From: Teredinibacter turnerae T7901
GTDB taxonomy: Bacteria; Pseudomonadota; Gammaproteobacteria; Pseudomonadales; Cellvibrionaceae
Length of the DNA: 64,000 nt
Assembly (NCBI RefSeq): GCF_000023025.1
Contig: NC_012997.1
Span: 2,849,125-2,913,124 of the forward strand
Direction of reading: 5' to 3'
In this document: positions 1 through 64,000 of the stretch, one piece after another
Layout of the letters: every line of letters starts with the position of its first letter
Numbering within the stretch: position 1 is the first letter of the stretch
Program-made: the position numbers and the translations under genes
Notes under the pieces: model-generated
What the model was told of the DNA's origin: nothing
Databases searched by the model: none
What the model saw: the letters and a program-made list of their open reading frames with translations, nothing else

Positions 1-1635
1 CCAGAGCGCTCAACCGCCTTACACTTAATTAACGGGATCGGTACAGATGCCATGCCGCCGTTGGCAAAAGCGTTGGTAGATGAAGCGGGCGCAAATATTG
101 TTGAAGCATGGATCAAACGTATCGATCCCAATTTCAGCAGCAGTAGTGGATTAAATTACGCCTACTACGAAACCACGGGGTTCGGTACACCCAATCTGGA
201 CAACGAAATCGTGGTGAGTTCGGGCACAACCCGGTCTTTCGATCTTGGCTTGCGGCAACGCGACGATAATTTTGCTTTGCGCTTCACTGCATTAATTTAC
301 ATTCCTCAAACCGGTCAATACACCTTCGTTTCCGACGCCGACGATGGCAGTCAATTAAGTATTAACAACGCTATGGTGGTAAACAACACGGGTTTCTGGG
401 TCAAGCCAACAACCGGCACAGTGACCCTGAACGAGGGCTATCATAATTTTCAGCTTGATGTGTTCGATGCCTGGGGCCCGCAATCTCTTACCGTGGAATG
501 GGCCGGCCCAGGATTTGGACAGCGCAGCCTGGACAGCACCAGTTTGTACTTGAGTATTCCACAGCAGACAACCAATACAGCCCCAGTGCTCAGCGACCCA
601 CAACCACGGATTTTCCAGGAAGGCGAGACAGTGAATTTTGCATTGAGCGCGAGCGACGCCGACGGCAATACGCTGTTTTATTCCGCCAACAACCTACCCG
701 CAGGTTTGAGTCTCGATAGTGAAACCGGTGTCGTTTCGGGCAGCCTCGACTCCGAACACGCAGGCCAGTACACAACCGTAATCGGAGTAAGCGATGGACC
801 GGCAGTCGACAGCCGGGCAGTGACATGGGGCGTTATTTTAAGTTTCCCCGGGGACCAGGATAACGACTTGATACCGGATAGTGTTGAGGTAAATTATTTA
901 CTCGACCCATTTAATTTTGCCGATGGTGCCGATGACCTGGATGGTGATGGCTACAGTAATGCGGTGGAGTATCAGGCCGGTACGGCCATGGACGATGCGG
1001 CGGATTTCCCCGGCGGAATGAGTTCTTCCAGCAGTTCCTCGAGTAGCTCGTCCAGTGCCAGCAGCTCCAACTCATCCAGCAGTTCTTCAAGTTCGTCCAG
1101 CTCGGCTTCTTCAAGTGCAAGCTCAACGTCTTCAAGCTCAAGCTCAAGCTCCAGTTCATCAAGTAGCTCCAGCTCTTCAGGTGGCGCCAGCTGCCAGTGC
1201 AACTGGTACGGCGCGCTCTATGCTTTGTGCCAGAATCAAAACACTGGCTGGGGCTGGGAAAACAATGCCCAATGCATCGGTATTAACACTTGCTCAAATC
1301 AATGGGGTAATGGTGGCCCAGTCGGATGTAATGGCTCAACGAGTTCCAGCTCCAGTAGCAGCTCCTCTTCAAGTAGCTCTTCTTCAAGCAGCTCATCATC
1401 AGGCTCAACCACCAGTTCGTCTTCAAGTTCATCTTCTTCGGGTGGCGGCAGCAACTGTGCCGGAGTTAACGTTTACCCAAATTGGACAGCCAAAGATTGG
1501 GCCGGTGGAGAATTTAATCACGCCGACGCCGGCGACCAAATGGTCTACCAAAACACACTCTATGTTGCGAACTGGTACACCGCAACGGTGCCGGGGAGCG
1601 ATCAATCCTGGACAAGTCTGGGCGCGTGCCAGTAA
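1..1635 (+). CDS. Secreted multidomain carbohydrate-binding protein (cytochrome-like tail, PA14, Ig-like, CBM10, CBM5/12), 5' partial
   Basis: The reading frame is open from base 1, so the gene begins left of the window; the ATG at 52 is internal. The first 35 residues (…[17 protein letters not shown]…EAWI) resemble the end of a c-type cytochrome or PQQ-dehydrogenase-associated domain. Next come a PA14-like beta domain (about residues 45-190), a putative Ig fold (about 195-285, with [16 protein letters not shown]), aspartate-rich calcium-loop repeats ([23 protein letters not shown]), a polyserine linker (bases 1021-1180), a Cys-rich CBM10 ([11 protein letters not shown]…GWGWE), a second polyserine linker, and a C-terminal CBM5/12 with Trp and Tyr residues. 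CBM10 and CBM5/12 bind cellulose or chitin, and polyserine linkers are typical of Cellvibrionaceae secreted enzymes. The intact protein could be a redox protein that delivers electrons during polysaccharide oxidation; this is inference because the catalytic part lies outside the window. Confidence 0.85.
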
Positions 1636-1658
1636 ATCCAGCCAGCCAGTAAACAATG

Positions 1659-1693
1659 AAAAAAGTGCGACATAGCCATGTCGCACTTTTTCT
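1659..1693 (+). terminator. Rho-independent terminator after the CBM protein
   Basis: A perfect stem AAAAAGTGCGACAT / ATGTCGCACTTTTT with a four-base loop (AGCC) is followed by TCTTTT. It lies 24 bp past the stop codon at 1635. Confidence 0.9.
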
Positions 1694-1835
1694 TTTAATG
1701 GGGTAATTAATTATATAACTCCGCTTAAGTGCCTTTCTAAAGGCTTGTGTCGGATTTGCTGACACTTGAAAAAACGACTGTGACTCATCAGCGCATATCC
1801 GTATTTTTTTACTCTTTTTTCTCATCGGCGTTTTT

Positions 1836-1900
1836 CATCGGTGAATGTCATCGGTGAATGTCATCGGTGAATGTCATCGGTGAATGTCATCGGTGAATGT
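1836..1900. repeat. Five perfect tandem copies of a 13-bp unit
   Basis: CATCGGTGAATGT is repeated five times without a mismatch (1836-1848, 1849-1861, 1862-1874, 1875-1887, 1888-1900). A partial copy (CATCGGCG) lies just upstream at 1823. The 13-bp period is not a codon multiple and no convincing ORF covers it, so it is a noncoding minisatellite. Copy number is probably variable between strains. Confidence 0.95.
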
Positions 1901-2127
1901 CCTCTTTATCTCCTCGCTCGCAGCATCAAACCATGGTTCAGCCCAGTCGATTTAAATTTTAGAATTTGAGCAAGGATCGTATTACAATGTGCCACAGCCT
2001 AGATCCTCCGGTAAATGCTTTGTGTTCTTGACCACTACTTTGTATCAATCGGGATGGGATCTGGCTCCCTTATTTCTAGCTAATCGCGCACAGTTGAAAC
2101 ACTGACGGAGGCGTATAAATTTTATTA

Positions 2128-2219
2128 TATTTCAATAGCTTACACTACCCATTGCGCAATAGAGGTGTTTCCCTGCCCCGCCTTTTAACTTCGCAATTTT
2201 CATTGGCAAGTTAATAGTT
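2128..2219 (+). repeat. Dispersed 92-bp structured intergenic repeat, copy 1
   Basis: This stretch aligns without gaps to 25882-25973, with about 75 of 92 positions identical by hand count. Its 3' half carries an imperfect hairpin (TTAACTTCGCAA … TTGGCAAGTTAA) and a conserved CCCTGCCCCGCC block. A short palindrome (ATTGCGCAAT) occupies the place where copy 2 has a different but still self-complementary sequence. It lies about 80 bp upstream of the 2297 gene in the same orientation. It could be a REP-like element, a MITE remnant or a structured RNA. Confidence 0.7.
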
Positions 2220-2296
2220 AACAGGACAGTGGTGATTTCTACTTAGGGTTTTTAATAAATAGGTTTTGTCTAAAATTTATATTATGGAGATTTATT

Positions 2297-3019
2297 ATGA
2301 AACATTTCATTGGGGTTTTCGGATTGGCTTTATCGATGCTGATTCAGTTTGCTCATTCTGGAACGTGTCAAAGCCATGGTTATAATTCTGACGGATTGCC
2401 CGAGGGGCCCAGCTACGTATTGTTTAACAATCCAACTGAGTTCGGTGTGAAATCTTCAATAGATCGATATGGAGAAGATGTTTGGTGGTTTTCATCGGAA
2501 GACGGGTTTCTAACAAATGATCACTATAATGTAGTGGAATTACCATTCGTATGGTCAAAACATGATGTCACCTTTAACAGTGCAAATAGCAGGGGAGATT
2601 CATGGGTTGTCATAACGGAAGCGCATTACGGCGGTGGGGGCACTCCATCTGAGGCAGTTTCGTTATGTAAAGACGTCGTCGTACAACTCGCGCCATTTAT
2701 TTCAACTACGCAAGCAAGTAGAGATACTTGGAAGGCAACAGTTACCTATTCAGTGGATGGCTATTATTCGAAGAATGCGAGAGAAGGGAATCCTTATAAG
2801 TTAATCATCAATAGCGCTAATCTTAGTTATCATGCTGAATACAATCTCTATGAGGCTTCGGGGACTAAAGTGGTTTCAGTGCCTCTTGTCGGACCAAGTT
2901 TTAACGGAGTGCTTAATGCTACTATATCAGATGGTTTTTATACAGCAGAAGCATTAATTTCCTACCCTTCTACCGGAGGAAGTGGTTGCCGTAGACCTCC
3001 TTGTAGTATTGAGCCTTAG
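2297..3019 (+). CDS. Secreted hypothetical protein (240 aa)
   Basis: I do not recognise this protein. It starts with a clear Sec signal peptide (MKHFIGVFGLALSMLIQFAHSG, probable cleavage near residue 22) and has no further membrane segment. Cysteines sit near the N-terminus (GTCQSHG), in the middle (SLCKD) and at the C-terminus (GCRRPPCSIEP), which could form disulfides. GGAG lies upstream of the ATG with suitable spacing. The gene is visibly richer in A+T and in codons such as AAT, TTA and ATA than neighbouring housekeeping genes. It lies between a dispersed repeat and an IS element, so acquisition by transfer is plausible. No function is proposed. Confidence 0.7.
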   Translation: MKHFIGVFGLALSMLIQFAHSGTCQSHGYNSDGLPEGPSYVLFNNPTEFGVKSSIDRYGEDVWWFSSEDGFLTNDHYNVVELPFVWSKHDVTFNSANSRGDSWVVITEAHYGGGGTPSEAVSLCKDVVVQLAPFISTTQASRDTWKATVTYSVDGYYSKNAREGNPYKLIINSANLSYHAEYNLYEASGTKVVSVPLVGPSFNGVLNATISDGFYTAEALISYPSTGGSGCRRPPCSIEP

Positions 3020-3069
3020 AATATCTTTTAGCAAATTAACAAGGGGGAGAAGATATCGTAGCGGCCAAA

Positions 3070-3127
3070 TGACACCGGGTACATCGTTAAGAGAACATAT
3101 TATCAAGTATAAAGGTGTCCGGTGTCA
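3070..3127. repeat. Inverted repeat TGACACCGG…CCGGTGTCA
   Basis: The arms TGACACCGG at 3070 and CCGGTGTCA ending at 3127 are perfectly complementary over 9 bp and enclose about 40 bp of AT-rich sequence. It sits between the stop of the preceding gene and the IS left end. It may be a small mobile-element end pair or a hairpin; it has no T-run, so it is not an obvious terminator. Confidence 0.5.
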
Positions 3128-3173
3128 GTTGACCACTAAAGTGCGTGCATTATCAGCTTAGCTTCCACTTAAT

Positions 3174-4326
3174 CTAGGGAACCTCTGAATTTTACGCAAA
3201 TTCTAGCGATTTAATTCATTTTGCAGTATCTTTTCCAATAAGAAAAAAATCGCAGCATATCCTCGGTTATTTACCCTAAATTCAGGCCAAAACCTGAATT
3301 TAGGGCGCACTGACCCTCAGGGCAGCAAATACCGTTTGCACATAACAAGGTTTGCGAAACCCGCCAACAAATATAAACGCTCTGTATTTTTCACCAATCC
3401 GCGATAGCGGGTTTTACTGTAACCAAACTGCTGTTTAATAATGCGAAACGGATGTTCCACTTTCGCGCGTACACTCGCCTTGATTTTTTTAAGCTGAGCC
3501 GCTGCGCCGCTTAAGGTCTTTCGTTTTCCAGGGCGGCAGCCAACAAACCAGTCTATATCCAGGTCTTGTGCCTCGTCCCGTTTTTCAATCCCGAGGTAAC
3601 CCGCATCACCCCACATACGATTTTCGTTACCATGCAGTAATTGTCTGCCAAAATTCATTTCGTGAACATTGGCAGGGGTGGTAGCCATACAATGGATTAC
3701 ACCAAACGCATCGTCTACGCCAATGCGCATTTTCATTCCAAAATGCCATTCATTCCCCTTTTTGGTTTGGTGCATCTCGGGATCGCGCTGGCAGGATTTG
3801 TTTTTTTGTCGAAGTCGGTGCGCTGATAATAGTGGCATCAACAATAGTGCCTTCCTTAAAGGAAAGGCCTTGTTTGGCAAGGTGTTTGTTTATTTTGGAA
3901 AACAGCTTCTTCCCGAGGTTATGTCTTTCGAGCAAGTGACGGAAATTTAAAATCGTTGTTTCGTCCGGAACAGTATCAATACTGATTCCGGCAAAGCGTC
4001 TCATGGATTCAACTTCGTACAGGGTGTCCTCCATCGCAGAGTCGCTGAGATTATAAAACAGTTGCATGCAGTGAATGCGAAGCATGCTTGAAAGCGGGAA
4101 CGGTTTGCGACCCCGCAGTGATTTTGATTAGTAGCGGGCTATCGGCCTTTCGAGCTCATTCCAGGGGAGGAGTTTACCCATCTCAAGAAGGAATTTTTCC
4201 CTAGAGGTTTGTTTGCGTTTTGCCTGGCCTTCGGCATCTGAAAAGCTTAACTGGGACATAATGTTTGCTACGACTTGAGATGAGCCGTGTTATCGCAAAT
4301 ATTCAGTATTTTCAGCTCTTCCCTAG
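3174..4326 (-). mobile_element. IS5-group insertion sequence flanked by CTAG
   Basis: The element body runs 3178-4322 (1,145 bp) between two CTAG tetranucleotides (3174-3177 and 4323-4326). CTAG (YTAR) is the target duplication typical of the IS5 group. The ends form imperfect terminal inverted repeats: GGAACCTCTGAATTTT on the left, and GGAAGAGCTGAAAATA on the reverse complement of the right. The body holds one transposase reading frame on the minus strand that is now broken. Known IS5-group elements are about 1.1-1.2 kb, so the length fits a complete but inactivated copy. Confidence 0.85.
3317..4259 (-). pseudogene. IS5-group DDE transposase, inactivated
   Basis: Read from ATG at 4259, the product begins MSQLSFSDAEGQAKRKQTS, as IS5-group transposases do. 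It meets an in-frame TAA after about 43 residues (…ERPIARY[14 protein letters not shown]), then continues [27 protein letters not shown] and a DAT motif (IVDATII). A run of seven A residues near 3800-3806 then shifts the frame. The shifted frame continues with [27 protein letters not shown] and VRAKVEHPFRIIKQQFGYSK, the remaining catalytic region. One nonsense mutation and one frameshift mean no complete enzyme can be made by normal decoding. Confidence 0.88.
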
Positions 4327-4983
4327 GACTGTTACGCCAAGTGCGCGCATGGTTGGTTTAATTTCGAAGTCAAACTCTGCCTTTGATCGAGCAAGCAGAG
4401 CAAACGAGTTTTCGTTGTAATGGCCTAACGTCATGTAAATCAACCCGAACCGATAATCGACGAGTAGCCGACACTCTACGTGCATCTGGTCGCCGAAGGT
4501 GTACTCTAGAAATTGACCTTTCGTACGTACACCTCTACGCAACTGATTGTTGGGTAGCTGGCCATATAATCGAGCGGCATGACTGATAGCAGGAGCACTG
4601 ACAGAACATTCGTTGGAGTCGACATCGTCCTTTTAAGGTAAATAGCCGTTTTCGTTTTGATGAATGGACCTCGACATGAAACTGGCGCTACTCAGCGGAA
4701 AATTATGTGGGGAGGGCCGCAGATTTGCGGGGACGTTGGCATTAATCGAAATTCTCATCTCTCTTCGTAAATTCTTGAGGAGACTGTAAGTCTGGGGCTT
4801 ACCTTCTAAGCAATCGTCATAGAAGATGGGAACAGTCCTTTCTTGATATCTAGAATCTCGGAATCGTAATAATCCGCAGTAATTCGTAAGGCCGCATTGA
4901 TTAAAAAACCTTCTTCTTTCAGTCGTAAATTTGCCGCGTTGCGAACTTGAATTTGATTCAGGCACTCCATCAAATGGCATAGC
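4327..4983 (-). pseudogene. Degraded minus-strand coding region abutting the IS right end
   Basis: Protein-like stretches appear in different frames of the minus strand. At 4983 an ATG preceded by GGAGATAGCT opens one frame. An overlapping frame beginning at 4974 (MECLNQIQVRNAANLRLKEE) looks more protein-like but stops after about 55 residues. Further down, a third frame reads SAPAISHAARLYGQLP and GLIYMTLGHYNENSFALL up to the IS. The IS sits in the last codons: without it the frame would read …GVTVLD-stop across the joined CTAG, with it …GVTVLGKS-stop. I do not recognise the family. A multiply frameshifted gene is my best reading, but chance ORFs cannot be excluded. Confidence 0.35.
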
Positions 4984-5640
4984 TATCTCCTTTTTAAAGC
5001 GTGTAAATTATACTTACGGAAAGCGGATGCTCTACTTCCTGTCTAACATTATTCTTAAAAAGAAAATTCCCACTTTCCCTTTTTATATATATCTCGATTT
5101 TCTTCCCTATAGCACGCCAATATTGGCTTGCATATTTTAGGCAAGCGCTCCCAACTCTTATAGGGTGGAAGTTTTCCGCCTAACTGATTTAACGCGGAAA
5201 ATTTCCAGCTTATAGGTTTACAAAAACCAGCAACAATTGGCACACACGAAAGCAAAGCCCGTTTGCGACGGATGCAGCGCTAACAGCGATGGATTTGATT
5301 GCTTTCGAGGTTTGTTGGTATAGTGGGGAAATTTGAGTAAGAGGTGGGGATTTAACTATTACCCAAGTGTTGCACTCGGGCTTTTGATGGTGAATCTGTT
5401 GCGCTAAAGAGGTACCGGCTAGCATACCTGCCAAAAGAGTTTGCCTGCCCCCTTGTTCGTATGTGACGTTCACCCGGTAGCATCCTTTACCTCACAATTT
5501 GTCCGAGTCTAAGAGCAGTTTGCGATATTTGTCAAACGTTAAAACTGCGCTTTTGGTTTTGGTCCGCTGAGAAGCGCTCAGCCAACTATTCGTCATTTAC
5601 ACGCTTTTAGCCCAAAAACTAGCTTTTATTTGGACTTAAG
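4984..5640. other. Intergenic region without recognisable genes
   Basis: About 650 bp with only short, overlapping ORFs that have no signal peptide, good ribosome-binding site or familiar motif. A small hairpin (GCTGAG / CTCAGC) occurs near 5567-5583. I see nothing else. Confidence 0.5.
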
Positions 5641-5683
5641 TTGCAGGCACATAAAGCCCGCTACATAAGCAGGCTTTTCGTTT

Positions 5684-5770
5684 TGGTGGAGCCTAGCGGG
5701 ATCGACGCTGCCCGGAACGCCCTGCCGTGTCAACACCGCCAGTGTTGCGCTCTCCCTGCTGAGCGGCTCG
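5684..5770 (-). pseudogene. Degenerate tRNA-Ala copy
   Basis: This is a damaged tandem copy of the intact tRNA-Ala just upstream in the transcript. It keeps the 3' end GCTAGGCTCCACCA, the T-arm TCGATCCCGCT, an anticodon arm still showing GGC, and a D-arm-like GCTCAGC. It has an insertion of roughly 20 nt in the variable/T-arm region and lacks a matching 5' acceptor strand. A related hairpin (AAAGCCCG…AGGCTTT, about 5653-5677) lies where the intact gene has its terminator, so the duplicated unit included the terminator. Confidence 0.7.
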
Positions 5771-5830
5771 CAAGCTCTCAGGTGATGACAATCGGGCGTA
5801 CTGAGCTGTTTGTCGTTAAATTTCAGACAC

Positions 5831-5860
5831 AAAAAAGCCCGCTACATAAGCGGGCTTTTC
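5831..5860 (-). terminator. Rho-independent terminator of tRNA-Ala
   Basis: On the minus strand the stem AAAGCCCGCT / AGCGGGCTTT is followed by a run of T residues. It starts a few bases past the CCA end of the tRNA. Confidence 0.85.
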
Positions 5861-5864
5861 GTTT

Positions 5865-5940
5865 TGGTGGAGCCTAGCGGGATCGAACCGCTGACCTCAA
5901 CACTGCCAGTGTTGCGCTCTCCCAGCTGAGCTAAGGCCCC
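5865..5940 (-). tRNA. tRNA-Ala(GGC)
   Basis: A 76-nt cloverleaf with encoded CCA. The acceptor strand GGGGCCT pairs with AGGCTCC and contains the G3:U70 wobble pair that defines alanine tRNAs. The anticodon stem is CAACA / TGTTG with loop CTGGCAG, placing anticodon GGC at 5905-5907. The T-loop region is GGTTCGATCC. It decodes GCC and GCU codons. A tRNA gene next to gltX is common in gammaproteobacteria. Confidence 0.97.
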
Positions 5941-6184
5941 GTAATACTTCGCTTTTTTCAGCAATCACACCCTGTGGGTTGTGTGCTTGGCGACAAGGCT
6001 GCGCATTCTATCAAGGTTTTATATTGTGTCAACAGGAATATTCACTTTTTAGCCCGCTACTTTGGCGTGGAGGGCTGGATGTGGTTTTAGCATACTTTCT
6101 CTCAATCGAGGTGGTCTGGCGCCTTGCACGGCGCACCACTATTTGAACGACTTTACACGCACACAGGGATGTTGGGAGATTTGT

Positions 6185-6538
6185 ATGCTGATTGAACATA
6201 TTGTATTTACAGAGCGCGCAGAAAACGCATTGGTTCGCTTGGCGATGGTTGTTGAATTACACGATCACAAGCGTTTTCGCGTATTTCAGGGGTTGCGCGA
6301 AAAGCTGCGGCTGATCAAGTTTGCGATGGCCAGCCGCCAGCCGAAGGTTCGTCAGCAACTTGAGCTGTTCCGCGAGCAACTGAACAAAGAGCAGAAGCGT
6401 GCGTTGTTGGAGATTAATCTGGATTTGTGGGCGATGCAGCCTATTCCAGGCGTCGGTGACATCAGCACGTTTGAAAAGGCGGTTCAGGAGCGTTTAGCCA
6501 GGCAGAAAAAGGTGTATCGCGGCGCGAAAGTCGCCTGA
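6185..6538 (+). CDS. Hypothetical protein, helical (117 aa)
   Basis: I do not recognise the family. The start at 6185 is chosen because GGGAGAT lies about 5-8 bases upstream; an ORF extension to 6062 has no comparable signal and an unconvincing N-terminus. The product is charged and mostly alpha-helical in appearance (RLIKFAMASRQPKVRQQLEL, FREQLNKEQKRALLEINLDL), with no signal peptide or membrane segment. It is transcribed away from tRNA-Ala and towards gltX. A short inverted repeat AGCCGA…TCGGCT follows at 6553-6572. Confidence 0.6.
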   Translation: MLIEHIVFTERAENALVRLAMVVELHDHKRFRVFQGLREKLRLIKFAMASRQPKVRQQLELFREQLNKEQKRALLEINLDLWAMQPIPGVGDISTFEKAVQERLARQKKVYRGAKVA

Positions 6539-6612
6539 AAAGCACGGGATACAGCCGAGGGATGAGTCGGCTGGAATCCAGGCAGGCCAGGGATAGCCTC
6601 CTCGTTTTAAAT

Positions 6613-6640
6613 AGGGCTTTGTACTTGTGTGCAAAGCCCT
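6613..6640 (-). terminator. Probable terminator between gltX and the convergent small gene
   Basis: A perfect 9-bp stem AGGGCTTTG / CAAAGCCCT lies 17 bp beyond the gltX stop codon. On the minus strand it is followed by ATTTAAAA, a weak T tract. Confidence 0.6.
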
Positions 6641-6656
6641 AAATTGGCGCCCGCCC

Positions 6657-8159
6657 CTACTCTACTTTAGGTTCGGCACTCAACTCCGCATATTCCTTCT
6701 CGTAGCGCTTCAGCACTTTTTTACCCGCACCCCCAAGCACCTCCACGGCCTCACGCAAACGCGCGCGGCTCATATCCGGCCCAAGAAGTACCATCGCATC
6801 CATGACCGAGAAGCTCGCTGTAGAGCCAGAAACGGCGATAAACACCGGCGCGAGGAAATCCTTCATTTTTATACTCAGGCCATCCGCGAGGGATTTAAGC
6901 GCGACGAAGATGGTGTCTCGCTCCCAGGCGCGCAGTGCTTCCATTCGCCACAACGCAAACTGAAGTACCTTTTTCTGAGTCTCCAGATCGAGCTTGTTGG
7001 GGCTGAAACTGTCCTCACTCAACGGCAACTGGCCACTCGCTAAAAAGCTCACCAGCGGTGCAAAATCGCTCAGGGTTTCCATACGTTGTTTAACGTGCGG
7101 AATAACCGCCAGCAGATTTTCTTCATTCAGCAGCCATTGAGTCAGGCGCTCTGCCAGTTGGGCGTCGTCGTGATCTTCGCGAATCCACAGGCCGTTGAGC
7201 CATTTGAGCTTAGCCACATCGAAAATTGGCCCGCCGAGGGAAACACGGGAGATATCGAATTGCTCCAGCATATCGTTCAGGCTGAACTTTTCGCGTTCAT
7301 CAGGCATGGACCAGCCCATACGGCCCAGGTAATTCAACAGAGCTTCAGCTAAAAAGCCCATGCGCTTGTAATACAAAATACTGGTTGGGTTTTTACGCTT
7401 GCTCAGCTTGGTTTTATCCGGGTTGCGCAATAGCGGCAAGTGGCAAAGCACGGGCATATCCCAGCCAAAGTATTCATATAAAAGCTGATGCTTGGGGGCG
7501 GAGTTAATCCACTCTTCGCCGCGAATAACGTGGGTAATGCCCATCAGGTGATCGTCCACCACGTTGGCCAGGTGATAGGTGGGCATACCGTCGGACTTTA
7601 GCAATATCTGAGCGTCAACTAGGCTCCAGTCCAGGTCCATGGTGCCGCGCAGCATATCGTTCACGGCGCAGGTGCCCGCTTCTTCTGGAACAACCATACG
7701 CACAACATAGGGCATACCCTGTGCTTCGCGCGCGTGTTGCTCTTCTTCGCTCAGTCGCAAATCCGATGGTTTGAGTGCACTATGGATACCCGCTTCTTTG
7801 CGTTCTGCACGCAGCGTTTCCAGCTCTTCCGTGGTTCGGTAGCACTTAAACGCGAGCCCCTTTGCCAACAGCTCATCGACATACTGCCCGTAAATATCCT
7901 TGCGCTCACTCTGGCGGTAAGGGCCAAATTCGCCACCGACATCGGGGCCTTCATCCCAATCCAAACCAAGCCAGCGCAAAGAATCCAGAATTGCCTGCTC
8001 AGACTCCGGCGTGGAGCGCGTCTGGTCAGTATCTTCAATTCGCAACACAAACTTGCCGTTGTGCTTGCGCGCAAAACATAGGTTGAACAGTGCAATGTAG
8101 GCCGTACCTACGTGCGGGTCGCCGGTGGGTGACGGTGCAATTCGGGTTCTTACAGTCAT
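6657..8159 (-). CDS. gltX: Glutamyl-tRNA synthetase
   Basis: Charges tRNA-Glu with glutamate using ATP, in the cytoplasm. The 500-aa product starts [20 protein letters not shown], which contains the class I HIGH-type signature (here HVG), and carries the KMSKS-type motif as KLSKRK near residue 251. Other family blocks are present ([53 protein letters not shown]). Length and order of motifs match a bacterial discriminating GluRS. The ATG at 8159 is the obvious start. The gene is monocistronic here, ending at a hairpin near 6613-6640. Confidence 0.98.
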
Positions 8160-8415
8160 ACGACTCTCTAATGGCTGATAAAAAAGGGGAGCAATTATAC
8201 TCCCCAGACGAAATCAGGGTAAATCGCTGAAAAAGTACGCGCGTTCATTAATCCGGGTAGCCGTAACACCTCTCATAAACAGCACTTTCAGCAGTGAGCC
8301 AGACAATCGTTTAACAAGCTGTCGACGAGTGCTCAATTTCGGTGCCCTTTTTGGTAGAATGCGATTTCGTCTTCCACGACCCATCTTCGCCTCACGGATG
8401 TATTCGGATCGAGCT

Positions 8416-8994
8416 ATGAATAACGACTTTATTAATCTTCTGCTTACTCGCCGTTCGGTAACTGCCGCCGAAATGACTGAGCCCGGGCCCAGCGACGAGC
8501 AGCTGGAAACCCTATTGCGTTGCGCGCACCGCGTACCGGACCACAAGAAGCTTGGCCCCTGGCGTTTTATCGTGTTTCGCGGTGATGCCCGCGCGAGCTA
8601 CGGTGAGCAACTGGCCAAGGTGTTTGCCAAACGCAACCCCGACGCCAGTTCAAAGCTGCTGGAGTTTGAGCGCAACCGCTTTACGCGAGCGCCATTGGTT
8701 ATCGCGGTCGTGTGCTCGCCGGTCGTGAACGAGAAAGTACCTGAGCAGGAACAGGTGCTAACTGCCGGCGCTGTGTGTCAGAACATGCTTTTAGCCGCAA
8801 CCGCCATGGGCTTTGCTTCCCAGTGGTTGACCGAGTGGTACGCCTACGATAAAAAATTCAACAAGAAGCTGGGGCTCACCAAAGCCGAGTCTATCGCGGG
8901 TTATATGTATATCGGCACCGCCAAGAACGCGCCAACGGAACGCCCCCGCCCAGACCTGGATTCCCGCATTCGCTACTTAAAAGAAGCCGAATAA
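8416..8994 (+). CDS. Nitroreductase family FMN oxidoreductase
   Basis: The product of about 192 aa (from MNNDFINLLLTRRSV) belongs to the nitroreductase fold. The TRRSV segment near the N-terminus contacts FMN, APDHKK-like RVPDHKKLGPWRF follows, and GAVCQNMLLAATAMGFASQW is the conserved second FMN/dimer region. It is most like the YdjA subgroup of small, single-domain enzymes, which reduce nitro compounds or quinones with NAD(P)H. I chose ATG at 8416, preceded by GGATCGAG, over an ORF extension to 8329 that adds an unrelated Arg-rich N-terminus. Physiological substrate unknown. Confidence 0.9.
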   Translation: MNNDFINLLLTRRSVTAAEMTEPGPSDEQLETLLRCAHRVPDHKKLGPWRFIVFRGDARASYGEQLAKVFAKRNPDASSKLLEFERNRFTRAPLVIAVVCSPVVNEKVPEQEQVLTAGAVCQNMLLAATAMGFASQWLTEWYAYDKKFNKKLGLTKAESIAGYMYIGTAKNAPTERPRPDLDSRIRYLKEAE

Positions 8995-8999
8995 CGGGC

Positions 9000-9030
9000 A
9001 AAAAAAAGCGGTGACTCCAAGGAGCACCGC
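9000..9030 (-). terminator. Rho-independent terminator for the marC transcript
   Basis: On the minus strand a stem GCGGTGCTCC / GGAGTCACCGC is followed by an uninterrupted T-run. It lies about 100 bp past the marC stop and just beyond the convergent nitroreductase gene. Confidence 0.75.
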
Positions 9031-9132
9031 GATCGAAGAAGTAAAATTCGGGGAGTTAAGGAAGTAAAACACATTGCTTACGGTAACTTGGAGCCACTCC
9101 CCCAGATTAAGTTCCAGGAATATTAAAAATAT

Positions 9133-9816
9133 TTATCCTGACTGGTGCGGTAAAGGTATCACCATTTCTGCTGTTTCCGGCGCTGCTTTGCCAGAAAACA
9201 CGCCACTCGAAACAACACCATCAAAAATAAACTGCACCGCCAGCGCTGTTAACAGTACGCCGAACACACGGGTAATCACGTGCATACCGGTAACCCCGAG
9301 GATGCGCTGAATCTGCGCCGCAGCCAGCAACATCACGAGTGTAAGCAACAGTATCGCCGCTAGCGCCAACAGCACTGCACCCTGCTGCCACGGATGCCCC
9401 TCTGCATTTGCCATCAACAGTATGGACGCCCCCATCGAACCCGGCCCTGCAATAAGCGGTGTGGCCAGCGGGAATACGGAAATATCCTCCCGGGTAATCG
9501 CTTCTTCTTCTTCGTCGGCCGTGGTGGAGGTACCGCCGGATGTGCGGGCGAACACCATGTCGATACCAATCAGCAACAACAAAATACCACCACCAGCGCG
9601 CAGAGCAGCGAGCGAAATCCCCAGCTGCGACAGCAGCCATTCACCAGACAGCGCGAATAACAATAAGATGCTGATAGAAATAAGGATTCCCTTCACTGCC
9701 ATTTTGCGCGCCTCGCGCGGCTTGTAGCGGGCAGTCAGGGCTGCAAAAACAGCAGCAACATCCAACGGCCCGATGGTGGCGAAGAAGGTCATAAATGCGA
9801 CGATAAAATATTCCAT
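9133..9816 (-). CDS. MarC-family inner membrane protein
   Basis: A 227-aa polytopic membrane protein of the MarC/UPF0056 family. It begins MEYFIVAFMTFFATIGPLDV with the family's conserved GP near the first helix. It has about six hydrophobic segments, including GILISISILLLFALSGEWLL, RAGGGILLLLIGIDMVF and the paired FPLATPLIAGPGSM segment. An acidic loop (TADEEEEA) lies between helices 3 and 4. The family is widespread but has no firmly established transport substrate. The EamA transporter gene lies 13 bp upstream on the same strand, so the two may be co-transcribed. Confidence 0.92.
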   Translation of the reverse strand: MEYFIVAFMTFFATIGPLDVAAVFAALTARYKPREARKMAVKGILISISILLLFALSGEWLLSQLGISLAALRAGGGILLLLIGIDMVFARTSGGTSTTADEEEEAITREDISVFPLATPLIAGPGSMGASILLMANAEGHPWQQGAVLLALAAILLLTLVMLLAAAQIQRILGVTGMHVITRVFGVLLTALAVQFIFDGVVSSGVFSGKAAPETAEMVIPLPHQSG

Positions 9817-9829
9817 TGAAACAAAATCT

Positions 9830-10708
9830 TTAAAGTTTGGAAGTGGATTGTTTAAGTAACAGCCCCAAGACTAGCAGGCCAAGCCCAACGATGGTGAGCC
9901 AACCAACAGGTTCGCCCAACACGGTATGAATAAAAAATAGTGATAAAAACGGGGATATAAAAATCAAGCCAGCAACCGAACTCGCCCGCTTGGCATGTTT
10001 AAGCGCCAAAAGCCAAAAAAGAAACGCAATACCCATTTCAAACACGCCGACATAAGCCGCCGACAGAAGCGCGCGGCTCTCTGCGACCCAGTGACCATCA
10101 AAAATCCACCAGGCGGCGCCGGTCAGCGGTAATGCCAGCAGGAAATTCTGCAGCAGCCCCTGTACTGGTTCGCGGGAGTCCCGCGCGTTCAACAGCCAAT
10201 AGCCGGCCCACAGGAGCGTACTTAATAGCGCGAGGCCGACGCCGAAGAGCGGAACATCTAGCCCCGCCTGCCAGCCCGCGACCGAAATGACCACCACACC
10301 GGCGTAGCCCAGGAGTATTCCGAGCAGATCCCGCCACACCAGACGTTGGCGCAATACCACCAGCGCGCCGAGGCTGAGGGTTATCGCCCAGGTATAGTTG
10401 ATCGGCTGCGCCACTTGGGCTGGCAGCAGTTCATAGGCCTGAAACAGGATTAAGTAGTAAATCGCGGGGTTAATGGCAGCGCTGGCGCACGCGGTTGGCC
10501 AGGAGCGCCACTGGGTAAGCGCGGGTATTAGCTTTTGTTGGGCAGCGAGAACTGCGGCCAGCACAAAAACCGAGACCAAATTAGCTGAGAGTAACAACTG
10601 GAAACGGCTCTGCTGATCGAGCGCCAGCTTGAAAGCTGTTGCAACAGTCGACCAACAGAGTACTGCCAAGAGTGCATAAACCAGCGATTTTTTGTCGCTG
10701 GGGATCAT
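9830..10708 (-). CDS. EamA/DMT-superfamily transporter
   Basis: The 292-aa product has about ten transmembrane helices arranged as two EamA repeats, roughly residues 8-140 and 152-285. Family features include LAVLCWSTVATAFKLAL in helix 1, QPINYTWAITLSLGALVVL at the end of the first repeat, and AGLIFISPFLSLFFIHTVLG before the last helix. Members export amino acids or other small metabolites; the substrate cannot be told from sequence. ATG at 10708 is the start. It precedes the marC-family gene on the same strand. Confidence 0.9.
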   Translation of the reverse strand: MIPSDKKSLVYALLAVLCWSTVATAFKLALDQQSRFQLLLSANLVSVFVLAAVLAAQQKLIPALTQWRSWPTACASAAINPAIYYLILFQAYELLPAQVAQPINYTWAITLSLGALVVLRQRLVWRDLLGILLGYAGVVVISVAGWQAGLDVPLFGVGLALLSTLLWAGYWLLNARDSREPVQGLLQNFLLALPLTGAAWWIFDGHWVAESRALLSAAYVGVFEMGIAFLFWLLALKHAKRASSVAGLIFISPFLSLFFIHTVLGEPVGWLTIVGLGLLVLGLLLKQSTSKL

Positions 10709-10796
10709 CGCGTTAACATCTTTCCCGAATCACCACGCCTATTGGCGGCGGGTTCTACAATTTCAAAGCCGCTATATTAGCAGGTTCTTTGAAGGA

Positions 10797-11264
10797 TTAA
10801 CGTGTAGCGCGCAGCATCCAGGCGGTTTTCTCGTGTATGCGCATGCGATCTGAAACCAGAGATGCGGTAGATTCGTCAGCCGATTCCTGGGCAACAGCCA
10901 GAGTTTCACGGCAAGTTTTAACAACCTGCTCATGGCCGCGCGTCAGAATATCGACCATATCGCCTGCTGTAGGCACGCCTTCCACTTCATCGATTGACGA
11001 CAACTCCGCGAACGTTTTGTATGTGCCTGGTGCGGCAACGTCCAGGGTGCGAATGCGCTCAGCGATATCATCAACAGCTACCGCAAGCTCGGTGTAATGC
11101 TCTTCAAACATTAAATGTAACTCGCGGAACTGCGGGCCAGTCACATTCCAGTGGAAGTTGTGGGTCTGAAGGTAAAGCGTGTAAGAATCCGCGAGCAGCT
11201 TCTTCAAGCCTTCAGCAATTTGTTCGCGGTTTTCGGTGGAAATACCAATATCAATCTGACTCAT
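10797..11264 (-). CDS. dps: Dps-family ferritin-like DNA-protection protein
   Basis: The 155-aa product forms the four-helix ferritin-like bundle of the Dps family. These dodecamers oxidise Fe(II) with H2O2 and store iron, protecting DNA in starvation or oxidative stress. The conserved ferroxidase region [20 protein letters not shown] followed by [16 protein letters not shown] is present near residues 37-70. The start is ATG at 11264, because AAGGAG lies eight bases before it; an upstream TTG at 11270 would sit too close to that site. No OxyR site was identified by eye. Confidence 0.95.
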
Positions 11265-11270
11265 AACCAA

Positions 11271-11600
11271 GACTCCTTCAACAATTAGGAAAACTCCGGG
11301 GGATAGGCAAATACTACCACTACAGGAATTTTTATATAATTAATCTATCATTGGTGCGCTAATAGCTTGTATCAATTGAACTTCAAATACATTGAACTGG
11401 GTCAATGGCGCCTGCAACTGCGTGACAATTCCGCTGCTAGGTTGCTGGACGTTCAACCATACGCACCAAATCAGGTCGCTACAGTGATATCGACACGCAT
11501 TGCATCAATCCGTTCAGCCCGACGGTTAAATCTTTCTAGGCGGTCGATCTACGGAAGTAGTCACGCGCCTTACTACTCCTACTGACTTACTCCTACTGAC
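11271..11600. other. Intergenic region between dps and dusA
   Basis: About 330 bp between divergent genes, which must contain both promoters. Near 11571-11605 there is a short tandem duplication of a TACTCCTACTGACT unit. The small ORFs here have no supporting signals. Confidence 0.5.
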
Positions 11601-12683
11601 TTGCTACCACTACCGACTATAGTAGAGAATGCGCGGCCCACTGTTTCCCGTTGTTTACAAAATTCTGTGACGATTGCACCCACACACAACTACCCGAGCT
11701 TTCGCTTTTCCATCGCCCCCATGATGGAGTGGTCAGACCGTCATTGCCGCTATTTCTGGCGTCTGCTAACAAAGAACGCACTGCTGTACACTGAAATGGT
11801 AACCACCGGCGCACTGCTGAATAACAGTGATGTCGAGCGTTTTCTAAAATTTAACAGCGAAGAACACCCGCTGGCCCTGCAATTAGGCGGCAGCAACCCG
11901 GATGAGCTGGCACGTTGCGCTGCTATGGCCCAGCAGTGGGGTTACGACGAAGTCAACCTGAACTGCGGCTGCCCAAGCGACCGCGTACAAGAGGGCAAGA
12001 TCGGCGCAGTTTTAATGACGGAGCCGGAACTGGTGGCACAGTGCGTAAGTGCGATGCAGGCAGAGTGCGATATACCGGTAACCGTTAAACACCGAATTGG
12101 TGTTGACGATCAGGACGAATACAACGATTTGCAACGTTTTGTTAAAGTGGTTTCTGAAGCTGGCTGCAAACGATTTATTGTTCATGCCCGCAAAGCATGG
12201 CTAAAGGGCTTGAGCCCGAAAGAGAATCGCGACATCCCCCCGCTAAATTATGAACGGGTTGTGCAGCTGAAACAGGAACATACTGCGCTGGATATCGTCA
12301 TAAACGGTGGCATCACCACACTAAGTCAATGTTCCGCTCTTCTGAGCCAGTTAGACGGGGTGATGATTGGTCGCGAGGCCTACCATAACCCCTATCTGCT
12401 TGCCGGTGTAGACGCTGAGCTCTATGGTTCAGACAACATACCACCGGTAACACGCGATGCAGCACTTGAACAGTTCGTGGTCTATTGTCGCGAACAGATT
12501 GCCGCAGGACAAAAATTGCATCATATGTCGCGGCACATTCTCGGACTATACGCCGGCGAGTACGGCGCGCGCACCTTCCGGCGTTATATAACCGAGCGCG
12601 CCAACCAGCCAGGGGCAAGTGCCGATGTACTGCTCGATGCGCGCGACGCCATGGAGCGAAACGACAGGTTCAACCAGGTTTAA
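11601..12683 (+). CDS. dusA: tRNA-dihydrouridine(20/20a) synthase DusA
   Basis: Reduces uridine 20/20a in the tRNA D-loop to dihydrouridine, using FMN and NADPH. DusA hallmarks are clear: SIAPMMEWSDRHCRYFWR, LLYTEMVTTGALL, EHPLALQLGGSNP, VNLNCGCPSDRVQEG with the catalytic Cys, VTVKHRIGVDDQD, FIVHARKAWLKGLSPKENR and GVMIGREAYHNP. The N-terminus is uncertain. The ORF opens at 11601, but the first 22 residues are not family-like and no ribosome site is evident; GTG at 11667 (VTIAPTHNYPSFRFSIAPM) would give a more typical length. Confidence 0.95.
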   Translation: MLPLPTIVENARPTVSRCLQNSVTIAPTHNYPSFRFSIAPMMEWSDRHCRYFWRLLTKNALLYTEMVTTGALLNNSDVERFLKFNSEEHPLALQLGGSNPDELARCAAMAQQWGYDEVNLNCGCPSDRVQEGKIGAVLMTEPELVAQCVSAMQAECDIPVTVKHRIGVDDQDEYNDLQRFVKVVSEAGCKRFIVHARKAWLKGLSPKENRDIPPLNYERVVQLKQEHTALDIVINGGITTLSQCSALLSQLDGVMIGREAYHNPYLLAGVDAELYGSDNIPPVTRDAALEQFVVYCREQIAAGQKLHHMSRHILGLYAGEYGARTFRRYITERANQPGASADVLLDARDAMERNDRFNQV

Positions 12684-12756
12684 TCTGAATCGAGGTATGC
12701 AATCGGCCTGTCATGGCACCCAAACTATAATCTCGGGGAATGCTGAGCAATTAAAC

Positions 12757-12799
12757 GCACACGCGCAGCATTCCGCACCAGCCACAGCGTGTGCTTTTT
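12757..12799 (+). terminator. Rho-independent terminator after dusA
   Basis: The stem GCACACGC / GCGTGTGC encloses a 22-nt loop and is followed by TTTTT. It lies 73 bp past the dusA stop. Confidence 0.75.
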
Positions 12800-12918
12800 G
12801 AACTAGCAATCAAGCTAATAGTCAGAATGACTAAATATCGCAGATTTTCAGGTTGTTTCGCTACCGCGCAACACGGATAATGTGCGCCTCACAAATCTCA
12901 TGTGTTATGGGGAGAATC

Positions 12919-13851
12919 ATGACCAACAAACTTGAGCAATTGAAGCAATATTCAGACGTTGTAGCCGATACCGGTGACATTGAAGCCATCGCCCGCTACA
13001 AGCCTCTGGACGCCACCACCAACCCATCACTGCTCTACAAAGCAGCTCAGATGGAACAGTATGCGCCACTGGTACAAGACGCCCTGTCTAGCACAGATTC
13101 AATCGAAGCTGCTTGCGACAAAATCGCAGTCGCTATTGGTTGTGAGATTTTGAAAATCGTTCCCGGCCGCGTTTCTACCGAAGTTGATGCCCGTCTGTCT
13201 TTCAACACCAATGCGAGCATTGAAAAAGCCAAGCATTTGATTGGCTTGTACGAAGAAGCCGGTATCAGCAAAGAGCGCGTTTTAATCAAGTTGGCTTCCA
13301 CCTGGGAAGGCATCCGCGCTGCAGAAGTACTTGAGAAAGAAGGCATCAACTGTAACCTGACACTGTTGTTCAGCTTCAGTCAGGCTGCAGCCTGTGCCGA
13401 CGCTGGTGCATTCCTGATCTCTCCTTTCGTGGGCCGTATTCTGGATTGGTACAAAGCCAATACCGACCAAAAAGAATACGCACCAATGGAAGATCCAGGT
13501 GTGGTTTCAGTAACCCGCATTTACAACTACTACAAGCAACACGGCTACAACACCGTGGTTATGGGCGCGAGCTTCCGCAACACCGGTGAACTTGAAGCAC
13601 TAGCCGGTTGTGACCGTTTGACCATCAGCCCGCAACTGCTGGGCGAACTGGAAGCAGACACTGGCGAGCTGAAGCGTGTTCTTACACCAGAAAACAGCGG
13701 CGAAGCGATTGCCAAGCTGATCGAAGATGAAGCGGCCTTCCGTTTCTCCAACAACGAAGACGCTATGGCAACAGAGAAACTGTCTCAGGGCATTCGCGGC
13801 TTTGTTGCTGACCAGGTCAACCTGGAAAACTTCCTGAAGTCGAAAGCGTAA
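12919..13851 (+). CDS. tal: Transaldolase
   Basis: Transfers the dihydroxyacetone unit between sugar phosphates in the non-oxidative pentose phosphate pathway. The 310-aa product matches class I TalB-type enzymes: [14 protein letters not shown] near residue 32, the Schiff-base lysine in [16 protein letters not shown] (about residue 126), [29 protein letters not shown] and [14 protein letters not shown] at 12919 is the start because GGGGAGA lies about 5 bases upstream; the longer ORF from 12853 has no such support. It is followed 30 bp later by the TerB-like gene. Confidence 0.97.
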
Positions 13852-13881
13852 TCTAAGAAGTCTGTTTCGGGGAGCTTTAGA

Positions 13882-14328
13882 ATGTTAAGTGCCATCAAGG
13901 ACTTTTTCCGCAGTGAGCTGCAAAGCTCCCCACACGAAACCAACGAGCAGCGGCGCAATCTTGCGTGCGCTGCTCTTCTACTCGAAGTCGCCATTGTCGA
14001 CCAAAAACTCGATAGATCAGAGTTAAACACTTTAAAACGTGTGCTCACCCAGAGTTTCAACCTGTCCAACGAGCAATGCGAAAAGCTTATTACGCTCGCC
14101 GAGTCACAGCAGGCCGACGCTACGTCCACCTACCAGTTTACCCAACTGGTTAATGAATTCTGTACTGACGAAGAAAAGTACCTGCTTATTCGCGGGATGT
14201 GGTCTATCGCCTACGCCGATGGCTCGCTCGACAAATACGAGGAATACATCATTCGCAAGGTCGCTGAGCTTATTTACGTGAGCCATAGCCAGTTTATTAG
14301 AGCCAAACTCGAGGTTCGCCCCGACTAA
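13882..14328 (+). CDS. TerB-like helical protein
   Basis: A 148-aa cytoplasmic protein of the TerB/DjlA-N-terminal-like fold. Its two related halves each carry acidic helices: ALLLEVAIVDQKLDRSELNT near residues 32-51 and MWSIAYADGSLDKYEEYIIR near 109-128. The D…D/E patterns are the metal-binding positions known in the TerB family. Stand-alone TerB-like proteins are often annotated as tellurite resistance, but no other ter gene is present, so that phenotype should not be assumed. It begins a same-strand run with the DUF342, CBS and HDOD genes. GGGGAG precedes the ATG. Confidence 0.85.
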   Translation: MLSAIKDFFRSELQSSPHETNEQRRNLACAALLLEVAIVDQKLDRSELNTLKRVLTQSFNLSNEQCEKLITLAESQQADATSTYQFTQLVNEFCTDEEKYLLIRGMWSIAYADGSLDKYEEYIIRKVAELIYVSHSQFIRAKLEVRPD

Positions 14329-14384
14329 ATCCGCGCCAATGTGCTATACCTTAGAGAGTAAACACTTTCTGAGAAAGCCCTCTG

Positions 14385-16076
14385 GTGACCACTGAAATAA
14401 AGGACTTGACCCCCGTCGACCCACGCTACGCGTTCCAACTGGATGAACGCAGCGGACGCCTGTTTGGTATTGTAAACCCCCACTCTGTTCAAACCCCAGA
14501 TGATGACGTAATCGGTTCGCCACAGCTGTTAACCCCTCCTACCCTGCACGGTCTAAAAACGCACTTGCGCGAATTGGGCTACGACACGTTTTTCTTTCCC
14601 ACCAACAGCTTGCAGCAGTTTTTACGCAAGCTACAGCAAGCGGACCAGGGCAAATATGTGCTGGGCGAAAAACGTGATGCGAAGCTGAAGATCACCGTGG
14701 CCCACGACAAACTTACGGCGCGCGCACAAATGGAGCCCGCCTGGGGCGGATCGCCACTTACCCGCGAGATGATTGCCGCCGAACTCCGGCGAGCGCATGT
14801 GGCAGAGGAGACACTCAACGCCGAAAAAATCGATGCACTCTGTTCCGCCGCAGGTGCCGCAGATCTGATTATCGCTAACGCCATTCCGCCAATAAACGGC
14901 ACCAACGCGAAGCTGGAGCCTTTAGTAAACACGCAAATCGCCGTAGAGCATGATGCGGACGCGGAAGAAGCCATTGATCAGCATGAAGTTTATGAGTTTC
15001 ACTCAGTAAAAGCCGGGGTCGCCATTATGCGCAAAATCCCGGCAACACCCGGCACCCCGGGCATGGACGTCACCGGCAAAGTGGTTAAACCCAAAGCCGG
15101 AACAGATATTCGATTTGCAAAGCCCTTCAAAGGGGTAGAAGTAGCCCCTGCCGACGAAAACCTGTTACTGGCGGCGATCGACGGCCACCCGGTGTTTACT
15201 CGCCAGGGCGCACGAGTGGAACCGGTAATGAGCGTGAAGGCGGTGGACATCCACACCGGAAATATCGACTACGACGGCTCACTGGTTGTGCACAAGAACA
15301 TTGAGGCCGGCTACCACGTGCGGGTTTCTGGCGATGTTCTGGTTAAAGGCGCGGTCTTTCGGGCGCGAGTGCAGTCAGGCGGCAATATAGATATTCGTGG
15401 CGGAGTGACCGGCGATGATCTCTCAGAGGACCATAATTGTGTACTTCAGGCGGAAGGCGATATCACTGCAAAATTCTTTCAACACGTGCGAATTGCCAGC
15501 CGCAGTGATGTGCACGTTCTTGAATACTTAATGCAGTGTGACGTAACTGCCGAAGGGTCGATCAATGCAGGCACCAGTCGTGGCCGGGGCTGCATAATCG
15601 GTGGACACTGCCTGGCGAACGTTGGTGTTAACGCCAAAGTACTCGGCAGCGAAGCCTACGTTCCGACATTGGTACAACTCGGATGCGACACCGACGCGAA
15701 CCGCCTGCTCACAGCACTAACACAGCAACTGGAGAAACGCACCGGGGAGCAAACCCAGCTGCAGCAGATCCTCGACAAAATACGTTGCACAGGTAAGCCG
15801 ACCAGCATCGGCCAGACCACACTGGATAAAGCCCGCAAGATCGAGCAGACGCTTTTGCTACTGGCCAATAAAATTGAAGAGTTGAGCGAGCAAATAGAGA
15901 AACTCAAGCCGCACGCTAAACTTACGGACAACCTGACTGTTCGCGTAACCGCGAAGCTCTATCCCAACGTTACTGTCAAAATTAACAATTTGACCTGGAC
16001 CAGCGAAAAAACCCAGCAACGCGTACAAGTAGGTCAGGAAAACGGCAGCATTATCTGTGGTCCATTAAAGAATTAG
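14385..16076 (+). CDS. FapA/DUF342-family protein
   Basis: A 563-aa soluble protein with the FapA (DUF342) architecture. A divergent N-terminal region (residues 1-180) is followed by the conserved beta-rich core (HEVYEFHSVKAGVAIMRKIP, TPGTPGMDVTGKVVKPKAG, VDIHTGNIDYDGSLVVHKNI, VQSGGNIDIRGGVTGDD) and a coiled-coil-like C-terminal stretch (about 450-510). In Vibrio, FapA takes part in flagellar-pole positioning controlled by EIIA-Glc. Many genomes carry paralogues of unknown role, and no flagellar genes are nearby. The start is GTG at 14385, with no strong ribosome site. The CBS-domain gene begins 8 bp after its stop. Confidence 0.88.
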   Translation: MTTEIKDLTPVDPRYAFQLDERSGRLFGIVNPHSVQTPDDDVIGSPQLLTPPTLHGLKTHLRELGYDTFFFPTNSLQQFLRKLQQADQGKYVLGEKRDAKLKITVAHDKLTARAQMEPAWGGSPLTREMIAAELRRAHVAEETLNAEKIDALCSAAGAADLIIANAIPPINGTNAKLEPLVNTQIAVEHDADAEEAIDQHEVYEFHSVKAGVAIMRKIPATPGTPGMDVTGKVVKPKAGTDIRFAKPFKGVEVAPADENLLLAAIDGHPVFTRQGARVEPVMSVKAVDIHTGNIDYDGSLVVHKNIEAGYHVRVSGDVLVKGAVFRARVQSGGNIDIRGGVTGDDLSEDHNCVLQAEGDITAKFFQHVRIASRSDVHVLEYLMQCDVTAEGSINAGTSRGRGCIIGGHCLANVGVNAKVLGSEAYVPTLVQLGCDTDANRLLTALTQQLEKRTGEQTQLQQILDKIRCTGKPTSIGQTTLDKARKIEQTLLLLANKIEELSEQIEKLKPHAKLTDNLTVRVTAKLYPNVTVKINNLTWTSEKTQQRVQVGQENGSIICGPLKN

Positions 16077-16084
16077 GAACACCT

Positions 16085-16510
16085 ATGAATGTCAGCGACA
16101 TTATGAGCAAAACCGTGCACACGGTTTCGCCCGAAGAGACGCTCGCAGAACTTCGCAATATTTTTGCTGAGGTACATTACCACCACCTGCTCGTGGAGCA
16201 AGACGATTTGCTCGTCGGTATTGTTTCTGACCGGGATGTACTGGCACACCTGAGCCCGTTCGCAGGAACCGAGCAGGAAAGAGCATGCGATCGCAATCTG
16301 CTGGAACTGACGGTGCGGGATATTATGTCGGACAGCATCATCACCATCGACCCGGACACCTTGATCGACTGCGCTTCAATACTGTTATTGGAGAACCATA
16401 TTTCCTGCCTTCCGGTGGTGGACGAGAGTAACAGAATTGTCGGCATACTCAGTTGGAAAGATATTCTGCAATACCACGTTTATGGCATCGACAACACACT
16501 GGATTGCTGA
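16085..16510 (+). CDS. Two-CBS-domain protein
   Basis: The 141-aa product consists almost only of two CBS motifs. The first is MNVSDIMSKTVHTVSPEETL through LVGIVSDRDVL; the second is TVRDIMSDSIITIDPDTLID through RIVGILSWKDIL. Together they form a Bateman module, which typically binds adenine nucleotides or related ligands and regulates a partner. No catalytic domain is attached. It begins 8 bp after the DUF342 gene with AGGA before the ATG, so co-expression is likely. The ligand is unknown. Confidence 0.93.
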   Translation: MNVSDIMSKTVHTVSPEETLAELRNIFAEVHYHHLLVEQDDLLVGIVSDRDVLAHLSPFAGTEQERACDRNLLELTVRDIMSDSIITIDPDTLIDCASILLLENHISCLPVVDESNRIVGILSWKDILQYHVYGIDNTLDC

Positions 16511-16574
16511 CTCGGCAGCCTTCAGCAACAGCAGCCAACGCCGTTTAATGCGCGCCCGCATTCATTGAGTTGTT

Positions 16575-17549
16575 ATGTCAGTATTTTCAAAAATTCGCGC
16601 AGTGTTCAATGACCGCAAAGGCGCGTTGCTCGAGGTAAATAGCCCGCAAAGTTTGCCCCCCGCAGACATCCAGCAGGCATTTTACGGCTACCTGTTTCCA
16701 CGCAGCACCGAAATGCCCCTGAGTGTGCCGCAAAAGCTGGTGATCGAGCACTTAAAAAACAGCCTGCCCAAACGGGAATTTCGCGACAAAGTTGTTCCGC
16801 GCCTTCCCGCTGTTATTCCCAGGTTGCTGCGTAGCCTTCGCAACCCGAAAAGTTCAGCCAAAGAGTATGTAGAGATAATTAATAAAGACCCTGCGATGAG
16901 TGCTGCGGTGCTAAAACTCGCTAACAGCGTCTATTTCAATCCGATTGGCAAGCGTATTCACGATATCGACCGCGCCGTGGTAAAGCTCGGTATCAACGGT
17001 ATTCGACTGGTACTCTCGGCAGCGGTAATGCAACCCATTATTCAGCGGGATGCCGCCTACTCTATGCAAACCGGGCAACGCTTGTGGTTCCATGCAATGG
17101 AGTGTGCTGTCACCTGCGCCAGCACCGCACAAGAACGTGGGCTGGAACCGTTTAAAGCGTATTTAGTCGGTCTGGTACACGATATTGGCAAAATCACACT
17201 GTTCAGCGAGCTCAGCAAACAATTTAAGCTGAACAGCGAGAACGTTATTCCCGAAAGCAATGCTTTCGTGCCCATTATGCAATTGCTCGCGCCCGCCACC
17301 AGCTACTGGATAGCGCGCGACTGGGAGCTGCCAGCGGAGTTGTGTAAAGCCATTGCCGAACAGGTATCGGTAAGCCCCGGAGACAAAATAAGCCCATACG
17401 GTGCGATACTGTTCGAAGCCAACCTGGCATGCGAAGCCTATGTTGCGATTCGCCCGAAAGATGCTGTACTTGCGCAGACGCTTCTCGCGGAGCTTCACAT
17501 ACCAACGAATATGTTTACCGAGTTGGACGAACTTTCCCGGGAAGTGTAA
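16575..17549 (+). CDS. HDOD-domain signalling protein
   Basis: A 324-aa cytoplasmic protein dominated by an HDOD domain (about residues 75-280). Conserved parts include RLLRSLRNPKSSAKEYVEII, DPAMSAAVLKLANSVYFNP, DIDRAVVKLGINGIRLVLSA and YLVGLVHDIGKITLFSEL, which retains an HD-type HDIGK motif. HDOD proteins are regulatory, often linked to chemotaxis, c-di-GMP signalling or stress, and usually have no phosphodiesterase activity. It lies 64 bp after the CBS gene in the same orientation and may belong to the same TerB-DUF342-CBS-HDOD unit. Confidence 0.9.
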   Translation: MSVFSKIRAVFNDRKGALLEVNSPQSLPPADIQQAFYGYLFPRSTEMPLSVPQKLVIEHLKNSLPKREFRDKVVPRLPAVIPRLLRSLRNPKSSAKEYVEIINKDPAMSAAVLKLANSVYFNPIGKRIHDIDRAVVKLGINGIRLVLSAAVMQPIIQRDAAYSMQTGQRLWFHAMECAVTCASTAQERGLEPFKAYLVGLVHDIGKITLFSELSKQFKLNSENVIPESNAFVPIMQLLAPATSYWIARDWELPAELCKAIAEQVSVSPGDKISPYGAILFEANLACEAYVAIRPKDAVLAQTLLAELHIPTNMFTELDELSREV

Positions 17550-17716
17550 GAGGCAGGCGCAACCCACACCATTGGATGTAAACGCGAAACAATTCAACCG
17601 CAGAATAATGTAAAACAGGAAAACATAGGAACGACGCGGTAAAAAAATGGAGAGAAAAATGGGGAGAGCAATGGGAGTCATAAGCCCCGGCACTGGCGCA
17701 CCGGGGTCAGGTGCCT

Positions 17717-18697
17717 TTACAGCGGGCAGCGAATGTGCTGCTCTACTTCGGCTTCGTAAAACGCGAAGAGTTTTTCGTGCAGATCTGCAGGCAATTCAGC
17801 CAAATCGCTGACTGAAACATTACTTTCCACTTGAGCCTTGGAACTTGCGCCAGGAATAATGGTGGTTACCGCATCGTGATCCAGAATCCAACGCATAGCA
17901 AACTGTGCGAAAGTCAGGCTCTCTGGCTTGAAGCCCTCGAGGGTATTAACCAGCTCAAGACCGCGACTAAATTCGATACCAGAGAAGGTCTCACCTACGC
18001 TAAACGCGTCGCCATCTTTGTTGTAGTTGCGGTGATCGGTCTCGTCAAATTGGGTATTTGCAGAGAATTTACCGCTCAACAAACCGCTGGCAAGCGGTAA
18101 GCGCACAATAATACCGACATCGCGCGCTTTCGCTGTATCGAATAATTTTTTCAACGGCTGCTGACGGAACAGGTTAAAAATAATTTGCAGAGACGCCAAA
18201 TCATCCTGTTCGCAGCAAATCAATGCTTCCTCAATCGTTTCGACACTGGAACCAAAATGCGCAATGTGGCCTTCCTGCTGCACCTCGCGCAGAAAATCGA
18301 ATATTTCTCCACGGCGCATGACTTCAGTCGGAATGCAGTGCAATTGCAGCAGATCCAGACAATCCCGGCCTAACCGGTCTTGCGCTCGCTTAACCGAATC
18401 GCGCAAATCCACCAGAGAATAACCATCCGGATAGGTACCTGGGCCACGACCATATTTAGTCGCAATTTTAATGTCACTTCCCGCGTTGGCGAGCGCCTTA
18501 CCGAGATAGCTTTCGCTCTGACCCGCCCCATAAACGTCCGCTGTATCGAAAAAGGTAACACCCTCAGCGAGCGCGGTTTCGATAATTTCTTGCGCACGCG
18601 CTTCGGTCACTGGGCCAAAATCGCCGCCCAACTGCCAACATCCCAACCCTACTTCACTGACTTCGAGTTTCGAACTACCCAAAATGCGTTGTTTCAT
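17717..18697 (-). CDS. Aldo/keto reductase
   Basis: A 326-aa (alpha/beta)8 NAD(P)H-dependent oxidoreductase. The catalytic tetrad is visible: Asp in FFDTADVYG, Tyr five residues later, Lys in DIKIATKYGRG and His in CLDLLQLHCIP. LGCWQLGGDFG near the N-terminus and TTIIPGASSKAQVESNV near the C-terminus are cofactor-binding signatures. It belongs to the broad YajO/Tas-like group; the substrate is not predictable. It is a single gene convergent with the HDOD gene and divergent from the 18909 gene. Confidence 0.92.
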   Translation of the reverse strand: MKQRILGSSKLEVSEVGLGCWQLGGDFGPVTEARAQEIIETALAEGVTFFDTADVYGAGQSESYLGKALANAGSDIKIATKYGRGPGTYPDGYSLVDLRDSVKRAQDRLGRDCLDLLQLHCIPTEVMRRGEIFDFLREVQQEGHIAHFGSSVETIEEALICCEQDDLASLQIIFNLFRQQPLKKLFDTAKARDVGIIVRLPLASGLLSGKFSANTQFDETDHRNYNKDGDAFSVGETFSGIEFSRGLELVNTLEGFKPESLTFAQFAMRWILDHDAVTTIIPGASSKAQVESNVSVSDLAELPADLHEKLFAFYEAEVEQHIRCPL

Positions 18698-18908
18698 ATC
18701 GATTACCTAACCTGTTGTTCGATGAAAAAATCGGCTTCGCACGCGGCTTGAGAAAGAATTGTTTGTTCTATACTCAAACTAAACAATTTGTTTAAACGCC
18801 ACGCGAACAATTGAAGCCCGTGTTCAAGGTGCTGGGACTTTAACAAATCTACGGAAAATTCCCAGCAGCTAATATGCTTTTTTGTTATGAGGAGCCAGAG
18901 ACCAAACA

Positions 18909-19781
18909 ATGTCTATGCAAACCCATTTCCACGCTCTAACACAGCGCCTCGGGCTTTTACTCACTTGCGCCCTACTCACCCCGGCACTCAACGCAGAGCC
19001 CCTGCGTGTTAACCAAACCAACCACCCACTGGACGCCTACGCCGTAGGGGCCATTCGTGTTGCATTGCAACACATGCCGAAACGCTATCAACTGGAAGTC
19101 GGCACCAGTGACATTACTCAGGCTCGCGCGGTGGAATATCTGCAGACTGGCGAAATGGACCTGATGTGGCTCGCCACTGACAAAACGGCAGAGGAAACAC
19201 TGCGCCCCATTCGCTTTCCGCTGCTGAAAGGCTTATTGGGCCACCGGGTGTTTATTATCAATCAAAATAATCAGTCCCGCTTTTCCGACATTCGCACCAT
19301 CAACGATTTAAAAGAGCTACGATTTGGCCAGGGTGCAGGTTGGCCAGACGTGGAAATTTTGCGCTCGAATGGCTTTACAGTTATCACTACCAGTAAGTAC
19401 GAAAATTTGTTTCACATGACCGAAGGCGGCCGTTTTGATGCCTTCCCTCGCGGCGTGCTCGAGCCCTGGGTAGAGCTGGCAAAACACAATTCTCTCGGTT
19501 TGAGCGTAGAGCGTAAAATAGTGCTGATCTACACCCTGCCGTTCTATTTGTTTGTCGATAAAAACAATACCGAGCTGGCCAACGACCTTCACGCAGCACT
19601 GGATGCAGCGCTTGCCGATGGCAGCTTCGATAACTACTTTTACAACTCCAAAATGGTTAACGACGCTCTCACTCGCTCCGGCCTGAAAGAACGCCTCGCG
19701 TTCCGCATTTCCAACCCGCTGCTAAGCAAAGAAACTCCGCTCGAGCGGAAAGACTATTGGCTCGACCTAAATGACCTCTAG
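18909..19781 (+). CDS. Periplasmic solute-binding-like protein (type II PBP fold)
   Basis: A 290-aa protein with an N-terminal signal peptide ending near residue 30 (LLTCALLTPALNAEP). The mature part looks like a divergent PBPb domain: LRVNQTNHPLDAYAVGAIRV, YLQTGEMDLMWLATDK, TINDLKELRFGQGAGWPDVE and a final helix ANDLHAALDAALADGSFDNY. No permease or ATPase gene is adjacent, so it is an orphan binding protein or a sensor-like partner rather than part of a visible transporter. The gene is convergent with purL. Ligand unknown. Confidence 0.8.
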   Translation: MSMQTHFHALTQRLGLLLTCALLTPALNAEPLRVNQTNHPLDAYAVGAIRVALQHMPKRYQLEVGTSDITQARAVEYLQTGEMDLMWLATDKTAEETLRPIRFPLLKGLLGHRVFIINQNNQSRFSDIRTINDLKELRFGQGAGWPDVEILRSNGFTVITTSKYENLFHMTEGGRFDAFPRGVLEPWVELAKHNSLGLSVERKIVLIYTLPFYLFVDKNNTELANDLHAALDAALADGSFDNYFYNSKMVNDALTRSGLKERLAFRISNPLLSKETPLERKDYWLDLNDL

Positions 19782-19858
19782 CCTCAGGCGTCAGCCACAC
19801 CAGTAACCAGAATTAGTCTGGCTTTAGGTGTGGCAGATCCCATATATCGCGGGCTCGC

Positions 19859-22800
19859 TTAGCCCACAAACACCCTTGCATTGCGGAATATACGCATCCA
19901 GCCACTTTCTGGCGTTTGCCAATCTTCCGGCTTCCAGGAATTGCAAACGGCCCGTGCAACACGCTCCGGATGCGGCATCATCAGGGTGGCACGGCCATCG
20001 AGTGAGCTCACACCGGTAATACCTGCGGGGGAGCCATTGGGGTTGGCCGGATAGGTTTTCGCAATTTTCAGGTTGTTATCCAGAAAACGCATCGCCACAC
20101 CACTTTCGGCTTCGCAAGTGGCTTGTGCCGCGTCATCGGCAAACTCGGCTCGACCTTCTCCATGCGCAATCGCGACCGGCAAATAGGAACCAGCCATGCC
20201 TTTCAGCAATACCGAAGGCGATTCCTCAACGCGTACCATAGAAAAGCGCGCTTCGAATTGCTCGGAAATATTGCGCACAAAATGTGGCCAGTGCTCCGCA
20301 CCCGGTACCAGCGACTTGAGGTTGGACAGCATCTGGCAGCCGTTACAAACACCCAGGCTGAAGGTGTCGTCACGGTGGAAGAAGGCGGTGAATTGATCGC
20401 GGGCCAACGCATTAAATAACACGGTCTTGGCCCAACCTTCGCCCGCACCCAACACATCCCCATAGGAGAAACCACCGCAGGCAACGAGGCCTTTGAAGTC
20501 TTCCAGATTCGCCCGGCCGGCAAGAATATCGGACATGTGCACATCAACGCTGGTGAAACCAGCCTGGTCAAATGCCGCCGCCATTTCCACATGACCATTA
20601 ACACCCTGCTCACGCAAAATCGCCACCTTGGGTTTTACCCCAGACGCAATATAGGGTGCCGCGATGTCTTCGGCCGGATTGTAAGAGAGTTGGACTTGCA
20701 ACCCCGGATCGTCCTGAGAGATACGCGCAAACTCTTCGTCCGCACACTTTGGGTTATCCCGTAAACGTTGAATTTCGTAACTGGTTTTACTCCACAATTC
20801 CTGCAGTTTTACACGAGTTTCGGCGTACACCGTCTCGCCAGAGCGGTAAGTCAACGCCTGATCTGCCTGCGCACTGCCAATTTCCAGCAGGATATCGGCA
20901 AGGCCCGCATCCGCAAAAATCGCTTTCACTTTGGCCAGGTGCTCTGCCCTAACCTGCAGGACTGCGCCAAGCTCCTCGCTAAACAGCGCCTGATGCGCAT
21001 CTGCCCCTGCGGCTGACAAGTCAACGTCGAAACCACAGCGACCGGCAAACGCCATTTCTGCCAGCGTTGCGAATACACCACCGTCAGATCGGTCGTGATA
21101 GGCAAGAATTAAATTGTCCTCCAGACACAATTGCATCGCATCGAAGAAATCTTTCAATTGTGCAGCGCTGTCAGCATCCGCTGGAGCATCACCGATTTCA
21201 TTGTAAACCTGCGCAAAAATCGAGGCGCCGAGACGGTTTTTACCGTTGCCAAGATCAACCAGCAGCAGCCGGTTGCCTTCTTCTACACGCAACTGTGGGG
21301 TCACCGTTTTGCGTACATCCAACACCGGGGTAAATGCAGAAATAATCAACGATAAAGGCGCGGTTACCGCTTTCGGCACATCACCATCCTGCCAGGCCGT
21401 GCGCATGGACATGGAGTCTTTACCTACGGGAATGGTAATTCCCAACGCGGGGCAAAAATCCATGCCGACAGTTTCAACCGTGCGGAATAATTTTTCGTCT
21501 TCACCAGGGTGACCCGCTGCACACATCCAGTTGGCCGACAGGCGAATATCGCTGATTTTTCCAATACGCGTTGCCGCAATGTTAGTAATAGATTCGGCGA
21601 TCGCCATACGGCCGGATGCTGGTCCATCGAGCAGAGCGGTAGGCGTGCGCTCGCCCATGCTCATGGCCTCGCCCGCGTAACTATCGTAAGAAACCGTAGT
21701 CACCGCACAATCGGCAACCGGTACCTGCCAGGGGCCGACCATTTGGTCGCGCACCACTTGGCCCGTTACCGAGCGATCGCCAATGGTAATCAGGAATTGT
21801 TTGCTCGCTACGCTCGGATGCTGGATAACGCGCTCGGCCGCCTCTTTAAGGTCGATGCCGCTGTAATCAAACGCTGGGTTGTTCACCTCTTTCTTATCGC
21901 CAGTGCGATGCATTTTAGGCGGCTTACCGAACAACACGGTCATCGGTAAATCCACCGGGCGCGCATCAAAGTGGGTATCGTTAACGATAAGTGTTTTTTC
22001 ACTCAAGGCTTCGCCGACAACCGCATAGGGGCACCGTTCACGCTCACAGATTGCTTCAAAGCGCGCGAGATCTTCCGGCGCAACGGCAAGTACATACCGC
22101 TCCTGAGATTCGTTACACCAGATTTCCAGCGGCGACATACCCGGCTCATCATTTGGTACCTGGCGCAACTCAAAATGCGCTCCGCAACCGCCGTCTTTGG
22201 CGAGCTCTGGGAATGCATTGGACAAACCGCCCGCGCCGACATCGTGGATAAACGCAATCGGGTTGGCTTTACCCAGCTGCCAGCACTGATCGATAACCTC
22301 CTGACAGCGGCGTTCCATTTCCGGGTTCTGACGTTGCACCGACGCAAAGTCCAGGTCTTCGGACGAGGTCCCCGAGGTCATTGAAGACGCAGCGCCGCCG
22401 CCAAGGCCTATGAGCATTGCTGGCCCACCAATAACAATCAGTTTACTGCCGGGGTTATAGGTTTCCTGCTCAATATGCTCTTCTTTAATGTTGCCGTAAC
22501 CACCGGCGAGCATGATTGGTTTGTGATAACCGCGGCGCTCGCCATCAAAGTCATCTTCAAACGTACGGAAATAGCCGCAGATATTGGGTCGGCCGAATTC
22601 GTTGTTAAATGCGGCCCCACCCAAAGGTGCGTCGAGCATAATATCGAGGGCAGTAACAATGCGGGCAGGCTTGCCGTAATCTTGTTCCCACGGCTGGTTG
22701 TAACCGGGAATCTGCAAGTTGGATACGGTGAAACCCGTTAAACCCACTTTTGGTTTTGACCCTTTACCGACCGCACCTTCGTCACGGATTTCACCACCGG

Positions 22801-23758
22801 AGCCGGTACCCGCACCCGGGAAAGGCGCAATTGCCGTTGGGTGATTGTGGGTCTCCACTTTCATTAACAAGTGAATCGCTTCTTGGTTATAGCGATATTC
22901 GCGAGTTTCCGGGTCGGGATAAAAACGCCCAGCCACCGGGCCGACAACCACTGACGCGTTATCCGCGTAGGCAGACAGCACACCTTCGCCACCTTTTTCA
23001 TAGGTGTTTTTAATCATTTTAAACAGCGATAGCGATTGCTCCTCGCCATCAATTGTCCAACTTGCGTTAAAGATTTTGTGGCGGCAATGCTCGGAGTTCG
23101 CCTGCGCGAACATCATCAGTTCGACATCGGTAGGGTTGCGTTTGAGTTCGGTGAACGCTTCGGTCAGGTAATCGATCTCATCTTCCGCCAGCGCCAAGCC
23201 CAGGGTGACGTTGGCGCGCTCAAGTGCTGCACGCCCTTCGCCAAGCACATCCACTTGCACCATGGGGCGCGGCGAATCCTTGCGAAATAACATTTCAACA
23301 TCAGCGAGGTCCAACAAGACCTGCTCAACCATCCGGTCGTAAACAAAAGGAATGACAGCGTCTGCCGTTATGTTGCGACTAAATTCGTACAACACGCCCC
23401 GCTCAATGCGTTTTACCTTCGCGAGCCCCGCATTCTTGGCGATATCGGTTGCTTTTGAAGACCAGGGTGATATGGTGCCGGCCCGCGGCACAACCAGTAA
23501 CTGATGCTTGTCGTCGACTGCGACGACGGTCTCCGCAGATCCAGCCAGCAAATCGCCTCGCATTTCGCTTCCTGGACCGTACTGGAGCAGCTTTTGCAGC
23601 ACGCGGAGCTCTTCGTCATCGAGCGATTCATGCAGATCGATAAAGTGGACGTAACAGGTTTCCAGACTGGTGATAGACAAATCTGGAATTTGAATCTGGT
23701 TTACAAGCTTATTCAGGCGGAAATCAGAAAGGGCAGGAGCGCCACGGAGGGTTAACAT
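19859..23758 (-). CDS. purL: Phosphoribosylformylglycinamidine synthase
   Basis: Fourth step of de novo purine synthesis: converts FGAR, ATP and glutamine to FGAM. The 1,299-aa product is the large single-chain PurL of gammaproteobacteria. It has an N-terminal PurS-like region, two FGAM synthase halves ([20 protein letters not shown] near residue 300; the second half holds [16 protein letters not shown]) and a C-terminal class I glutamine amidotransferase with nucleophile Cys in [14 protein letters not shown] place the start at 23758 ([18 protein letters not shown]), the conserved family N-terminus; in-frame ATGs further upstream (23776, 23824) add residues not expected in the family. Confidence 0.97.
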
Positions 23759-24209
23759 CGTCGGCTTGGGCCTCATTTTGTTGCTGCGTGGAAAATCACG
23801 GAGGGAGTTGAAAAATGGCGGCATTGTACTTGAATACTCCGCCTTTAGGGAGCCAATTACAGGTTATCTCCTCCCCTCTAAATACTAGACAGTTTCATTG
23901 AGTACGCACGGTTTGCACAATTTTTGACCGCACAGGAGCGCGCTATTAACGCAAGCCCGGTTATTGAATTTGCCCCCAGGAGCCCACAGCGGACCACCCC
24001 TGGCCTAAAATGATCCGTAAGCCCTACCGCAACGTATGTGGGAAAGCAAGCTAGCAGCTCACAGGGGAAACGTGTAGGATGGCGAACTTTTGAACGATCC
24101 GGGCTTATTTCACGGACACTTGTCTAAAAATGGGATATTAAACACATTCAGTTATGAACGCCCAGGCAAGCGGCCCGGCTAACACCACCCAAGGAGCTAC
24201 TGTTTTCCG
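23759..24209. other. Divergent intergenic region purL/mltF
   Basis: About 450 bp that must contain promoters for both genes, possibly including a short 5' extension of purL. I see no ORF, tRNA or strong hairpin. A PurR-type operator was looked for and not recognised. Confidence 0.5.
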
Positions 24210-25724
24210 ATGCTATATCTAAATACTCATTCACCGTGGTCACTGATGCTAAGTGCCATTGGCAGCCTCACCAAACTCGCCACCATAGGCGCGGTTTGTG
24301 CGGGCCTGGTGAGTAGCCGCATTCCAACAACATTGGAATCCGTACAGGCGTCCGGAAAACTGGTGGTAATATCCCGCAACGGGCCCACGACCTATTATGA
24401 AGGGCCTGAAGGGCTGACGGGGTTTGAGTATCAGATCGCTGATCAGTTCGCCAAGTACCTCGGCGTGGAGCTGGAAATTCGCGAAACAGAGAACCTGGGC
24501 GTTATGCTCGATTCTGTCGGCACAGACAAAGGCCAATTCGCTGCTGCCGGGCTTGCAATTACCGACACCCGTAAGCAGAAAGTCCGTTTTTCCGACCCTT
24601 ATATGCAGATCACCCAACAGGTGGTGTATCGCCAAAGCGAAACTCGACCCACCTCTGTTGCCGATTTACAAAATAAAAACATATTGGTTATCGGCAATAG
24701 TTCTCACGCCGAGAAGCTCCGTGAATTACAGAAGACCTACCCCGACCTCACATGGCACGAGAGCCACGAAGTTGAGATGCTCGATCTTATTGAGATGGTG
24801 CACGATGGAAGCATCGATTACACCATCGTCGACTCTAACGCTTTCACGATTAACTCGAATCTGTTCCCGGAAGCGCAGGTGGCATTCGATATCAGCGAAC
24901 CCCAGGATGTGGCCTGGGCGTTCCCGCAGTCAAGTGACGACAGCCTCTATCGCGAGGCACAGAAGTTTTTCAAAGGTATTAAGCAAAACGGCGTAATCGC
25001 TGATGCGCTCGAAAATTATTACGGACATTTAGGTGAAATCGACTACAGCGGTGCCATTTTGTTCGCCAGCCGTATCCAGACCCGCCTGCCTAAATGGGAC
25101 GCAATGCTGAAAGAAGCGGCTTTGGAGAACGGGCTGGATTGGGAACTGCTAGCCGCGCAGAGTTACCAGGAATCGCACTGGAATCCGAAAGCAAAATCAC
25201 CTACCGGGGTGCGAGGTTTTATGATGCTCACGCTGGATACAGCAAAGTATGTGGGCATTAAAAACAGGCTCGACGCGAAACAAAGTATTTTTGGTGGAGC
25301 CAAATATTTTAAATCCATTTACGATCGAATTCCCGATCGAATCGCCGACCCGGACCGAACCTGGCTTGCAATGGCCGCCTACAATATAGGAATGGGGCAT
25401 CTCGAAGATGCACGCGTTTTAACCGCCCGCCAGGGTGGCAACCCGGACAAATGGGCCGACGTGCGCGAACGCCTGCCGTTACTCGCCAAACGAAAATACT
25501 ACAAGAATACCAAGCACGGTTACGCCCGCGGCTGGGAAGCGGTGAAGTATGTCCGCAATATTCGCAATTTCCACACAATCATCGCGTGGAACGGCAAAGG
25601 CAAGATCGCACAAGAGCAAATTGCCAGCCTCGAGACAGAAACGCCACAATTCAAGCATTTCAGCCCGGTTGTAACCGAAGCCGTTAGATCACTCGCCGGT
25701 GAAGCGACCCCCTCCAGCCTTTAA
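24210..25724 (+). CDS. mltF: Membrane-bound lytic murein transglycosylase F
   Basis: Cleaves peptidoglycan glycan strands to form 1,6-anhydro-muropeptides at the periplasmic side. The 504-aa product has a hydrophobic N-terminal anchor or signal region (about residues 10-40), a PBPb-like domain (about 50-270; GKLVVISRNGPTTYYEGPEG, GFEYQIADQFAKYLGVELEI), and an SLT catalytic domain with Glu in SYQESHWNPKAKSPTGVRGF (about residue 319) and MAAYNIGMGHLEDARVLT. No lipobox is evident. The position next to purL, with tadA nearby, repeats the E. coli purL-mltF-tadA neighbourhood. Confidence 0.95.
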   Translation: MLYLNTHSPWSLMLSAIGSLTKLATIGAVCAGLVSSRIPTTLESVQASGKLVVISRNGPTTYYEGPEGLTGFEYQIADQFAKYLGVELEIRETENLGVMLDSVGTDKGQFAAAGLAITDTRKQKVRFSDPYMQITQQVVYRQSETRPTSVADLQNKNILVIGNSSHAEKLRELQKTYPDLTWHESHEVEMLDLIEMVHDGSIDYTIVDSNAFTINSNLFPEAQVAFDISEPQDVAWAFPQSSDDSLYREAQKFFKGIKQNGVIADALENYYGHLGEIDYSGAILFASRIQTRLPKWDAMLKEAALENGLDWELLAAQSYQESHWNPKAKSPTGVRGFMMLTLDTAKYVGIKNRLDAKQSIFGGAKYFKSIYDRIPDRIADPDRTWLAMAAYNIGMGHLEDARVLTARQGGNPDKWADVRERLPLLAKRKYYKNTKHGYARGWEAVKYVRNIRNFHTIIAWNGKGKIAQEQIASLETETPQFKHFSPVVTEAVRSLAGEATPSSL

Positions 25725-25795
25725 ACCAGTTAGGTATTTGTTGCTTAGCAAGACAACCAATCAATTTTTTGCCAGCACCCTAAACTGTTAACCTG

Positions 25796-25842
25796 GCGAT
25801 TAAATATATGATCCTATCTATTTAATCGCGCTATTTAATCGC
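25796..25842. repeat. Hairpin with two alternative right arms
   Basis: The left arm GCGATTAAATA (25796-25806) is perfectly complementary to TATTTAATCGC at 25819-25829 and again at 25832-25842. The same left arm can therefore form two alternative hairpins. It begins 72 bp after the mltF stop codon. No strong T-run follows. Confidence 0.65.
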
Positions 25843-25881
25843 GCCCCCTTGAAATACTGGCAAAAATGTATGAACTGTCAA

Positions 25882-25973
25882 TATTTCAACGGTTTACATT
25901 GCCCGCAGGGCAATGGCGGTGCCTCCCTGCCCCGCCGATTAACTTCGCAATTTTTATTGCCAAGTTAATAGTG
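25882..25973 (+). repeat. Dispersed 92-bp structured intergenic repeat, copy 2
   Basis: Aligns gap-free to 2128-2219. It contains a perfect hairpin CATTGCCC-GCA-GGGCAATG, the conserved block CCTCCCTGCCCCGCC, and a second hairpin TTAACTTCGCAA…TTGCCAAGTTAA with one mismatch. Copy 1 keeps self-complementarity at the first hairpin position with a different sequence, which suggests that structure is conserved. Confidence 0.7.
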
Positions 25974-26155
25974 AGCGCCGCATCTATTCATCATCACGCA
26001 TCGACAGCCTTGCGACCGGCATTTACCAAACGACCAACATTACAGCCGCGCAACAAAAATACAAAACCTTCTTAGTGTTTGGGAACCTTTATTAAAAAGG
26101 TTTAAGCGCAACACGCACACAAGTGAACCGACCCGTTTCATCAACAACCAATTTT

Positions 26156-26187
26156 GTTAACTGGGCAATTAAATTTTCCCAGTTAAC
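26156..26187. repeat. Perfect 10-bp palindromic hairpin next to tadA
   Basis: GTTAACTGGG and CCCAGTTAAC enclose 12 bp of AT-rich loop immediately beyond the tadA stop codon. It may end the tadA transcript, although only a weak AAAATT follows on the minus strand. Confidence 0.6.
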
Positions 26188-26188
26188 T

Positions 26189-26683
26189 TCACTCAAGACC
26201 ATCCGCCTGATTTCGCAATCGCTTTTTCGATTCTCGACGAAATTTGAAAAACTGCTGAATTAATTCGCTGCACTCCTGCGCACAAACACCGCCAGACCAT
26301 GCAAATTCATGATTAAAATATTTAGCGGACAAAAGCTCAGGATTACTTTCCAGCACACCAGCTTTTGGTTCAGGCGCGCCAAATACAACTCGAGCGATTC
26401 TGGCATGCACAATAGCGCCCAAGCACATAGTGCAAGGTTCAATGGTCACATATAAAGTTGCATTCGGCAGACGATAATTTTTTTGCCGCTGACCCGCATC
26501 TCTCAGCGCACAGATCTCTGCATGACCCGATGCATCGCAACTGCCAATAGGGTTGTTAGAACCTCGGCCAATAATAGCGCCGTCTTGAACCAGTACCGCA
26601 CCCACAGGCACTTCGCCCTGTGCGGCAGCCTCCCGGGCTAGAACCAGTGCCTCTGTCATCCAGTGCTCGTCGTTTAAGCTCAT
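26189..26683 (-). CDS. tadA: tRNA adenosine(34) deaminase
   Basis: Deaminates A34 of tRNA-Arg(ACG) to inosine. The 164-aa product carries the zinc-dependent deaminase signature HAEICALRDAG (His ligand and catalytic Glu) and the paired cysteines in IEPCTMCLGAIVHARIARVV. I place the start at 26683 (MSLNDEHWM), where ATG overlaps the rlmA stop as ATGA and GAGG lies about 11 bases upstream; ATG at 26692 is too close to that site. It is the last gene of the coupled DUF1653-rlmA-tadA operon. Confidence 0.95.
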   Translation of the reverse strand: MSLNDEHWMTEALVLAREAAAQGEVPVGAVLVQDGAIIGRGSNNPIGSCDASGHAEICALRDAGQRQKNYRLPNATLYVTIEPCTMCLGAIVHARIARVVFGAPEPKAGVLESNPELLSAKYFNHEFAWSGGVCAQECSELIQQFFKFRRESKKRLRNQADGLE

Positions 26684-27534
26684 TGCTGACACATTTCCTC
26701 GGGCTCAAGTACTTGAATATAAAAATCCGCCTCAACACTGAGCTCCTCATACCCAACCAGAGCTACCCTCGCCTCGGGGTCGCCATTCCAGGCAAGCGGC
26801 GTCATTGCCAACAAACTTTCAATTGCTGCCGCGTTAGGTAACTTGATTAAAAACTGTAAACGCTGCTCAGTGCGTATCGAAAAACCGTTCAGTGCCGCCG
26901 GCTTTTCGTGTTGGCGCACCTCTGCGTAGAGTTTTTCCTTTAGCTGAAACAAATGCCGCTCTGCAGGACTGACTCTCACCAACAAGCCGCCGCGGCGCAA
27001 CACCCGCAATACTTCTTGTCCATCGAAAGGCGCAAAAACATTGAGCGCAATATCAATGCAATTGTCTTCCAGAGGAATGGCATACGTACTGGCGACCGCG
27101 TAAAACAGCGCTAGCCCTTCACATTTTGCTTGCAACTGTCTGCCCGCTACTGCTGCTCTGCGCACAGCAGGCTTGGAAATATCGACGCCGTAAGCAGTGG
27201 CGGAACCACCGAGTGAGGCGACAATTTTTTCGAGATAATAGCCTTCACCGCAGCCTAAATCCAAAAGCTGACAACCTGCGCTTTTATTTACATTTGCGCA
27301 CACTGCTTGCTGCAATGCTTCAACTAATGGCGCATAAAAACCAGCACGCAAAAAGGCTTTGCGCGCATCAATCATGGTGTCACTATCACCAGGGTTACGG
27401 CTGTTTTTCTGGTTCGCAAGCAGAAGATTTAAATAGCCTTGCCGCGCTTGATCGTACTGATGATTTTGGGCGCACCGAAAGATTTTATCCTGCTGAATTA
27501 ACGGTTCCATGCACTTCGGACAACACCAACTCAC
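26680..27534 (-). CDS. rlmA: 23S rRNA (guanine-N1)-methyltransferase RlmA type
   Basis: Methylates a guanine in helix 35 of 23S rRNA (G745 in E. coli) with S-adenosylmethionine. The 284-aa protein begins with a zinc-finger-like WCCPKCMEPL…FRCAQNHQYD (Cys and His ligands), followed by QARQGYLNLLLANQKNSRNP, a family signature. The SAM motif is LLDLGCGEGYYLEKI near residue 93, and LNVFAPFDGQEVLRVLRRGG follows. It starts with GTG at 27534, overlapping the preceding stop codon as GTGA, and overlaps tadA by 4 bp, so all three genes are translationally coupled. Confidence 0.94.
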   Translation of the reverse strand: MSWCCPKCMEPLIQQDKIFRCAQNHQYDQARQGYLNLLLANQKNSRNPGDSDTMIDARKAFLRAGFYAPLVEALQQAVCANVNKSAGCQLLDLGCGEGYYLEKIVASLGGSATAYGVDISKPAVRRAAVAGRQLQAKCEGLALFYAVASTYAIPLEDNCIDIALNVFAPFDGQEVLRVLRRGGLLVRVSPAERHLFQLKEKLYAEVRQHEKPAALNGFSIRTEQRLQFLIKLPNAAAIESLLAMTPLAWNGDPEARVALVGYEELSVEADFYIQVLEPEEMCQQ

Positions 27535-27797
27535 ACCAGCCCTCCGCTATCGGCCAAACGGTCGTCCACGGGTTCAACTAACGCAAACCGCGGTACAGAT
27601 TTAAGCTGACCCTCAATCTCCACCTCAACCAGACTGGCAAACAGCGATAACGGTCGAACCCACAAACTGTGGTCACCGTATAGACAACGGTAAACCACCA
27701 TAACCTCCTCGGTTTCCGAGTGGCGTGCGGTATCGAGCACTTGATATTCATTGCCACGAAAATGGCGGTAGCGGCCGGGAATAATTTCTGTTGTCAC
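27531..27797 (-). CDS. DUF1653 protein
   Basis: A small protein of about 88 aa made of one DUF1653 domain: PGRYRHFRGNEYQVLDTARH, SETEEVMVVYRCLYGDHSLW and VRPLSLFASLVEVEIEGQ. These proteins are short, soluble and uncharacterised. I place the start at GTG 27797 (VTTEIIPGRYRHF), with a GAGAGA-type ribosome site about 7-10 bases upstream; the ORF extends to 27902 but the extra residues are not domain-like. It is the first gene of the DUF1653-rlmA-tadA operon and is divergent from fldB. Confidence 0.85.
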   Translation of the reverse strand: MTTEIIPGRYRHFRGNEYQVLDTARHSETEEVMVVYRCLYGDHSLWVRPLSLFASLVEVEIEGQLKSVPRFALVEPVDDRLADSGGLV

Positions 27798-27926
27798 GTT
27801 TTGGTCTCTCTGCAAACTGTGAATAACCTCTGGTAGTATACGCAGCCCCATGTAGAAGGTCATCCGCACACAGCACTGTTGCGATAGCGGCCTGTTTAGC
27901 ACTGTGAGATTTTCCGAGTATCATCA

Positions 27927-28460
27927 ATGAACAATCCCGAACGAGCACCCATTGGCCTGTTTTATGGCAGCTCCACCTGCTACACCGAAATGGCGGGCGA
28001 AAAAATTCGCGCAGAACTTGGTGAGGACCTGGTGGATGTTTTTAATGTTGCCGACGAGCCCATCGCCAACGGGCTTTACTACGACTACCTGATTTTTGGC
28101 ATCCCCACCTGGGATTACGGTGAGCTGCAAGAAGACTGGGAGGAAATCTGGGATGAAATGGACGATCTCGATTTTTCCGGCAAAACAATCGCGCTCTACG
28201 GCCTGGGCGATCAAGTGGGCTATCCTGAATGGTTCCTCGATGCTCTGGGATACCTCTACCATAAGCTAAATGGTCAAGGCGCAAAGATAGTTGGATTCTG
28301 GCCTGCTGACGGCTACGAATTTGAGCAGAGCAAAGCCCTGCTCGAAGATTCACAGCTGTTTGTTGGATTAGCGCTGGACGAAGAAACTGAATTCGACAAG
28401 TCCGCCGAACGTATTGCAACCTGGTGCCGCCAGATCCGCAGCGAATTCGGGCTCGACTAG
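27927..28460 (+). CDS. fldB: Flavodoxin FldB-like
   Basis: A 177-aa long-chain flavodoxin, an FMN electron carrier. The phosphate-binding loop reads [17 protein letters not shown] near residues 11-27. FMN-stacking regions are [16 protein letters not shown] (about 58-73) and [20 protein letters not shown] (about 90-109), and the long-chain insertion follows. The start is ATG at 27927. It directly precedes mnmC, whose frame opens within or just past its stop codon. Confidence 0.93.
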
Positions 28461-28462
28461 TT

Positions 28463-30661
28463 TTGGAAAAGCCGCTCGAAAACGCCTCTATTCGATGGGA
28501 TGAGAATAACCAACCCGTCTCAGTACAATTTGGTGACGTGTATTTTTCGAAACATAACGGCCTCGAAGAAACCCGGTTCGTTTTCCTGGCGCAGAACAAC
28601 CTCGCCGAACGTTTCGCTGCACTTGTAAACGGCGAGAGGTTTTGCATCGCAGAAACCGGGTTTGGATCAGGGCTGAATTTTCTCGCGTGCTGGCAGCTCT
28701 GGGAACAATCGCGCTCTACCAACTGCCCCGCTACGCACCTGCATTTTGTTTCGGTGGAGAAGTACCCCCTGACACGCGAGGACCTCGCCCGCGCACTCTC
28801 GCTGTGGCCTGAGCTGAAGCCTTATGCCGATCAGCTTATTGACCAATACCCACCTCAACCGGCGCGGGGTGTCCACAGAATCAGATTTCCTCTCGGCGGT
28901 GTCAGCCTAACGTTGATATTTGAAGATGCTGCAGACGGGTTGCACCAATTGAAACCCTGCGCGACCGACGGTTCGCCTGCGCCACAGAACTACCAATTTG
29001 GGCCGGGCAAGCTCAAAGTCGACGCCTGGTTTCTGGACGGATTCGCCCCGGCGAAAAACCCGGGCATGTGGAGCCCTGAACTCTTCCAAAGTGTCGGTGC
29101 ACTAAGCGCTGAGAACACCAGCTTCGCGACCTTCACCGCTGCCGGCCTGGTTAAGCGTGGGCTGCAGGAAGCGGGTTTCGCGATCGAAAAAGTACCGGGA
29201 TTTGGCCGCAAGCGGGAGATGCTGCGCGGTCTATTTAGTTGGGAAAATCCCGTCGCCAACGAGGAAACCTCTCCGGCTGGCGGCGAAAGCGTGACTGCGC
29301 GGGGAGGTGCTCGAGGAAGCACTCGAGGCAATTCAGCAAGGCTGTTTTGGCACCTACTGAGCCCGACTGACCAGCCTGCTTCCAATGCCACCAATGTCGC
29401 AATCATTGGCGGCGGGCTTGCGGGGTGCATGGCTGCCGCAGCCCTCGCCCGCCGGGGACTGAGAGTGACAATTGTTGAGCAGCAAGCAAACCTTGCGCAG
29501 GCAGCATCGGGCAATCGGCAGGGAGTTGTGTACTGTCGACTATCCCCTCACGACGACCCGCTAAGCCGGTTCAATTTGTTGGCGCAGGTATTCGCCAACA
29601 ATTTCTACGCGGCCCCAGATTACAATCTGTTCGGCTCTTGTGGGAACCGCTGTGGCGTGCTGCACCTTGCCATGAATGACAAACAGCGCACACACTACCA
29701 GGCCATCGCAGAACGGTATCATTGTGAGCAACCACAAAATGGCTCTATTTCTTACGGCTCAGCATCAAGGGCCAAATTAAATCACTTTCAGTGGCTGGGC
29801 GAGGACGCCGCGTCAGAGTGCGCGGGCATCTTGGTAAAATACCCTGGCTTATTTGTGCAAGGCGCCGGCTGGCTGTCTCCCCAGGGTGTCTGCAACACAC
29901 TGTGCTCGCACCCGAATATTGAGCTGCGGCTGAGTACCGAGATCTCCGATCTGCGCCGAACCACAAACACCTGGCACCTCTTCGACACACAGAACGCGCA
30001 AGTTACGACCGCATCACACGTCGTTATCGCCAATGCGGCAGCGGCAAAAAAATTAGCACAAACCGCCGAGCTGCCGCTCAATCAGATTCGGGGTCAGGTC
30101 ACCCATATCGCCACTAACCACGCCATGGGTGAACCGCTTGTCGGTTTGCAAACCGTTATTTGCGGCGACGGGTACGTATCCCCTCCCCACGAAAATATGG
30201 TCTGTGCAGGCGCCACGTTTACGCTTCGCAATCACGAGCAAAGCTTAAGCGGGCAGTGCCAACAAACCAACCTCGACAACCTGGCGGCAATGGTTAAGAT
30301 GGAAAGCGGAATAACGCCGCCTCCGCTGGACGGCAGGGTAGGATTTCGTACCACTACGCCGGATTATTTTCCTCTGGTGGGCCCAGTCCCAAAAACCGGC
30401 GAAATGCGAACGCGCTTCAGCTCCCTCCAACACAAGGCGAACGCCGAGTTGACAACTGCGGGTGAATACCATGAAAACCTGTTTTGCCTATTGGGTCTCG
30501 GCTCACGCGGGCTCGCCTACAGTCCACTTGCGGCAGAAACGCTCGCCGCCGTTATTTGCAGTGAACCTCTGCCTCTCAGCCAAGAGCTCTACCGACACAT
30601 CAACCCCGCTCGTTTTCTGATTCGTGAACTCATTCGCGGCTCGCGGAAACGCAGAGACTGA
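28463..30661 (+). CDS. mnmC: Bifunctional tRNA wobble-uridine modification enzyme MnmC
   Basis: Completes mnm5s2U34 in tRNA: the C-terminal FAD oxidoreductase removes the carboxymethyl group and the N-terminal domain methylates with SAM. Seen are FGDVYFSKHNGLEETRFVFL, the SAM motif FCIAETGFGSGLNFLACW and LDGFAPAKNPGMW, then a linker. The FAD half begins VAIIGGGLAGCMAAAALARR near residue 325 and ends LGSRGLAYSPLAAE. I prefer TTG at 28463, right after the fldB stop, because it gives a family-like N-terminus; GTG at 28424, inside fldB, is the alternative. At about 732 aa it is longer than the E. coli enzyme, with an inter-domain insertion rich in Gly, Ser and Arg. Confidence 0.95.
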   Translation: MEKPLENASIRWDENNQPVSVQFGDVYFSKHNGLEETRFVFLAQNNLAERFAALVNGERFCIAETGFGSGLNFLACWQLWEQSRSTNCPATHLHFVSVEKYPLTREDLARALSLWPELKPYADQLIDQYPPQPARGVHRIRFPLGGVSLTLIFEDAADGLHQLKPCATDGSPAPQNYQFGPGKLKVDAWFLDGFAPAKNPGMWSPELFQSVGALSAENTSFATFTAAGLVKRGLQEAGFAIEKVPGFGRKREMLRGLFSWENPVANEETSPAGGESVTARGGARGSTRGNSARLFWHLLSPTDQPASNATNVAIIGGGLAGCMAAAALARRGLRVTIVEQQANLAQAASGNRQGVVYCRLSPHDDPLSRFNLLAQVFANNFYAAPDYNLFGSCGNRCGVLHLAMNDKQRTHYQAIAERYHCEQPQNGSISYGSASRAKLNHFQWLGEDAASECAGILVKYPGLFVQGAGWLSPQGVCNTLCSHPNIELRLSTEISDLRRTTNTWHLFDTQNAQVTTASHVVIANAAAAKKLAQTAELPLNQIRGQVTHIATNHAMGEPLVGLQTVICGDGYVSPPHENMVCAGATFTLRNHEQSLSGQCQQTNLDNLAAMVKMESGITPPPLDGRVGFRTTTPDYFPLVGPVPKTGEMRTRFSSLQHKANAELTTAGEYHENLFCLLGLGSRGLAYSPLAAETLAAVICSEPLPLSQELYRHINPARFLIRELIRGSRKRRD

Positions 30662-30854
30662 AGACAGCTAAACTTAAGGGCAGCCCGTTTATCGCTCAAC
30701 GCCTGTTACCGGTCATTGTTAGCGCACGGATTGCCAGCTAAAGACTGAATGGCTGCTGCGGCACGTGATCGAACCGACAGTTACATCTGTACGCGACGCC
30801 GGCAGCCCGAGAATCGCGTCCGCTTTGCTGCGAAGAATAAGAGAGGAAATAATC

Positions 30855-31199
30855 ATGCTACTGCGCTCCAGAAATAATCCGGATACACTCGTCTCCACAC
30901 AAGACAGTGTGCACAACTATTACGAATCCCTGGTAATAGCACAGCTGTTACGTGCCAGTGACCGCGCCAATGAGGATGCAGAGTTTATGGCTGACGTTAC
31001 CTGCGTCGCTCTGAACCGATTGCCACCACGCTATGTTCGCCACGATGTCGATATGACATTTTTTCTCTCCCCAGCAGAAATGGAGGAGATGGAGACCAAA
31101 GTCGCTCACGCAGTTAACCATGCAATGGCTTACGTTGAGACCCGCGAACGGGAAAAACTCGCCGCAACATCTCGTGCTTCAGACGAAGAGCGCGAATAA
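30855..31199 (+). CDS. ComFB-like protein
   Basis: The 114-aa product matches the late-competence ComFB family. It has VHNYYESLVIAQLLRASDRA near residue 20, then DVTCVALNRLPPRYVRHDVD and MTFFLSPAEMEEMETKVAHA. ComFB proteins are small helical proteins, and some have been reported as cyclic dinucleotide receptors; that role is inference here. The start is ATG at 30855, because GAGAGGAAAT lies directly upstream, rather than the ORF start at 30765. No competence genes are nearby; the gene follows mnmC by about 190 bp. Confidence 0.82.
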   Translation: MLLRSRNNPDTLVSTQDSVHNYYESLVIAQLLRASDRANEDAEFMADVTCVALNRLPPRYVRHDVDMTFFLSPAEMEEMETKVAHAVNHAMAYVETREREKLAATSRASDEERE

Positions 31200-31249
31200 T
31201 CTAACCTGAATCGTATATCATGTGGCTTCGTTTATAACTGGAATCCGTT

Positions 31250-32038
31250 ATGTCAGTCACATCCATGCGAGGGTTTCACGCACTTGCGTTAGCGCTGCTC
31301 GCTTTTGTAGCGGCGCCCCTATGGGCTGATGAGCCACTCAACTACCTCTTACTTGAAGAACTGGCGCACGACGACCAGCAATTTACACAAGGTCTCGAGC
31401 TCGTCGGCGATGTGATGTATGAAAGTAGCGGGCTTACAGACAAGTCTTTCGTTCGCAGCTACCGGGTTGACACTGGCGAGGTTATTCAGGAAACCCATTT
31501 CCCTGGGCGGGTTTTTGCGGAAGGTATTACCCTGTTCAACAACAAGCTCTATCTCTTGACCTGGCGCAACGGGATATTGTTCACGCTCAACCCCAGCACA
31601 TTACAAATAACCGGGAGCAAGAAATACCGGGGTGAAGGCTGGGGAATCGCACATACCGACACCGAACTGGTGATGAGTGATGGCTCTCCCACATTAACTT
31701 TCCGCGACCCAGTTAGCTTTAAGCCCAAACGCACACTACAAGTAAAAGGCAAGGACGGCGCAATCCGCGACCTCAATGAACTTGAGTACGCTAAAGGGTC
31801 GCTCTGGGCAAACCGCTGGCAAACCGCGCTTATTTACCGTATCGACGCCACAACCGGCGCAGTCACTGGCGTACTCGATTTAGCTGCTCTGATTCCCCCG
31901 CACCTTAAAAACTCCTACGATCACGTACTCAACGGTATCGCCTACGATGCTGACAAAGATGCTTTCTGGGTCACCGGTAAGAAGTGGCCTGTTCGCTACC
32001 TGATCAAAATTCTGCCTGGATCAAAACCCGCTGAATAA
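31250..32038 (+). CDS. Glutaminyl-peptide cyclotransferase, secreted
   Basis: A 262-aa protein of the glutamine cyclotransferase family, a beta-propeller enzyme that converts N-terminal glutamine to pyroglutamate. The N-terminus is a signal peptide (RGFHALALALLAFVAAPLWA, cleavage near residue 26), so it acts in the periplasm or outside. Family features are FTQGLELVGDVMYESSGLTD, FPGRVFAEGITLFNNKLYLL, TWRNG, GEGWGIAHTDTELVMSDGSP and LNELEYAKGSLWANRWQT. It begins 50 bp after the ComFB-like gene and ends 74 bp before trhP. Confidence 0.93.
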   Translation: MSVTSMRGFHALALALLAFVAAPLWADEPLNYLLLEELAHDDQQFTQGLELVGDVMYESSGLTDKSFVRSYRVDTGEVIQETHFPGRVFAEGITLFNNKLYLLTWRNGILFTLNPSTLQITGSKKYRGEGWGIAHTDTELVMSDGSPTLTFRDPVSFKPKRTLQVKGKDGAIRDLNELEYAKGSLWANRWQTALIYRIDATTGAVTGVLDLAALIPPHLKNSYDHVLNGIAYDADKDAFWVTGKKWPVRYLIKILPGSKPAE

Positions 32039-32112
32039 TTTTTGTGCAAAAGGCTTGTTTCCAGCGGCCGACTAATTACAATGCGCGCACTTTAACTTAT
32101 GGGAATCAGACA

Positions 32113-33429
32113 ATGAGCACCGAGTTACTCTCACCGGCTGGCACACTTAAAAGCATGCGCTTCGCGTTCGCTTACGGCGCAAGCGCCGTATACGCAGGGC
32201 AGCCACGCTACAGCCTGCGAGTTCGTAACAACGAGTTCAACAAGATAGAAAATATCGCTGCCGCCGTTGAAGAAGCTCACGCACAAGGCAAACAATTTTA
32301 TCTCGCCAGTAATATCTCGCCGCACAACGATAAAGTGCGTTCCTATCTGCGTGATCTGGAACCGGTTATCGCGATGAAGCCCGACGCGCTGATTATGTCC
32401 GATCCTGGATTAATTATGTTGGTACGGGAAACCTGGCCGGATCAGCCCGTGCATTTAAGTGTTCAGGCCAACGCCGTAAATTATGCGACAGTCAAATTCT
32501 GGGCCACGCAAGGGATTGAACGTGTAATTCTGTCTCGCGAATTGTCGCTAGATGAAGTTGAAGAAATCCGCCAGCAGTGCCCCGAAGTCGAGTTGGAAGT
32601 GTTTGTTCACGGAGCCTTGTGCATCGCTTACTCCGGGCGCTGCTTGCTTTCCGGCTACATGACTCATCGGGACTCGAACCAAGGGGCCTGCACCAACTCA
32701 TGCCGCTGGGAATACAACGCGCACCAAGCCAAAGAGACTGAAACTGGCGACATTATTGCCGTGGATTCAGGCGCGAGCCAGTGGCAGCCGGATTCAGCGC
32801 CAGTGCTCCTGCAGGAGAAAAGCCGTCCGGGAGAGTACATGCCTGCCTACGAGGACGAGCACGGCACTTATATTATGAACTCCAAAGATCTTCGCGCTGT
32901 ACAGCACGTTGATCGGCTGGTGAAAATGGGCGTGCACTCACTCAAAATCGAAGGGCGCACCAAATCCCATTACTATGTGGCGCGCACAGCGCAAGTATAC
33001 CGCCAGGCAATCGATGCCGCAGAAGCCGGGACCCCGTTTGATATGGCGCTGATGACACAGCTGGAGCATCTCGCTAACCGCGGTTATACCGAGGGCTTCT
33101 ATCGCCGCCACCTTCCCAGCGAATACCAAAACTACGAGAAAGGCGTTTCCGACAATGGCTCGCAGCAGTTTGTTGGCGAAGCTATAGAGTACAACGCCGA
33201 CAGTGGCTGGCTGACCCTGGACGTAAAAAACCGATTCGAAAAAGGTGATGCTGTGGAGCTGATAACCCCACAAGGCAACCTGCAATTCAATATTGAGCAC
33301 CTTGAAAACACCAAGGGGGCAAGCATTGATTCAGCGCCGGGCTCTGGCCATACGGTGCGCCTGCCTATTCCTAACCTGCCACTGACCGAAGACGGTGGCT
33401 ACGCTATGCTTATGCGTCATATTCGTTAA
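32113..33429 (+). CDS. trhP: tRNA uridine-34 5-hydroxylation protein TrhP (U32 family, YegQ)
   Basis: Takes part in prephenate-dependent ho5U34 formation on tRNAs that are later converted to cmo5U or mo5U. The 438-aa product opens MSTELLSPAGTLKSMRFAFA and has the U32 signature: FVHGALCIAYSGRCLLSGYM, followed by QGACTNSCRWEY with the conserved cysteines that hold an Fe-S cluster in the family. MNSKDLRAVQHVDRLVKMG and LKIEGRTKSHYYVARTAQVY complete the core. The start is ATG at 32113; the ORF extension to 32044 is not family-like. The mutarotase gene starts 12 bp later, so the two are probably co-transcribed. Confidence 0.94.
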   Translation: MSTELLSPAGTLKSMRFAFAYGASAVYAGQPRYSLRVRNNEFNKIENIAAAVEEAHAQGKQFYLASNISPHNDKVRSYLRDLEPVIAMKPDALIMSDPGLIMLVRETWPDQPVHLSVQANAVNYATVKFWATQGIERVILSRELSLDEVEEIRQQCPEVELEVFVHGALCIAYSGRCLLSGYMTHRDSNQGACTNSCRWEYNAHQAKETETGDIIAVDSGASQWQPDSAPVLLQEKSRPGEYMPAYEDEHGTYIMNSKDLRAVQHVDRLVKMGVHSLKIEGRTKSHYYVARTAQVYRQAIDAAEAGTPFDMALMTQLEHLANRGYTEGFYRRHLPSEYQNYEKGVSDNGSQQFVGEAIEYNADSGWLTLDVKNRFEKGDAVELITPQGNLQFNIEHLENTKGASIDSAPGSGHTVRLPIPNLPLTEDGGYAMLMRHIR

Positions 33430-33441
33430 CTGAGTCCCTTT

Positions 33442-34293
33442 ATGCCCGACGAACCTCATATAGTCAGGCGCGGCGAGCTGGATGTTATCCAAATAGATAA
33501 CGCCGCTTGCAGCGCCGAAATAAGTTTATTCGGTGGCCATGTATTGCAGTGGCAACCTTCTGGAAGAAAACCTGTTTTGTGGATGAGCGATACCGCGCGC
33601 TACGACGGATCTACCGCACTGCGCGGCGGTATTCCGATCTGTTGGCCCTGGTTCGGTGCGGTGGCAGACAAAGGCCGCCACGGCCTGGTGAGAAATCGCA
33701 ACTGGCAAGTGACCCATTTCGAAGACTCGGCCACCGCGACCTTCGTGGAACTGGAGATTGACCTGAGCGAAACCGACAACCCATGGCCGCACCCGAACAA
33801 GCTGGTCATGAAAGTGAATTTTGGTGAATCTCTACTGCAATCCTTGCTGGTTGAAAACACCGGCGACAAGCCTCAGTGCTTCAATTTCGCCTTTCACAAT
33901 TACCTTAAGGTAAGTAACCCCGCAGCAGTGGAGATTCCATTGCTCGGTAGCTCCTTCTACGAGGACAAGCTGACAGGCCAGCAGCAGCAACTGGAAAATA
34001 GAGATACCGAACATTTAGGGTACCTAGGGCCATTGGATCGAATCTATTCCAGCAGCGAGCGAATAGAAGTGATCGACCCCCAGTACGCCCGCAAAATCTG
34101 TATCGATAAACAACTGTCCCAACATTGGGTTGTGTGGAACCCAGGCAGCGATGCTGCGAGCATGGATGATGTCCACGAAAGCGGCGAACAGGAGTTCCTG
34201 TGTGTGGAAACAGCCAACACCAGCGACATCGTGATCGAGCCTGGTGAGAGAATCAGTATGTCGCAAACCATCTCCCTGGAAAATCTTGGCTAG
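33442..34293 (+). CDS. D-hexose-6-phosphate mutarotase (YeaD-like)
   Basis: The 283-aa cytoplasmic enzyme belongs to the aldose-1-epimerase fold and interconverts anomers of hexose 6-phosphates. Conserved elements are FGGHVLQWQPSGRKPVLWMS, LRGGIPICWPWFG, HGLVRNRNWQV, FNFAFHNYLKVSN with the catalytic His, and QEFLCVETANTSD with the catalytic Glu near the C-terminus. Its stop codon TAG is part of the CTAG that borders the MITE immediately downstream, so the element inserted exactly at the end of the gene without visible damage. Confidence 0.93.
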   Translation: MPDEPHIVRRGELDVIQIDNAACSAEISLFGGHVLQWQPSGRKPVLWMSDTARYDGSTALRGGIPICWPWFGAVADKGRHGLVRNRNWQVTHFEDSATATFVELEIDLSETDNPWPHPNKLVMKVNFGESLLQSLLVENTGDKPQCFNFAFHNYLKVSNPAAVEIPLLGSSFYEDKLTGQQQQLENRDTEHLGYLGPLDRIYSSSERIEVIDPQYARKICIDKQLSQHWVVWNPGSDAASMDDVHESGEQEFLCVETANTSDIVIEPGERISMSQTISLENLG

Positions 34294-34638
34294 GGCCTGT
34301 TAACACTAATTCGATTCATTCTATTGCGGCTAAAATTTCGCTATCGAGTGATGCGGCACCCCGACGTTTGGAGTGCAGGTTGTTCGGCATATCCCTATGC
34401 CTCACCCCTACGGGGTTACACGCTAAAACGCTCCCGGCGTTTTAGTGGTTGTTCCAAATGAGCGATAAACAACGCTGAGAGCGGGATTTTAGCCGCAACC
34501 CGCAGGGCTGGGCCTGTATTTCCAGGCTGATGCGTTATTTTTCGCTCGTTTAGCCCGCTAAACAACGCCAAAAATGCCTTTCATCCTGAAAATACAGGCT
34601 CCAGCAGAGCGAATTGAATTAGTGTTAACAGGCCCTAG
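34290..34638. mobile_element. MITE-like element, copy A
   Basis: A 341-bp body (34294-34634) lies between two CTAG sequences (34290-34293, 34635-34638). Its ends are inverted repeats beginning GGCCTGTTAACACTAATTC, 19 bp without a mismatch. It has no ORF of note. It is a near-identical reverse complement of 50486-50826. The interior holds several hairpins, for example CACCCCTACGGGGT, GGCATATCCCTATGCC and GTTTAGCCCGCTAAAC. CTAG flanks and absence of coding capacity fit a non-autonomous relative of IS5-group elements. Confidence 0.9.
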
Positions 34639-34890
34639 GACAATTCACGAACGTACTCCCCTCGCAAATCTTACTGGTGCCGCGCCTGCGGCACTCCGGA
34701 GAAGAGTTTGATTTCCCGCTTGTACCCACACTGCCGCTAAAGCTCTTCCCCTCCTCGCCATGCGAATTTTTGGTGACTGCATCAAATACCCTTGCATTTA
34801 GTGTCAATTTTTCCCAGACCCCACGCGACAGCCTTCAACGCCGTTGATTTCCATCAAGTCGGATAACGCGCGCTGACTTAGACTATTTTT
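34639..34890. other. Intergenic region upstream of the HemN-like gene
   Basis: About 250 bp with no credible gene. Its right end contains a perfect FNR/Anr box and a candidate -10 element for the next gene. Confidence 0.5.
34844..34857 (+). promoter_or_regulatory. FNR/Anr binding site
   Basis: TTGATTTCCATCAA is a perfect match to the FNR/Anr consensus TTGAT-N4-ATCAA. Its centre lies about 40 bp upstream of the ATG at 34891. A candidate -10 (TAGACT, 34879-34884) is placed as expected for a class II promoter activated by an FNR-type regulator, and the anr-like gene lies just downstream. The predicted transcription start falls at or next to the ATG. Confidence 0.85.
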
Positions 34891-35730
34891 ATGCAAACGA
34901 ATGAACCCAAATCCAATATTTCTGAACACCCGACGCTGCGCCGACATACCAAAATTTCGGCGTTTGAAGCAGCTCGCGTCCTGGAAAAATACCGCCTCCA
35001 CCCAAGCCACTCGGTGAGCATTTGTATGGATGGGCACGCCTTCAGGTGGGCGCGTACAAATCCGCAAGCGGCAGGTGCCGGAGCGCTACTCACAAAAGAA
35101 ATAAAACTGTGGGCTGACGCCGTCGGGCATAAATCAGTAGAGAATCTCTTACTGTGCTACCCCTTCCAGTCCTTTGAGCCTTACGAGTTAACCGGAATTA
35201 TGCATGCGTTAGCATCTCACTTTGGACTCTCAGAGTCCGAGCAGCGCGTGCACCGAGTGGTAACCCATCAGGATGAAGTCAACAGTGACCACATCGCCCT
35301 GTTGAAGGGCTTGGGTTTCAACCATTATCAGATCGCTCTCAACCGGAGTGACCTCGAAGACTTGGATAAGTTAAAAGCCGTTGGGGACTTAATCCGGAAG
35401 TACGCGTTTACCGGAATGAGCATTCAGATCCACGACTCAAACTGTCTGGATGACCTTCGTGAACATGTTATCGAGGTCAAACGGATGATTGCGCCTGACT
35501 TTATTTATATCGGCAACCGCCCCAAGCTGATCGACAACGACCTGAGTGCAAACGGCGGGATTCTGTTCGATGGCGAATGCGAACTTGAAAACAACTGCAT
35601 TTACATGGGGCTGGAGGGCAAAAGCCACTTACAACATATGGTTTTACAAAATTTTTGTACGCAAAATCGCTACCTGGAGGCACTGCAAGAAGGGAAATTA
35701 CCGATAAATCACGGTCCAACACACGAATAA
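34891..35730 (+). CDS. HemN-like protein lacking radical-SAM cysteines and the C-terminal domain
   Basis: The 279-aa product aligns by eye with the core of oxygen-independent coproporphyrinogen III oxidase. SVSICMDGHAFRW takes the place of the HemN strand and cysteine loop; then LLTKEIKLWADAVGHKSVEN, ELTGIMHALASHFGLSESEQ and HIALLKGLGFNHYQIALNRS follow in HemN order. The CxxxCxxC motif that binds the radical-SAM cluster is missing, the GGGTP motif is replaced by CYPFQSF, and the protein ends before the HemN C-terminal region. It cannot be a normal radical-SAM enzyme. The perfect Anr box and the position before anr resemble known hemN-anr loci. A regulatory or binding role is inference. No ribosome site precedes the ATG. 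Confidence 0.75.
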   Translation: MQTNEPKSNISEHPTLRRHTKISAFEAARVLEKYRLHPSHSVSICMDGHAFRWARTNPQAAGAGALLTKEIKLWADAVGHKSVENLLLCYPFQSFEPYELTGIMHALASHFGLSESEQRVHRVVTHQDEVNSDHIALLKGLGFNHYQIALNRSDLEDLDKLKAVGDLIRKYAFTGMSIQIHDSNCLDDLREHVIEVKRMIAPDFIYIGNRPKLIDNDLSANGGILFDGECELENNCIYMGLEGKSHLQHMVLQNFCTQNRYLEALQEGKLPINHGPTHE

Positions 35731-35795
35731 ACCTTTTTGAGGCACTTTTTTACCGCAGAGGCTGGTCTTTACGGGCATTTAACATCGCTTTTAGC

Positions 35796-35801
35796 TATAA
35801 T
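35796..35801 (+). promoter_or_regulatory. Candidate -10 element of the anr promoter
   Basis: A perfect TATAAT occurs 36 bp before the anr start codon. No good -35 hexamer is found at 16-18 bp, so the assignment is tentative. Confidence 0.35.
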
Positions 35802-35836
35802 GGCCGGTGCCGTAAATCACAGCCTGGGAAGGTGCC

Positions 35837-36577
35837 ATGCCGCAGTCTATTGCCAACCATCAGTGCCACCACAATCCTCAAGTTAACTGTGCCGATTGCC
35901 GTCTCGCATCTATTTGCCTGCCAATCAGCCTGCATATTGACGATATAAACAAACTTGACGACATTATTCAGCGAGGGCGACCGGTACAAAAGACCGACCA
36001 TGTCTACCACGCCGGAGAATCCTTTCGTTCGGTCTACGCTTTGCGGTCCGGAGCGGTCAAAACCGTGAAGGTGACCCATGATGGCCAGGAACAAGTAACC
36101 GGCTTCTACCTACCGGGCGAAATCATTGGTATGGACGGCCTCGCGTCGAACCATCACACCAACTCAGCCATCGCACTGGAAACATCCGCAGTATGTGAAA
36201 TTCCATTTACCCGACTCGAAGAGCTGAGCGCACAAGTTCCCAATCTTCAGCGCCGCTTTTTTCAGTTGATGAGTAAAGAAATAACACACGAGCAACAGCT
36301 AATTACGCTACTTAGTAAGAACAGCGCTGATGAGCGCATCTCCTCCCTGTTGCTCAGTATTTCTACACGCAACCACAACCGTGGCCTGTCTGCAAAAGAG
36401 TTTTACCTTCCCATGTCGCGATCCGACATAGGTAATTACCTCGGCTTAACAATCGAGACGGTCAGCCGGGTACTCAGTCGTTTACACAAGCAGGGCGTGA
36501 TTACGCTGGATAAAAAACACGTAATCATTTCTGATCTGGACGCATTAAAAGGCGTCGCCTCAGTCTCTATCGACTAA
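35837..36577 (+). CDS. anr: Anr/FNR-type oxygen-sensing transcription regulator
   Basis: The 246-aa Crp/FNR-family regulator senses oxygen with a [4Fe-4S] cluster. The N-terminal ligands are in NCADCRLASIC (C-x2-C-x5-C) and the fourth Cys is in SAVCEIPF. A cNMP-like beta barrel (HAGESFRSVYALRSGAVKTV, GFYLPGEIIGMDGLAS) precedes a dimerisation helix and a C-terminal HTH: FYLPMSRSDIGNYLGLTIET, VSRVLSRLHKQGVI, whose E…SR residues read TTGAT half-sites. It probably activates the HemN-like gene upstream. The DUF4202 gene overlaps its stop by one base. Confidence 0.96.
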   Translation: MPQSIANHQCHHNPQVNCADCRLASICLPISLHIDDINKLDDIIQRGRPVQKTDHVYHAGESFRSVYALRSGAVKTVKVTHDGQEQVTGFYLPGEIIGMDGLASNHHTNSAIALETSAVCEIPFTRLEELSAQVPNLQRRFFQLMSKEITHEQQLITLLSKNSADERISSLLLSISTRNHNRGLSAKEFYLPMSRSDIGNYLGLTIETVSRVLSRLHKQGVITLDKKHVIISDLDALKGVASVSID

Positions 36578-37173
36578 TGCAGACACAAGATCCAGCGCTG
36601 GGTGCGGCACTTCGCTCAATCGATGCCGCCAATGCAAAAGACCCGAACCTTGAGGTAAACGCAGAAACTGGCCAGCAGCAACCGAAAGAACTGCTCTACG
36701 GACAGCGTATGACCGAGCAACTTGCTGAATTTTGCCCTGAAGCGTCGGTTCACCTTCAAATTGCTGCTCGCGCGCAACACATCGAGCGCTGGACATCGCC
36801 GCGCTCCGCCTACCCTGAAGGTCGTGCTGGCTACAAAAAGTGGCGCTCGGAGCTTTCCCTCTTCCATGCAAACCGCGCAGCAGAGATCATGTCAGAATGC
36901 GGCTTTAACGAAAAAGATTGTGAGCGAGTAAAGTTCCTTATTCAAAAAAGGCAACTGCGGAGAGACCCGGAAACCCAAACCCTTGAAGATGTCATTTGTC
37001 TGGTGTTCCTTAAGCACTACCTCGAAGATTTTGCCAATAAACACGCAGAAGACAAACTCATCGACATTATCCAGAAAACCTGGAACAAAATGTCCGAATC
37101 TGGACACCAAGCCGCTCTCGCCCTGCCCTACAAACCACACCTCGGTACATTAATAAACAAAGCCCTCAGCTAA
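36577..37173 (+). CDS. DUF4202 protein
   Basis: A 198-aa soluble protein fitting DUF4202: ALRSIDAANAKDPNLEVN, KELLYGQRMTEQLAEFCPEA, LQIAARAQHIERWTSPRSAY and YKKWRSELSLFHANRAAEIM. The invariant His-rich and Arg-rich helices resemble HD-type or related helical enzymes, but no activity has been assigned. Its ATG overlaps the anr stop (TAATG), implying coupled translation, and the SirB2 gene begins 1 bp after its stop, so the three form one operon. Confidence 0.9.
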   Translation: MQTQDPALGAALRSIDAANAKDPNLEVNAETGQQQPKELLYGQRMTEQLAEFCPEASVHLQIAARAQHIERWTSPRSAYPEGRAGYKKWRSELSLFHANRAAEIMSECGFNEKDCERVKFLIQKRQLRRDPETQTLEDVICLVFLKHYLEDFANKHAEDKLIDIIQKTWNKMSESGHQAALALPYKPHLGTLINKALS

Positions 37174-37174
37174 T

Positions 37175-37546
37175 ATGCCCTACATCCTCGTGGCGAAGCA
37201 CCTACATGTGTGGTTTGCCCTGCTTACTTTTGTTGGTTTTTCCCTGCGATTTCTTTGGCTAATCGGACGATCAGATCTACTGCATAAGCGCTGGGTAAAA
37301 ATATTGCCCCACATAAATGACACAGGGCTGCTCATAAGCGGGGTTACCCTGGCTATCTTCTTTGGCTATTCACCGTTCGCCGTGTTCTGGTTTGGCGTTA
37401 AGCTCGCTCTCATTGCGCTTTATATTGTGCTCGGCGTACTGCTCTTCCGCACCCACCAAAATCGGTTATACCAAATCACTCTGTTTTCAATGTCATTTAT
37501 AACCTACTTCTTTATCATTATTGTTGTTCTGACAAAACCAAACTAA
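37175..37546 (+). CDS. SirB2-family membrane protein
   Basis: A 123-aa integral membrane protein with four hydrophobic helices: HVWFALLTFVGFSLRFLWLI, INDTGLLISGVTLAIFFGYS, FGVKLALIALYIVLGVLLF and TLFSMSFITYFFIIIVVL. The histidines at KHLHVWF and PHINDTG are typical of SirB2. The family is uncharacterised, sometimes near invasion or redox genes. It is the last gene of the anr operon. About 200 bp of AT-rich sequence follow. Confidence 0.88.
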   Translation: MPYILVAKHLHVWFALLTFVGFSLRFLWLIGRSDLLHKRWVKILPHINDTGLLISGVTLAIFFGYSPFAVFWFGVKLALIALYIVLGVLLFRTHQNRLYQITLFSMSFITYFFIIIVVLTKPN

Positions 37547-37747
37547 CAACCCAATATTTTCATCAGATTCCGCGCCAAACTTTAATACTTTTGTAAAGTT
37601 GGCGCACATATCTCCAAAAAGTCAACTAATTCCCGAAATAGACAAGTAACTGGTTCACATGGGGTTGACTTTGCTTTTTGGGCGCCGTTTAATAGATTAA
37701 AACTTGTTCGACCCTAATAATAAAGTTTAATAGAAAGGGAAATTATT

Positions 37748-38269
37748 ATGAGACATATCGCTGCTATTATAATTTGCTCTCTTATTCCGTTTGTGAGCTT
37801 TGCTGAAAGCTGCAACGAGCAATGCAAACGGGAAAAAGCTGAAGCCAAGCGTACAGAAAAATTTCCCAGCTATTTAAGCTGGAAATTCTGTGAAGACACG
37901 CGTTTTGATTTTATGACGACGGCAGTCGCAAGCCTCGACAAGTACCGAACACATCATTTCGATACCCGTTACAAAGGCGGAATGCGAAACATCAAGGGCT
38001 TTGTAGAACAGCGCAAAGAATGGCTGCAAGAGTGTGATGATTATCTCGCGAGCACACGGGATGAGCGTATATTTGAAGATGAGAAAACCACTAACGCCAT
38101 TTTCAGCGCCATGGACGATATATCAACTGAAATGAATGAGTTACTCGCTGGAGCCCAAAACACGCAAGACTCCAGCCAGGTAATCAACTCTCGTTTCGAA
38201 ACCCTGCTTAAACGCGTCGATGACCATAAAACTCTGATGCTGCTAAAGGGGCGCTTCGTTACCCGCTAG
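37748..38269 (+). CDS. Periplasmic hypothetical protein (173 aa)
   Basis: A signal peptide is clear (MRHIAAIIICSLIPFVSFAE, cleavage near residue 19). The mature protein is charged and helical, with three cysteines (SCNEQC, WKFCED) and one later (LQECDDYL). No family is recognised. GAAAGGGAAATT precedes the ATG. It has its own strong terminator at 38309-38340. Function unknown. Confidence 0.75.
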   Translation: MRHIAAIIICSLIPFVSFAESCNEQCKREKAEAKRTEKFPSYLSWKFCEDTRFDFMTTAVASLDKYRTHHFDTRYKGGMRNIKGFVEQRKEWLQECDDYLASTRDERIFEDEKTTNAIFSAMDDISTEMNELLAGAQNTQDSSQVINSRFETLLKRVDDHKTLMLLKGRFVTR

Positions 38270-38308
38270 ATTTTTATAGCTGAAACCGAATAGAGTTTAT
38301 TCTTCAAC

Positions 38309-38340
38309 AAAAAAAGGCGCTGAAATAAGCGCCTTTTTTG
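38309..38340. terminator. Bidirectional rho-independent terminator
   Basis: AAAAAAAGGCGC and GCGCCTTTTTT form a strong stem with the loop TGAAATAA. It has a T-run on both strands, so it can end the 37748 gene on the plus strand and the 38376-38624 gene on the minus strand. Confidence 0.9.
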
Positions 38341-38375
38341 TGTACCCCAGGAACACCCTTCCAAACTTGGCCCCT

Positions 38376-38624
38376 TCAAGAAGCCGCCTCGTCAAACACT
38401 TCATCGGAAGCTTTTGATGTCCGGGTGCTGGTGGCGGCATTCTTAATTGCCTTCATACCGCACCTTATCAACCGGGCTTGTTCTACAGCGCTTAATCCGG
38501 CGGGAAAATGGCTCGGCGACACACCCAATGGGTGGGTCGGGCTGCCCTCAACAGAAATACGGAATCCAGTTGTGTGATAGGCAGACAAGGTGTCGAGATC
38601 GACATTCCATGCGTCAAAATCCAT
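38376..38624 (-). CDS. Small hypothetical protein (82 aa)
   Basis: The start is placed at ATG 38624 because CGAGGATCTTAAA precedes it; the frame continues upstream to 38669 with weaker support. The product (MDFDAWNVDLDTLSAYHTTG, FRISVEGSPTHPLGVSPSHF, PAGLSAVEQARLIRCGMKAI) has a compact, natural-looking composition and ends near a bidirectional terminator. I do not recognise it. It faces the 37748 gene. Confidence 0.5.
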   Translation of the reverse strand: MDFDAWNVDLDTLSAYHTTGFRISVEGSPTHPLGVSPSHFPAGLSAVEQARLIRCGMKAIKNAATSTRTSKASDEVFDEAAS

Positions 38625-39059
38625 TTTAAGATCCTCGAACTCGCGGTTGTTTTCGCTCAACACCATCATGGAGCTGTTTCATCCAATAATATCTCGCATT
38701 AATTGGCTAGAGAATAGCGCTGCCAGACAAACGGCATTAGAACTGAATCGGTGGCTCAAAGTGAGCGATCGAGTGAAGCTTATCACACTTTATGGCGCCC
38801 TGTTATCCATATATGGTACTAAATCCACAGGTGTGGACTGTTAACAAGTCGGCGGACAAATGGTGAATATTACCTAACCCTGCGAAAAACGCAGAGCACC
38901 TTAGCCCAGAGAGTACTTGGTGGCGGCAAGACAATATGTACAAGGGAAAACGGTGAGGGAGTTAAGGCAACCCAGCTGCCTTAACTCGCCAATAGAGCTC
39001 CGACCCTGGCGGTGTTTATGTTTATACACCAGGCCGGAATAGAAGTCAGTAGCTGGGTA
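38625..39059. other. Intergenic region upstream of the small gene and downstream of guaA
   Basis: About 430 bp with no convincing gene. It contains the strong hairpin at 38958-38986 and a weaker one near 39005-39035 (CCTGGCGGTGT / ACACCAGG). Confidence 0.5.
38958..38986 (-). terminator. Probable terminator of guaA
   Basis: GAGTTAAGGCA and TGCCTTAACTC form a perfect 11-bp stem with a 7-base loop, about 75 bp beyond the guaA stop codon. On the minus strand the T content after it is low (CCCTCACCGTTTTC), so termination may be partial. Confidence 0.5.
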
Positions 39060-40637
39060 TTATTCCCACTCAATCGTCGCAGGAGGCTTGCTCGATACGT
39101 CATAAGCCACACGCGACACACCGGAAATCTCGTTGATGATTCGATTGGAAACCTTCTCTAACAAGTCGTAGGGCAAGTGAGCCCAGCGCGCGGTCATAAA
39201 ATCTACTGTTTCAACGGCACGTAGCGAGATAACCCATTCGTAACGTCGTGCATCGCCAACAACACCAACTGACTTCACGGGGAGGAATACCGCAAAAGCC
39301 TGGCTGGTTTTATGGTACCAATCAGCATTTCGCAACTCTTCGATAAAGATGGCATCAGCTTCTCGCAAAATATCCGCATATTCCTTTTTAACTTCACCAA
39401 GGATACGCACACCAAGGCCAGGGCCCGGGAACGGATGGCGGTAGACCATATCGTAAGGCAAGCCCAATTCCAGGCCAATTTTGCGCACCTCGTCTTTGAA
39501 CAGTTCGCGCAAAGGCTCAACAAGCTCAAACTGCATGTCTTCTGGCAAGCCACCCACATTGTGATGGGACTTGATAACATGCGCTTTGCCTGTTTTGGAT
39601 GCAGCGGACTCAATAACATCCGGATAAATGGTGCCCTGCGCAAGCCATTTCACGTTTTGCAATTTGGCCGCCTCTGTATCGAACACTTCGATAAAAGTGT
39701 TGCCGATTATTTTTCGCTTCTGCTCCGGATCGTTTATCCCATGCAGCTTGGAAAGGAACAGGTCTTCAGCATCCGCGCGGACAACTTTCACCCCCATGTT
39801 CTTGGCAAACATGTCCATCACCTGGTCACCTTCCTGCTTTCGCAGCAACCCGTTGTCGACGAACACGCACGTCAGCTGGTCACCAATCGCGCGATGCAAA
39901 AGTGCGGCTACCACTGAGGAATCCACGCCACCGGACAAACCAAGTAAAACCTTGTCTGATCCCACTTTCTCGCGCACGCGTTCGATAGCGTCTTCCACGA
40001 TATTTGCAGGAGTCCAAAGAGGTTCACAGCCGGCAATCTCCAAGACAAAATGCTCGAAAATACGCTTGCCTTGCAACGTGTGAGTAACCTCCGGATGGAA
40101 CTGAACGCCATAAAATCGCTTCTCTTCCCAGCTCATCCCAGCGATGGGACAGGAAGGTGTTGAGGCCAGCAGGCTGAACGTGTCCGGCATGGCAATGACT
40201 TTGTCGCCATGGCTCATCCAGACATCCAACAAAGCGCCGCCGTCACTGTCGACATGATCTTTAATATCGCGGAAAAGCGCACTTTCACCAGCAACCCGCA
40301 CCTGCGCATAACCGAATTCCCGCACCTCCGAGGATTGCACCCTGCCCCCCAGCTGCTCTGCCATAGTCTGCATTCCGTAACAGATACCCAGTACTGGCAC
40401 ACCCAATTCAAATACGGCTTCCGGCGCGCGCGGTGAGGCGCCAGCCGTTACCGACTCCGGGCCGCCCGAGAGAATAATGGCTTTCGGGTTGTACTCCCGA
40501 ATTTCCTCATCGGTCATATCAAATGCGCGAATTTCAGAAAAAACACCCACCTCGCGAATTCGACGAGCAATTAACTGGGTGTACTGCGATCCAAAGTCAA
40601 GAATAAGGACTCGCTGAGAATGAATATTCTGGGTCAT
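39060..40637 (-). CDS. guaA: GMP synthase (glutamine-hydrolysing)
   Basis: Last step of GMP synthesis, XMP plus glutamine to GMP. The 525-aa protein has an N-terminal glutamine amidotransferase ([20 protein letters not shown], nucleophile Cys in [17 protein letters not shown], His/Glu in FHPEVTHT), an ATP-pyrophosphatase domain with [20 protein letters not shown] near residue 230, and a C-terminal dimerisation domain ending KPPATIEWE. The start is ATG at 40637 ([16 protein letters not shown]). It follows guaB, with a terminator-like hairpin between the two genes. Confidence 0.98.
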
Positions 40638-40659
40638 AGAGTGGTTCCACGAACACAAC

Positions 40660-40689
40660 TAAAAAAATAAAGCCCGGAAAATCCGGGCC
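40660..40689 (-). terminator. Terminator or attenuator between guaB and guaA
   Basis: On the minus strand GCCCGGA and TCCGGGC form a stem with a three-base loop, immediately followed by TTTATTTTTTT. The form is that of a strong intrinsic terminator. It lies 17 bp beyond the guaB stop and overlaps the leader of guaA, so it may lower guaA expression relative to guaB. Confidence 0.85.
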
Positions 40690-40705
40690 TCTGAGAAAGG
40701 TAATT

Positions 40706-42181
40706 TTAGCGCCCCGAGACCGGGTAGTTGGGCGCTTCTTTGGTGATACTGACATCGTGTACATGGCTCTCGCCCATACCAGCCGAAGTCACCCTCACAA
40801 ACTGGGGACGCGTTCTCATGGTTTCGATATCCACCGAACCGGTGTAGCCCATAGCGGCACGCACGCCACCCATCAGCTGGTGAACAATGGCGCTGAGTGG
40901 CCCCTTGTACGGGACTCGGCCCTCAATACCTTCCGGAACCAGCTTTTCCATACCCTGGCTTGAATCCTGGAAATATCGGTCGGAAGATCCCTGCGTTTTC
41001 GACATCGCGCCAAGCGAGCCCATACCACGATAAGATTTATAGGTTCGCCCCTGGTACAACTCGACTTCGCCTGGAGCCTCTTCGGTACCAGCAAACATAG
41101 ACCCCATCATAATCGCGTGCGCACCGGCAACCAGCGCCTTGGCAATATCACCAGAAAAACGAATGCCGCCATCAGCGATCACCGGTACATTGGTGTCTTT
41201 CAGGGCTTCAACCACATTGGCAATCGCCGAAATCTGGGGAACACCCACGCCGGTAACAATCCGGGTTGTACAAATAGAACCAGGGCCAATGCCCACCTTC
41301 ACGCCGTCAGCACCCGCTTCCACCAGGGCCAAAGCTGCTTCACCCGTCGCGATGTTACCGCCAATCACATCCACATGCGGATAATCGCGCTTAATTTTCG
41401 CAACCCGGTCCAACACATTTTTCGAATGACCATGAGCAGTATCGACCACCAATACATCGACCCCAGCTTCCACCAAAGCCGCGACCCGATCATCGGTATC
41501 AGGGCTCGTGCCCACCGAGGCACCCACGCGCAAACTTCCATCGGCGTCTTTGCAGGCATTCGGAAAGGTCTCTGCTTTGTTCATATCTTTAACCGTAATC
41601 AAACCACGCAGGTCGAAATTGTCATTAACAACCAGAACCTTTTCGATGCGGTTTTTATGCAGCAGCGCTTTTACTTCAGTAGGGTCTGCACCCTCTTTCA
41701 CGGTCACCAGCTTTTCTTTCGGCGTCATGATGCTGGCAACAGTCGCGTCCAGGTTGGACTCGAAGCGCACATCGCGCCCGGTCACTATGCCTACGAGGTT
41801 GCCACTTTCCAGCACTGGCACCCCTGAAATTTTGTGCTTGCCAGTAAGCGCTATCAACTCATTAATTGTGGCAGAGGCCTCAATAGTGATAGGGTCTTTT
41901 ACCACACCAGCTTCGAATTTTTTAACGGCACGCACCGCCTTGGCTTGCTGCTTTATGGACATGCTTTTATGGATGATCCCGATTCCACCCTCTTCCGCCA
42001 GAGCAATCGCCAACGATGCTTCTGTGACGGTGTCCATCGCAGCGGACACTAAAGGAATATTGAGCGAAATGTTTCGCGTAATCCGGGTTTTTAAGCTGAC
42101 ATCTTTCGCGGTAACAGCAGAGTACCCAGGTACCAATAAAACATCGTCAAACGTAAGTGCTTCTTGAGCGATTCTCAACAT
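40706..42181 (-). CDS. guaB: Inosine-5'-monophosphate dehydrogenase
   Basis: Oxidises IMP to XMP with NAD+, the first committed step to GMP. The 491-aa product has the N-terminal TIM-barrel start [17 protein letters not shown], a CBS pair (about residues 95-205; [20 protein letters not shown]), and the active-site loop [20 protein letters not shown] with the catalytic Cys near residue 304. [20 protein letters not shown] and MGSLGAMS complete the core. ATG at 42181 is the start. A plausible promoter lies upstream (42290-42318). Confidence 0.98.
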
Positions 42182-42289
42182 GAAACAACAACCTCAAGCG
42201 TAGTAGAAGAGCCATTTCTCATGGCTGAACCCGGATTCTTAAGCCCCACTGTGTCGCGGCTTTTATCTGGGCATCGAAATAAACCGGGC

Positions 42290-42318
42290 ATTATAGAGTT
42301 TAGACAGACTTCGGTAAA
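42290..42318 (-). promoter_or_regulatory. Candidate sigma-70 promoter of guaB
   Basis: On the minus strand TTTACC (42318-42313), 17 bp, then TATAAT (42295-42290) matches the sigma-70 pattern well. It is about 110 bp upstream of the guaB start codon. Confidence 0.5.
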
Positions 42319-42432
42319 CAATTGAAATAACAACGACTTATTGTAAAGAGATGGTTTACAGCCAATACCGCAAGATTGAGAATGTCCGGCTGGCACGCAG
42401 CAGCGCGCTTAAACGTTTGACAGGAGATAGTG

Positions 42433-43794
42433 ATGACAGATCCGCACAGCAATACACCCACGAGAGAAATCATTTCAGTTGCGGAGCTGAATCGTCGTGC
42501 GCGAAGCCTGCTTGAGCTGCACCTGCCACTTCTGTGGGTAGAAGGAGAAGTTTCAAACCTGAGCCGTCCGAGCTCTGGGCATTGGTATTTCACGCTCAAA
42601 GACGCCGCAGCCCAGGTGCGTTGCGCAATGTTTCGCAACCGCAACGCGCTGGTTCGATTCTCGCCAAAATCCGGTGACAAAGTTGTGGTGCGCGCCCGTA
42701 CCAGCATCTATGAAGGCCGCGGCGACTACCAACTCATAATCGAACATATGGAGGATGCGGGCTTCGGTCTGCTGCAACGACAGTTCGAAGCTCTCAAGCA
42801 AAAGCTGGCAGGTGATGGCCTGTTCGCGCCGGAACACAAACGGCCTCTGCCGGTGCTCCCTCAGCATATCGCCGTGATTACATCTCCGAGTGGTGCCGCT
42901 ATTCAGGATGTCCTGTCCGTATTAAAAAGGCGATTCCCGGCAACGATGGTTACGGTGCTGCCCGTCGCTGTGCAAGGAGAAGGGTCAGCCAAGCAAATCA
43001 TTGATGCGCTTCGAACAGCAAATCAGAGCAATCACTTTGACGTAATCTTGCTGTGCCGTGGTGGCGGCTCCATCGAAGATTTATGGAGTTTTAACAGCGA
43101 AGCCCTGGCGCATGCAATATTCGACTCGAAACTGCCGGTCGTCAGTGCTGTCGGCCACGAGATCGACTTTACCATTGCTGATTTTGTGGCCGACGTGAGA
43201 GCGCCAACCCCGTCCGCAGCAGCAGAGTTGCTCAGCCCGGATCAAGCCGACTATCTGTCGTCGTTAGGTCACCTCGAACGCCGTTTTCAGCGCGCGATCA
43301 GCGCGCACATTGGTACGGCCAGACAGCAGTTACTTTCTCTCCAACGCCTGTTACGCCACCCGGGCCAGCAGCTACAAGCATGGAGCCAAAGGCTCGATCA
43401 TTTAGAAATTCGGCTCCACAAAAGCTGGCAGAAGAAAATAGCGGCCGATAAAAAACAGCTGGAACACACACAACAACGGTTTCTCACCCAAACCCCTGCA
43501 CTCAAACTCAGCCGCAGCAAACAGCAACTCACGAGTTCTGAGCAGCGACTGGAACAGGCGCTACGCCGCACCTTGAAAGATCAAAACGCGCGTATGCAGA
43601 AGGCCATGGCGCTGTTAAATATTGTTAGTCCACTGAACACTTTGGAACGAGGCTATTCGATAACCCGCAACGCGATCGGCGAAGTGGTCCGCAACAGCGA
43701 TCACGTTAACGAAGGTGAAATGCTGAACATCACCCTGCACCAGGGAGCGCTGAACGCGCGAGTATTGAAAAGCTCAGGCACTGAGAGCCAGTAA
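42433..43794 (+). CDS. xseA: Exodeoxyribonuclease VII large subunit
   Basis: The large subunit of the single-strand-specific exonuclease VII. The 453-aa protein has an N-terminal OB-fold (ISVAELNRRARSLLELHLPL, VEGEVSNLSRPSSGHWYFTL), the catalytic core (ITSPSGAAIQDVLSVLKRRF, VILLCRGGGSIEDLWSFNSE, SAVGHEIDFTIADFVADVRA, PTPSAAAELLSPD) and a long coiled-coil region. The start is ATG at 42433, with AGGAG six bases upstream. It is divergent from guaB, a common arrangement. Its 3' end overlaps the convergent 43774 gene by 21 bp. Confidence 0.96.
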   Translation: MTDPHSNTPTREIISVAELNRRARSLLELHLPLLWVEGEVSNLSRPSSGHWYFTLKDAAAQVRCAMFRNRNALVRFSPKSGDKVVVRARTSIYEGRGDYQLIIEHMEDAGFGLLQRQFEALKQKLAGDGLFAPEHKRPLPVLPQHIAVITSPSGAAIQDVLSVLKRRFPATMVTVLPVAVQGEGSAKQIIDALRTANQSNHFDVILLCRGGGSIEDLWSFNSEALAHAIFDSKLPVVSAVGHEIDFTIADFVADVRAPTPSAAAELLSPDQADYLSSLGHLERRFQRAISAHIGTARQQLLSLQRLLRHPGQQLQAWSQRLDHLEIRLHKSWQKKIAADKKQLEHTQQRFLTQTPALKLSRSKQQLTSSEQRLEQALRRTLKDQNARMQKAMALLNIVSPLNTLERGYSITRNAIGEVVRNSDHVNEGEMLNITLHQGALNARVLKSSGTESQ

Positions 43795-45102
43795 GTAGTC
43801 GGATGCTTCGAGCACCGCGCCACGCAATGGCTGGCAGCGCCAGTCATCTTCGAGCAAATGGGGCGAGCTCATTAATTCGAGTAAAGTTATAGCGCGGCCA
43901 GGTGCAAGGTTTATCGCATTTATGCCCGCTGCGAAGTGGTCCATGGGGAAATTTTTTACCGCCGCAACGAATTGCGGTGCCCGGGTGACGAAAACGCGAA
44001 TCAAGCCGTCACGAATATCAGAATTGTAGGCAATTTGACGCATTCCACCGACGCAAGAAAATCGATTAACAAACATTAATTGTGCGAAAACCAGAAAAAC
44101 CCCGGGAATAATATGGCCGCGTTCCAGCAACTCAATAATCGTACGTGGCGTCAATTCAATTTCTATTTCACCAGCCAGCAGACGGTCCTTTTCAAGCTGC
44201 AAAATCGGCCGCATTTTTTGATTGTGCTGCAGCCAGAAAAAACAGGTCCCCGTCTCTCTTTGCCTGTCCCAACAGCCGCCCACCCCTTCCAGTACATCCA
44301 GCACTTCGCTGCGTACATCCGGATCGAACAGCACCGCGTGTATTAACGAATTCGAATCCCGCAGACTTTCCACCAACAACGGCAAGATAACATCGCTAAT
44401 ATTCAACTGAATCAGCGGATGGGCGGGAAATAATTGCGCCCACGCCAGATGATTGAGGACAGCACATTGCTCTCGGTAGTAGCCCTTTTCAAGGACCTTA
44501 TCGGCCAAATAAAACTGCTCCACAAACTCGCATGTAAATTTGCCTAGCGGCGCCGGAATAGCACCTTTGCGTGTATCTTTGTGCAAATTTGACAACAATC
44601 CGGCTACAGCGGCCTTATCGAACCCTTCCATCTGGGAGACAAGTTTTTTCCGGCTGCTCTTGCCGAACAAGTTGTAGCTCGCCAGACCGTTGTCCGTCGG
44701 TAACAATAGCCCTCGCGGGAAAAACATATTGTCCATGGGAATCCAATCAGTCGCCAAAACCGGAATTCGCTGAGGCATGTCCGCACTTGCAACGGCAAGC
44801 AATAAAGTCTGCAGCGCAATGGGATGGAATAACGGTGCAGTGTGATGCACTGTTAAAAAGACGCGCTGAAATTCCAGTTGAGACGCAAGCTCAACTGAGT
44901 GCCCAAAATAGCGCTGCGCGACGGCTTCCAGGTGGTCAACTGCCGCCATCTGGCCTGCCGCGCTGGCCGGGTCCGGGTGATGTCGCCACAATGCCCCTGC
45001 GTAGCCACACAAAGATTCGTTCTCCCACTGGGTTAGATGGCGAGCTAACACAGGGTTGTTTGTATTCAGTCGCGCCAGGAATGACCGCCAATCCAACACC
45101 AT
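43774..45102 (-). CDS. Unrecognised 442-aa protein
   Basis: I do not recognise this protein. It is a full-length-looking 442-aa ORF with a good ribosome site (AAGGGAG seven bases before the ATG). No signal peptide or clear transmembrane helix is seen. Notable stretches are LEFQRVFLTVHHTAPLFHPI, VLATDWIPMDNMFFPRGLLL, a central KSSRKKLVSQMEGF, GHIIPGVFLVFAQLMFVNRF and FSCVGGMRQIAYNSD. Conserved-looking His, Asp and Cys residues could be catalytic, but that is guesswork. It lies 93 bp downstream of the PhzF-like gene on the same strand and ends inside the 3' end of xseA. Confidence 0.8.
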   Translation of the reverse strand: MVLDWRSFLARLNTNNPVLARHLTQWENESLCGYAGALWRHHPDPASAAGQMAAVDHLEAVAQRYFGHSVELASQLEFQRVFLTVHHTAPLFHPIALQTLLLAVASADMPQRIPVLATDWIPMDNMFFPRGLLLPTDNGLASYNLFGKSSRKKLVSQMEGFDKAAVAGLLSNLHKDTRKGAIPAPLGKFTCEFVEQFYLADKVLEKGYYREQCAVLNHLAWAQLFPAHPLIQLNISDVILPLLVESLRDSNSLIHAVLFDPDVRSEVLDVLEGVGGCWDRQRETGTCFFWLQHNQKMRPILQLEKDRLLAGEIEIELTPRTIIELLERGHIIPGVFLVFAQLMFVNRFSCVGGMRQIAYNSDIRDGLIRVFVTRAPQFVAAVKNFPMDHFAAGINAINLAPGRAITLLELMSSPHLLEDDWRCQPLRGAVLEASDYLLALSA

Positions 45103-45195
45103 AGACTCCCTTTAATGGCAAATTCTGGTTCGGTAAATGCCTTTACTTCCAACTCACTTGCAAACCATTAGGCATAACCTGCGTAAAGGCGGTGA

Positions 45196-46020
45196 TCAGG
45201 CGCAAGCGTCAAATTTCACTGTACCCGAAAACCACGTGAGCGCCTGGCCGTAGATACGCACTTTCTCACCCAGCACAACGCAGGGAATTGGTCCGCCCCG
45301 CTCATTAACGGAATAACCCAATAACTCGTTTTTAGCGCACTTATCTCGCCACAGGGGTCCCAGGGCGCCATTCGCCGAGCCGCAAAAATAGTCCTCGTTT
45401 ACGCCAATAGACGGCGCAAATACACGATAAACATAGTCGCTTGAACTACCTTTTGCCGTGACCAGGAGAGCACGGATTGAATTAACCAGAGGCACACTGA
45501 AATCCGGTTTGAGCGATCGCACGATATCCTCTGTCGAAAACTCCGCGATCACGTCATAAAAACTCCGATAGCACTGCAGTGGGCGCACGCCTAAAAATTT
45601 CACCACGCAGGGTACATCCACCACAGGCTTGCAAGGGAAGGCGGGAATCTCCAGCTCGAATCCCTTGTCGCGCACGCCAACCCGAACATTCATCGTGGCA
45701 AGCTGAAAATCGATATGGGGCTTGGTATGGCCGAGATATTCATAGACCACGTGAGACGCGGCAATCGTGCCATGACCGCATATTTCGACCGGATTAGTAG
45801 GGCCGTAGTGACGCAAGGTGTAAGTACCATCTAGTTCTGGCACAACAAAAGAGGTTATGGGCTGATTCATCTCGCGCGCAATCTGTTGCATATGCTGCGC
45901 GGAAGGCAACTCGGTTAACACACAAACTGCGGCTGGATTACCAGCAAAAGGCTGACTGGCAAATGCTTTAACAATAAAGAGGTTCTCAACACGACCCATT
46001 TTTAGACTCACAATCACCAC
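45196..46020 (-). CDS. PhzF-family protein lacking the catalytic glutamate
   Basis: The 274-aa product has the two-domain diaminopimelate-epimerase-like fold of PhzF: LFIVKAFASQPFAGNPAAVC, TLRHYGPTNPVEICGHGTIA and the C-terminal half with NEDYFCGSANGALGPLW. In PhzF enzymes the catalytic acid lies in an N-L-S-E-T motif; here the aligned residues read NQPITSFV, so Ile replaces Glu, while CGHGT and the later Asp remain. Isomerase activity is therefore doubtful. The start could also be ATG at 45999 (MGRVENLFIVKAF). It precedes the unrecognised 442-aa gene on the same strand. Confidence 0.88.
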   Translation of the reverse strand: MVIVSLKMGRVENLFIVKAFASQPFAGNPAAVCVLTELPSAQHMQQIAREMNQPITSFVVPELDGTYTLRHYGPTNPVEICGHGTIAASHVVYEYLGHTKPHIDFQLATMNVRVGVRDKGFELEIPAFPCKPVVDVPCVVKFLGVRPLQCYRSFYDVIAEFSTEDIVRSLKPDFSVPLVNSIRALLVTAKGSSSDYVYRVFAPSIGVNEDYFCGSANGALGPLWRDKCAKNELLGYSVNERGGPIPCVVLGEKVRIYGQALTWFSGTVKFDACA

Positions 46021-46435
46021 AAGTGTGTCTCAACACAAACGCGCCTTGCGCCTAACGCCGTGTTAAACACCGCGCTCGCATCCTTTCTTCGTTCATTTTT
46101 ACGGCAGCTATAACCTGCACATGAGTTGCCTGGACGCTTACACGCAAAATCAAGCGTCACACGGGAAGTCGTCGCTATAGCCACATGGCCCACCGAAGCA
46201 TTCAACGAATGCAAAGCCAAAAATAGCGCCACTCCAATAAACATCCCGAAGGTTACTTAAATGTAGATGGCCGTTTCTTTTTTGCATTGTCTGCAACAAT
46301 AATTTTTGAACCCGCGCTGCTTTTTTCTTCATAGCAAATCGACATGATTCGATGCTTGTCGCGCCACAACCCCTAGCCTTCGCAAAACTTGCAGGGAATT
46401 GCGCAGATGTTTAGACTAGCCGCTCGCTTTAAATG
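46021..46435. other. Intergenic region upstream of the thiamine operon
   Basis: About 415 bp with no supported gene. It must contain the promoter of the riboswitch transcript and probably that of the divergent PhzF-like gene. Confidence 0.5.
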
Positions 46436-46515
46436 ACTGTCGGGGTGCCAACATGACGTTGTCGGCTGAGAATATACCCGTACGACCTGATCAGGTTCGA
46501 ACCTGCGTAGGCAAC
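46436..46515 (+). promoter_or_regulatory. TPP riboswitch (THI element)
   Basis: The aptamer core is readable: CTGTCGGGGTGCC, GGCTGAGAATATACCCG, GACCTGATCAGGTT and ACCTGCGTAGGC. These match conserved parts of the thiamine pyrophosphate aptamer. The ATG of thiO begins about 5 bases beyond it, and the only ribosome-site-like sequence (GTAGG) is inside the 3' strand of the closing helix, suggesting control of translation initiation by ligand binding. Confidence 0.95.
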
Positions 46516-46519
46516 AATT

Positions 46520-47683
46520 ATGACTGCTCCAACACACGACTTTTCTGTCTCCACTCGCCTGGAATCCGCGCCATTTAACATCGCAATCGCCGGCGGAGGT
46601 TTGCTTGGCAGACTTCTAAGCTGGAAGCTTTTGGAACTGGGCCACCAGGTAACGCTTTTTGAAGCCGGCAGTTTTGCGCTTCCGAAAGCTGCGGCTTATA
46701 CCGCAGCGGGTATGATTTCTCCGTTCAACGAAGTGGCCGTATCGAACCGCCTGATATTTGATATCGGCATGCGCTCGGTCCGCCTCTGGGAAACCTGGCT
46801 CGGTGCCCTCCCACTCAGCTTAAGCACCATGTATCAGCGCCGAGGGTCTCTCGTAGTCTGCCACCCGCAGGACGCCAGCGAGCTGCATCAGCTGCATCAA
46901 GAACTCCAATTCCATCTCGGCGAGGACAACAGCGCGCGCTGGGTTAACAGTGACGACATCGGAAGTTTGGAGCCGGATTTAACGCAGTTCGAACAAGGTC
47001 TCTACCTTCCCTCAGAAGCGCATATCGACAACTGCGCGTTTATGGATGGCCTTCTCCACCACATTCAAAAAGCCGGTGCGATCCTGGTAGAAAATGCCCA
47101 GGTCGCGCTTAGCAGCAGCCCACAAATCAATGGCAAGCCGTTGACCGGATACGACCTGATATTTGATGTGCGCGGCTTTGGCGCGAAAGAAAGTAACCCG
47201 CAGGTACGCGGTGTGCGCGGCGAAGTACTTTGGGTGGAAACCCGCGAAGTGGCGTTCACCCGTCCGGTTCGGCTGCTCCACCCGCGCTACAAACTCTATG
47301 TCGTGCCCCGCGCGAACCACAGCTATATCCTCGGCGCGACCGAAATCGAGAGCGAGGATTTGACACCGGTGAGCATCCATTCTTGCCTTGAGCTAACCAG
47401 TGCACTCTATACCTTGAACCCGGCCTTTGCCGAGGCGCGTATCACCAAGTTAGATGTCAATCTCCGCCCAGGCCTTATGGACAACATGCCCCATATCGAC
47501 ACCACTATCTGTGGCGAAGTCCCTGTTATCGCTATAAATGGGCTCTACCGCCACGGCTATCTGCTCGCCCCCACGCTCGTTGAGCACGCTCTAGCCCAGT
47601 TAAATGAAGCTGCGCCAGCGCTGCCGTTCACAGCTCAACTGGTTAACTCGGTGAATCCTGATGTCTCACATGCACATGATTGA
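46520..47683 (+). CDS. thiO: Glycine oxidase ThiO
   Basis: FAD enzyme that oxidises glycine to the imine used by ThiG to make the thiazole of thiamine. The 387-aa product has the dinucleotide-binding start FNIAIAGGGLLGRLLSWKLL, GHQVTLFEAG, then KAAAYTAAGMISPFNEVAVS and a DAO-type C-terminal region (RVRGEVLWVE-like GVRGEVLWVETREV, ATEIESEDLTPVS, NGLYRHGYLLAPTL). It is the first gene behind the TPP riboswitch. thiS overlaps its 3' end by 23 bp. Confidence 0.94.
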   Translation: MTAPTHDFSVSTRLESAPFNIAIAGGGLLGRLLSWKLLELGHQVTLFEAGSFALPKAAAYTAAGMISPFNEVAVSNRLIFDIGMRSVRLWETWLGALPLSLSTMYQRRGSLVVCHPQDASELHQLHQELQFHLGEDNSARWVNSDDIGSLEPDLTQFEQGLYLPSEAHIDNCAFMDGLLHHIQKAGAILVENAQVALSSSPQINGKPLTGYDLIFDVRGFGAKESNPQVRGVRGEVLWVETREVAFTRPVRLLHPRYKLYVVPRANHSYILGATEIESEDLTPVSIHSCLELTSALYTLNPAFAEARITKLDVNLRPGLMDNMPHIDTTICGEVPVIAINGLYRHGYLLAPTLVEHALAQLNEAAPALPFTAQLVNSVNPDVSHAHD

Positions 47684-47876
47684 AATTAGTTTGAATGGTG
47701 AACTCATGCAGGTGCCCGCCGGCTCATTACACACGCTGATAGCCAACACCAATCCGCCGGGGCAACCGGTTGCGGCTGCAATTAATGGCGAATTTGTTCC
47801 CCGCAGCCAGCACCAGCAAACCCAACTGCAGGACGGAGACCTGGTTGATCTGGTCAGTCCGGTCGGCGGAGGCTAG
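47661..47876 (+). CDS. thiS: Sulfur carrier protein ThiS
   Basis: A ubiquitin-like sulfur carrier whose C-terminal Gly-Gly becomes a thiocarboxylate donating sulfur to the thiazole. The product of at most 71 aa has [40 protein letters not shown] and ends [12 protein letters not shown], the required diglycine end. Starts at 47661, 47670 or 47676 are possible, all inside the end of thiO. It lies between thiO and thiG in the riboswitch-controlled operon. Confidence 0.92.
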
Positions 47877-47928
47877 GGCCTGCTGCGCACAACAATCCCC
47901 TACTCACCAGGCGCAAAACGAGACAAGC

Positions 47929-48735
47929 ATGCAAGATTCTGCAATTTCCGAAGATGTGTTAACCCTGTACGGTAAAACTTTTTCCAGTCGCCTGCTGCTC
48001 GGCACCGCACTATATCCGTCGCCGCAGTCGATGCTGGACTCCGTCGCCGCATCACACTGCGAAATAGTCACGCTTGGTCTGCGCCGCCAAAACCCCAACA
48101 TCAACGGCGGGCAAACCATCTGGCAGGCAATTCAACGCACAGGCTGCACTTTGCTGCCAAACACTGCCGGTTGTAAAAGCGCGAAAGAGGCAATCAACCT
48201 GGCGGAAATGAGCCGCGAAATGTTTGAGACCCCGTGGATTAAGCTCGAGGTTATCGGCGATGACTACACCCTTCAGCCAGACCCTTTCGAACTTGTGGAA
48301 GCGAGCCGCGAACTCGTTAAACGAGGTTTTAGTGTACTGCCCTATTGCACCGACGACCTGATACTCTGCCAGCGCCTCTTAGACGCAGGCTGTCAGGTTC
48401 TTATGCCCTGGGGCGCTCCGATTGGCACAGGGCAAGGTCTGCTCAACCGCTACAATCTGCGCTCGATTCGCGAGCGTTTGCCGGAAATACCAATGATCGT
48501 GGATGCAGGACTCGGCGCCCCATCGCACGCTGCGGAAGCTATGGAAATGGGATTTGATGGTATATTGTTGAACACCGCCGTTGCCAAAGCCCAGCAACCA
48601 CCGCTGATGGCGAAAGCCTTTGCCAATGCAATCCGGGCTGGGCGCGACGCCTGGCACGCAGGATTAATGCAAAAACGCCAAACGGCAAGTGCCAGCACGC
48701 CGACCATTGGCCAACCATTCTGGCACCAGAAATAA
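47929..48735 (+). CDS. thiG: Thiazole synthase ThiG
   Basis: Condenses 1-deoxy-xylulose 5-phosphate, dehydroglycine and ThiS-thiocarboxylate into the thiazole phosphate. The 268-aa TIM-barrel protein has [80 protein letters not shown] and [20 protein letters not shown]. The start is ATG at 47929; the ORF continues upstream to 47770 only because it overlaps thiS in another frame. Its stop overlaps the next gene by one base (TAATG). Confidence 0.95.
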
Positions 48736-49541
48736 TGAACGAAACCGATCCAACCGATTTTTTTTACCTGCGCGAAGCCACTGTTTACAGGGGCGCAGAG
48801 CCCGCCCTCCACCAAATGAATCTGACCCTGCGTACTGGCCAACACACCGCCATACTCGGCCCCAATGGTGCGGGCAAATCGACGCTGTTGAAGGTGCTGA
48901 CACGAGAATTACGGCCGCGCGTAACGCCAGAGATGCGCTGTGAAATATTCGGCAAAACGCTGTTCAATCTGTGGGATCTGCGGAAAAAAATTGGCGTCGT
49001 ATCGCAAGATCTGCAAAACGATTACCGCAGCCTGGCGACCGGATTCGAAGTGGTGCTATCCGCCTATTTCGGTTCTGTTGGTCTGCATAGCCACCACACG
49101 GTAAGCGTTGAGCAAAAACAGCACGCAGAACGCATCATGGCGCAAATGGATATCGGCAATCTGGCGGCACTCCCCTATTTGCAGCTCTCTACCGGGCAGC
49201 AGCGTCGACTTCTTCTGGCAAGAGCACTTATTCACCAGCCAGAAGTCCTCGTGTTCGATGAACCGACTAGCGGGCTCGACATGAAAAGTGCGCTGCTGCT
49301 AGTTGCGCACATGCGCGCGTTGGCAAAAACCGGCGTTACCCTGGTCCTGGTGACGCATCATCTCAATGAAATTATTCCAGAAATTTCCCGAGTGGTGCTT
49401 CTAAACGAAGGGCGCGTGTACGCTGACGGCTCGACAGCCGAGGTGCTCACCAGCGACACCCTTAGCGACCTTTACCAAATGCCGCTGGATATCTTTCAGA
49501 CAAACGGGTTTTATCAGGCAACGCCACGCAACGTCGTGTAA
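48735..49541 (+). CDS. Stand-alone ABC-transporter ATP-binding protein in the thiamine operon
   Basis: A 268-aa single nucleotide-binding domain: Walker A ILGPNGAGKSTLLKVLTREL, Q-loop GVVSQDLQNDYRSLATGFEV, signature LSTGQQRRLLLARALIHQPE, Walker B VLVFDEPTSGLD and H-loop LVTHHLNEIIP. The sequence resembles the ModF/YlmA-like cytoplasmic ATPase group more than the thiamine transporter ThiQ. No permease or binding-protein gene is adjacent. It is translationally coupled to thiG, so it is under the same TPP riboswitch, but its substrate cannot be read from sequence. Confidence 0.9.
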   Translation: MNETDPTDFFYLREATVYRGAEPALHQMNLTLRTGQHTAILGPNGAGKSTLLKVLTRELRPRVTPEMRCEIFGKTLFNLWDLRKKIGVVSQDLQNDYRSLATGFEVVLSAYFGSVGLHSHHTVSVEQKQHAERIMAQMDIGNLAALPYLQLSTGQQRRLLLARALIHQPEVLVFDEPTSGLDMKSALLLVAHMRALAKTGVTLVLVTHHLNEIIPEISRVVLLNEGRVYADGSTAEVLTSDTLSDLYQMPLDIFQTNGFYQATPRNVV

Positions 49542-49546
49542 GCAGG

Positions 49547-50383
49547 TTATGCAAGGGCGAGGTAATAGGTAATTCCGGTGTATAACATTTTTACACTGAT
49601 AAACATCAGAAACGCGGCCAATACTGTTGCCAGATGACGATCGGAGAGCTGCCTGCCGAACTTGGCACCAAACGGTGCTACCAGGTAGGTGCAAACAGAA
49701 ATCAACGCCCACGCAGGCAAGCTGATCAACCCAATACTGTACGGAGGAGCACCTTCGGGTGATACCGAAAACAGTGCGATTAAAATAATCGATGGCAACG
49801 CGATAAATGCACCAAAACTCGCCGCCGTACCGACAGCCCGGTGAACAGAATAGCCCCCCATCACCAATAGTGGCGATCCCAACGCCCCTCCTCCTACGCC
49901 AGCCAGCGCGGAAATTACAGCCAGAAAAAAAACAGCTACGCGCAAAACCACAGGGGGTAATTTGGCAGAGCCCACGGCGTCCGTGGCACCTCTTCCCTTG
50001 CGCAACACTAACCAGGCGACGACGAGTAAGGTGCAACCAAACACCAGCGACAACCATTCCCCGGCAAAAAAACTGACCAACAAGGCACCCGCACACGCGC
50101 CCAGCACCAGGCTGGGAACCGCTAGCCGCACCACTTGCCAGTCGATATTGCCCAATCGGTTGTGTGCCCGCAAAGAGGAGATCGAAGTAGGCAAAATAGT
50201 TCCCAGCGAGGTCGCCACCGCCATCGCCAAAGCGTGACTCGCTTCCATACCGAGTGCCCCAAAAACAAAGTACAACGCAGGCACAATCACGATACCTCCA
50301 CCAACACCGAACAACCCAGCGACAAAACCTGCGACTATCCCACTGCATGCGCAGACAAAGCTATACTCGAGCAATTCATTCAC
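49547..50383 (-). CDS. TauE/SafE-family sulfite or sulfonate permease
   Basis: The 278-aa membrane protein has about eight hydrophobic helices in two repeats: VCACSGIVAGFVAGLFGVGG near the N-terminus and ISALAGVGGGALGSPLLVMG in the second half, both with the family's Gly-rich motif. The family moves sulfite, sulfoacetate or other organic anions out of the cell. I chose GTG at 50383, with AGGAG ten bases upstream; the ORF extends to 50437 without such a signal. It converges on the thiamine operon. Confidence 0.9.
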   Translation of the reverse strand: MNELLEYSFVCACSGIVAGFVAGLFGVGGGIVIVPALYFVFGALGMEASHALAMAVATSLGTILPTSISSLRAHNRLGNIDWQVVRLAVPSLVLGACAGALLVSFFAGEWLSLVFGCTLLVVAWLVLRKGRGATDAVGSAKLPPVVLRVAVFFLAVISALAGVGGGALGSPLLVMGGYSVHRAVGTAASFGAFIALPSIILIALFSVSPEGAPPYSIGLISLPAWALISVCTYLVAPFGAKFGRQLSDRHLATVLAAFLMFISVKMLYTGITYYLALA

Positions 50384-50481
50384 AATGTTGAAACTCCTGG
50401 ATGGATCGAAAAAACGCAGCAAATAAGCGCACGGCACCGATGATGTTGCGCCGTTGGATACACGTTTTCATTTCTACTTCT

Positions 50482-50830
50482 CTAGGGCCTGTTAACACTA
50501 ATTCAATTCGCTCTGCTGGAGCCTGTATTTTCAGGATGAAAGGCATTTTTGGCGTTGTTTAGCGGGCTAAACGAGCGAAAAATAACGCATCAGCCTGGAA
50601 ATACAGGCCCAGCCCTGCGGGTTGCGGCTAAAATCCCGCTCTCAGCGTTGTTTATCGCTCATTTGGAACAACCACTAAAACGCCGGGAGCGTTTTAGCGT
50701 GTAACCCCGTAGGGGTGAGGCATAGGGATATGCCGAACAACCTGCACTCCAAACGTCGGGGTGCCGCATCACTTGACAGCGAAATTTTAGCCGCAACAGA
50801 ATGAATCGAATTAGTGTTAACAGGCCCTAG
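50482..50830. mobile_element. MITE-like element, copy B (inverted)
   Basis: A 341-bp body (50486-50826) between CTAG at 50482-50485 and CTAG at 50827-50830. It is the reverse complement of copy A with only a few differences by eye (for example GACAGCGAAAT against the complement of ATTTCGCTATC). It sits in the intergenic space upstream of the TauE/SafE gene and carries no gene. Identical length and exact ends indicate recent transposition rather than ancient duplication. Confidence 0.9.
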
Positions 50831-51145
50831 CACGAATGAAAGCGGCGTTTGAAGCTTTTGAATTATTTATTACCAGAAACGCCTAATCAACAGCGACGCC
50901 TTATCACCCGCGGCTACTGCCTGAAGCCCGGTGCCTGGAATCTGGCAGCGCCTGGCTCGTTAACGCGCTAAGTTTTAATGAACTTCGCCGCGGCCACACC
51001 ACCTAAGAAACATGTGTGTGATTACAAAAACCGCGCTTAACCTCGCAGGCAAAGACAAAAGTCGAAGCGCCAATGTGATGTAAGACGAGCTCTCAGGTGG
51101 ATGTTTTTGTATTATTAATCGATTAAACAGCACGAGGAAATTTCG
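50831..51145. other. Intergenic region before the 51146 gene
   Basis: About 315 bp with no supported ORF or strong hairpin. It probably contains the promoter of the following gene. Confidence 0.5.
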
Positions 51146-51484
51146 ATGCCGACAATTCAAAAGAGTATTGCATTCGCGTTACTTATAAACCTGTTTACAC
51201 CAATCGCGTGGTCACAAACAAGCTCCACTCCAGATACCTCAGAAGATGATGCGACTCAGCCGACCATGTACAAGTGTGAACTACAGGGGCTGACCCGCAA
51301 AGTGGAGATAGCCTACGAAGCCGCGCCATCCAAGGTCCCCTGCGCGGTCAATTACTACAAAAATGCAGACGCCCCAAATGAAGCCAGCGTGCTTTGGAGC
51401 GCACAAAACATGGAAGGGTACTGCGAAGAAAAAGCCGCCGAATTTGTCGAAAAATTACAGTCTTGGGGCTGGAGCTGCAGTTAA
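51146..51484 (+). CDS. Small secreted hypothetical protein (112 aa)
   Basis: Signal peptide SIAFALLINLFTPIAWSQ, then an acidic linker (STPDTSEDDATQP) and a domain with four cysteines (YKCELQGLTRKVEIAYE, VPCAVNYYKN, GYCEEKAAEFVEKLQSWGWS and the final C). It looks like a two-disulfide periplasmic protein. GAGGAAATTTCG precedes the ATG. No family name is assigned. It converges on der with a short palindrome between (about 51500-51525). Confidence 0.75.
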   Translation: MPTIQKSIAFALLINLFTPIAWSQTSSTPDTSEDDATQPTMYKCELQGLTRKVEIAYEAAPSKVPCAVNYYKNADAPNEASVLWSAQNMEGYCEEKAAEFVEKLQSWGWSCS

Positions 51485-51534
51485 CACGCGCGTCACGAGC
51501 TACCAGCTTTTAAGCTAGCGCTGATTTGTACGCG

Positions 51535-52929
51535 CTATTTCTTTTTCTTCACATGCTTCATAAGGCGGCGTTTTTTGGTTAACTGACGTTCAGTTAGCTT
51601 GTTTTTCCGCCCAGCGAAGGGATTATCCCCACTGCGATATTCAATTCGGACTGGTGTGCCGTGCAACTCCAACGCACGTCTGTACACCTTTTCCAGATAG
51701 CGCGTGTAATGGTTCGGCACCTCGCTGGTTTGGGTGCCGTGGATGACAATAATCGGAGGGTTATGCCCGCCAGCATGCGCGTAGCGCAATTTAATACGCC
51801 GGCCTCGTACCAGTGGCGGCTGATGCGCAGTGACAGCATCTTCCAGAATTCGGGTGAGAAAACTCGTGGAGTATTTCTCCGTCGCCGCCTGATAGGCCTT
51901 CTCAACCGACTTGTAAAGGTTACCCACGCCGGTGCCGTGCAACGCAGAAATAAAATGTAAATCGGCGTAATCCACAAAGCTCAAGCGGCGTTGTAGTTCA
52001 GTTTTAACATAGGATTTGTGATCGTCTTCCAGACCATCCCACTTATTGAGCGCAACCACCAGCGCCCTGCCACTTTCGATTGCGTGACCAAGAAGGTGTA
52101 GGTCCTGATCGACAATACCCTCGCTTGCATCCATTACTAGAATCACGACGTTCGCATCATTAATGGCCTGCAGCGTTTTGATGATGGAGAATTTCTCGAC
52201 GGTTAATTTTACGTTTTTGCGCCGACGCACACCCGCTGTGTCGATCAGCGTATAGTGCTTTTCATCCCGCTCATAATCGATATAAATACTGTCTCGGGTC
52301 GTACCCGGCATATCGAACACCACCACACGCTCCTCCCCGAGCATACGATTCACAAGCGTCGACTTACCCACATTCGGGCGACCGATAATTGCCATTTTCA
52401 AGCGCCTCTCGGCGTCGGCTTCATCCGCTTCGCTTTCGACGGCAATATCAGCAAGCACCGTTGCCATCAATGTATTGACGCCGCGACCATGCGCTGCTGC
52501 CACCGAGTGGACTTCTCCCAGGCCCAACTCAAAGAAAGGCGCAATCGCGAGATCGTGATTTTGCCCATCCACTTTATTCGCCACCAGGAAAGTCGGCTTG
52601 TGCAAGGTGCGCAAGTGCTGTGCGATCTGGCTGTCTACGTGAGTTAATCCGTCCCGGCAATCCACCAAAAACAGAATGATGTCTGACTCGGCGATAGCTT
52701 GCAGCGACTGCTCGGCCATCACACTGTCGATACCCTCCTCATCACCGCTGATGCCGCCGGTATCAACAACAATAAAACGCTTGCCTTCAAATTCCGCATC
52801 GCCGTATTTTCGGTCGCGGGTCAAACCTGCGAAATTTGCGACAATGGCATCGCGCGTTTTTGTAAGTCGATTAAACAGCGTGGACTTTCCCACGTTAGGA
52901 CGCCCGACCAAAGCAATGGTTGGAATCAT
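51535..52929 (-). CDS. der: GTPase Der (EngA), ribosome assembly
   Basis: Essential tandem GTPase for 50S ribosome assembly. The 464-aa product has two G domains: first [17 protein letters not shown] with DTGGISG and NKVD; second [20 protein letters not shown] with DTAGVRRRK and NKWDG. It ends in the KH-like domain ([37 protein letters not shown]). The Lys-rich tail is usual. It is the last gene of the hisS-yfgM-bamB-der run, 70 bp after bamB; a hairpin of moderate strength (AGCGC…GCGCT then TTTTATTT) lies between the two. Confidence 0.97.
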
Positions 52930-52999
52930 GCGGAATCTCTTGGTATGAATGGAGGGAAATAAAACAGCGCCGCACCACAGGGCAGCGCTTTATAACAGT

Positions 53000-54265
53000 T
53001 TAGTTGGCCTTTTTAGGCGCGCGCTCCTTGAGCGCGTAAGCAGTCAAACGGCCATTATCGGCAAAGGTATATAGCATTTCGTTCGCATACAGCATCGGCG
53101 ACCTGAAATCATCGCCTTTAGGTTTGAAGCGATAGGCAAACGCGCCATCAGACTTGTTCATCAAATGCAGGTAACCCTTTTTGTCGATCACAGCAATGTA
53201 GTCGCCAATCTCCTGCGGGCCACCAATATCGCGTCGCTTCAACTGGAAGTTTTCCCATTCGGGTTCTCCGGTAATGCTGTTGAACGCAATCACTTTAGAG
53301 TCTTCGGTAGATACAAAAACTTTACCGTCTGCCACCGCAATATTGTGTGCCGTCGAGGCCTCTTGCTGCCAGAGTGAACGACCTGCTGCGCGGCTCAGTG
53401 CCACAATATTGCCCTGGTAGCTCGCCGCATAGACATAACCGCTGTTCACGACTGGCGTGCCATCGATATCAACGATGCGTTCAAGCTCGGTTCGCCCCTG
53501 CGGTCGACTGACACGAACTTCCCACTGAGTTGACCCGTCAGACGTTGCCAGGCTCACTATTTGACCGCTGTCGAAACCGACGATCACCTGGGTGGGCGTC
53601 AGTACCGGCGCGGAAGTGCCACGCAAGGTCAAAATAGGTACTGTCTGGTCGTAGCGCCAACGCTGTTCGCCGGTTTTCGCATCCAACAAATAAACGCGAC
53701 CATCAATGGTATTTACCGCGACAACTTCGCTGTTAGCGGCAGGTGCGGCAGCCACTTCACTGCTGAGCGCGACTTGCCACAACAACTCGCCATTTTCACT
53801 ATCGACGGCATACACATAGCCATCGAACCCGCCAAAAAATACAGCTTCGTTGTTTACGGCAATACCACCGGCAATTTGCAAAGGCTGCGGTTTTTCTTGC
53901 CAGAACAGCAAACTGCTAAACAGCTTTGCGACCCAGGACTGCTGATCAACAAACGCATCTTCTGAGCCTTGCTGAGTCTTCAACGAGGTCTGCCACAACC
54001 GCTTGCCAGTCTGCGCATCCAGGGCTTCCACATCACCTTTTACGCCAACCGTGTAGATCTTGTTATTGCGGTCCAGTGCTGGCACCAGACGCGAATAGCG
54101 CTTATCGGTGCCGGAACCCGTGTCTCTACTCCACTGCTTTTTCAGCTTCGCCGTGGCTTCAAACTTCACCAAGTCGGCGGGCTTCATCGCAAGCTTTTTA
54201 GGGTCGTTGGAACTACAAGCGCCGAGCGCTACTACCGCAAGCACCAACAATAATCGTTTCAGCAT
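53000..54265 (-). CDS. bamB: Outer-membrane assembly lipoprotein BamB
   Basis: A lipoprotein scaffold of the BAM complex that inserts beta-barrel proteins into the outer membrane. The 421-aa product has a lipobox (LAVVALGAC, Cys17) and PQQ-like beta-propeller blades: VEALDAQTGKRLWQTSL, AVDSENGELLWQVALS, YLLDAKTGEQRWRYD, LSRAAGRSLWQQE and AFNSITGEPEWEN. Its start overlaps the yfgM stop by one base (TAATG), so translation is coupled. It is a little longer than the usual 390 residues. Confidence 0.96.
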   Translation of the reverse strand: MLKRLLLVLAVVALGACSSNDPKKLAMKPADLVKFEATAKLKKQWSRDTGSGTDKRYSRLVPALDRNNKIYTVGVKGDVEALDAQTGKRLWQTSLKTQQGSEDAFVDQQSWVAKLFSSLLFWQEKPQPLQIAGGIAVNNEAVFFGGFDGYVYAVDSENGELLWQVALSSEVAAAPAANSEVVAVNTIDGRVYLLDAKTGEQRWRYDQTVPILTLRGTSAPVLTPTQVIVGFDSGQIVSLATSDGSTQWEVRVSRPQGRTELERIVDIDGTPVVNSGYVYAASYQGNIVALSRAAGRSLWQQEASTAHNIAVADGKVFVSTEDSKVIAFNSITGEPEWENFQLKRRDIGGPQEIGDYIAVIDKKGYLHLMNKSDGAFAYRFKPKGDDFRSPMLYANEMLYTFADNGRLTAYALKERAPKKAN

Positions 54266-54969
54266 TAAGCGTCTCCCTCGACACCGGCTGCAGGCACGCT
54301 ATCTGATGTGCCCGGAACGGCCACTGCGTCCAGTTTCAGCTGGATCAAGCTGCGGCGATTAAATTCCGATGGCAACAAAGTATCCAGTGCCGCCTGGTAC
54401 TCGGTGTTGGCCTCGGCGAGCTTACCTTGCGCGGAGTACACGTCGCCGCGGATTTCGGCAAACAACGCTTTGAACGATTGGCTGTCAGTTTGCGCAACCA
54501 TACTGAGTGCAGCGGAATGATCACCTTTCGCGCTCATTACCCGGGCAAGGCGGGCTTTCGCAACCTGCTGGATCGCTTCGTCTGCGCCATTATCAACCAC
54601 CGCCTGCAAACGTGCCGCAGCAGCGTCCAGTTGGCCGCCTTCTACCTGGATTTTTGCCAACAACAGGTTGGCCATATCGGCATACAAGGTACCACCATGT
54701 GCGTCGATGATAACGTTAGCAGACTCATCAATTGCGGCGCGCTGTTCTTCGCTGAGTGTTTCACCTGGCGCTACTTCAGCAGCCATCGCCAATTGCTGAT
54801 AGAGGTCGGACGCCTGCTCGGCCTTACCCTGCTTGTGATCCTGCCAGCTATTCCAGCCAAGATATCCACCTAACGCAAGAATGATGGGCAGCACCACAGA
54901 CACCCAGTTTTCATTCCACCAACGCTTGATTGCTTCAACCTGTTCTTCTTCAGATAGATGATCAGCCAC
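54265..54969 (-). CDS. yfgM: YfgM-like SecYEG ancillary protein
   Basis: A 234-aa single-pass inner-membrane protein with a periplasmic TPR-like domain, linked in E. coli to SecYEG and to periplasmic chaperones. It begins with the conserved acidic-basic stretch SEEEQVEAIKRWWNENWVSV, followed by a hydrophobic helix VVLPIILALGGYLGWNSW and TPR-like repeats (ANLLLAKIQVEGGQLDAAAA, GDVYSAQGKLAEANTEYQAA). Ten bases separate it from hisS, and its stop overlaps bamB. Confidence 0.93.
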   Translation of the reverse strand: MADHLSEEEQVEAIKRWWNENWVSVVLPIILALGGYLGWNSWQDHKQGKAEQASDLYQQLAMAAEVAPGETLSEEQRAAIDESANVIIDAHGGTLYADMANLLLAKIQVEGGQLDAAAARLQAVVDNGADEAIQQVAKARLARVMSAKGDHSAALSMVAQTDSQSFKALFAEIRGDVYSAQGKLAEANTEYQAALDTLLPSEFNRRSLIQLKLDAVAVPGTSDSVPAAGVEGDA

Positions 54970-54979
54970 CTTTCTACTC

Positions 54980-56251
54980 CTAAACGAATATTTGATTTAT
55001 TTGTTGTTGTTGGATGGTTTGTTGCGGCTCATCTGAGCGCAGGTATTTCACAGTTACTTCTCCGGCGGACGCTTCGTCTTCCCCCAAAATGAGCACGACA
55101 TCAGCCCCCGAACGTTCGGCTTTTTTCATCTGGCTCTTAAAACTTCCAGCGCCAGTATTCATTTGCACCCGCAGGTGCGGAGCTTGCTCACGTAATTGTT
55201 CAGTCAAGGCAAAGGCTTCTGGAATCACATTACCCAGAGCCAGCAGATAGACATCAGCTGCGCGAGAAATATCCTTTGGAAACGCATTCAGCTCCTGAAC
55301 CAAGAGCACCAACCGCTCCAGCCCCATGGCAAACCCGACCGCAGGTGTGTTCTGACCGCCCAATTGTGCCACAAGACCGTCGTAACGCCCGCCCGCGCAC
55401 ACCGTACCCTGCGCCCCTAGGCGGTTAGTCACCCATTCAAAAACGGTGCGACTGTAATAGTCGAGGCCGCGTACCAGGCGAGTATTAACCGTAAACTTTA
55501 CGCCAGCGGCCGTGAGATAGCGCTGTAGCAGCGCGAAGTGCTCGCGGGATTCGTCATCCAGAAAGTCTGCCAGGTCGGGGGCATCGGCAAGCAATGCCTG
55601 GGTATCGGCATCTTTACTGTCGAGAATACGCAAAGGATTGGTGGCGAGCCGACGCTGACTGTCTTCATCCAGTTTGGCTTCGTTAGCACTCAAAAAATCC
55701 ACGAGCGCGGCGCGAAAATTGGCGCGTGCCTCATTGGTCCCCAGACTGTTAATCTGTAGCTCGACCGCATCATCAATGCCGAGGGTTTTCCACAGACGAG
55801 CAGTCATGATGAGCAATTCCGCGTCCGCATCTGCACTGGCGATACCGTAGGCTTCGACACCTATCTGGTGAAACTGGCGCAAGCGGCCTTTTTGTGGTTT
55901 CTCGTAGCGAAACATAGGCCCCATATACCAAAGCTTTTGCGCAATGGTGCCTCTGTTATACAGCAGCTGATGCTGTTCGCATGCGCGAACACAGCTAGCT
56001 GTGCCTTCCGGGCGCAGCGTCACACTCTCGTCGTTACGATCCAAAAATGTGTACATTTCCTTTTCAACGATATCAGTCACTTCACCGATTGATCGCTTAA
56101 AGAGTTCGGTGGCTTCCAGAATAGGGAAACGAATTTCCTGAAACCCGTATCCCTGAACCACATCAGTAATCGTTGCTTCCAGATACTGCCAATAGGGTGA
56201 ATCTGCGGGGAGCAGATCATTCATGCCTTTTACGGCTTGCAGTTTTTTCAA
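54980..56251 (-). CDS. hisS: Histidyl-tRNA synthetase
   Basis: A class II synthetase that charges tRNA-His. The 423-aa product starts [20 protein letters not shown] and shows motif 2 ([20 protein letters not shown]), the histidine-binding signatures [14 protein letters not shown] and [12 protein letters not shown], and motif 3 region [16 protein letters not shown]. The C-terminal anticodon-binding domain follows. In many gammaproteobacteria ispG precedes hisS; here the upstream neighbour is rodZ directly. Confidence 0.97.
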
Positions 56252-56273
56252 GTTATAGCTCTCAACTCACACA

Positions 56274-56301
56274 GGCCAGCCGCGGAATAACCTGGCTGGC
56301 C
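56274..56301 (-). terminator. Hairpin between rodZ and hisS
   Basis: GGCCAGCC and GGCTGGCC form a perfect 8-bp stem with a 12-base loop in the 74-bp gap between rodZ and hisS. There is no strong T-run after it on the minus strand, so it may be a weak terminator or a processing signal. Confidence 0.45.
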
Positions 56302-56325
56302 CATTGTATTTTTCGTTTATTTCCG

Positions 56326-57267
56326 TTACGAACTGACAGTAAAACGCAGTGTTTTACGGTTGGACACGGGATTGATGTCTACAGGAGCACCGTTAAGCTC
56401 TATCGCCACAGCACGTGCGTTGCCCAACATCACACTAAACGGGCTCTCGCCAAAAAGCTGCAGATTATCCCCTTTCGTCTGAAGTTGCGCAAACACTACC
56501 TTGCCAGTGGCGTCGGTCACCTGTAACCAACAATCATCGTTAAACGTGAAGTTGAGACGATCCTGGCTGGGCGTGGCATCGGTGGAATCAGGGGTCACTT
56601 GTGACTCGGCCTCTAATGCAGGCTCCTGCGTCGCCACCACCGGAGCCAGATCAGCTTCTGGCAGATCCAGCAGCACAGGAATTTCCTGCACGCTGGTGTC
56701 GCCATCAAAATCGCCACGGTCTTCAGTATCTGCCGAATCTATCGGGGGCGCGCCCTTCTCGTCGTTCGGAAGTTCGCCAATATTCGATGCAGCCTCGACC
56801 GTCCCGGCTTCGTTATCGCCAGGCCCCACGTCTTCGATAAAGTAAACAGCAATTGCCCAGGCCGCGATCAGGAATACAACAACAGGAATAACCGGGAGCC
56901 GACGTTTCGTGCCGCTTTTTTTTGCGCGCGGTTTGGGCGCGGTGGCGTTGGCTGCGGTTTCCGTAAATGACTGTGCTGGTGCAACATTACTTCGCATTTG
57001 TTCCGGCAAAGCACCAACGAACTCGCTCGCATCAAGTTTCAACAAACTCGCATATTTGCGTACATAGCCATTGAGAAATGTTTTCGCACCTATCCGATCG
57101 TAGGTGTCGTCCTCAAGATCTTGGAGTTTCCACTCAGGAATCAACGTTTGCTCAGCGATTTTGCTAAGCGGCAAACCTGCTTCAAGCCGCACAATACGCA
57201 ATGCAGCGCCAGGTTTACCCTCAGCCAGGCTTGCGCGATAGTCGGTAGTTCTCTCTTCCCCAGTCAT
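56326..57267 (-). CDS. rodZ: Cytoskeletal protein RodZ
   Basis: Links MreB to the cell-wall elongation machinery. The 313-aa product has an N-terminal HTH (RIVRLEAGLPLSKIAEQTLI, residues about 22-90), a basic juxtamembrane region KKSGTKRRLP, one transmembrane helix VIPVVVFLIAAWAIAVYFI (about 123-141), an acidic low-complexity periplasmic linker, and a C-terminal DUF4115 domain (LNFTFNDDCWLQVTDATGKV, VMLGNARAVAIELNGAPVDI). It lies between pilW and hisS on the same strand. Confidence 0.95.
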   Translation of the reverse strand: MTGEERTTDYRASLAEGKPGAALRIVRLEAGLPLSKIAEQTLIPEWKLQDLEDDTYDRIGAKTFLNGYVRKYASLLKLDASEFVGALPEQMRSNVAPAQSFTETAANATAPKPRAKKSGTKRRLPVIPVVVFLIAAWAIAVYFIEDVGPGDNEAGTVEAASNIGELPNDEKGAPPIDSADTEDRGDFDGDTSVQEIPVLLDLPEADLAPVVATQEPALEAESQVTPDSTDATPSQDRLNFTFNDDCWLQVTDATGKVVFAQLQTKGDNLQLFGESPFSVMLGNARAVAIELNGAPVDINPVSNRKTLRFTVSS

Positions 57268-57314
57268 GAATGCACTTCTTTCTCAAACTATTACTTTGTT
57301 TAATTGGACGCCGG

Positions 57315-58127
57315 CTATTGTCCCATGAGCCTTTTGTACTCCAAATATTCCTTTGAGTAAGGGTACAGATTTTTAAGGGCCAAAACGTAGCTGGCCTCTT
57401 TATCTTTGTTACCGAAAATGCGCTCTAATCGTATACCGAGCCACAAACTGCGCGGATTCTGCCGAGCAGAGCTGTCGAACTGCGCCAGAAACCGCGCTGC
57501 TTTGGTGTAGTCGCGGGAGGCAAACGCCATATCCGCAAGTTCCAACGCAGCTTCCGCCTGACGGGGATCAAGATTTAACGCATGTGCGAATGCGCCCTCG
57601 GCGCGCTCCTTGTTACCCAGCAGCAAAGCCATGCGGCCAACATTCACCAGGGCATCGGTACGCCGAGGATAATTGAAGTCCGACGACGCTGCCTCGAAAT
57701 AGGTGTAGGCCTCTTCGTAGCGTTTTTGCTCTACTAAAAAGCGTGCGTAACTGAACTGAATGCTGGCAAGGGAAAAGTCCACACGGCTGCGCAGCGCCTT
57801 GTTAAACTTTTTATCCGCCTCTTCCGCTTCGCCATTCAGCTGGTGGATCATCGCCAACCCCAGATAACCCTCGGCAGATTTTGGGTCCATCTCCAGCGCT
57901 TTAGTAAACGAACGCTGCGCACCTTCGCGGTTGTTTTGCTGCAGGTAAGACATTCCTAGCTTTACGTTGGCTTCCACTGCCTGTTGCTTGTTCACTCTGC
58001 GCTCCGGGTTTTCCATCGTGGTAACACACCCGCCGAGGCACAGGATCAAAACGACATATGTCACCCTTTTAACCAGCGTCAGCACAGGTTGGCTGACACG
58101 GCTCACAAACAGGGAATTGCCAGGCAT
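57315..58127 (-). CDS. pilW: Type IV pilus biogenesis lipoprotein PilW
   Basis: A TPR-containing outer-membrane lipoprotein that stabilises the PilQ secretin (PilF/PilW family). The 270-aa product has a lipobox near residue 34 (VVLILCLGGC) and TPR repeats (VKLGMSYLQQNNREGAQRSF, GYLGLAMIHQLNGEAEEADK, NVGRMALLLGNKERAEGAFA). I place the start at ATG 58127, with GGAG ten bases upstream; the ORF extends to 58145. It is 29 bp after rlmN. The rlmN-pilW-rodZ order is the usual one in gammaproteobacteria with type IV pili. Confidence 0.92.
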   Translation of the reverse strand: MPGNSLFVSRVSQPVLTLVKRVTYVVLILCLGGCVTTMENPERRVNKQQAVEANVKLGMSYLQQNNREGAQRSFTKALEMDPKSAEGYLGLAMIHQLNGEAEEADKKFNKALRSRVDFSLASIQFSYARFLVEQKRYEEAYTYFEAASSDFNYPRRTDALVNVGRMALLLGNKERAEGAFAHALNLDPRQAEAALELADMAFASRDYTKAARFLAQFDSSARQNPRSLWLGIRLERIFGNKDKEASYVLALKNLYPYSKEYLEYKRLMGQ

Positions 58128-58156
58128 AGCCCAATATCTCCGCACTTTATTGTTGT

Positions 58157-59356
58157 TTATTGCACCATTTTCACAGGAATGATGTCGTTTCCTGTAGCGA
58201 GTAAAGCGGCCTGATCCAGCTTGTAACGCTGACTGCGCTTAGTCCTGTCGTTAACCTGACCTGCCAGCTGACCACAGGCTGCGTCAATGTCGTCGCCGCG
58301 CGTGGTGCGCACCGTTGCGGTATAACCCGCATCAATCAATATCTGCTGAAAACGGCGCAACGCGTTATTACTCACCTTTTTATAGTTAGATAACCCGAAC
58401 GGGTTAAAAGGTATGAGGTTAATTTTAACCGGCACATCTTTCAACAGTTCGACCAATTCATGCGCGTGTTCTATGCGGTCGTTCACTTGATCGATTAATG
58501 TGTATTCGATGGTAATTTTACGGTGCGCATCCGGAAGCCCTTCAATATAGCGCTTGGCAGAAGCAAGCAATTGCGCAATCGGGTATTTTTTGTTGATCGG
58601 TACCAACTGGTTTCGCAGCTCATCGTTCGGCGCGTGCAGGGAAATTGCCAGGCATGCATCGGTGTATTTGCCCAGTCGATCCAGCTGCGGCACCACACCC
58701 GATGTACTCAACGTAACGCGACGCTTGGATATGCCGTAGCAGTTGTCATGCATCATCAGGTGCATTGCTTCAACGACGTTCTCGAAGTTGAGCAACGGCT
58801 CGCCCATGCCCATGAGTACCACGTTAGTGACTTTTCGGTCTCCTCGTGCCCCGCCCTCTTGGAGCTGGCCAAAGGATTTCGCCGCGATCCAGACTTGCCC
58901 GATGATTTCATCAGACGTGAGATCGCGGTTAAAACCTTGTTTGCCCGTTGCACAGAAGCTGCAATCCAGGGAGCAACCGACCTGAGACGACACACACAGG
59001 GTGCCGCGCTCACCATCCGGAATAAATACCGTTTCGATCGCGTTGCCGCCACCCACGCGTATAAGAAACTTGCGCGTGCCGTCGGTAGAGTCCCACTGCT
59101 CTATCACTTCAGGAATGCGCACTTCCGCGATGTCGGCTAAACGCTCACGGAGCGCCTTGCTGATATTGGTCATTTGCGCGAAATCGGTAACACCCAGCTG
59201 ATGCACCCATTTCAACACCTGAGTTGCGCGAAACTTCTTCTCGCCCAGAGATTCAAAAAACGCTTCCAGACGCCCTTGAGACATACCGAGAAGGTTTACC
59301 TTGGCCGCATCGCCAACGATTTCAACAGCGTCAACTGCGCTCACATCTGAACTCAC
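58157..59356 (-). CDS. rlmN: Dual 23S rRNA/tRNA adenine-C2 methyltransferase RlmN
   Basis: A radical-SAM enzyme that makes m2A2503 in 23S rRNA and m2A37 in tRNAs. The 399-aa product carries the cluster motif [20 protein letters not shown] (CxxxCxxC) near residue 132, [20 protein letters not shown] and the second catalytic Cys in [15 protein letters not shown] near the C-terminus. The start is GTG at 59356, with GAGG about 11 bases upstream. It follows ndk by 18 bp. Confidence 0.97.
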
Positions 59357-59374
59357 TAATCAATCAACCTCAAG

Positions 59375-59800
59375 TTAACGGGAGAAAATTTCCGCCGCAT
59401 CAAAAAAGTACGCTATCTCCCTTGCTGCCGATTCAGTACTGTCGGAACCATGGACAGCATTTTCGCTCAGAGAATCCGCAAAATCTTTACGAATGGTACC
59501 TTCTGCAGCATTTTCCGGATTGGTGGCACCCATAATTTCACGGTTGAGTGCCACGGCATTTTCACCTTCCAGCACCTGAATAAGAACCGGCCCGCTGGTC
59601 ATAAACTCCACCAGCTCTCCAAAAAACGGTCGCGCTTTGTGCTCCTCGTAGAAGCCACCGGCACGGTCATCGTCTAATTGAGTCATTTTAGCGGCCACAA
59701 TCTTCAGGCCGGCTTTCTCAAAACGACTATAAATATCACCAATCACGTTTTTCTTTACAGCATTCGGCTTAACAATCGACAATGTTTTTTCAATAGCCAT
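59375..59800 (-). CDS. ndk: Nucleoside diphosphate kinase
   Basis: Transfers the gamma-phosphate between nucleoside triphosphates and diphosphates. The 141-aa product opens [20 protein letters not shown] and holds the active-site His in [23 protein letters not shown] at 59800 is the start, with AAGGAG upstream; the ORF reaches 59806 via a TTG that is not needed. It is the first gene of the ndk-rlmN-pilW-rodZ-hisS-yfgM-bamB-der run. Confidence 0.97.
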
Positions 59801-60045
59801 CAACAATATACTCCTTGCTCTGGTCCATATTCTTTGGGGGTTAGCGCTGCGGATCGGGCGGCACGCCTAAGCGGCCCCATACCGTTGCGCATGCAAATCG
59901 CAAAACAGGCGATTATACGTGGATTGCGATCAAAAAAGCAGCCAACGTGCCAAGTATCTTTCGCGATACATTTTTCTTCTTGAGTGAACCCAGGGTATAT
60001 GGCTAGAGTCTCATCTTCTAAACCCAACACAGTGCCAGCCCATTT

Positions 60046-62241
60046 ATGCCATACATCGCAGGACGCCTCCTCAAAATCACCTTAGCTATCATTGCCTTTG
60101 TCCTCCTTTGTGCATTAGCACTTGCCCTATTCCTGCTTAGCAGCAACGCAAATTTTTTAAAACCAAAGCTGGAGAAAGCTCTGGCGGAGCAAGGGGTTTT
60201 CACCGAAATTCTTGGCGACCTCAACTGGTCTGTGTACCCCGTAGCCGGGGTAAAATCCGGCGAAATCCAGCTCTTTCCTTCCGCAGCACGTGTAGATACC
60301 GAAAAACTCGCCAGCATCGACAGCTTTAATCTGCAGCTCGATCTCCTAGCGCTTATCAGAGAGCGAGAATTACGCATCAATGCCGTCTTTGTTCAACACC
60401 CTAAAGTGGACCTCCATATTGGCAAAAACGGCGAGAGTAACTGGCAACCAGTACTCGATGCTTTCGCTCGCGACTCAGACACAGACACAGACACAGAGGG
60501 TGGTGAACCTGCCAAGCGTGCGCCAGCGGAGCCAGAAAAGGCCAGCGACAACTCGAACGCAAGCGATACTCAAATCGCAATAGAACGGATTAAGATCAGC
60601 GACTTCGAGCTCAGCTATACCAACGCTGTCAACAACAGCAACATTAAGTTGCGACAAACCGATGTACAGCTTGATGCGGTCAACCTCAATGGCCAGCCAA
60701 TGCAAATTGCACTTAACAGCGAGCTGACATTTGCGCCCTATCCACCGATTCGAATCGGGTTTGAATCGACAATCACACAAACTGGCGCGGGCGCGATTAC
60801 GTTTGCGTCCACGCGCCTATCTGCTATGGCTACAGAAGAAGCGGATGCGCGTATAAACGGAAATATTTCGGTGGTTACATCACCAGCACTAAAGGCAGAA
60901 GCAACCATACAACTCGACGAGCTGAACCCAGCCGCCTGGTTGAAATGGATGGAAGTGGCGCTTCCTGAGATGAGCAACTCCAGCGCGCTCACCAAATTCG
61001 CAGCCAATGCCAACATCCAATACCGGGGCGACCAGTTAGAGGTTGCGGTTCTATCCGCAACTCTGGACAAAACCAAGCTGGATGCAAAAGGCACTGTATC
61101 CTTGCAACCCGAGCTTCCGCCTAAGCTGCAACTTACGCTGGCGGTCGATCAACTGAATCTCGACCATTATTTACCCCCAGTCCCGCAGCCAGATGAGATC
61201 GCCCCAACACCACCAGCGAATGCAGCACCGGAATCCGCAGATAACTCGCCGCTCAACCTGGACGCACTAAACAGCATCATTGGGGTTCTCAATCTACGCA
61301 CGCAAAAAGTGACATTTCTTGAGCAGAATCTCACCAATTTAGACAGCGAGTTAACATTGAAACCTGGAGTTACGACTGTCACCGTGAAAAAAGGCTCTCT
61401 ATATGAGGGAACCCTCTCCGGCACCGCCAAACTGAAACACGCGAACACGAACAACCAGTTGACGTCGGAGTTTTCGATGAGCGGTTTGGACGTAGGTTTG
61501 GCACTTTCATCGCTAGGCCTATACGACCAATTGAAAGGCACGATGAACATCCAGATAAATGGCGAAACGCAAGGTGGAAGCGCCGCGGCACTCACCGAGG
61601 GCTTTAGCGCACACCTGACCGCTCAGTCGGAACTGATGAAGTTTGAAGCGGTAAACCTGGAACAAGTGTACTGTGATGCGATAAGTAAGCTGGATAACAG
61701 CAGAACCGATAAAACCTGGGAGCCCTATACCAGCATTTCGGCTTTAACAGCAAATATCGATTACACGAGCGCAGGTATTACTATAAACAGTCTCGCCGCC
61801 AGGGTGCAGGGAATCCAAACGGACGCAATGGGCACATTCAACCCCACAACCAAGAACTTTGTTATTCCAGCCAATTTGGCATTTGCCGATTTTACCGCTG
61901 CACAAAAATCCTGCCCACTGCTGAATGCAAAATGGCGCAGCCAGCGTATTCCGGTTATCTGCGAGGGTTCGCTGGACACCATTGGCAAAGATGTTTGTAA
62001 ACTTGATTTCAAACGTCTGAGCGACAAATGGGAAGACAAATTTAAAACAGAAACCAAAAAGGCGAGCGATAAGGTCGAGGAACGCTACAAGGAGTCGCGC
62101 GAAGACGCAAAAGACAAAGTCGACGAGCGTGCAAAAGACTTGCTGGAAAATCTGGTAGGAGAAGAGAAGTCGAAAGAATTGGGCGATAAGCTTGAAGACG
62201 GTTTTAAAAACTTATTAAAACGTAAAAAAAGTGAGAAATAA
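60046..62241 (+). CDS. AsmA-family protein
   Basis: A 731-aa inner-membrane-anchored periplasmic protein of the AsmA/TamB-like bridge family, thought to take part in phospholipid movement to the outer membrane. It has one N-terminal helix (AIIAFVLLCALALALFLLSS, residues 15-34) followed by ALAEQGVFTEILGDLNWSVY. A low-complexity insertion encoded by a short GACACA repeat (about 60478-60499, SDTDTDTEG) is followed by the C-terminal AsmA domain (GTMNIQINGETQGGSAAALT). A charged helical tail (EERYKESREDAKDKVDERAK) closes it. It is divergent from ndk. Confidence 0.9.
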   Translation: MPYIAGRLLKITLAIIAFVLLCALALALFLLSSNANFLKPKLEKALAEQGVFTEILGDLNWSVYPVAGVKSGEIQLFPSAARVDTEKLASIDSFNLQLDLLALIRERELRINAVFVQHPKVDLHIGKNGESNWQPVLDAFARDSDTDTDTEGGEPAKRAPAEPEKASDNSNASDTQIAIERIKISDFELSYTNAVNNSNIKLRQTDVQLDAVNLNGQPMQIALNSELTFAPYPPIRIGFESTITQTGAGAITFASTRLSAMATEEADARINGNISVVTSPALKAEATIQLDELNPAAWLKWMEVALPEMSNSSALTKFAANANIQYRGDQLEVAVLSATLDKTKLDAKGTVSLQPELPPKLQLTLAVDQLNLDHYLPPVPQPDEIAPTPPANAAPESADNSPLNLDALNSIIGVLNLRTQKVTFLEQNLTNLDSELTLKPGVTTVTVKKGSLYEGTLSGTAKLKHANTNNQLTSEFSMSGLDVGLALSSLGLYDQLKGTMNIQINGETQGGSAAALTEGFSAHLTAQSELMKFEAVNLEQVYCDAISKLDNSRTDKTWEPYTSISALTANIDYTSAGITINSLAARVQGIQTDAMGTFNPTTKNFVIPANLAFADFTAAQKSCPLLNAKWRSQRIPVICEGSLDTIGKDVCKLDFKRLSDKWEDKFKTETKKASDKVEERYKESREDAKDKVDERAKDLLENLVGEEKSKELGDKLEDGFKNLLKRKKSEK

Positions 62242-62362
62242 ACGATACCTCAACGTAAACCCTTTAGCATTATGACCGAACAATTGAACAATGCCATTTA
62301 CGTCAAGATACAGTTAGTTTTTACCGACATTGCGGCACAAAACCCATAGAGGAGCCCCCAAA

Positions 62363-62911
62363 ATGAAACTCACCACCATTGCCGGACTGGCGTTTGTTGT
62401 CGCCAGCCTAAGCAACACCGCGTCAGCAGTAGAATCCTGCCCTGCTTTTCTCAATCAGGACATGAAGCGCCTGCACAGTAGCGAAACCGTGAACCTGTGC
62501 TCGCTATACAAAGAGAAACCCTTGTTGTTGGTGAATACCGCCAGCCATTGCGGCTATACCAAGCAATTCAAAGGGCTGGAAGCGCTTTACAAAAAATATA
62601 AAGACGATGGCTTTGAAATCGTCGGTTTCGCCTCCGATGACTTTAAGCAAGCCGCGAAAAGTGAGGAAGAAGCAGCGACGGTCTGTTACAAAAATTACGG
62701 CGTTACCTTCACCATGCTCGCGCCCACACATGTGCGCGGAAAAGATGCCAACCCAGTGTTTGCACACCTGAATTCAGAGACGGAAAAGCCTGGCTGGAAC
62801 TTTAACAAGTATCTGGTTTCCGCCGATGGGAAAACCGTTAAACACTACGGTAGCAGTACCAAGCCAATGGATTCAGCGCTAGAAAAAGACCTGAAGAAAA
62901 TGCTGAAGTGA
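62363..62911 (+). CDS. Secreted glutathione-peroxidase-like thiol peroxidase
   Basis: The 182-aa product has a signal peptide (AGLAFVVASLSNTASA) and a GPx-like thioredoxin fold: LVNTASHCGYTKQFKGLEAL with the peroxidatic Cys, FEIVGFASDDFKQ and the WNF motif in PGWNFNKYLVSADG. In GPx enzymes the usual segment is NVASKCG. The Gln residue of the catalytic tetrad is probably replaced. Start at ATG 62363, with AGGAG upstream. It acts in the periplasm, probably with a thioredoxin-like reductant; the peroxide substrate is unknown. Confidence 0.9.
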   Translation: MKLTTIAGLAFVVASLSNTASAVESCPAFLNQDMKRLHSSETVNLCSLYKEKPLLLVNTASHCGYTKQFKGLEALYKKYKDDGFEIVGFASDDFKQAAKSEEEAATVCYKNYGVTFTMLAPTHVRGKDANPVFAHLNSETEKPGWNFNKYLVSADGKTVKHYGSSTKPMDSALEKDLKKMLK

Positions 62912-63021
62912 GAATCGGACGGTGCCGCCTAAGGCGGCACTTGACGTGTAGTTTCAAAGGGGGCAGCCAATGATCTCCCCAAACAACACGGCTGAAATAT
63001 TTTCGTGTAGTGCAAAGCGCG

Positions 63022-63450
63022 TTACGCAGCAAGCGCGCGAATTTTTTCTACCATCGCCCGCAGCCCATTGCCCCGTGTCGGGCTCAAATGCCGCATCAGA
63101 CCCAATTGATCGAAATACTGTTCAATATCGAACGCCGCAATATCATCTGGGGTTTTGCCATTGTAGGCAGCCAAAATAACGCCAAGCAAACCCTTCACAA
63201 TAAATGCGTCGCTATCAACTTCAAACCAGAAACGATTATCAACTTGAATGTGCTCAATCCAAACCTGGCTCTGACACCCTTTCACCAAATTTGCCTCTGA
63301 CCGCTTGCTCTCATCCATTGCAGGCAACTCTTTGCCCAGGTCGATAATATATTTATAGCGATCTTCCCAGCCATCAAAAAAACTGAGCGTATCGATAATA
63401 TCATCGCTAGAGATGGTGTTGCCAAACGGGTTCTCTGCCGCACTACTCAT
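63022..63450 (-). CDS. sufE: Cysteine desulfuration protein SufE
   Basis: Accepts sulfur from the SufS cysteine desulfurase for Fe-S cluster assembly. The 142-aa protein has the sulfur-accepting Cys in NLVKGCQSQVWIEH and the family regions FFDGWEDRYKYIIDLGKELP and GLLGVILAAYNGKTPDDIAA. I place the start at ATG 63450 with GGATGAG upstream; the frame extends to 63468 through a TTG. It lies next to sufT on the same strand, suggesting the end of a suf operon that continues right of the window. Confidence 0.95.
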   Translation of the reverse strand: MSSAAENPFGNTISSDDIIDTLSFFDGWEDRYKYIIDLGKELPAMDESKRSEANLVKGCQSQVWIEHIQVDNRFWFEVDSDAFIVKGLLGVILAAYNGKTPDDIAAFDIEQYFDQLGLMRHLSPTRGNGLRAMVEKIRALAA

Positions 63451-63477
63451 GAATACAAACTCATCCAAATCGCTTTA

Positions 63478-63999
63478 TTAGAAAAACAGGCCCGTTTCCA
63501 GCTGCGCCTCTTCAGACATCATCTCGCGCTGCCATGGGGGATCAAACACCAGATTGACTTTTACTTGCTCGACATTCGGCACCATGGCAACCCGATATTC
63601 AACATCCCCTACCAACACCGGCCCCATTCCGCAGGCTGGTGCGGTGAGCGTCATGTCGATATCAACCCGCTTCGCATCCTGGTCTATATCCACGCGATAA
63701 ATTAAACCGAGACTGCGCAGGTTAACCGGAATTTCCGGGTCGTACACTGTTTCCAGCGCCTGCCACACCTGGTCAGCCACAATAGCCTCGGATGGCGGTG
63801 CGGCAAAAGTCAGCTCGAATTTCTCCAGCCCAAGCGCGTCGGCATCGGTGCCATCTACTCGCAGCATATTGCCCTGGTATACCACCGTATAATTGCCGCC
63901 AAGCGCTTGAGTAATGGTTATAAACTGGTGGGCGGGGATCATGACTTTTTCGCCCACCGGCACCAATCTTGCGGGACACTCCCGCAATGTGGTTACCAT
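63478..63999 (-). CDS. sufT: Fe-S cluster maturation protein SufT
   Basis: A 173-aa protein of the SufT/MIP18 (DUF59) family. Its N-terminal half has the SufT-specific IPAHQFITITQALGGNYTVV and the DUF59 half holds VYDPEIPVNLRSLGLIYRVD and TLTAPACGMGPVLVGDV with the conserved Cys. ATG at 63999 lies at the right edge of the window, so any further N-terminal extension cannot be excluded. Gene order sufT then sufE fits the end of a SUF operon. Confidence 0.92.
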   Translation of the reverse strand: MVTTLRECPARLVPVGEKVMIPAHQFITITQALGGNYTVVYQGNMLRVDGTDADALGLEKFELTFAAPPSEAIVADQVWQALETVYDPEIPVNLRSLGLIYRVDIDQDAKRVDIDMTLTAPACGMGPVLVGDVEYRVAMVPNVEQVKVNLVFDPPWQREMMSEEAQLETGLFF

Positions 64000-64000
64000 G

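Follow-up and report, generated by a model that had tools for sequence, protein, structure and literature searches.

The gene directly upstream of anr in Teredinibacter turnerae T7901 encodes a 279-aa protein that lacks the iron-sulfur cluster motif of HemN. Its core shares common descent and fold with HemN, the oxygen-independent coproporphyrinogen III oxidase, and the catalytic residues of that enzyme are lost. The frame, the place and the promoter of the cluster-less gene are conserved in the Cellvibrionaceae. On balance, we favor the interpretation that the product is an Anr-induced HemN pseudoenzyme, catalytically dead, made from a leaderless mRNA and acting by binding.

The features discussed here are listed in Table 1. 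They lie in a stretch of 64,000 nucleotides, called the window below, of the T. turnerae T7901 genome, which is a single contig of 5.19 Mb. A preliminary description of this DNA had reported that the gene adjoins anr directly, and the gene recognized by model NF008365 does begin 106 nt downstream of it. The DUF4202 gene that follows also accompanies anr at 11 of the 14 loci compared in relatives. Between a YeaD-like gene and the promoter of the cluster-less gene sits a 350-bp element of a MITE-like family. It has six near full-length copies in the genome, the one in the window included, with 99-100% identity. A shorter variant is present in many copies, and 93 matching pieces were counted in the genome overall.

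Table 1. Features of the window and the evidence on which each is based (position 1 is the first nucleotide of the window).
Feature	Position	Strand	Evidence
Mobile-element-like sequence, 350 bp	34290-34638		33-nt terminal inverted repeats, 91% complementary
FNR/Anr box TTGATTTCCATCAA, perfect	34844-34857	+	direct sequence
-10-like hexamer TAGACT	34879-34884	+	offset repeated in relatives
Gene for HemN-derived cluster-less protein (predicted HemN pseudoenzyme)	34891-35730	+	intact ORF, 279 codons plus stop
TATAAT, possible own -10 of anr, inside the 106-nt gap	35796-35801	+	sequence and gap comparison
anr (Fnr/Anr regulator)	35837-36577	+	NF008365, 286.7 bits (cut-off 228)
DUF4202 protein gene, after anr	36577-37173	+	PF13875, E 1.6e-78
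Radical-SAM gene	58454-58990	-	PF04055, 64.6 bits; 400-aa frame

The relationship to HemN is not visible in the single sequence. Searched alone, the 279-aa protein gave no match at E≤1 to a HemN model from either Pfam or NCBIfam and none to a relevant PDB sequence, so the likeness can be seen only by profile. Its match to PIG-L (E 0.021) was below the cut-off and was taken as chance. When a profile of 11 short forms was aligned with one of 14 HemN sequences, hhalign gave a probability of 98.4 and an E value of 8.3e-15 over 212 columns, in agreement with the HemN-like core of about 200 residues described earlier. Searched against PDB sequences at E≤1, the 11-form profile did not recover E. coli HemN (1OLT), and its sole match was NocN (0.39). 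With a profile of 17 members, 1OLT was matched at 9.1e-30 and NocN, a methylase resembling HemN, at 1.4e-7; these members include six long forms, of which L108 and L110 are close to HemN.

Structure prediction leads to the same protein. An AlphaFold2 model built from eight sequences, including three long forms of which two are close to HemN, reached a pLDDT of 84.0 and a pTM of 0.83. Foldseek placed 1OLT first for this model (E 8.4e-10; next best 7.2e-5). The influence of the long rows was removed in a second model built from four short sequences only. It had a pLDDT of 73.8 (the five models ranged from 73.8 to 43.8) and nearly identical elements, and 1OLT was again first (E 8.6e-9). TM-scores to 1OLT, normalized by query length, were moderate (0.63 and 0.61), with rmsd values of 7.0 and 9.2, which may be expected for a partial barrel.

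The long cluster-less forms provide a bridge to HemN, since they match TIGR00538 and the short forms do not. Three long forms among 58 relatives matched this model with E values of 4.2e-31, 1.4e-29 and 7.6e-10, and the window protein had no match at E≤1. One of the long forms, L012, scored 109.6 bits, against a cut-off of 324.95. L110, in which two cysteines are lost, still scored 337 bits, so a score alone is no proof of activity. Identity is 28-44% for the more distant short forms and about 20% for the intermediate and long forms, and the protein diverges fast.

Residues were compared between 25 cysteine-intact HemN proteins and 30 of the 32 cluster-less members from the Cellvibrionaceae. 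The near-identical copy of G004 and the broken gene of G164 were left out, and L108 and L110, which belong to other groups, were shown apart. C62, C66, C69, H58, G112, G113, T114, R184 and D209 occur in all 25 HemN proteins and in none of the 30 cluster-less members. E145 occurs in 25 of 25 HemN proteins and seven of the 30, Q172 in 24 and one, and Q311 in 24 and two. The CxxxCxxC motif, present in every HemN compared, is absent from the window protein and from all 30 aligned members, none of which has GG.TP either. The window protein reads C-Y-gap-P-F at the GGGTP position. At E145, Q172, R184 and D209, the SAM-binding residues of HemN, it has V, N, a gap and Q. The catalytic residues of HemN named in PMC10964404 are Y56, H58, G111 and G113 together with the cysteines; the first four correspond to C, D, C and a gap in the window protein.

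Whole segments are missing as well. E. coli HemN residues 8-15, 61-73, 176-184, 236-281 and 365-451 (segments of at least eight residues) have no counterpart in the window protein. Segment 61-73 is the CxxxCxxC loop and 365-451 is the C-terminal domain. Correspondingly, PF06969 (HemN_C) was not found in the window protein, and two of 17 members match it at E≤0.1. The three losses claimed in the preliminary description (cluster motif, GGGTP and C-terminal domain) thus all stand, and pieces from inside the barrel are missing in addition. The cluster ligands are absent and the SAM site is lost, so HemN-type radical-SAM chemistry should be impossible. Membership of the window protein in HemN (TIGR00538) was rejected on the cluster motif, GGGTP and the catalytic and SAM-binding residues.

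What remains is scaffold. E70, L137, G140, L141, F143, G240 and Y261 are found in all 30 members and A136 in 29. The scaffold residues E92, F164, G325, N339 and Y346 (E. coli numbering) are kept in 28 to 30. The window protein also resembles HemN in the order of elements of its partial barrel, in its Anr box and in its place beside anr.

The gene does not stand alone. Of 58 relatives searched first, 18 had a match, 15 of these being family members and three ordinary HemN. A survey of 144 Cellvibrionaceae genomes, combined with inspection of loci, identified at least 32 carriers in at least 11 of 32 genera; these are the carriers among the matches listed, part of the loci were opened, and weakly matching members may be missing. 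Of the 32 carriers found, 13 have a long form (about 400-490 aa) and 19 have a form that is short or intermediate (about 265-330 aa), a number that includes the broken G164 gene. In all 32, anr follows the cluster-less gene directly and in the same orientation, and at least one TTGA-N6-TCAA sequence occurs between 420 bp above and 260 bp below the start of the frame. The preliminary description had asked whether relatives keep the gene, the box and the absence of the cysteines, and these carriers do. It had also named a broken frame in close relatives as evidence against its reading. Such a break was found once: the frame is open in 31 carriers, and in G164 (L137) the gene is split over two frames. 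The G164 genome is 90% complete and 5% contaminated, and the split may be a real break or a sequencing error. The other 112 genomes of the family have no copy among the matches listed, so the gene is dispensable there.

Among the 58 relatives, a canonical HemN passes the TIGR00538 cut-off in 13 of the 15 carriers, the exceptions being G021 (99% complete) and G024 (68% complete). G021 has a long cluster-less form, HemF and no HemN above the cut-off, so a working HemN is not always found beside the cluster-less form. The genome of the window has a canonical HemN (C1:1975422-1976765), HemF (C1:46947-47825) and a separate HemW-like match (G000:C1:233856). Replacement of HemN by the cluster-less gene is not favored, given that this genome has both HemF and HemN. 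The nearest perfect TTGA-N6-TCAA upstream of its canonical HemN is about 3 kb away, and a one-mismatch site lies at about 700 bp.

Class II FNR sites consist of TTGAT-N4-ATCAA centered near -41.5, together with a -10 element. The promoter of the cluster-less gene has the order box, 21 nt, TAGACT, 6 nt, ATG. The box is perfect, as had been claimed: TTGATNNNNATCAA occurs once in the 64-kb window, at the position of the box in Table 1, and 100 dinucleotide shuffles gave a mean of 0.04. Taking the A of the ATG as +1 puts the center of the box at -40.5, and TAGACT is at the fitting place. The arrangement of box, TAGACT and ATG is exact in seven genomes of the genus (L001-L007); in an eighth, G002, the box differs. 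In the genome of the window it occurs a single time, even with up to three mismatches allowed. The position of the box center, the fitting -10 hexamer and their conservation are features of a class II FNR/Anr promoter. Taken together, the box, its spacing and its conservation suggest that the gene is controlled by Anr.

The ATG lies at the expected start of transcription in most of the shorter forms. The distance from box to ATG is 47-49 in 18 of the 19 short and intermediate forms (the exception is G059) and in none of the 13 long forms. At the usual offset, two of the 18, G013 (L011) and G156 (L136), show nothing that is convincing as a -10; L011 has an additional, nearer ATG. When genomes of the genus are compared, conservation of the amino acids begins with the very first codons, which indicates that this ATG is in use, and the mRNA should therefore be leaderless. 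The mRNAs of these 18 forms are probably leaderless.

Cysteine-intact hemN genes linked to anr are mostly arranged differently. Among 25 such loci, a strict FNR-like box is present in 12 and the leaderless spacing in two (L168 and L175). In L168, L175 and L017, all cysteine-intact and anr-linked, the ATG comes 47-49 nt after the first base of the FNR box, and the genes appear leaderless. A leaderless arrangement as a general trait of anr-linked hemN was rejected, these three being the only cysteine-intact cases found. The core Anr targets of Pseudomonas include hemN, which there adjoins anr or lies one gene away and is described as downstream of anr (PMC6588701).

Substitution rates were examined in the 15 pairs listed for this gene. 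Between the genome of the window (G000) and G004, dN is 0.012, dS is 0.559 and dN/dS is 0.022, and this low ratio rests on one pair because the other 14 are saturated in synonymous sites. In the same pair of genomes dN/dS is 0.004 for anr, 0.053 for the DUF4202 gene and 0.052 for the YeaD-like gene. The ratio is 0.258 between L110 and L168 and 0.267 for an intact pair; anr in those pairs gives 0.152 and 0.219. Ratios of this size speak against decay, and also against a role that is purely in cis.

The origin of the gene was approached through wider surveys. A survey covering 390 genomes from the order supplied 27 new top loci (L153-L179). All 27 lie directly upstream of anr, although anr linkage played no part in their choice. 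Of these, 26 are HemN with an intact CxxxCxxC (L158 lacks GGGTP by pattern), and the exception, L153, is identical to L110 and probably comes from the same assembly. ALL[KR]GLGFN is present in 23 of the 27 and ALLKGVGFN in two of the remaining four, counts that are biased because the profile used for the choice rewards ALL[KR]GLGFN. The motif also occurs in the cluster-less members from the Cellvibrionaceae (A136 to N144). At the level of the class, 369 genomes were surveyed, and three had matches at E≤1e-45: the genome of the window, L188 (same order) and L189 (another order). Both L188 and L189 are cysteine-intact HemN.

Phylogenetic reconstruction places the long cluster-less forms apart from the canonical HemN group. 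In a first quick tree of 48 rows, which contained the window protein, the HemN sequences all fell on one side (SH-aLRT 95). A careful tree, of 52 rows, drew on 16 of the 27 top loci; 12 rows present in the earlier set were omitted, these being the short and intermediate forms, the window protein among them, and the divergent L064 and L065. In this tree a canonical group (98/97) contains all 12 unlinked HemN, the genome of the window's own HemN among them, together with six of 26 anr-linked HemN and no dead form. The dead long forms from the Cellvibrionaceae form one group (100/100); the fork at which this group joins the remaining anr-linked HemN is unresolved, and the tree program gave a long-branch warning there. 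An origin as a duplicate of the genome's own HemN is not favored, since the canonical group excludes the dead long forms; the long branches make this exclusion less than certain. The motif, the position and this fork suggest that the most likely source is the anr-linked HemN lineage.

Cysteine loss is not confined to the Cellvibrionaceae. L110 and L153 nest next to cysteine-intact L168 (100/100), which implies at least two losses on the careful tree. L110 (4602-6005), from another family, has lost two of the three cluster cysteines and kept one, its frame is open (468 aa), and it shares leaderless spacing with L168, its cysteine-intact neighbor. L108 (4662-6071; HTCC2143), also linked to anr, keeps CxxxCxxC and has lost GGGTP, Y56, H58 and R184. 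It is a third, partial case and possibly an intermediate on the path toward a dead form. G022 (L064) carries a further diverged anr-linked HemN without GGGTP. An extension of the argument to the whole order is offered tentatively and is less likely than the reading for T. turnerae itself. Under it, hemN wired to anr would repeatedly have been converted from enzyme to regulator: the cluster would be lost while the Anr promoter and the ALLKGLGFN surface are kept, giving an oxygen-responsive pseudoenzyme, encoded by a leaderless mRNA, that tunes heme synthesis or Anr.

Several known systems resemble the cluster-less protein in part. Cysteine-intact, anr-linked HemN from other families of the order shares the ALL[KR]G[LV]GFN motif and the place directly upstream of anr (26 of 26), and a strict FNR-like box is found at about half of its loci. 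It differs in keeping the cluster motif and full length and in its rarely leaderless spacing. NCBIfam names PsgB (TIGR04419) a 'HemN-related non-iron pseudo-SAM protein', which by the name of the model alone is the same kind of protein, and a HemN-related pseudo-SAM kind is therefore already known. Membership in PsgB was rejected, as the window protein gives no match at E≤1 and none of the 58 relatives exceeds the cut-off; judged by score, the anr-linked cluster-less family appears distinct from it. The window protein likewise does not match the HemW model TIGR00539 at E≤1. Titles and the opening parts of abstracts returned by a literature search included no paper on a selected cluster-less HemN, and no series of anr-linked cluster-less HemN bearing Anr boxes was found among them.

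The favored interpretation can be set out as a sequence of events. The ancestor would have been a HemN copy directly upstream of anr, as in many relatives of the order. In the Cellvibrionaceae the [4Fe-4S] loop would have disappeared from this copy along with the SAM-binding residues, the chemistry presumably being retained by a separate canonical HemN encoded at another place in the genome. As oxygen falls, Anr would bind the box as a class II activator, and transcription would start at the A of the ATG to give a leaderless mRNA. The protein would keep a partial TIM barrel and act by binding instead of catalysis. Because frame, fold and place are kept, the protein should bind something. A protein partner is favored because the conserved columns are those of the scaffold and of the ALLKGLGFN turn, which is common to anr-linked intact HemN, and because no His, Cys or Met column reaches 75% among the 30 members (the best are H105 and M104, 22 of 30). 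Our best guess at the role is that the protein serves a partner, as adaptor or regulator, either in heme synthesis at low oxygen or in the Anr response.

The main rival would be a tetrapyrrole chaperone or sensor, in which the barrel binds coproporphyrinogen, protoporphyrin or heme and passes it on or reports it. Descent from HemN speaks for such a role, and so does the precedent of two HemN relatives, HemW and CgdH2, that act on heme as chaperones (PMC10320005). CgdH2 of Campylobacter binds heme, receives it from ferrochelatase and has no oxidase activity, but it retains the cluster motif that the window protein lacks (PMC10320005). The HemN active-site positions hold varied residues in the cluster-less members, and no His, Cys or Met ligand is universal, which lends no special support to the binding of a tetrapyrrole precursor that the preliminary description had raised. 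We consider this role rather unlikely.

The thing selected might instead be the Anr-driven promoter, with read-through into anr giving positive autoregulation and the protein being a by-product ORF. Box and place are kept in every carrier while the protein shrinks, and gaps between gene and anr are mostly about 55-240 nt. In the window, a scan of this gap found no terminator-like site on the + strand and no sigma-70-type promoter, for which the search pattern also requires a -35. Against this, several relatives' gaps contain a TATAAT-like sequence that could serve anr alone, the dN/dS of 0.022 speaks for selection at the protein level, residues are conserved along the protein and its fold is well predicted. 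Taken as the whole explanation, read-through is improbable; it could also occur in addition to a function of the protein.

A new, non-radical enzyme activity may have evolved in the HemN barrel, TIM barrels being often re-used as a matter of general knowledge. CLDDLR and NHYQ, near strand ends, are new residues in most short forms, but these residues are not kept across the family and part of the barrel is deleted, which leaves this alternative quite improbable. Slow decay of a redundant hemN copy, to which the graded loss of residues and length, the broken frame of G164 and the many genomes without a copy would be suited, is hardly credible with 31 of 32 frames open despite deep divergence, dN/dS far below 1 and promoter spacing and motifs exact in seven genomes. 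The preliminary description had reached the same view of decay from the intact frame and matching promoter, and its core reading, a HemN-derived protein that lacks the radical-SAM residues, in the hemN position by anr with an Anr-type promoter, is upheld by the profile and fold comparisons, the open frames and the low dN/dS of the one unsaturated pair.

Few descriptions seem to exist of radical-SAM enzymes on which selection continued to act after their cluster was lost. In the present case the steps from intact HemN, via dead forms of full length, to a remnant of 279 aa can be seen in living species at one genomic place, next to the regulator that should control the cluster-less gene. With such a series, experiments can address why a dead metabolic enzyme is retained, and whether the supply of heme at low oxygen has a regulator that has been missed.
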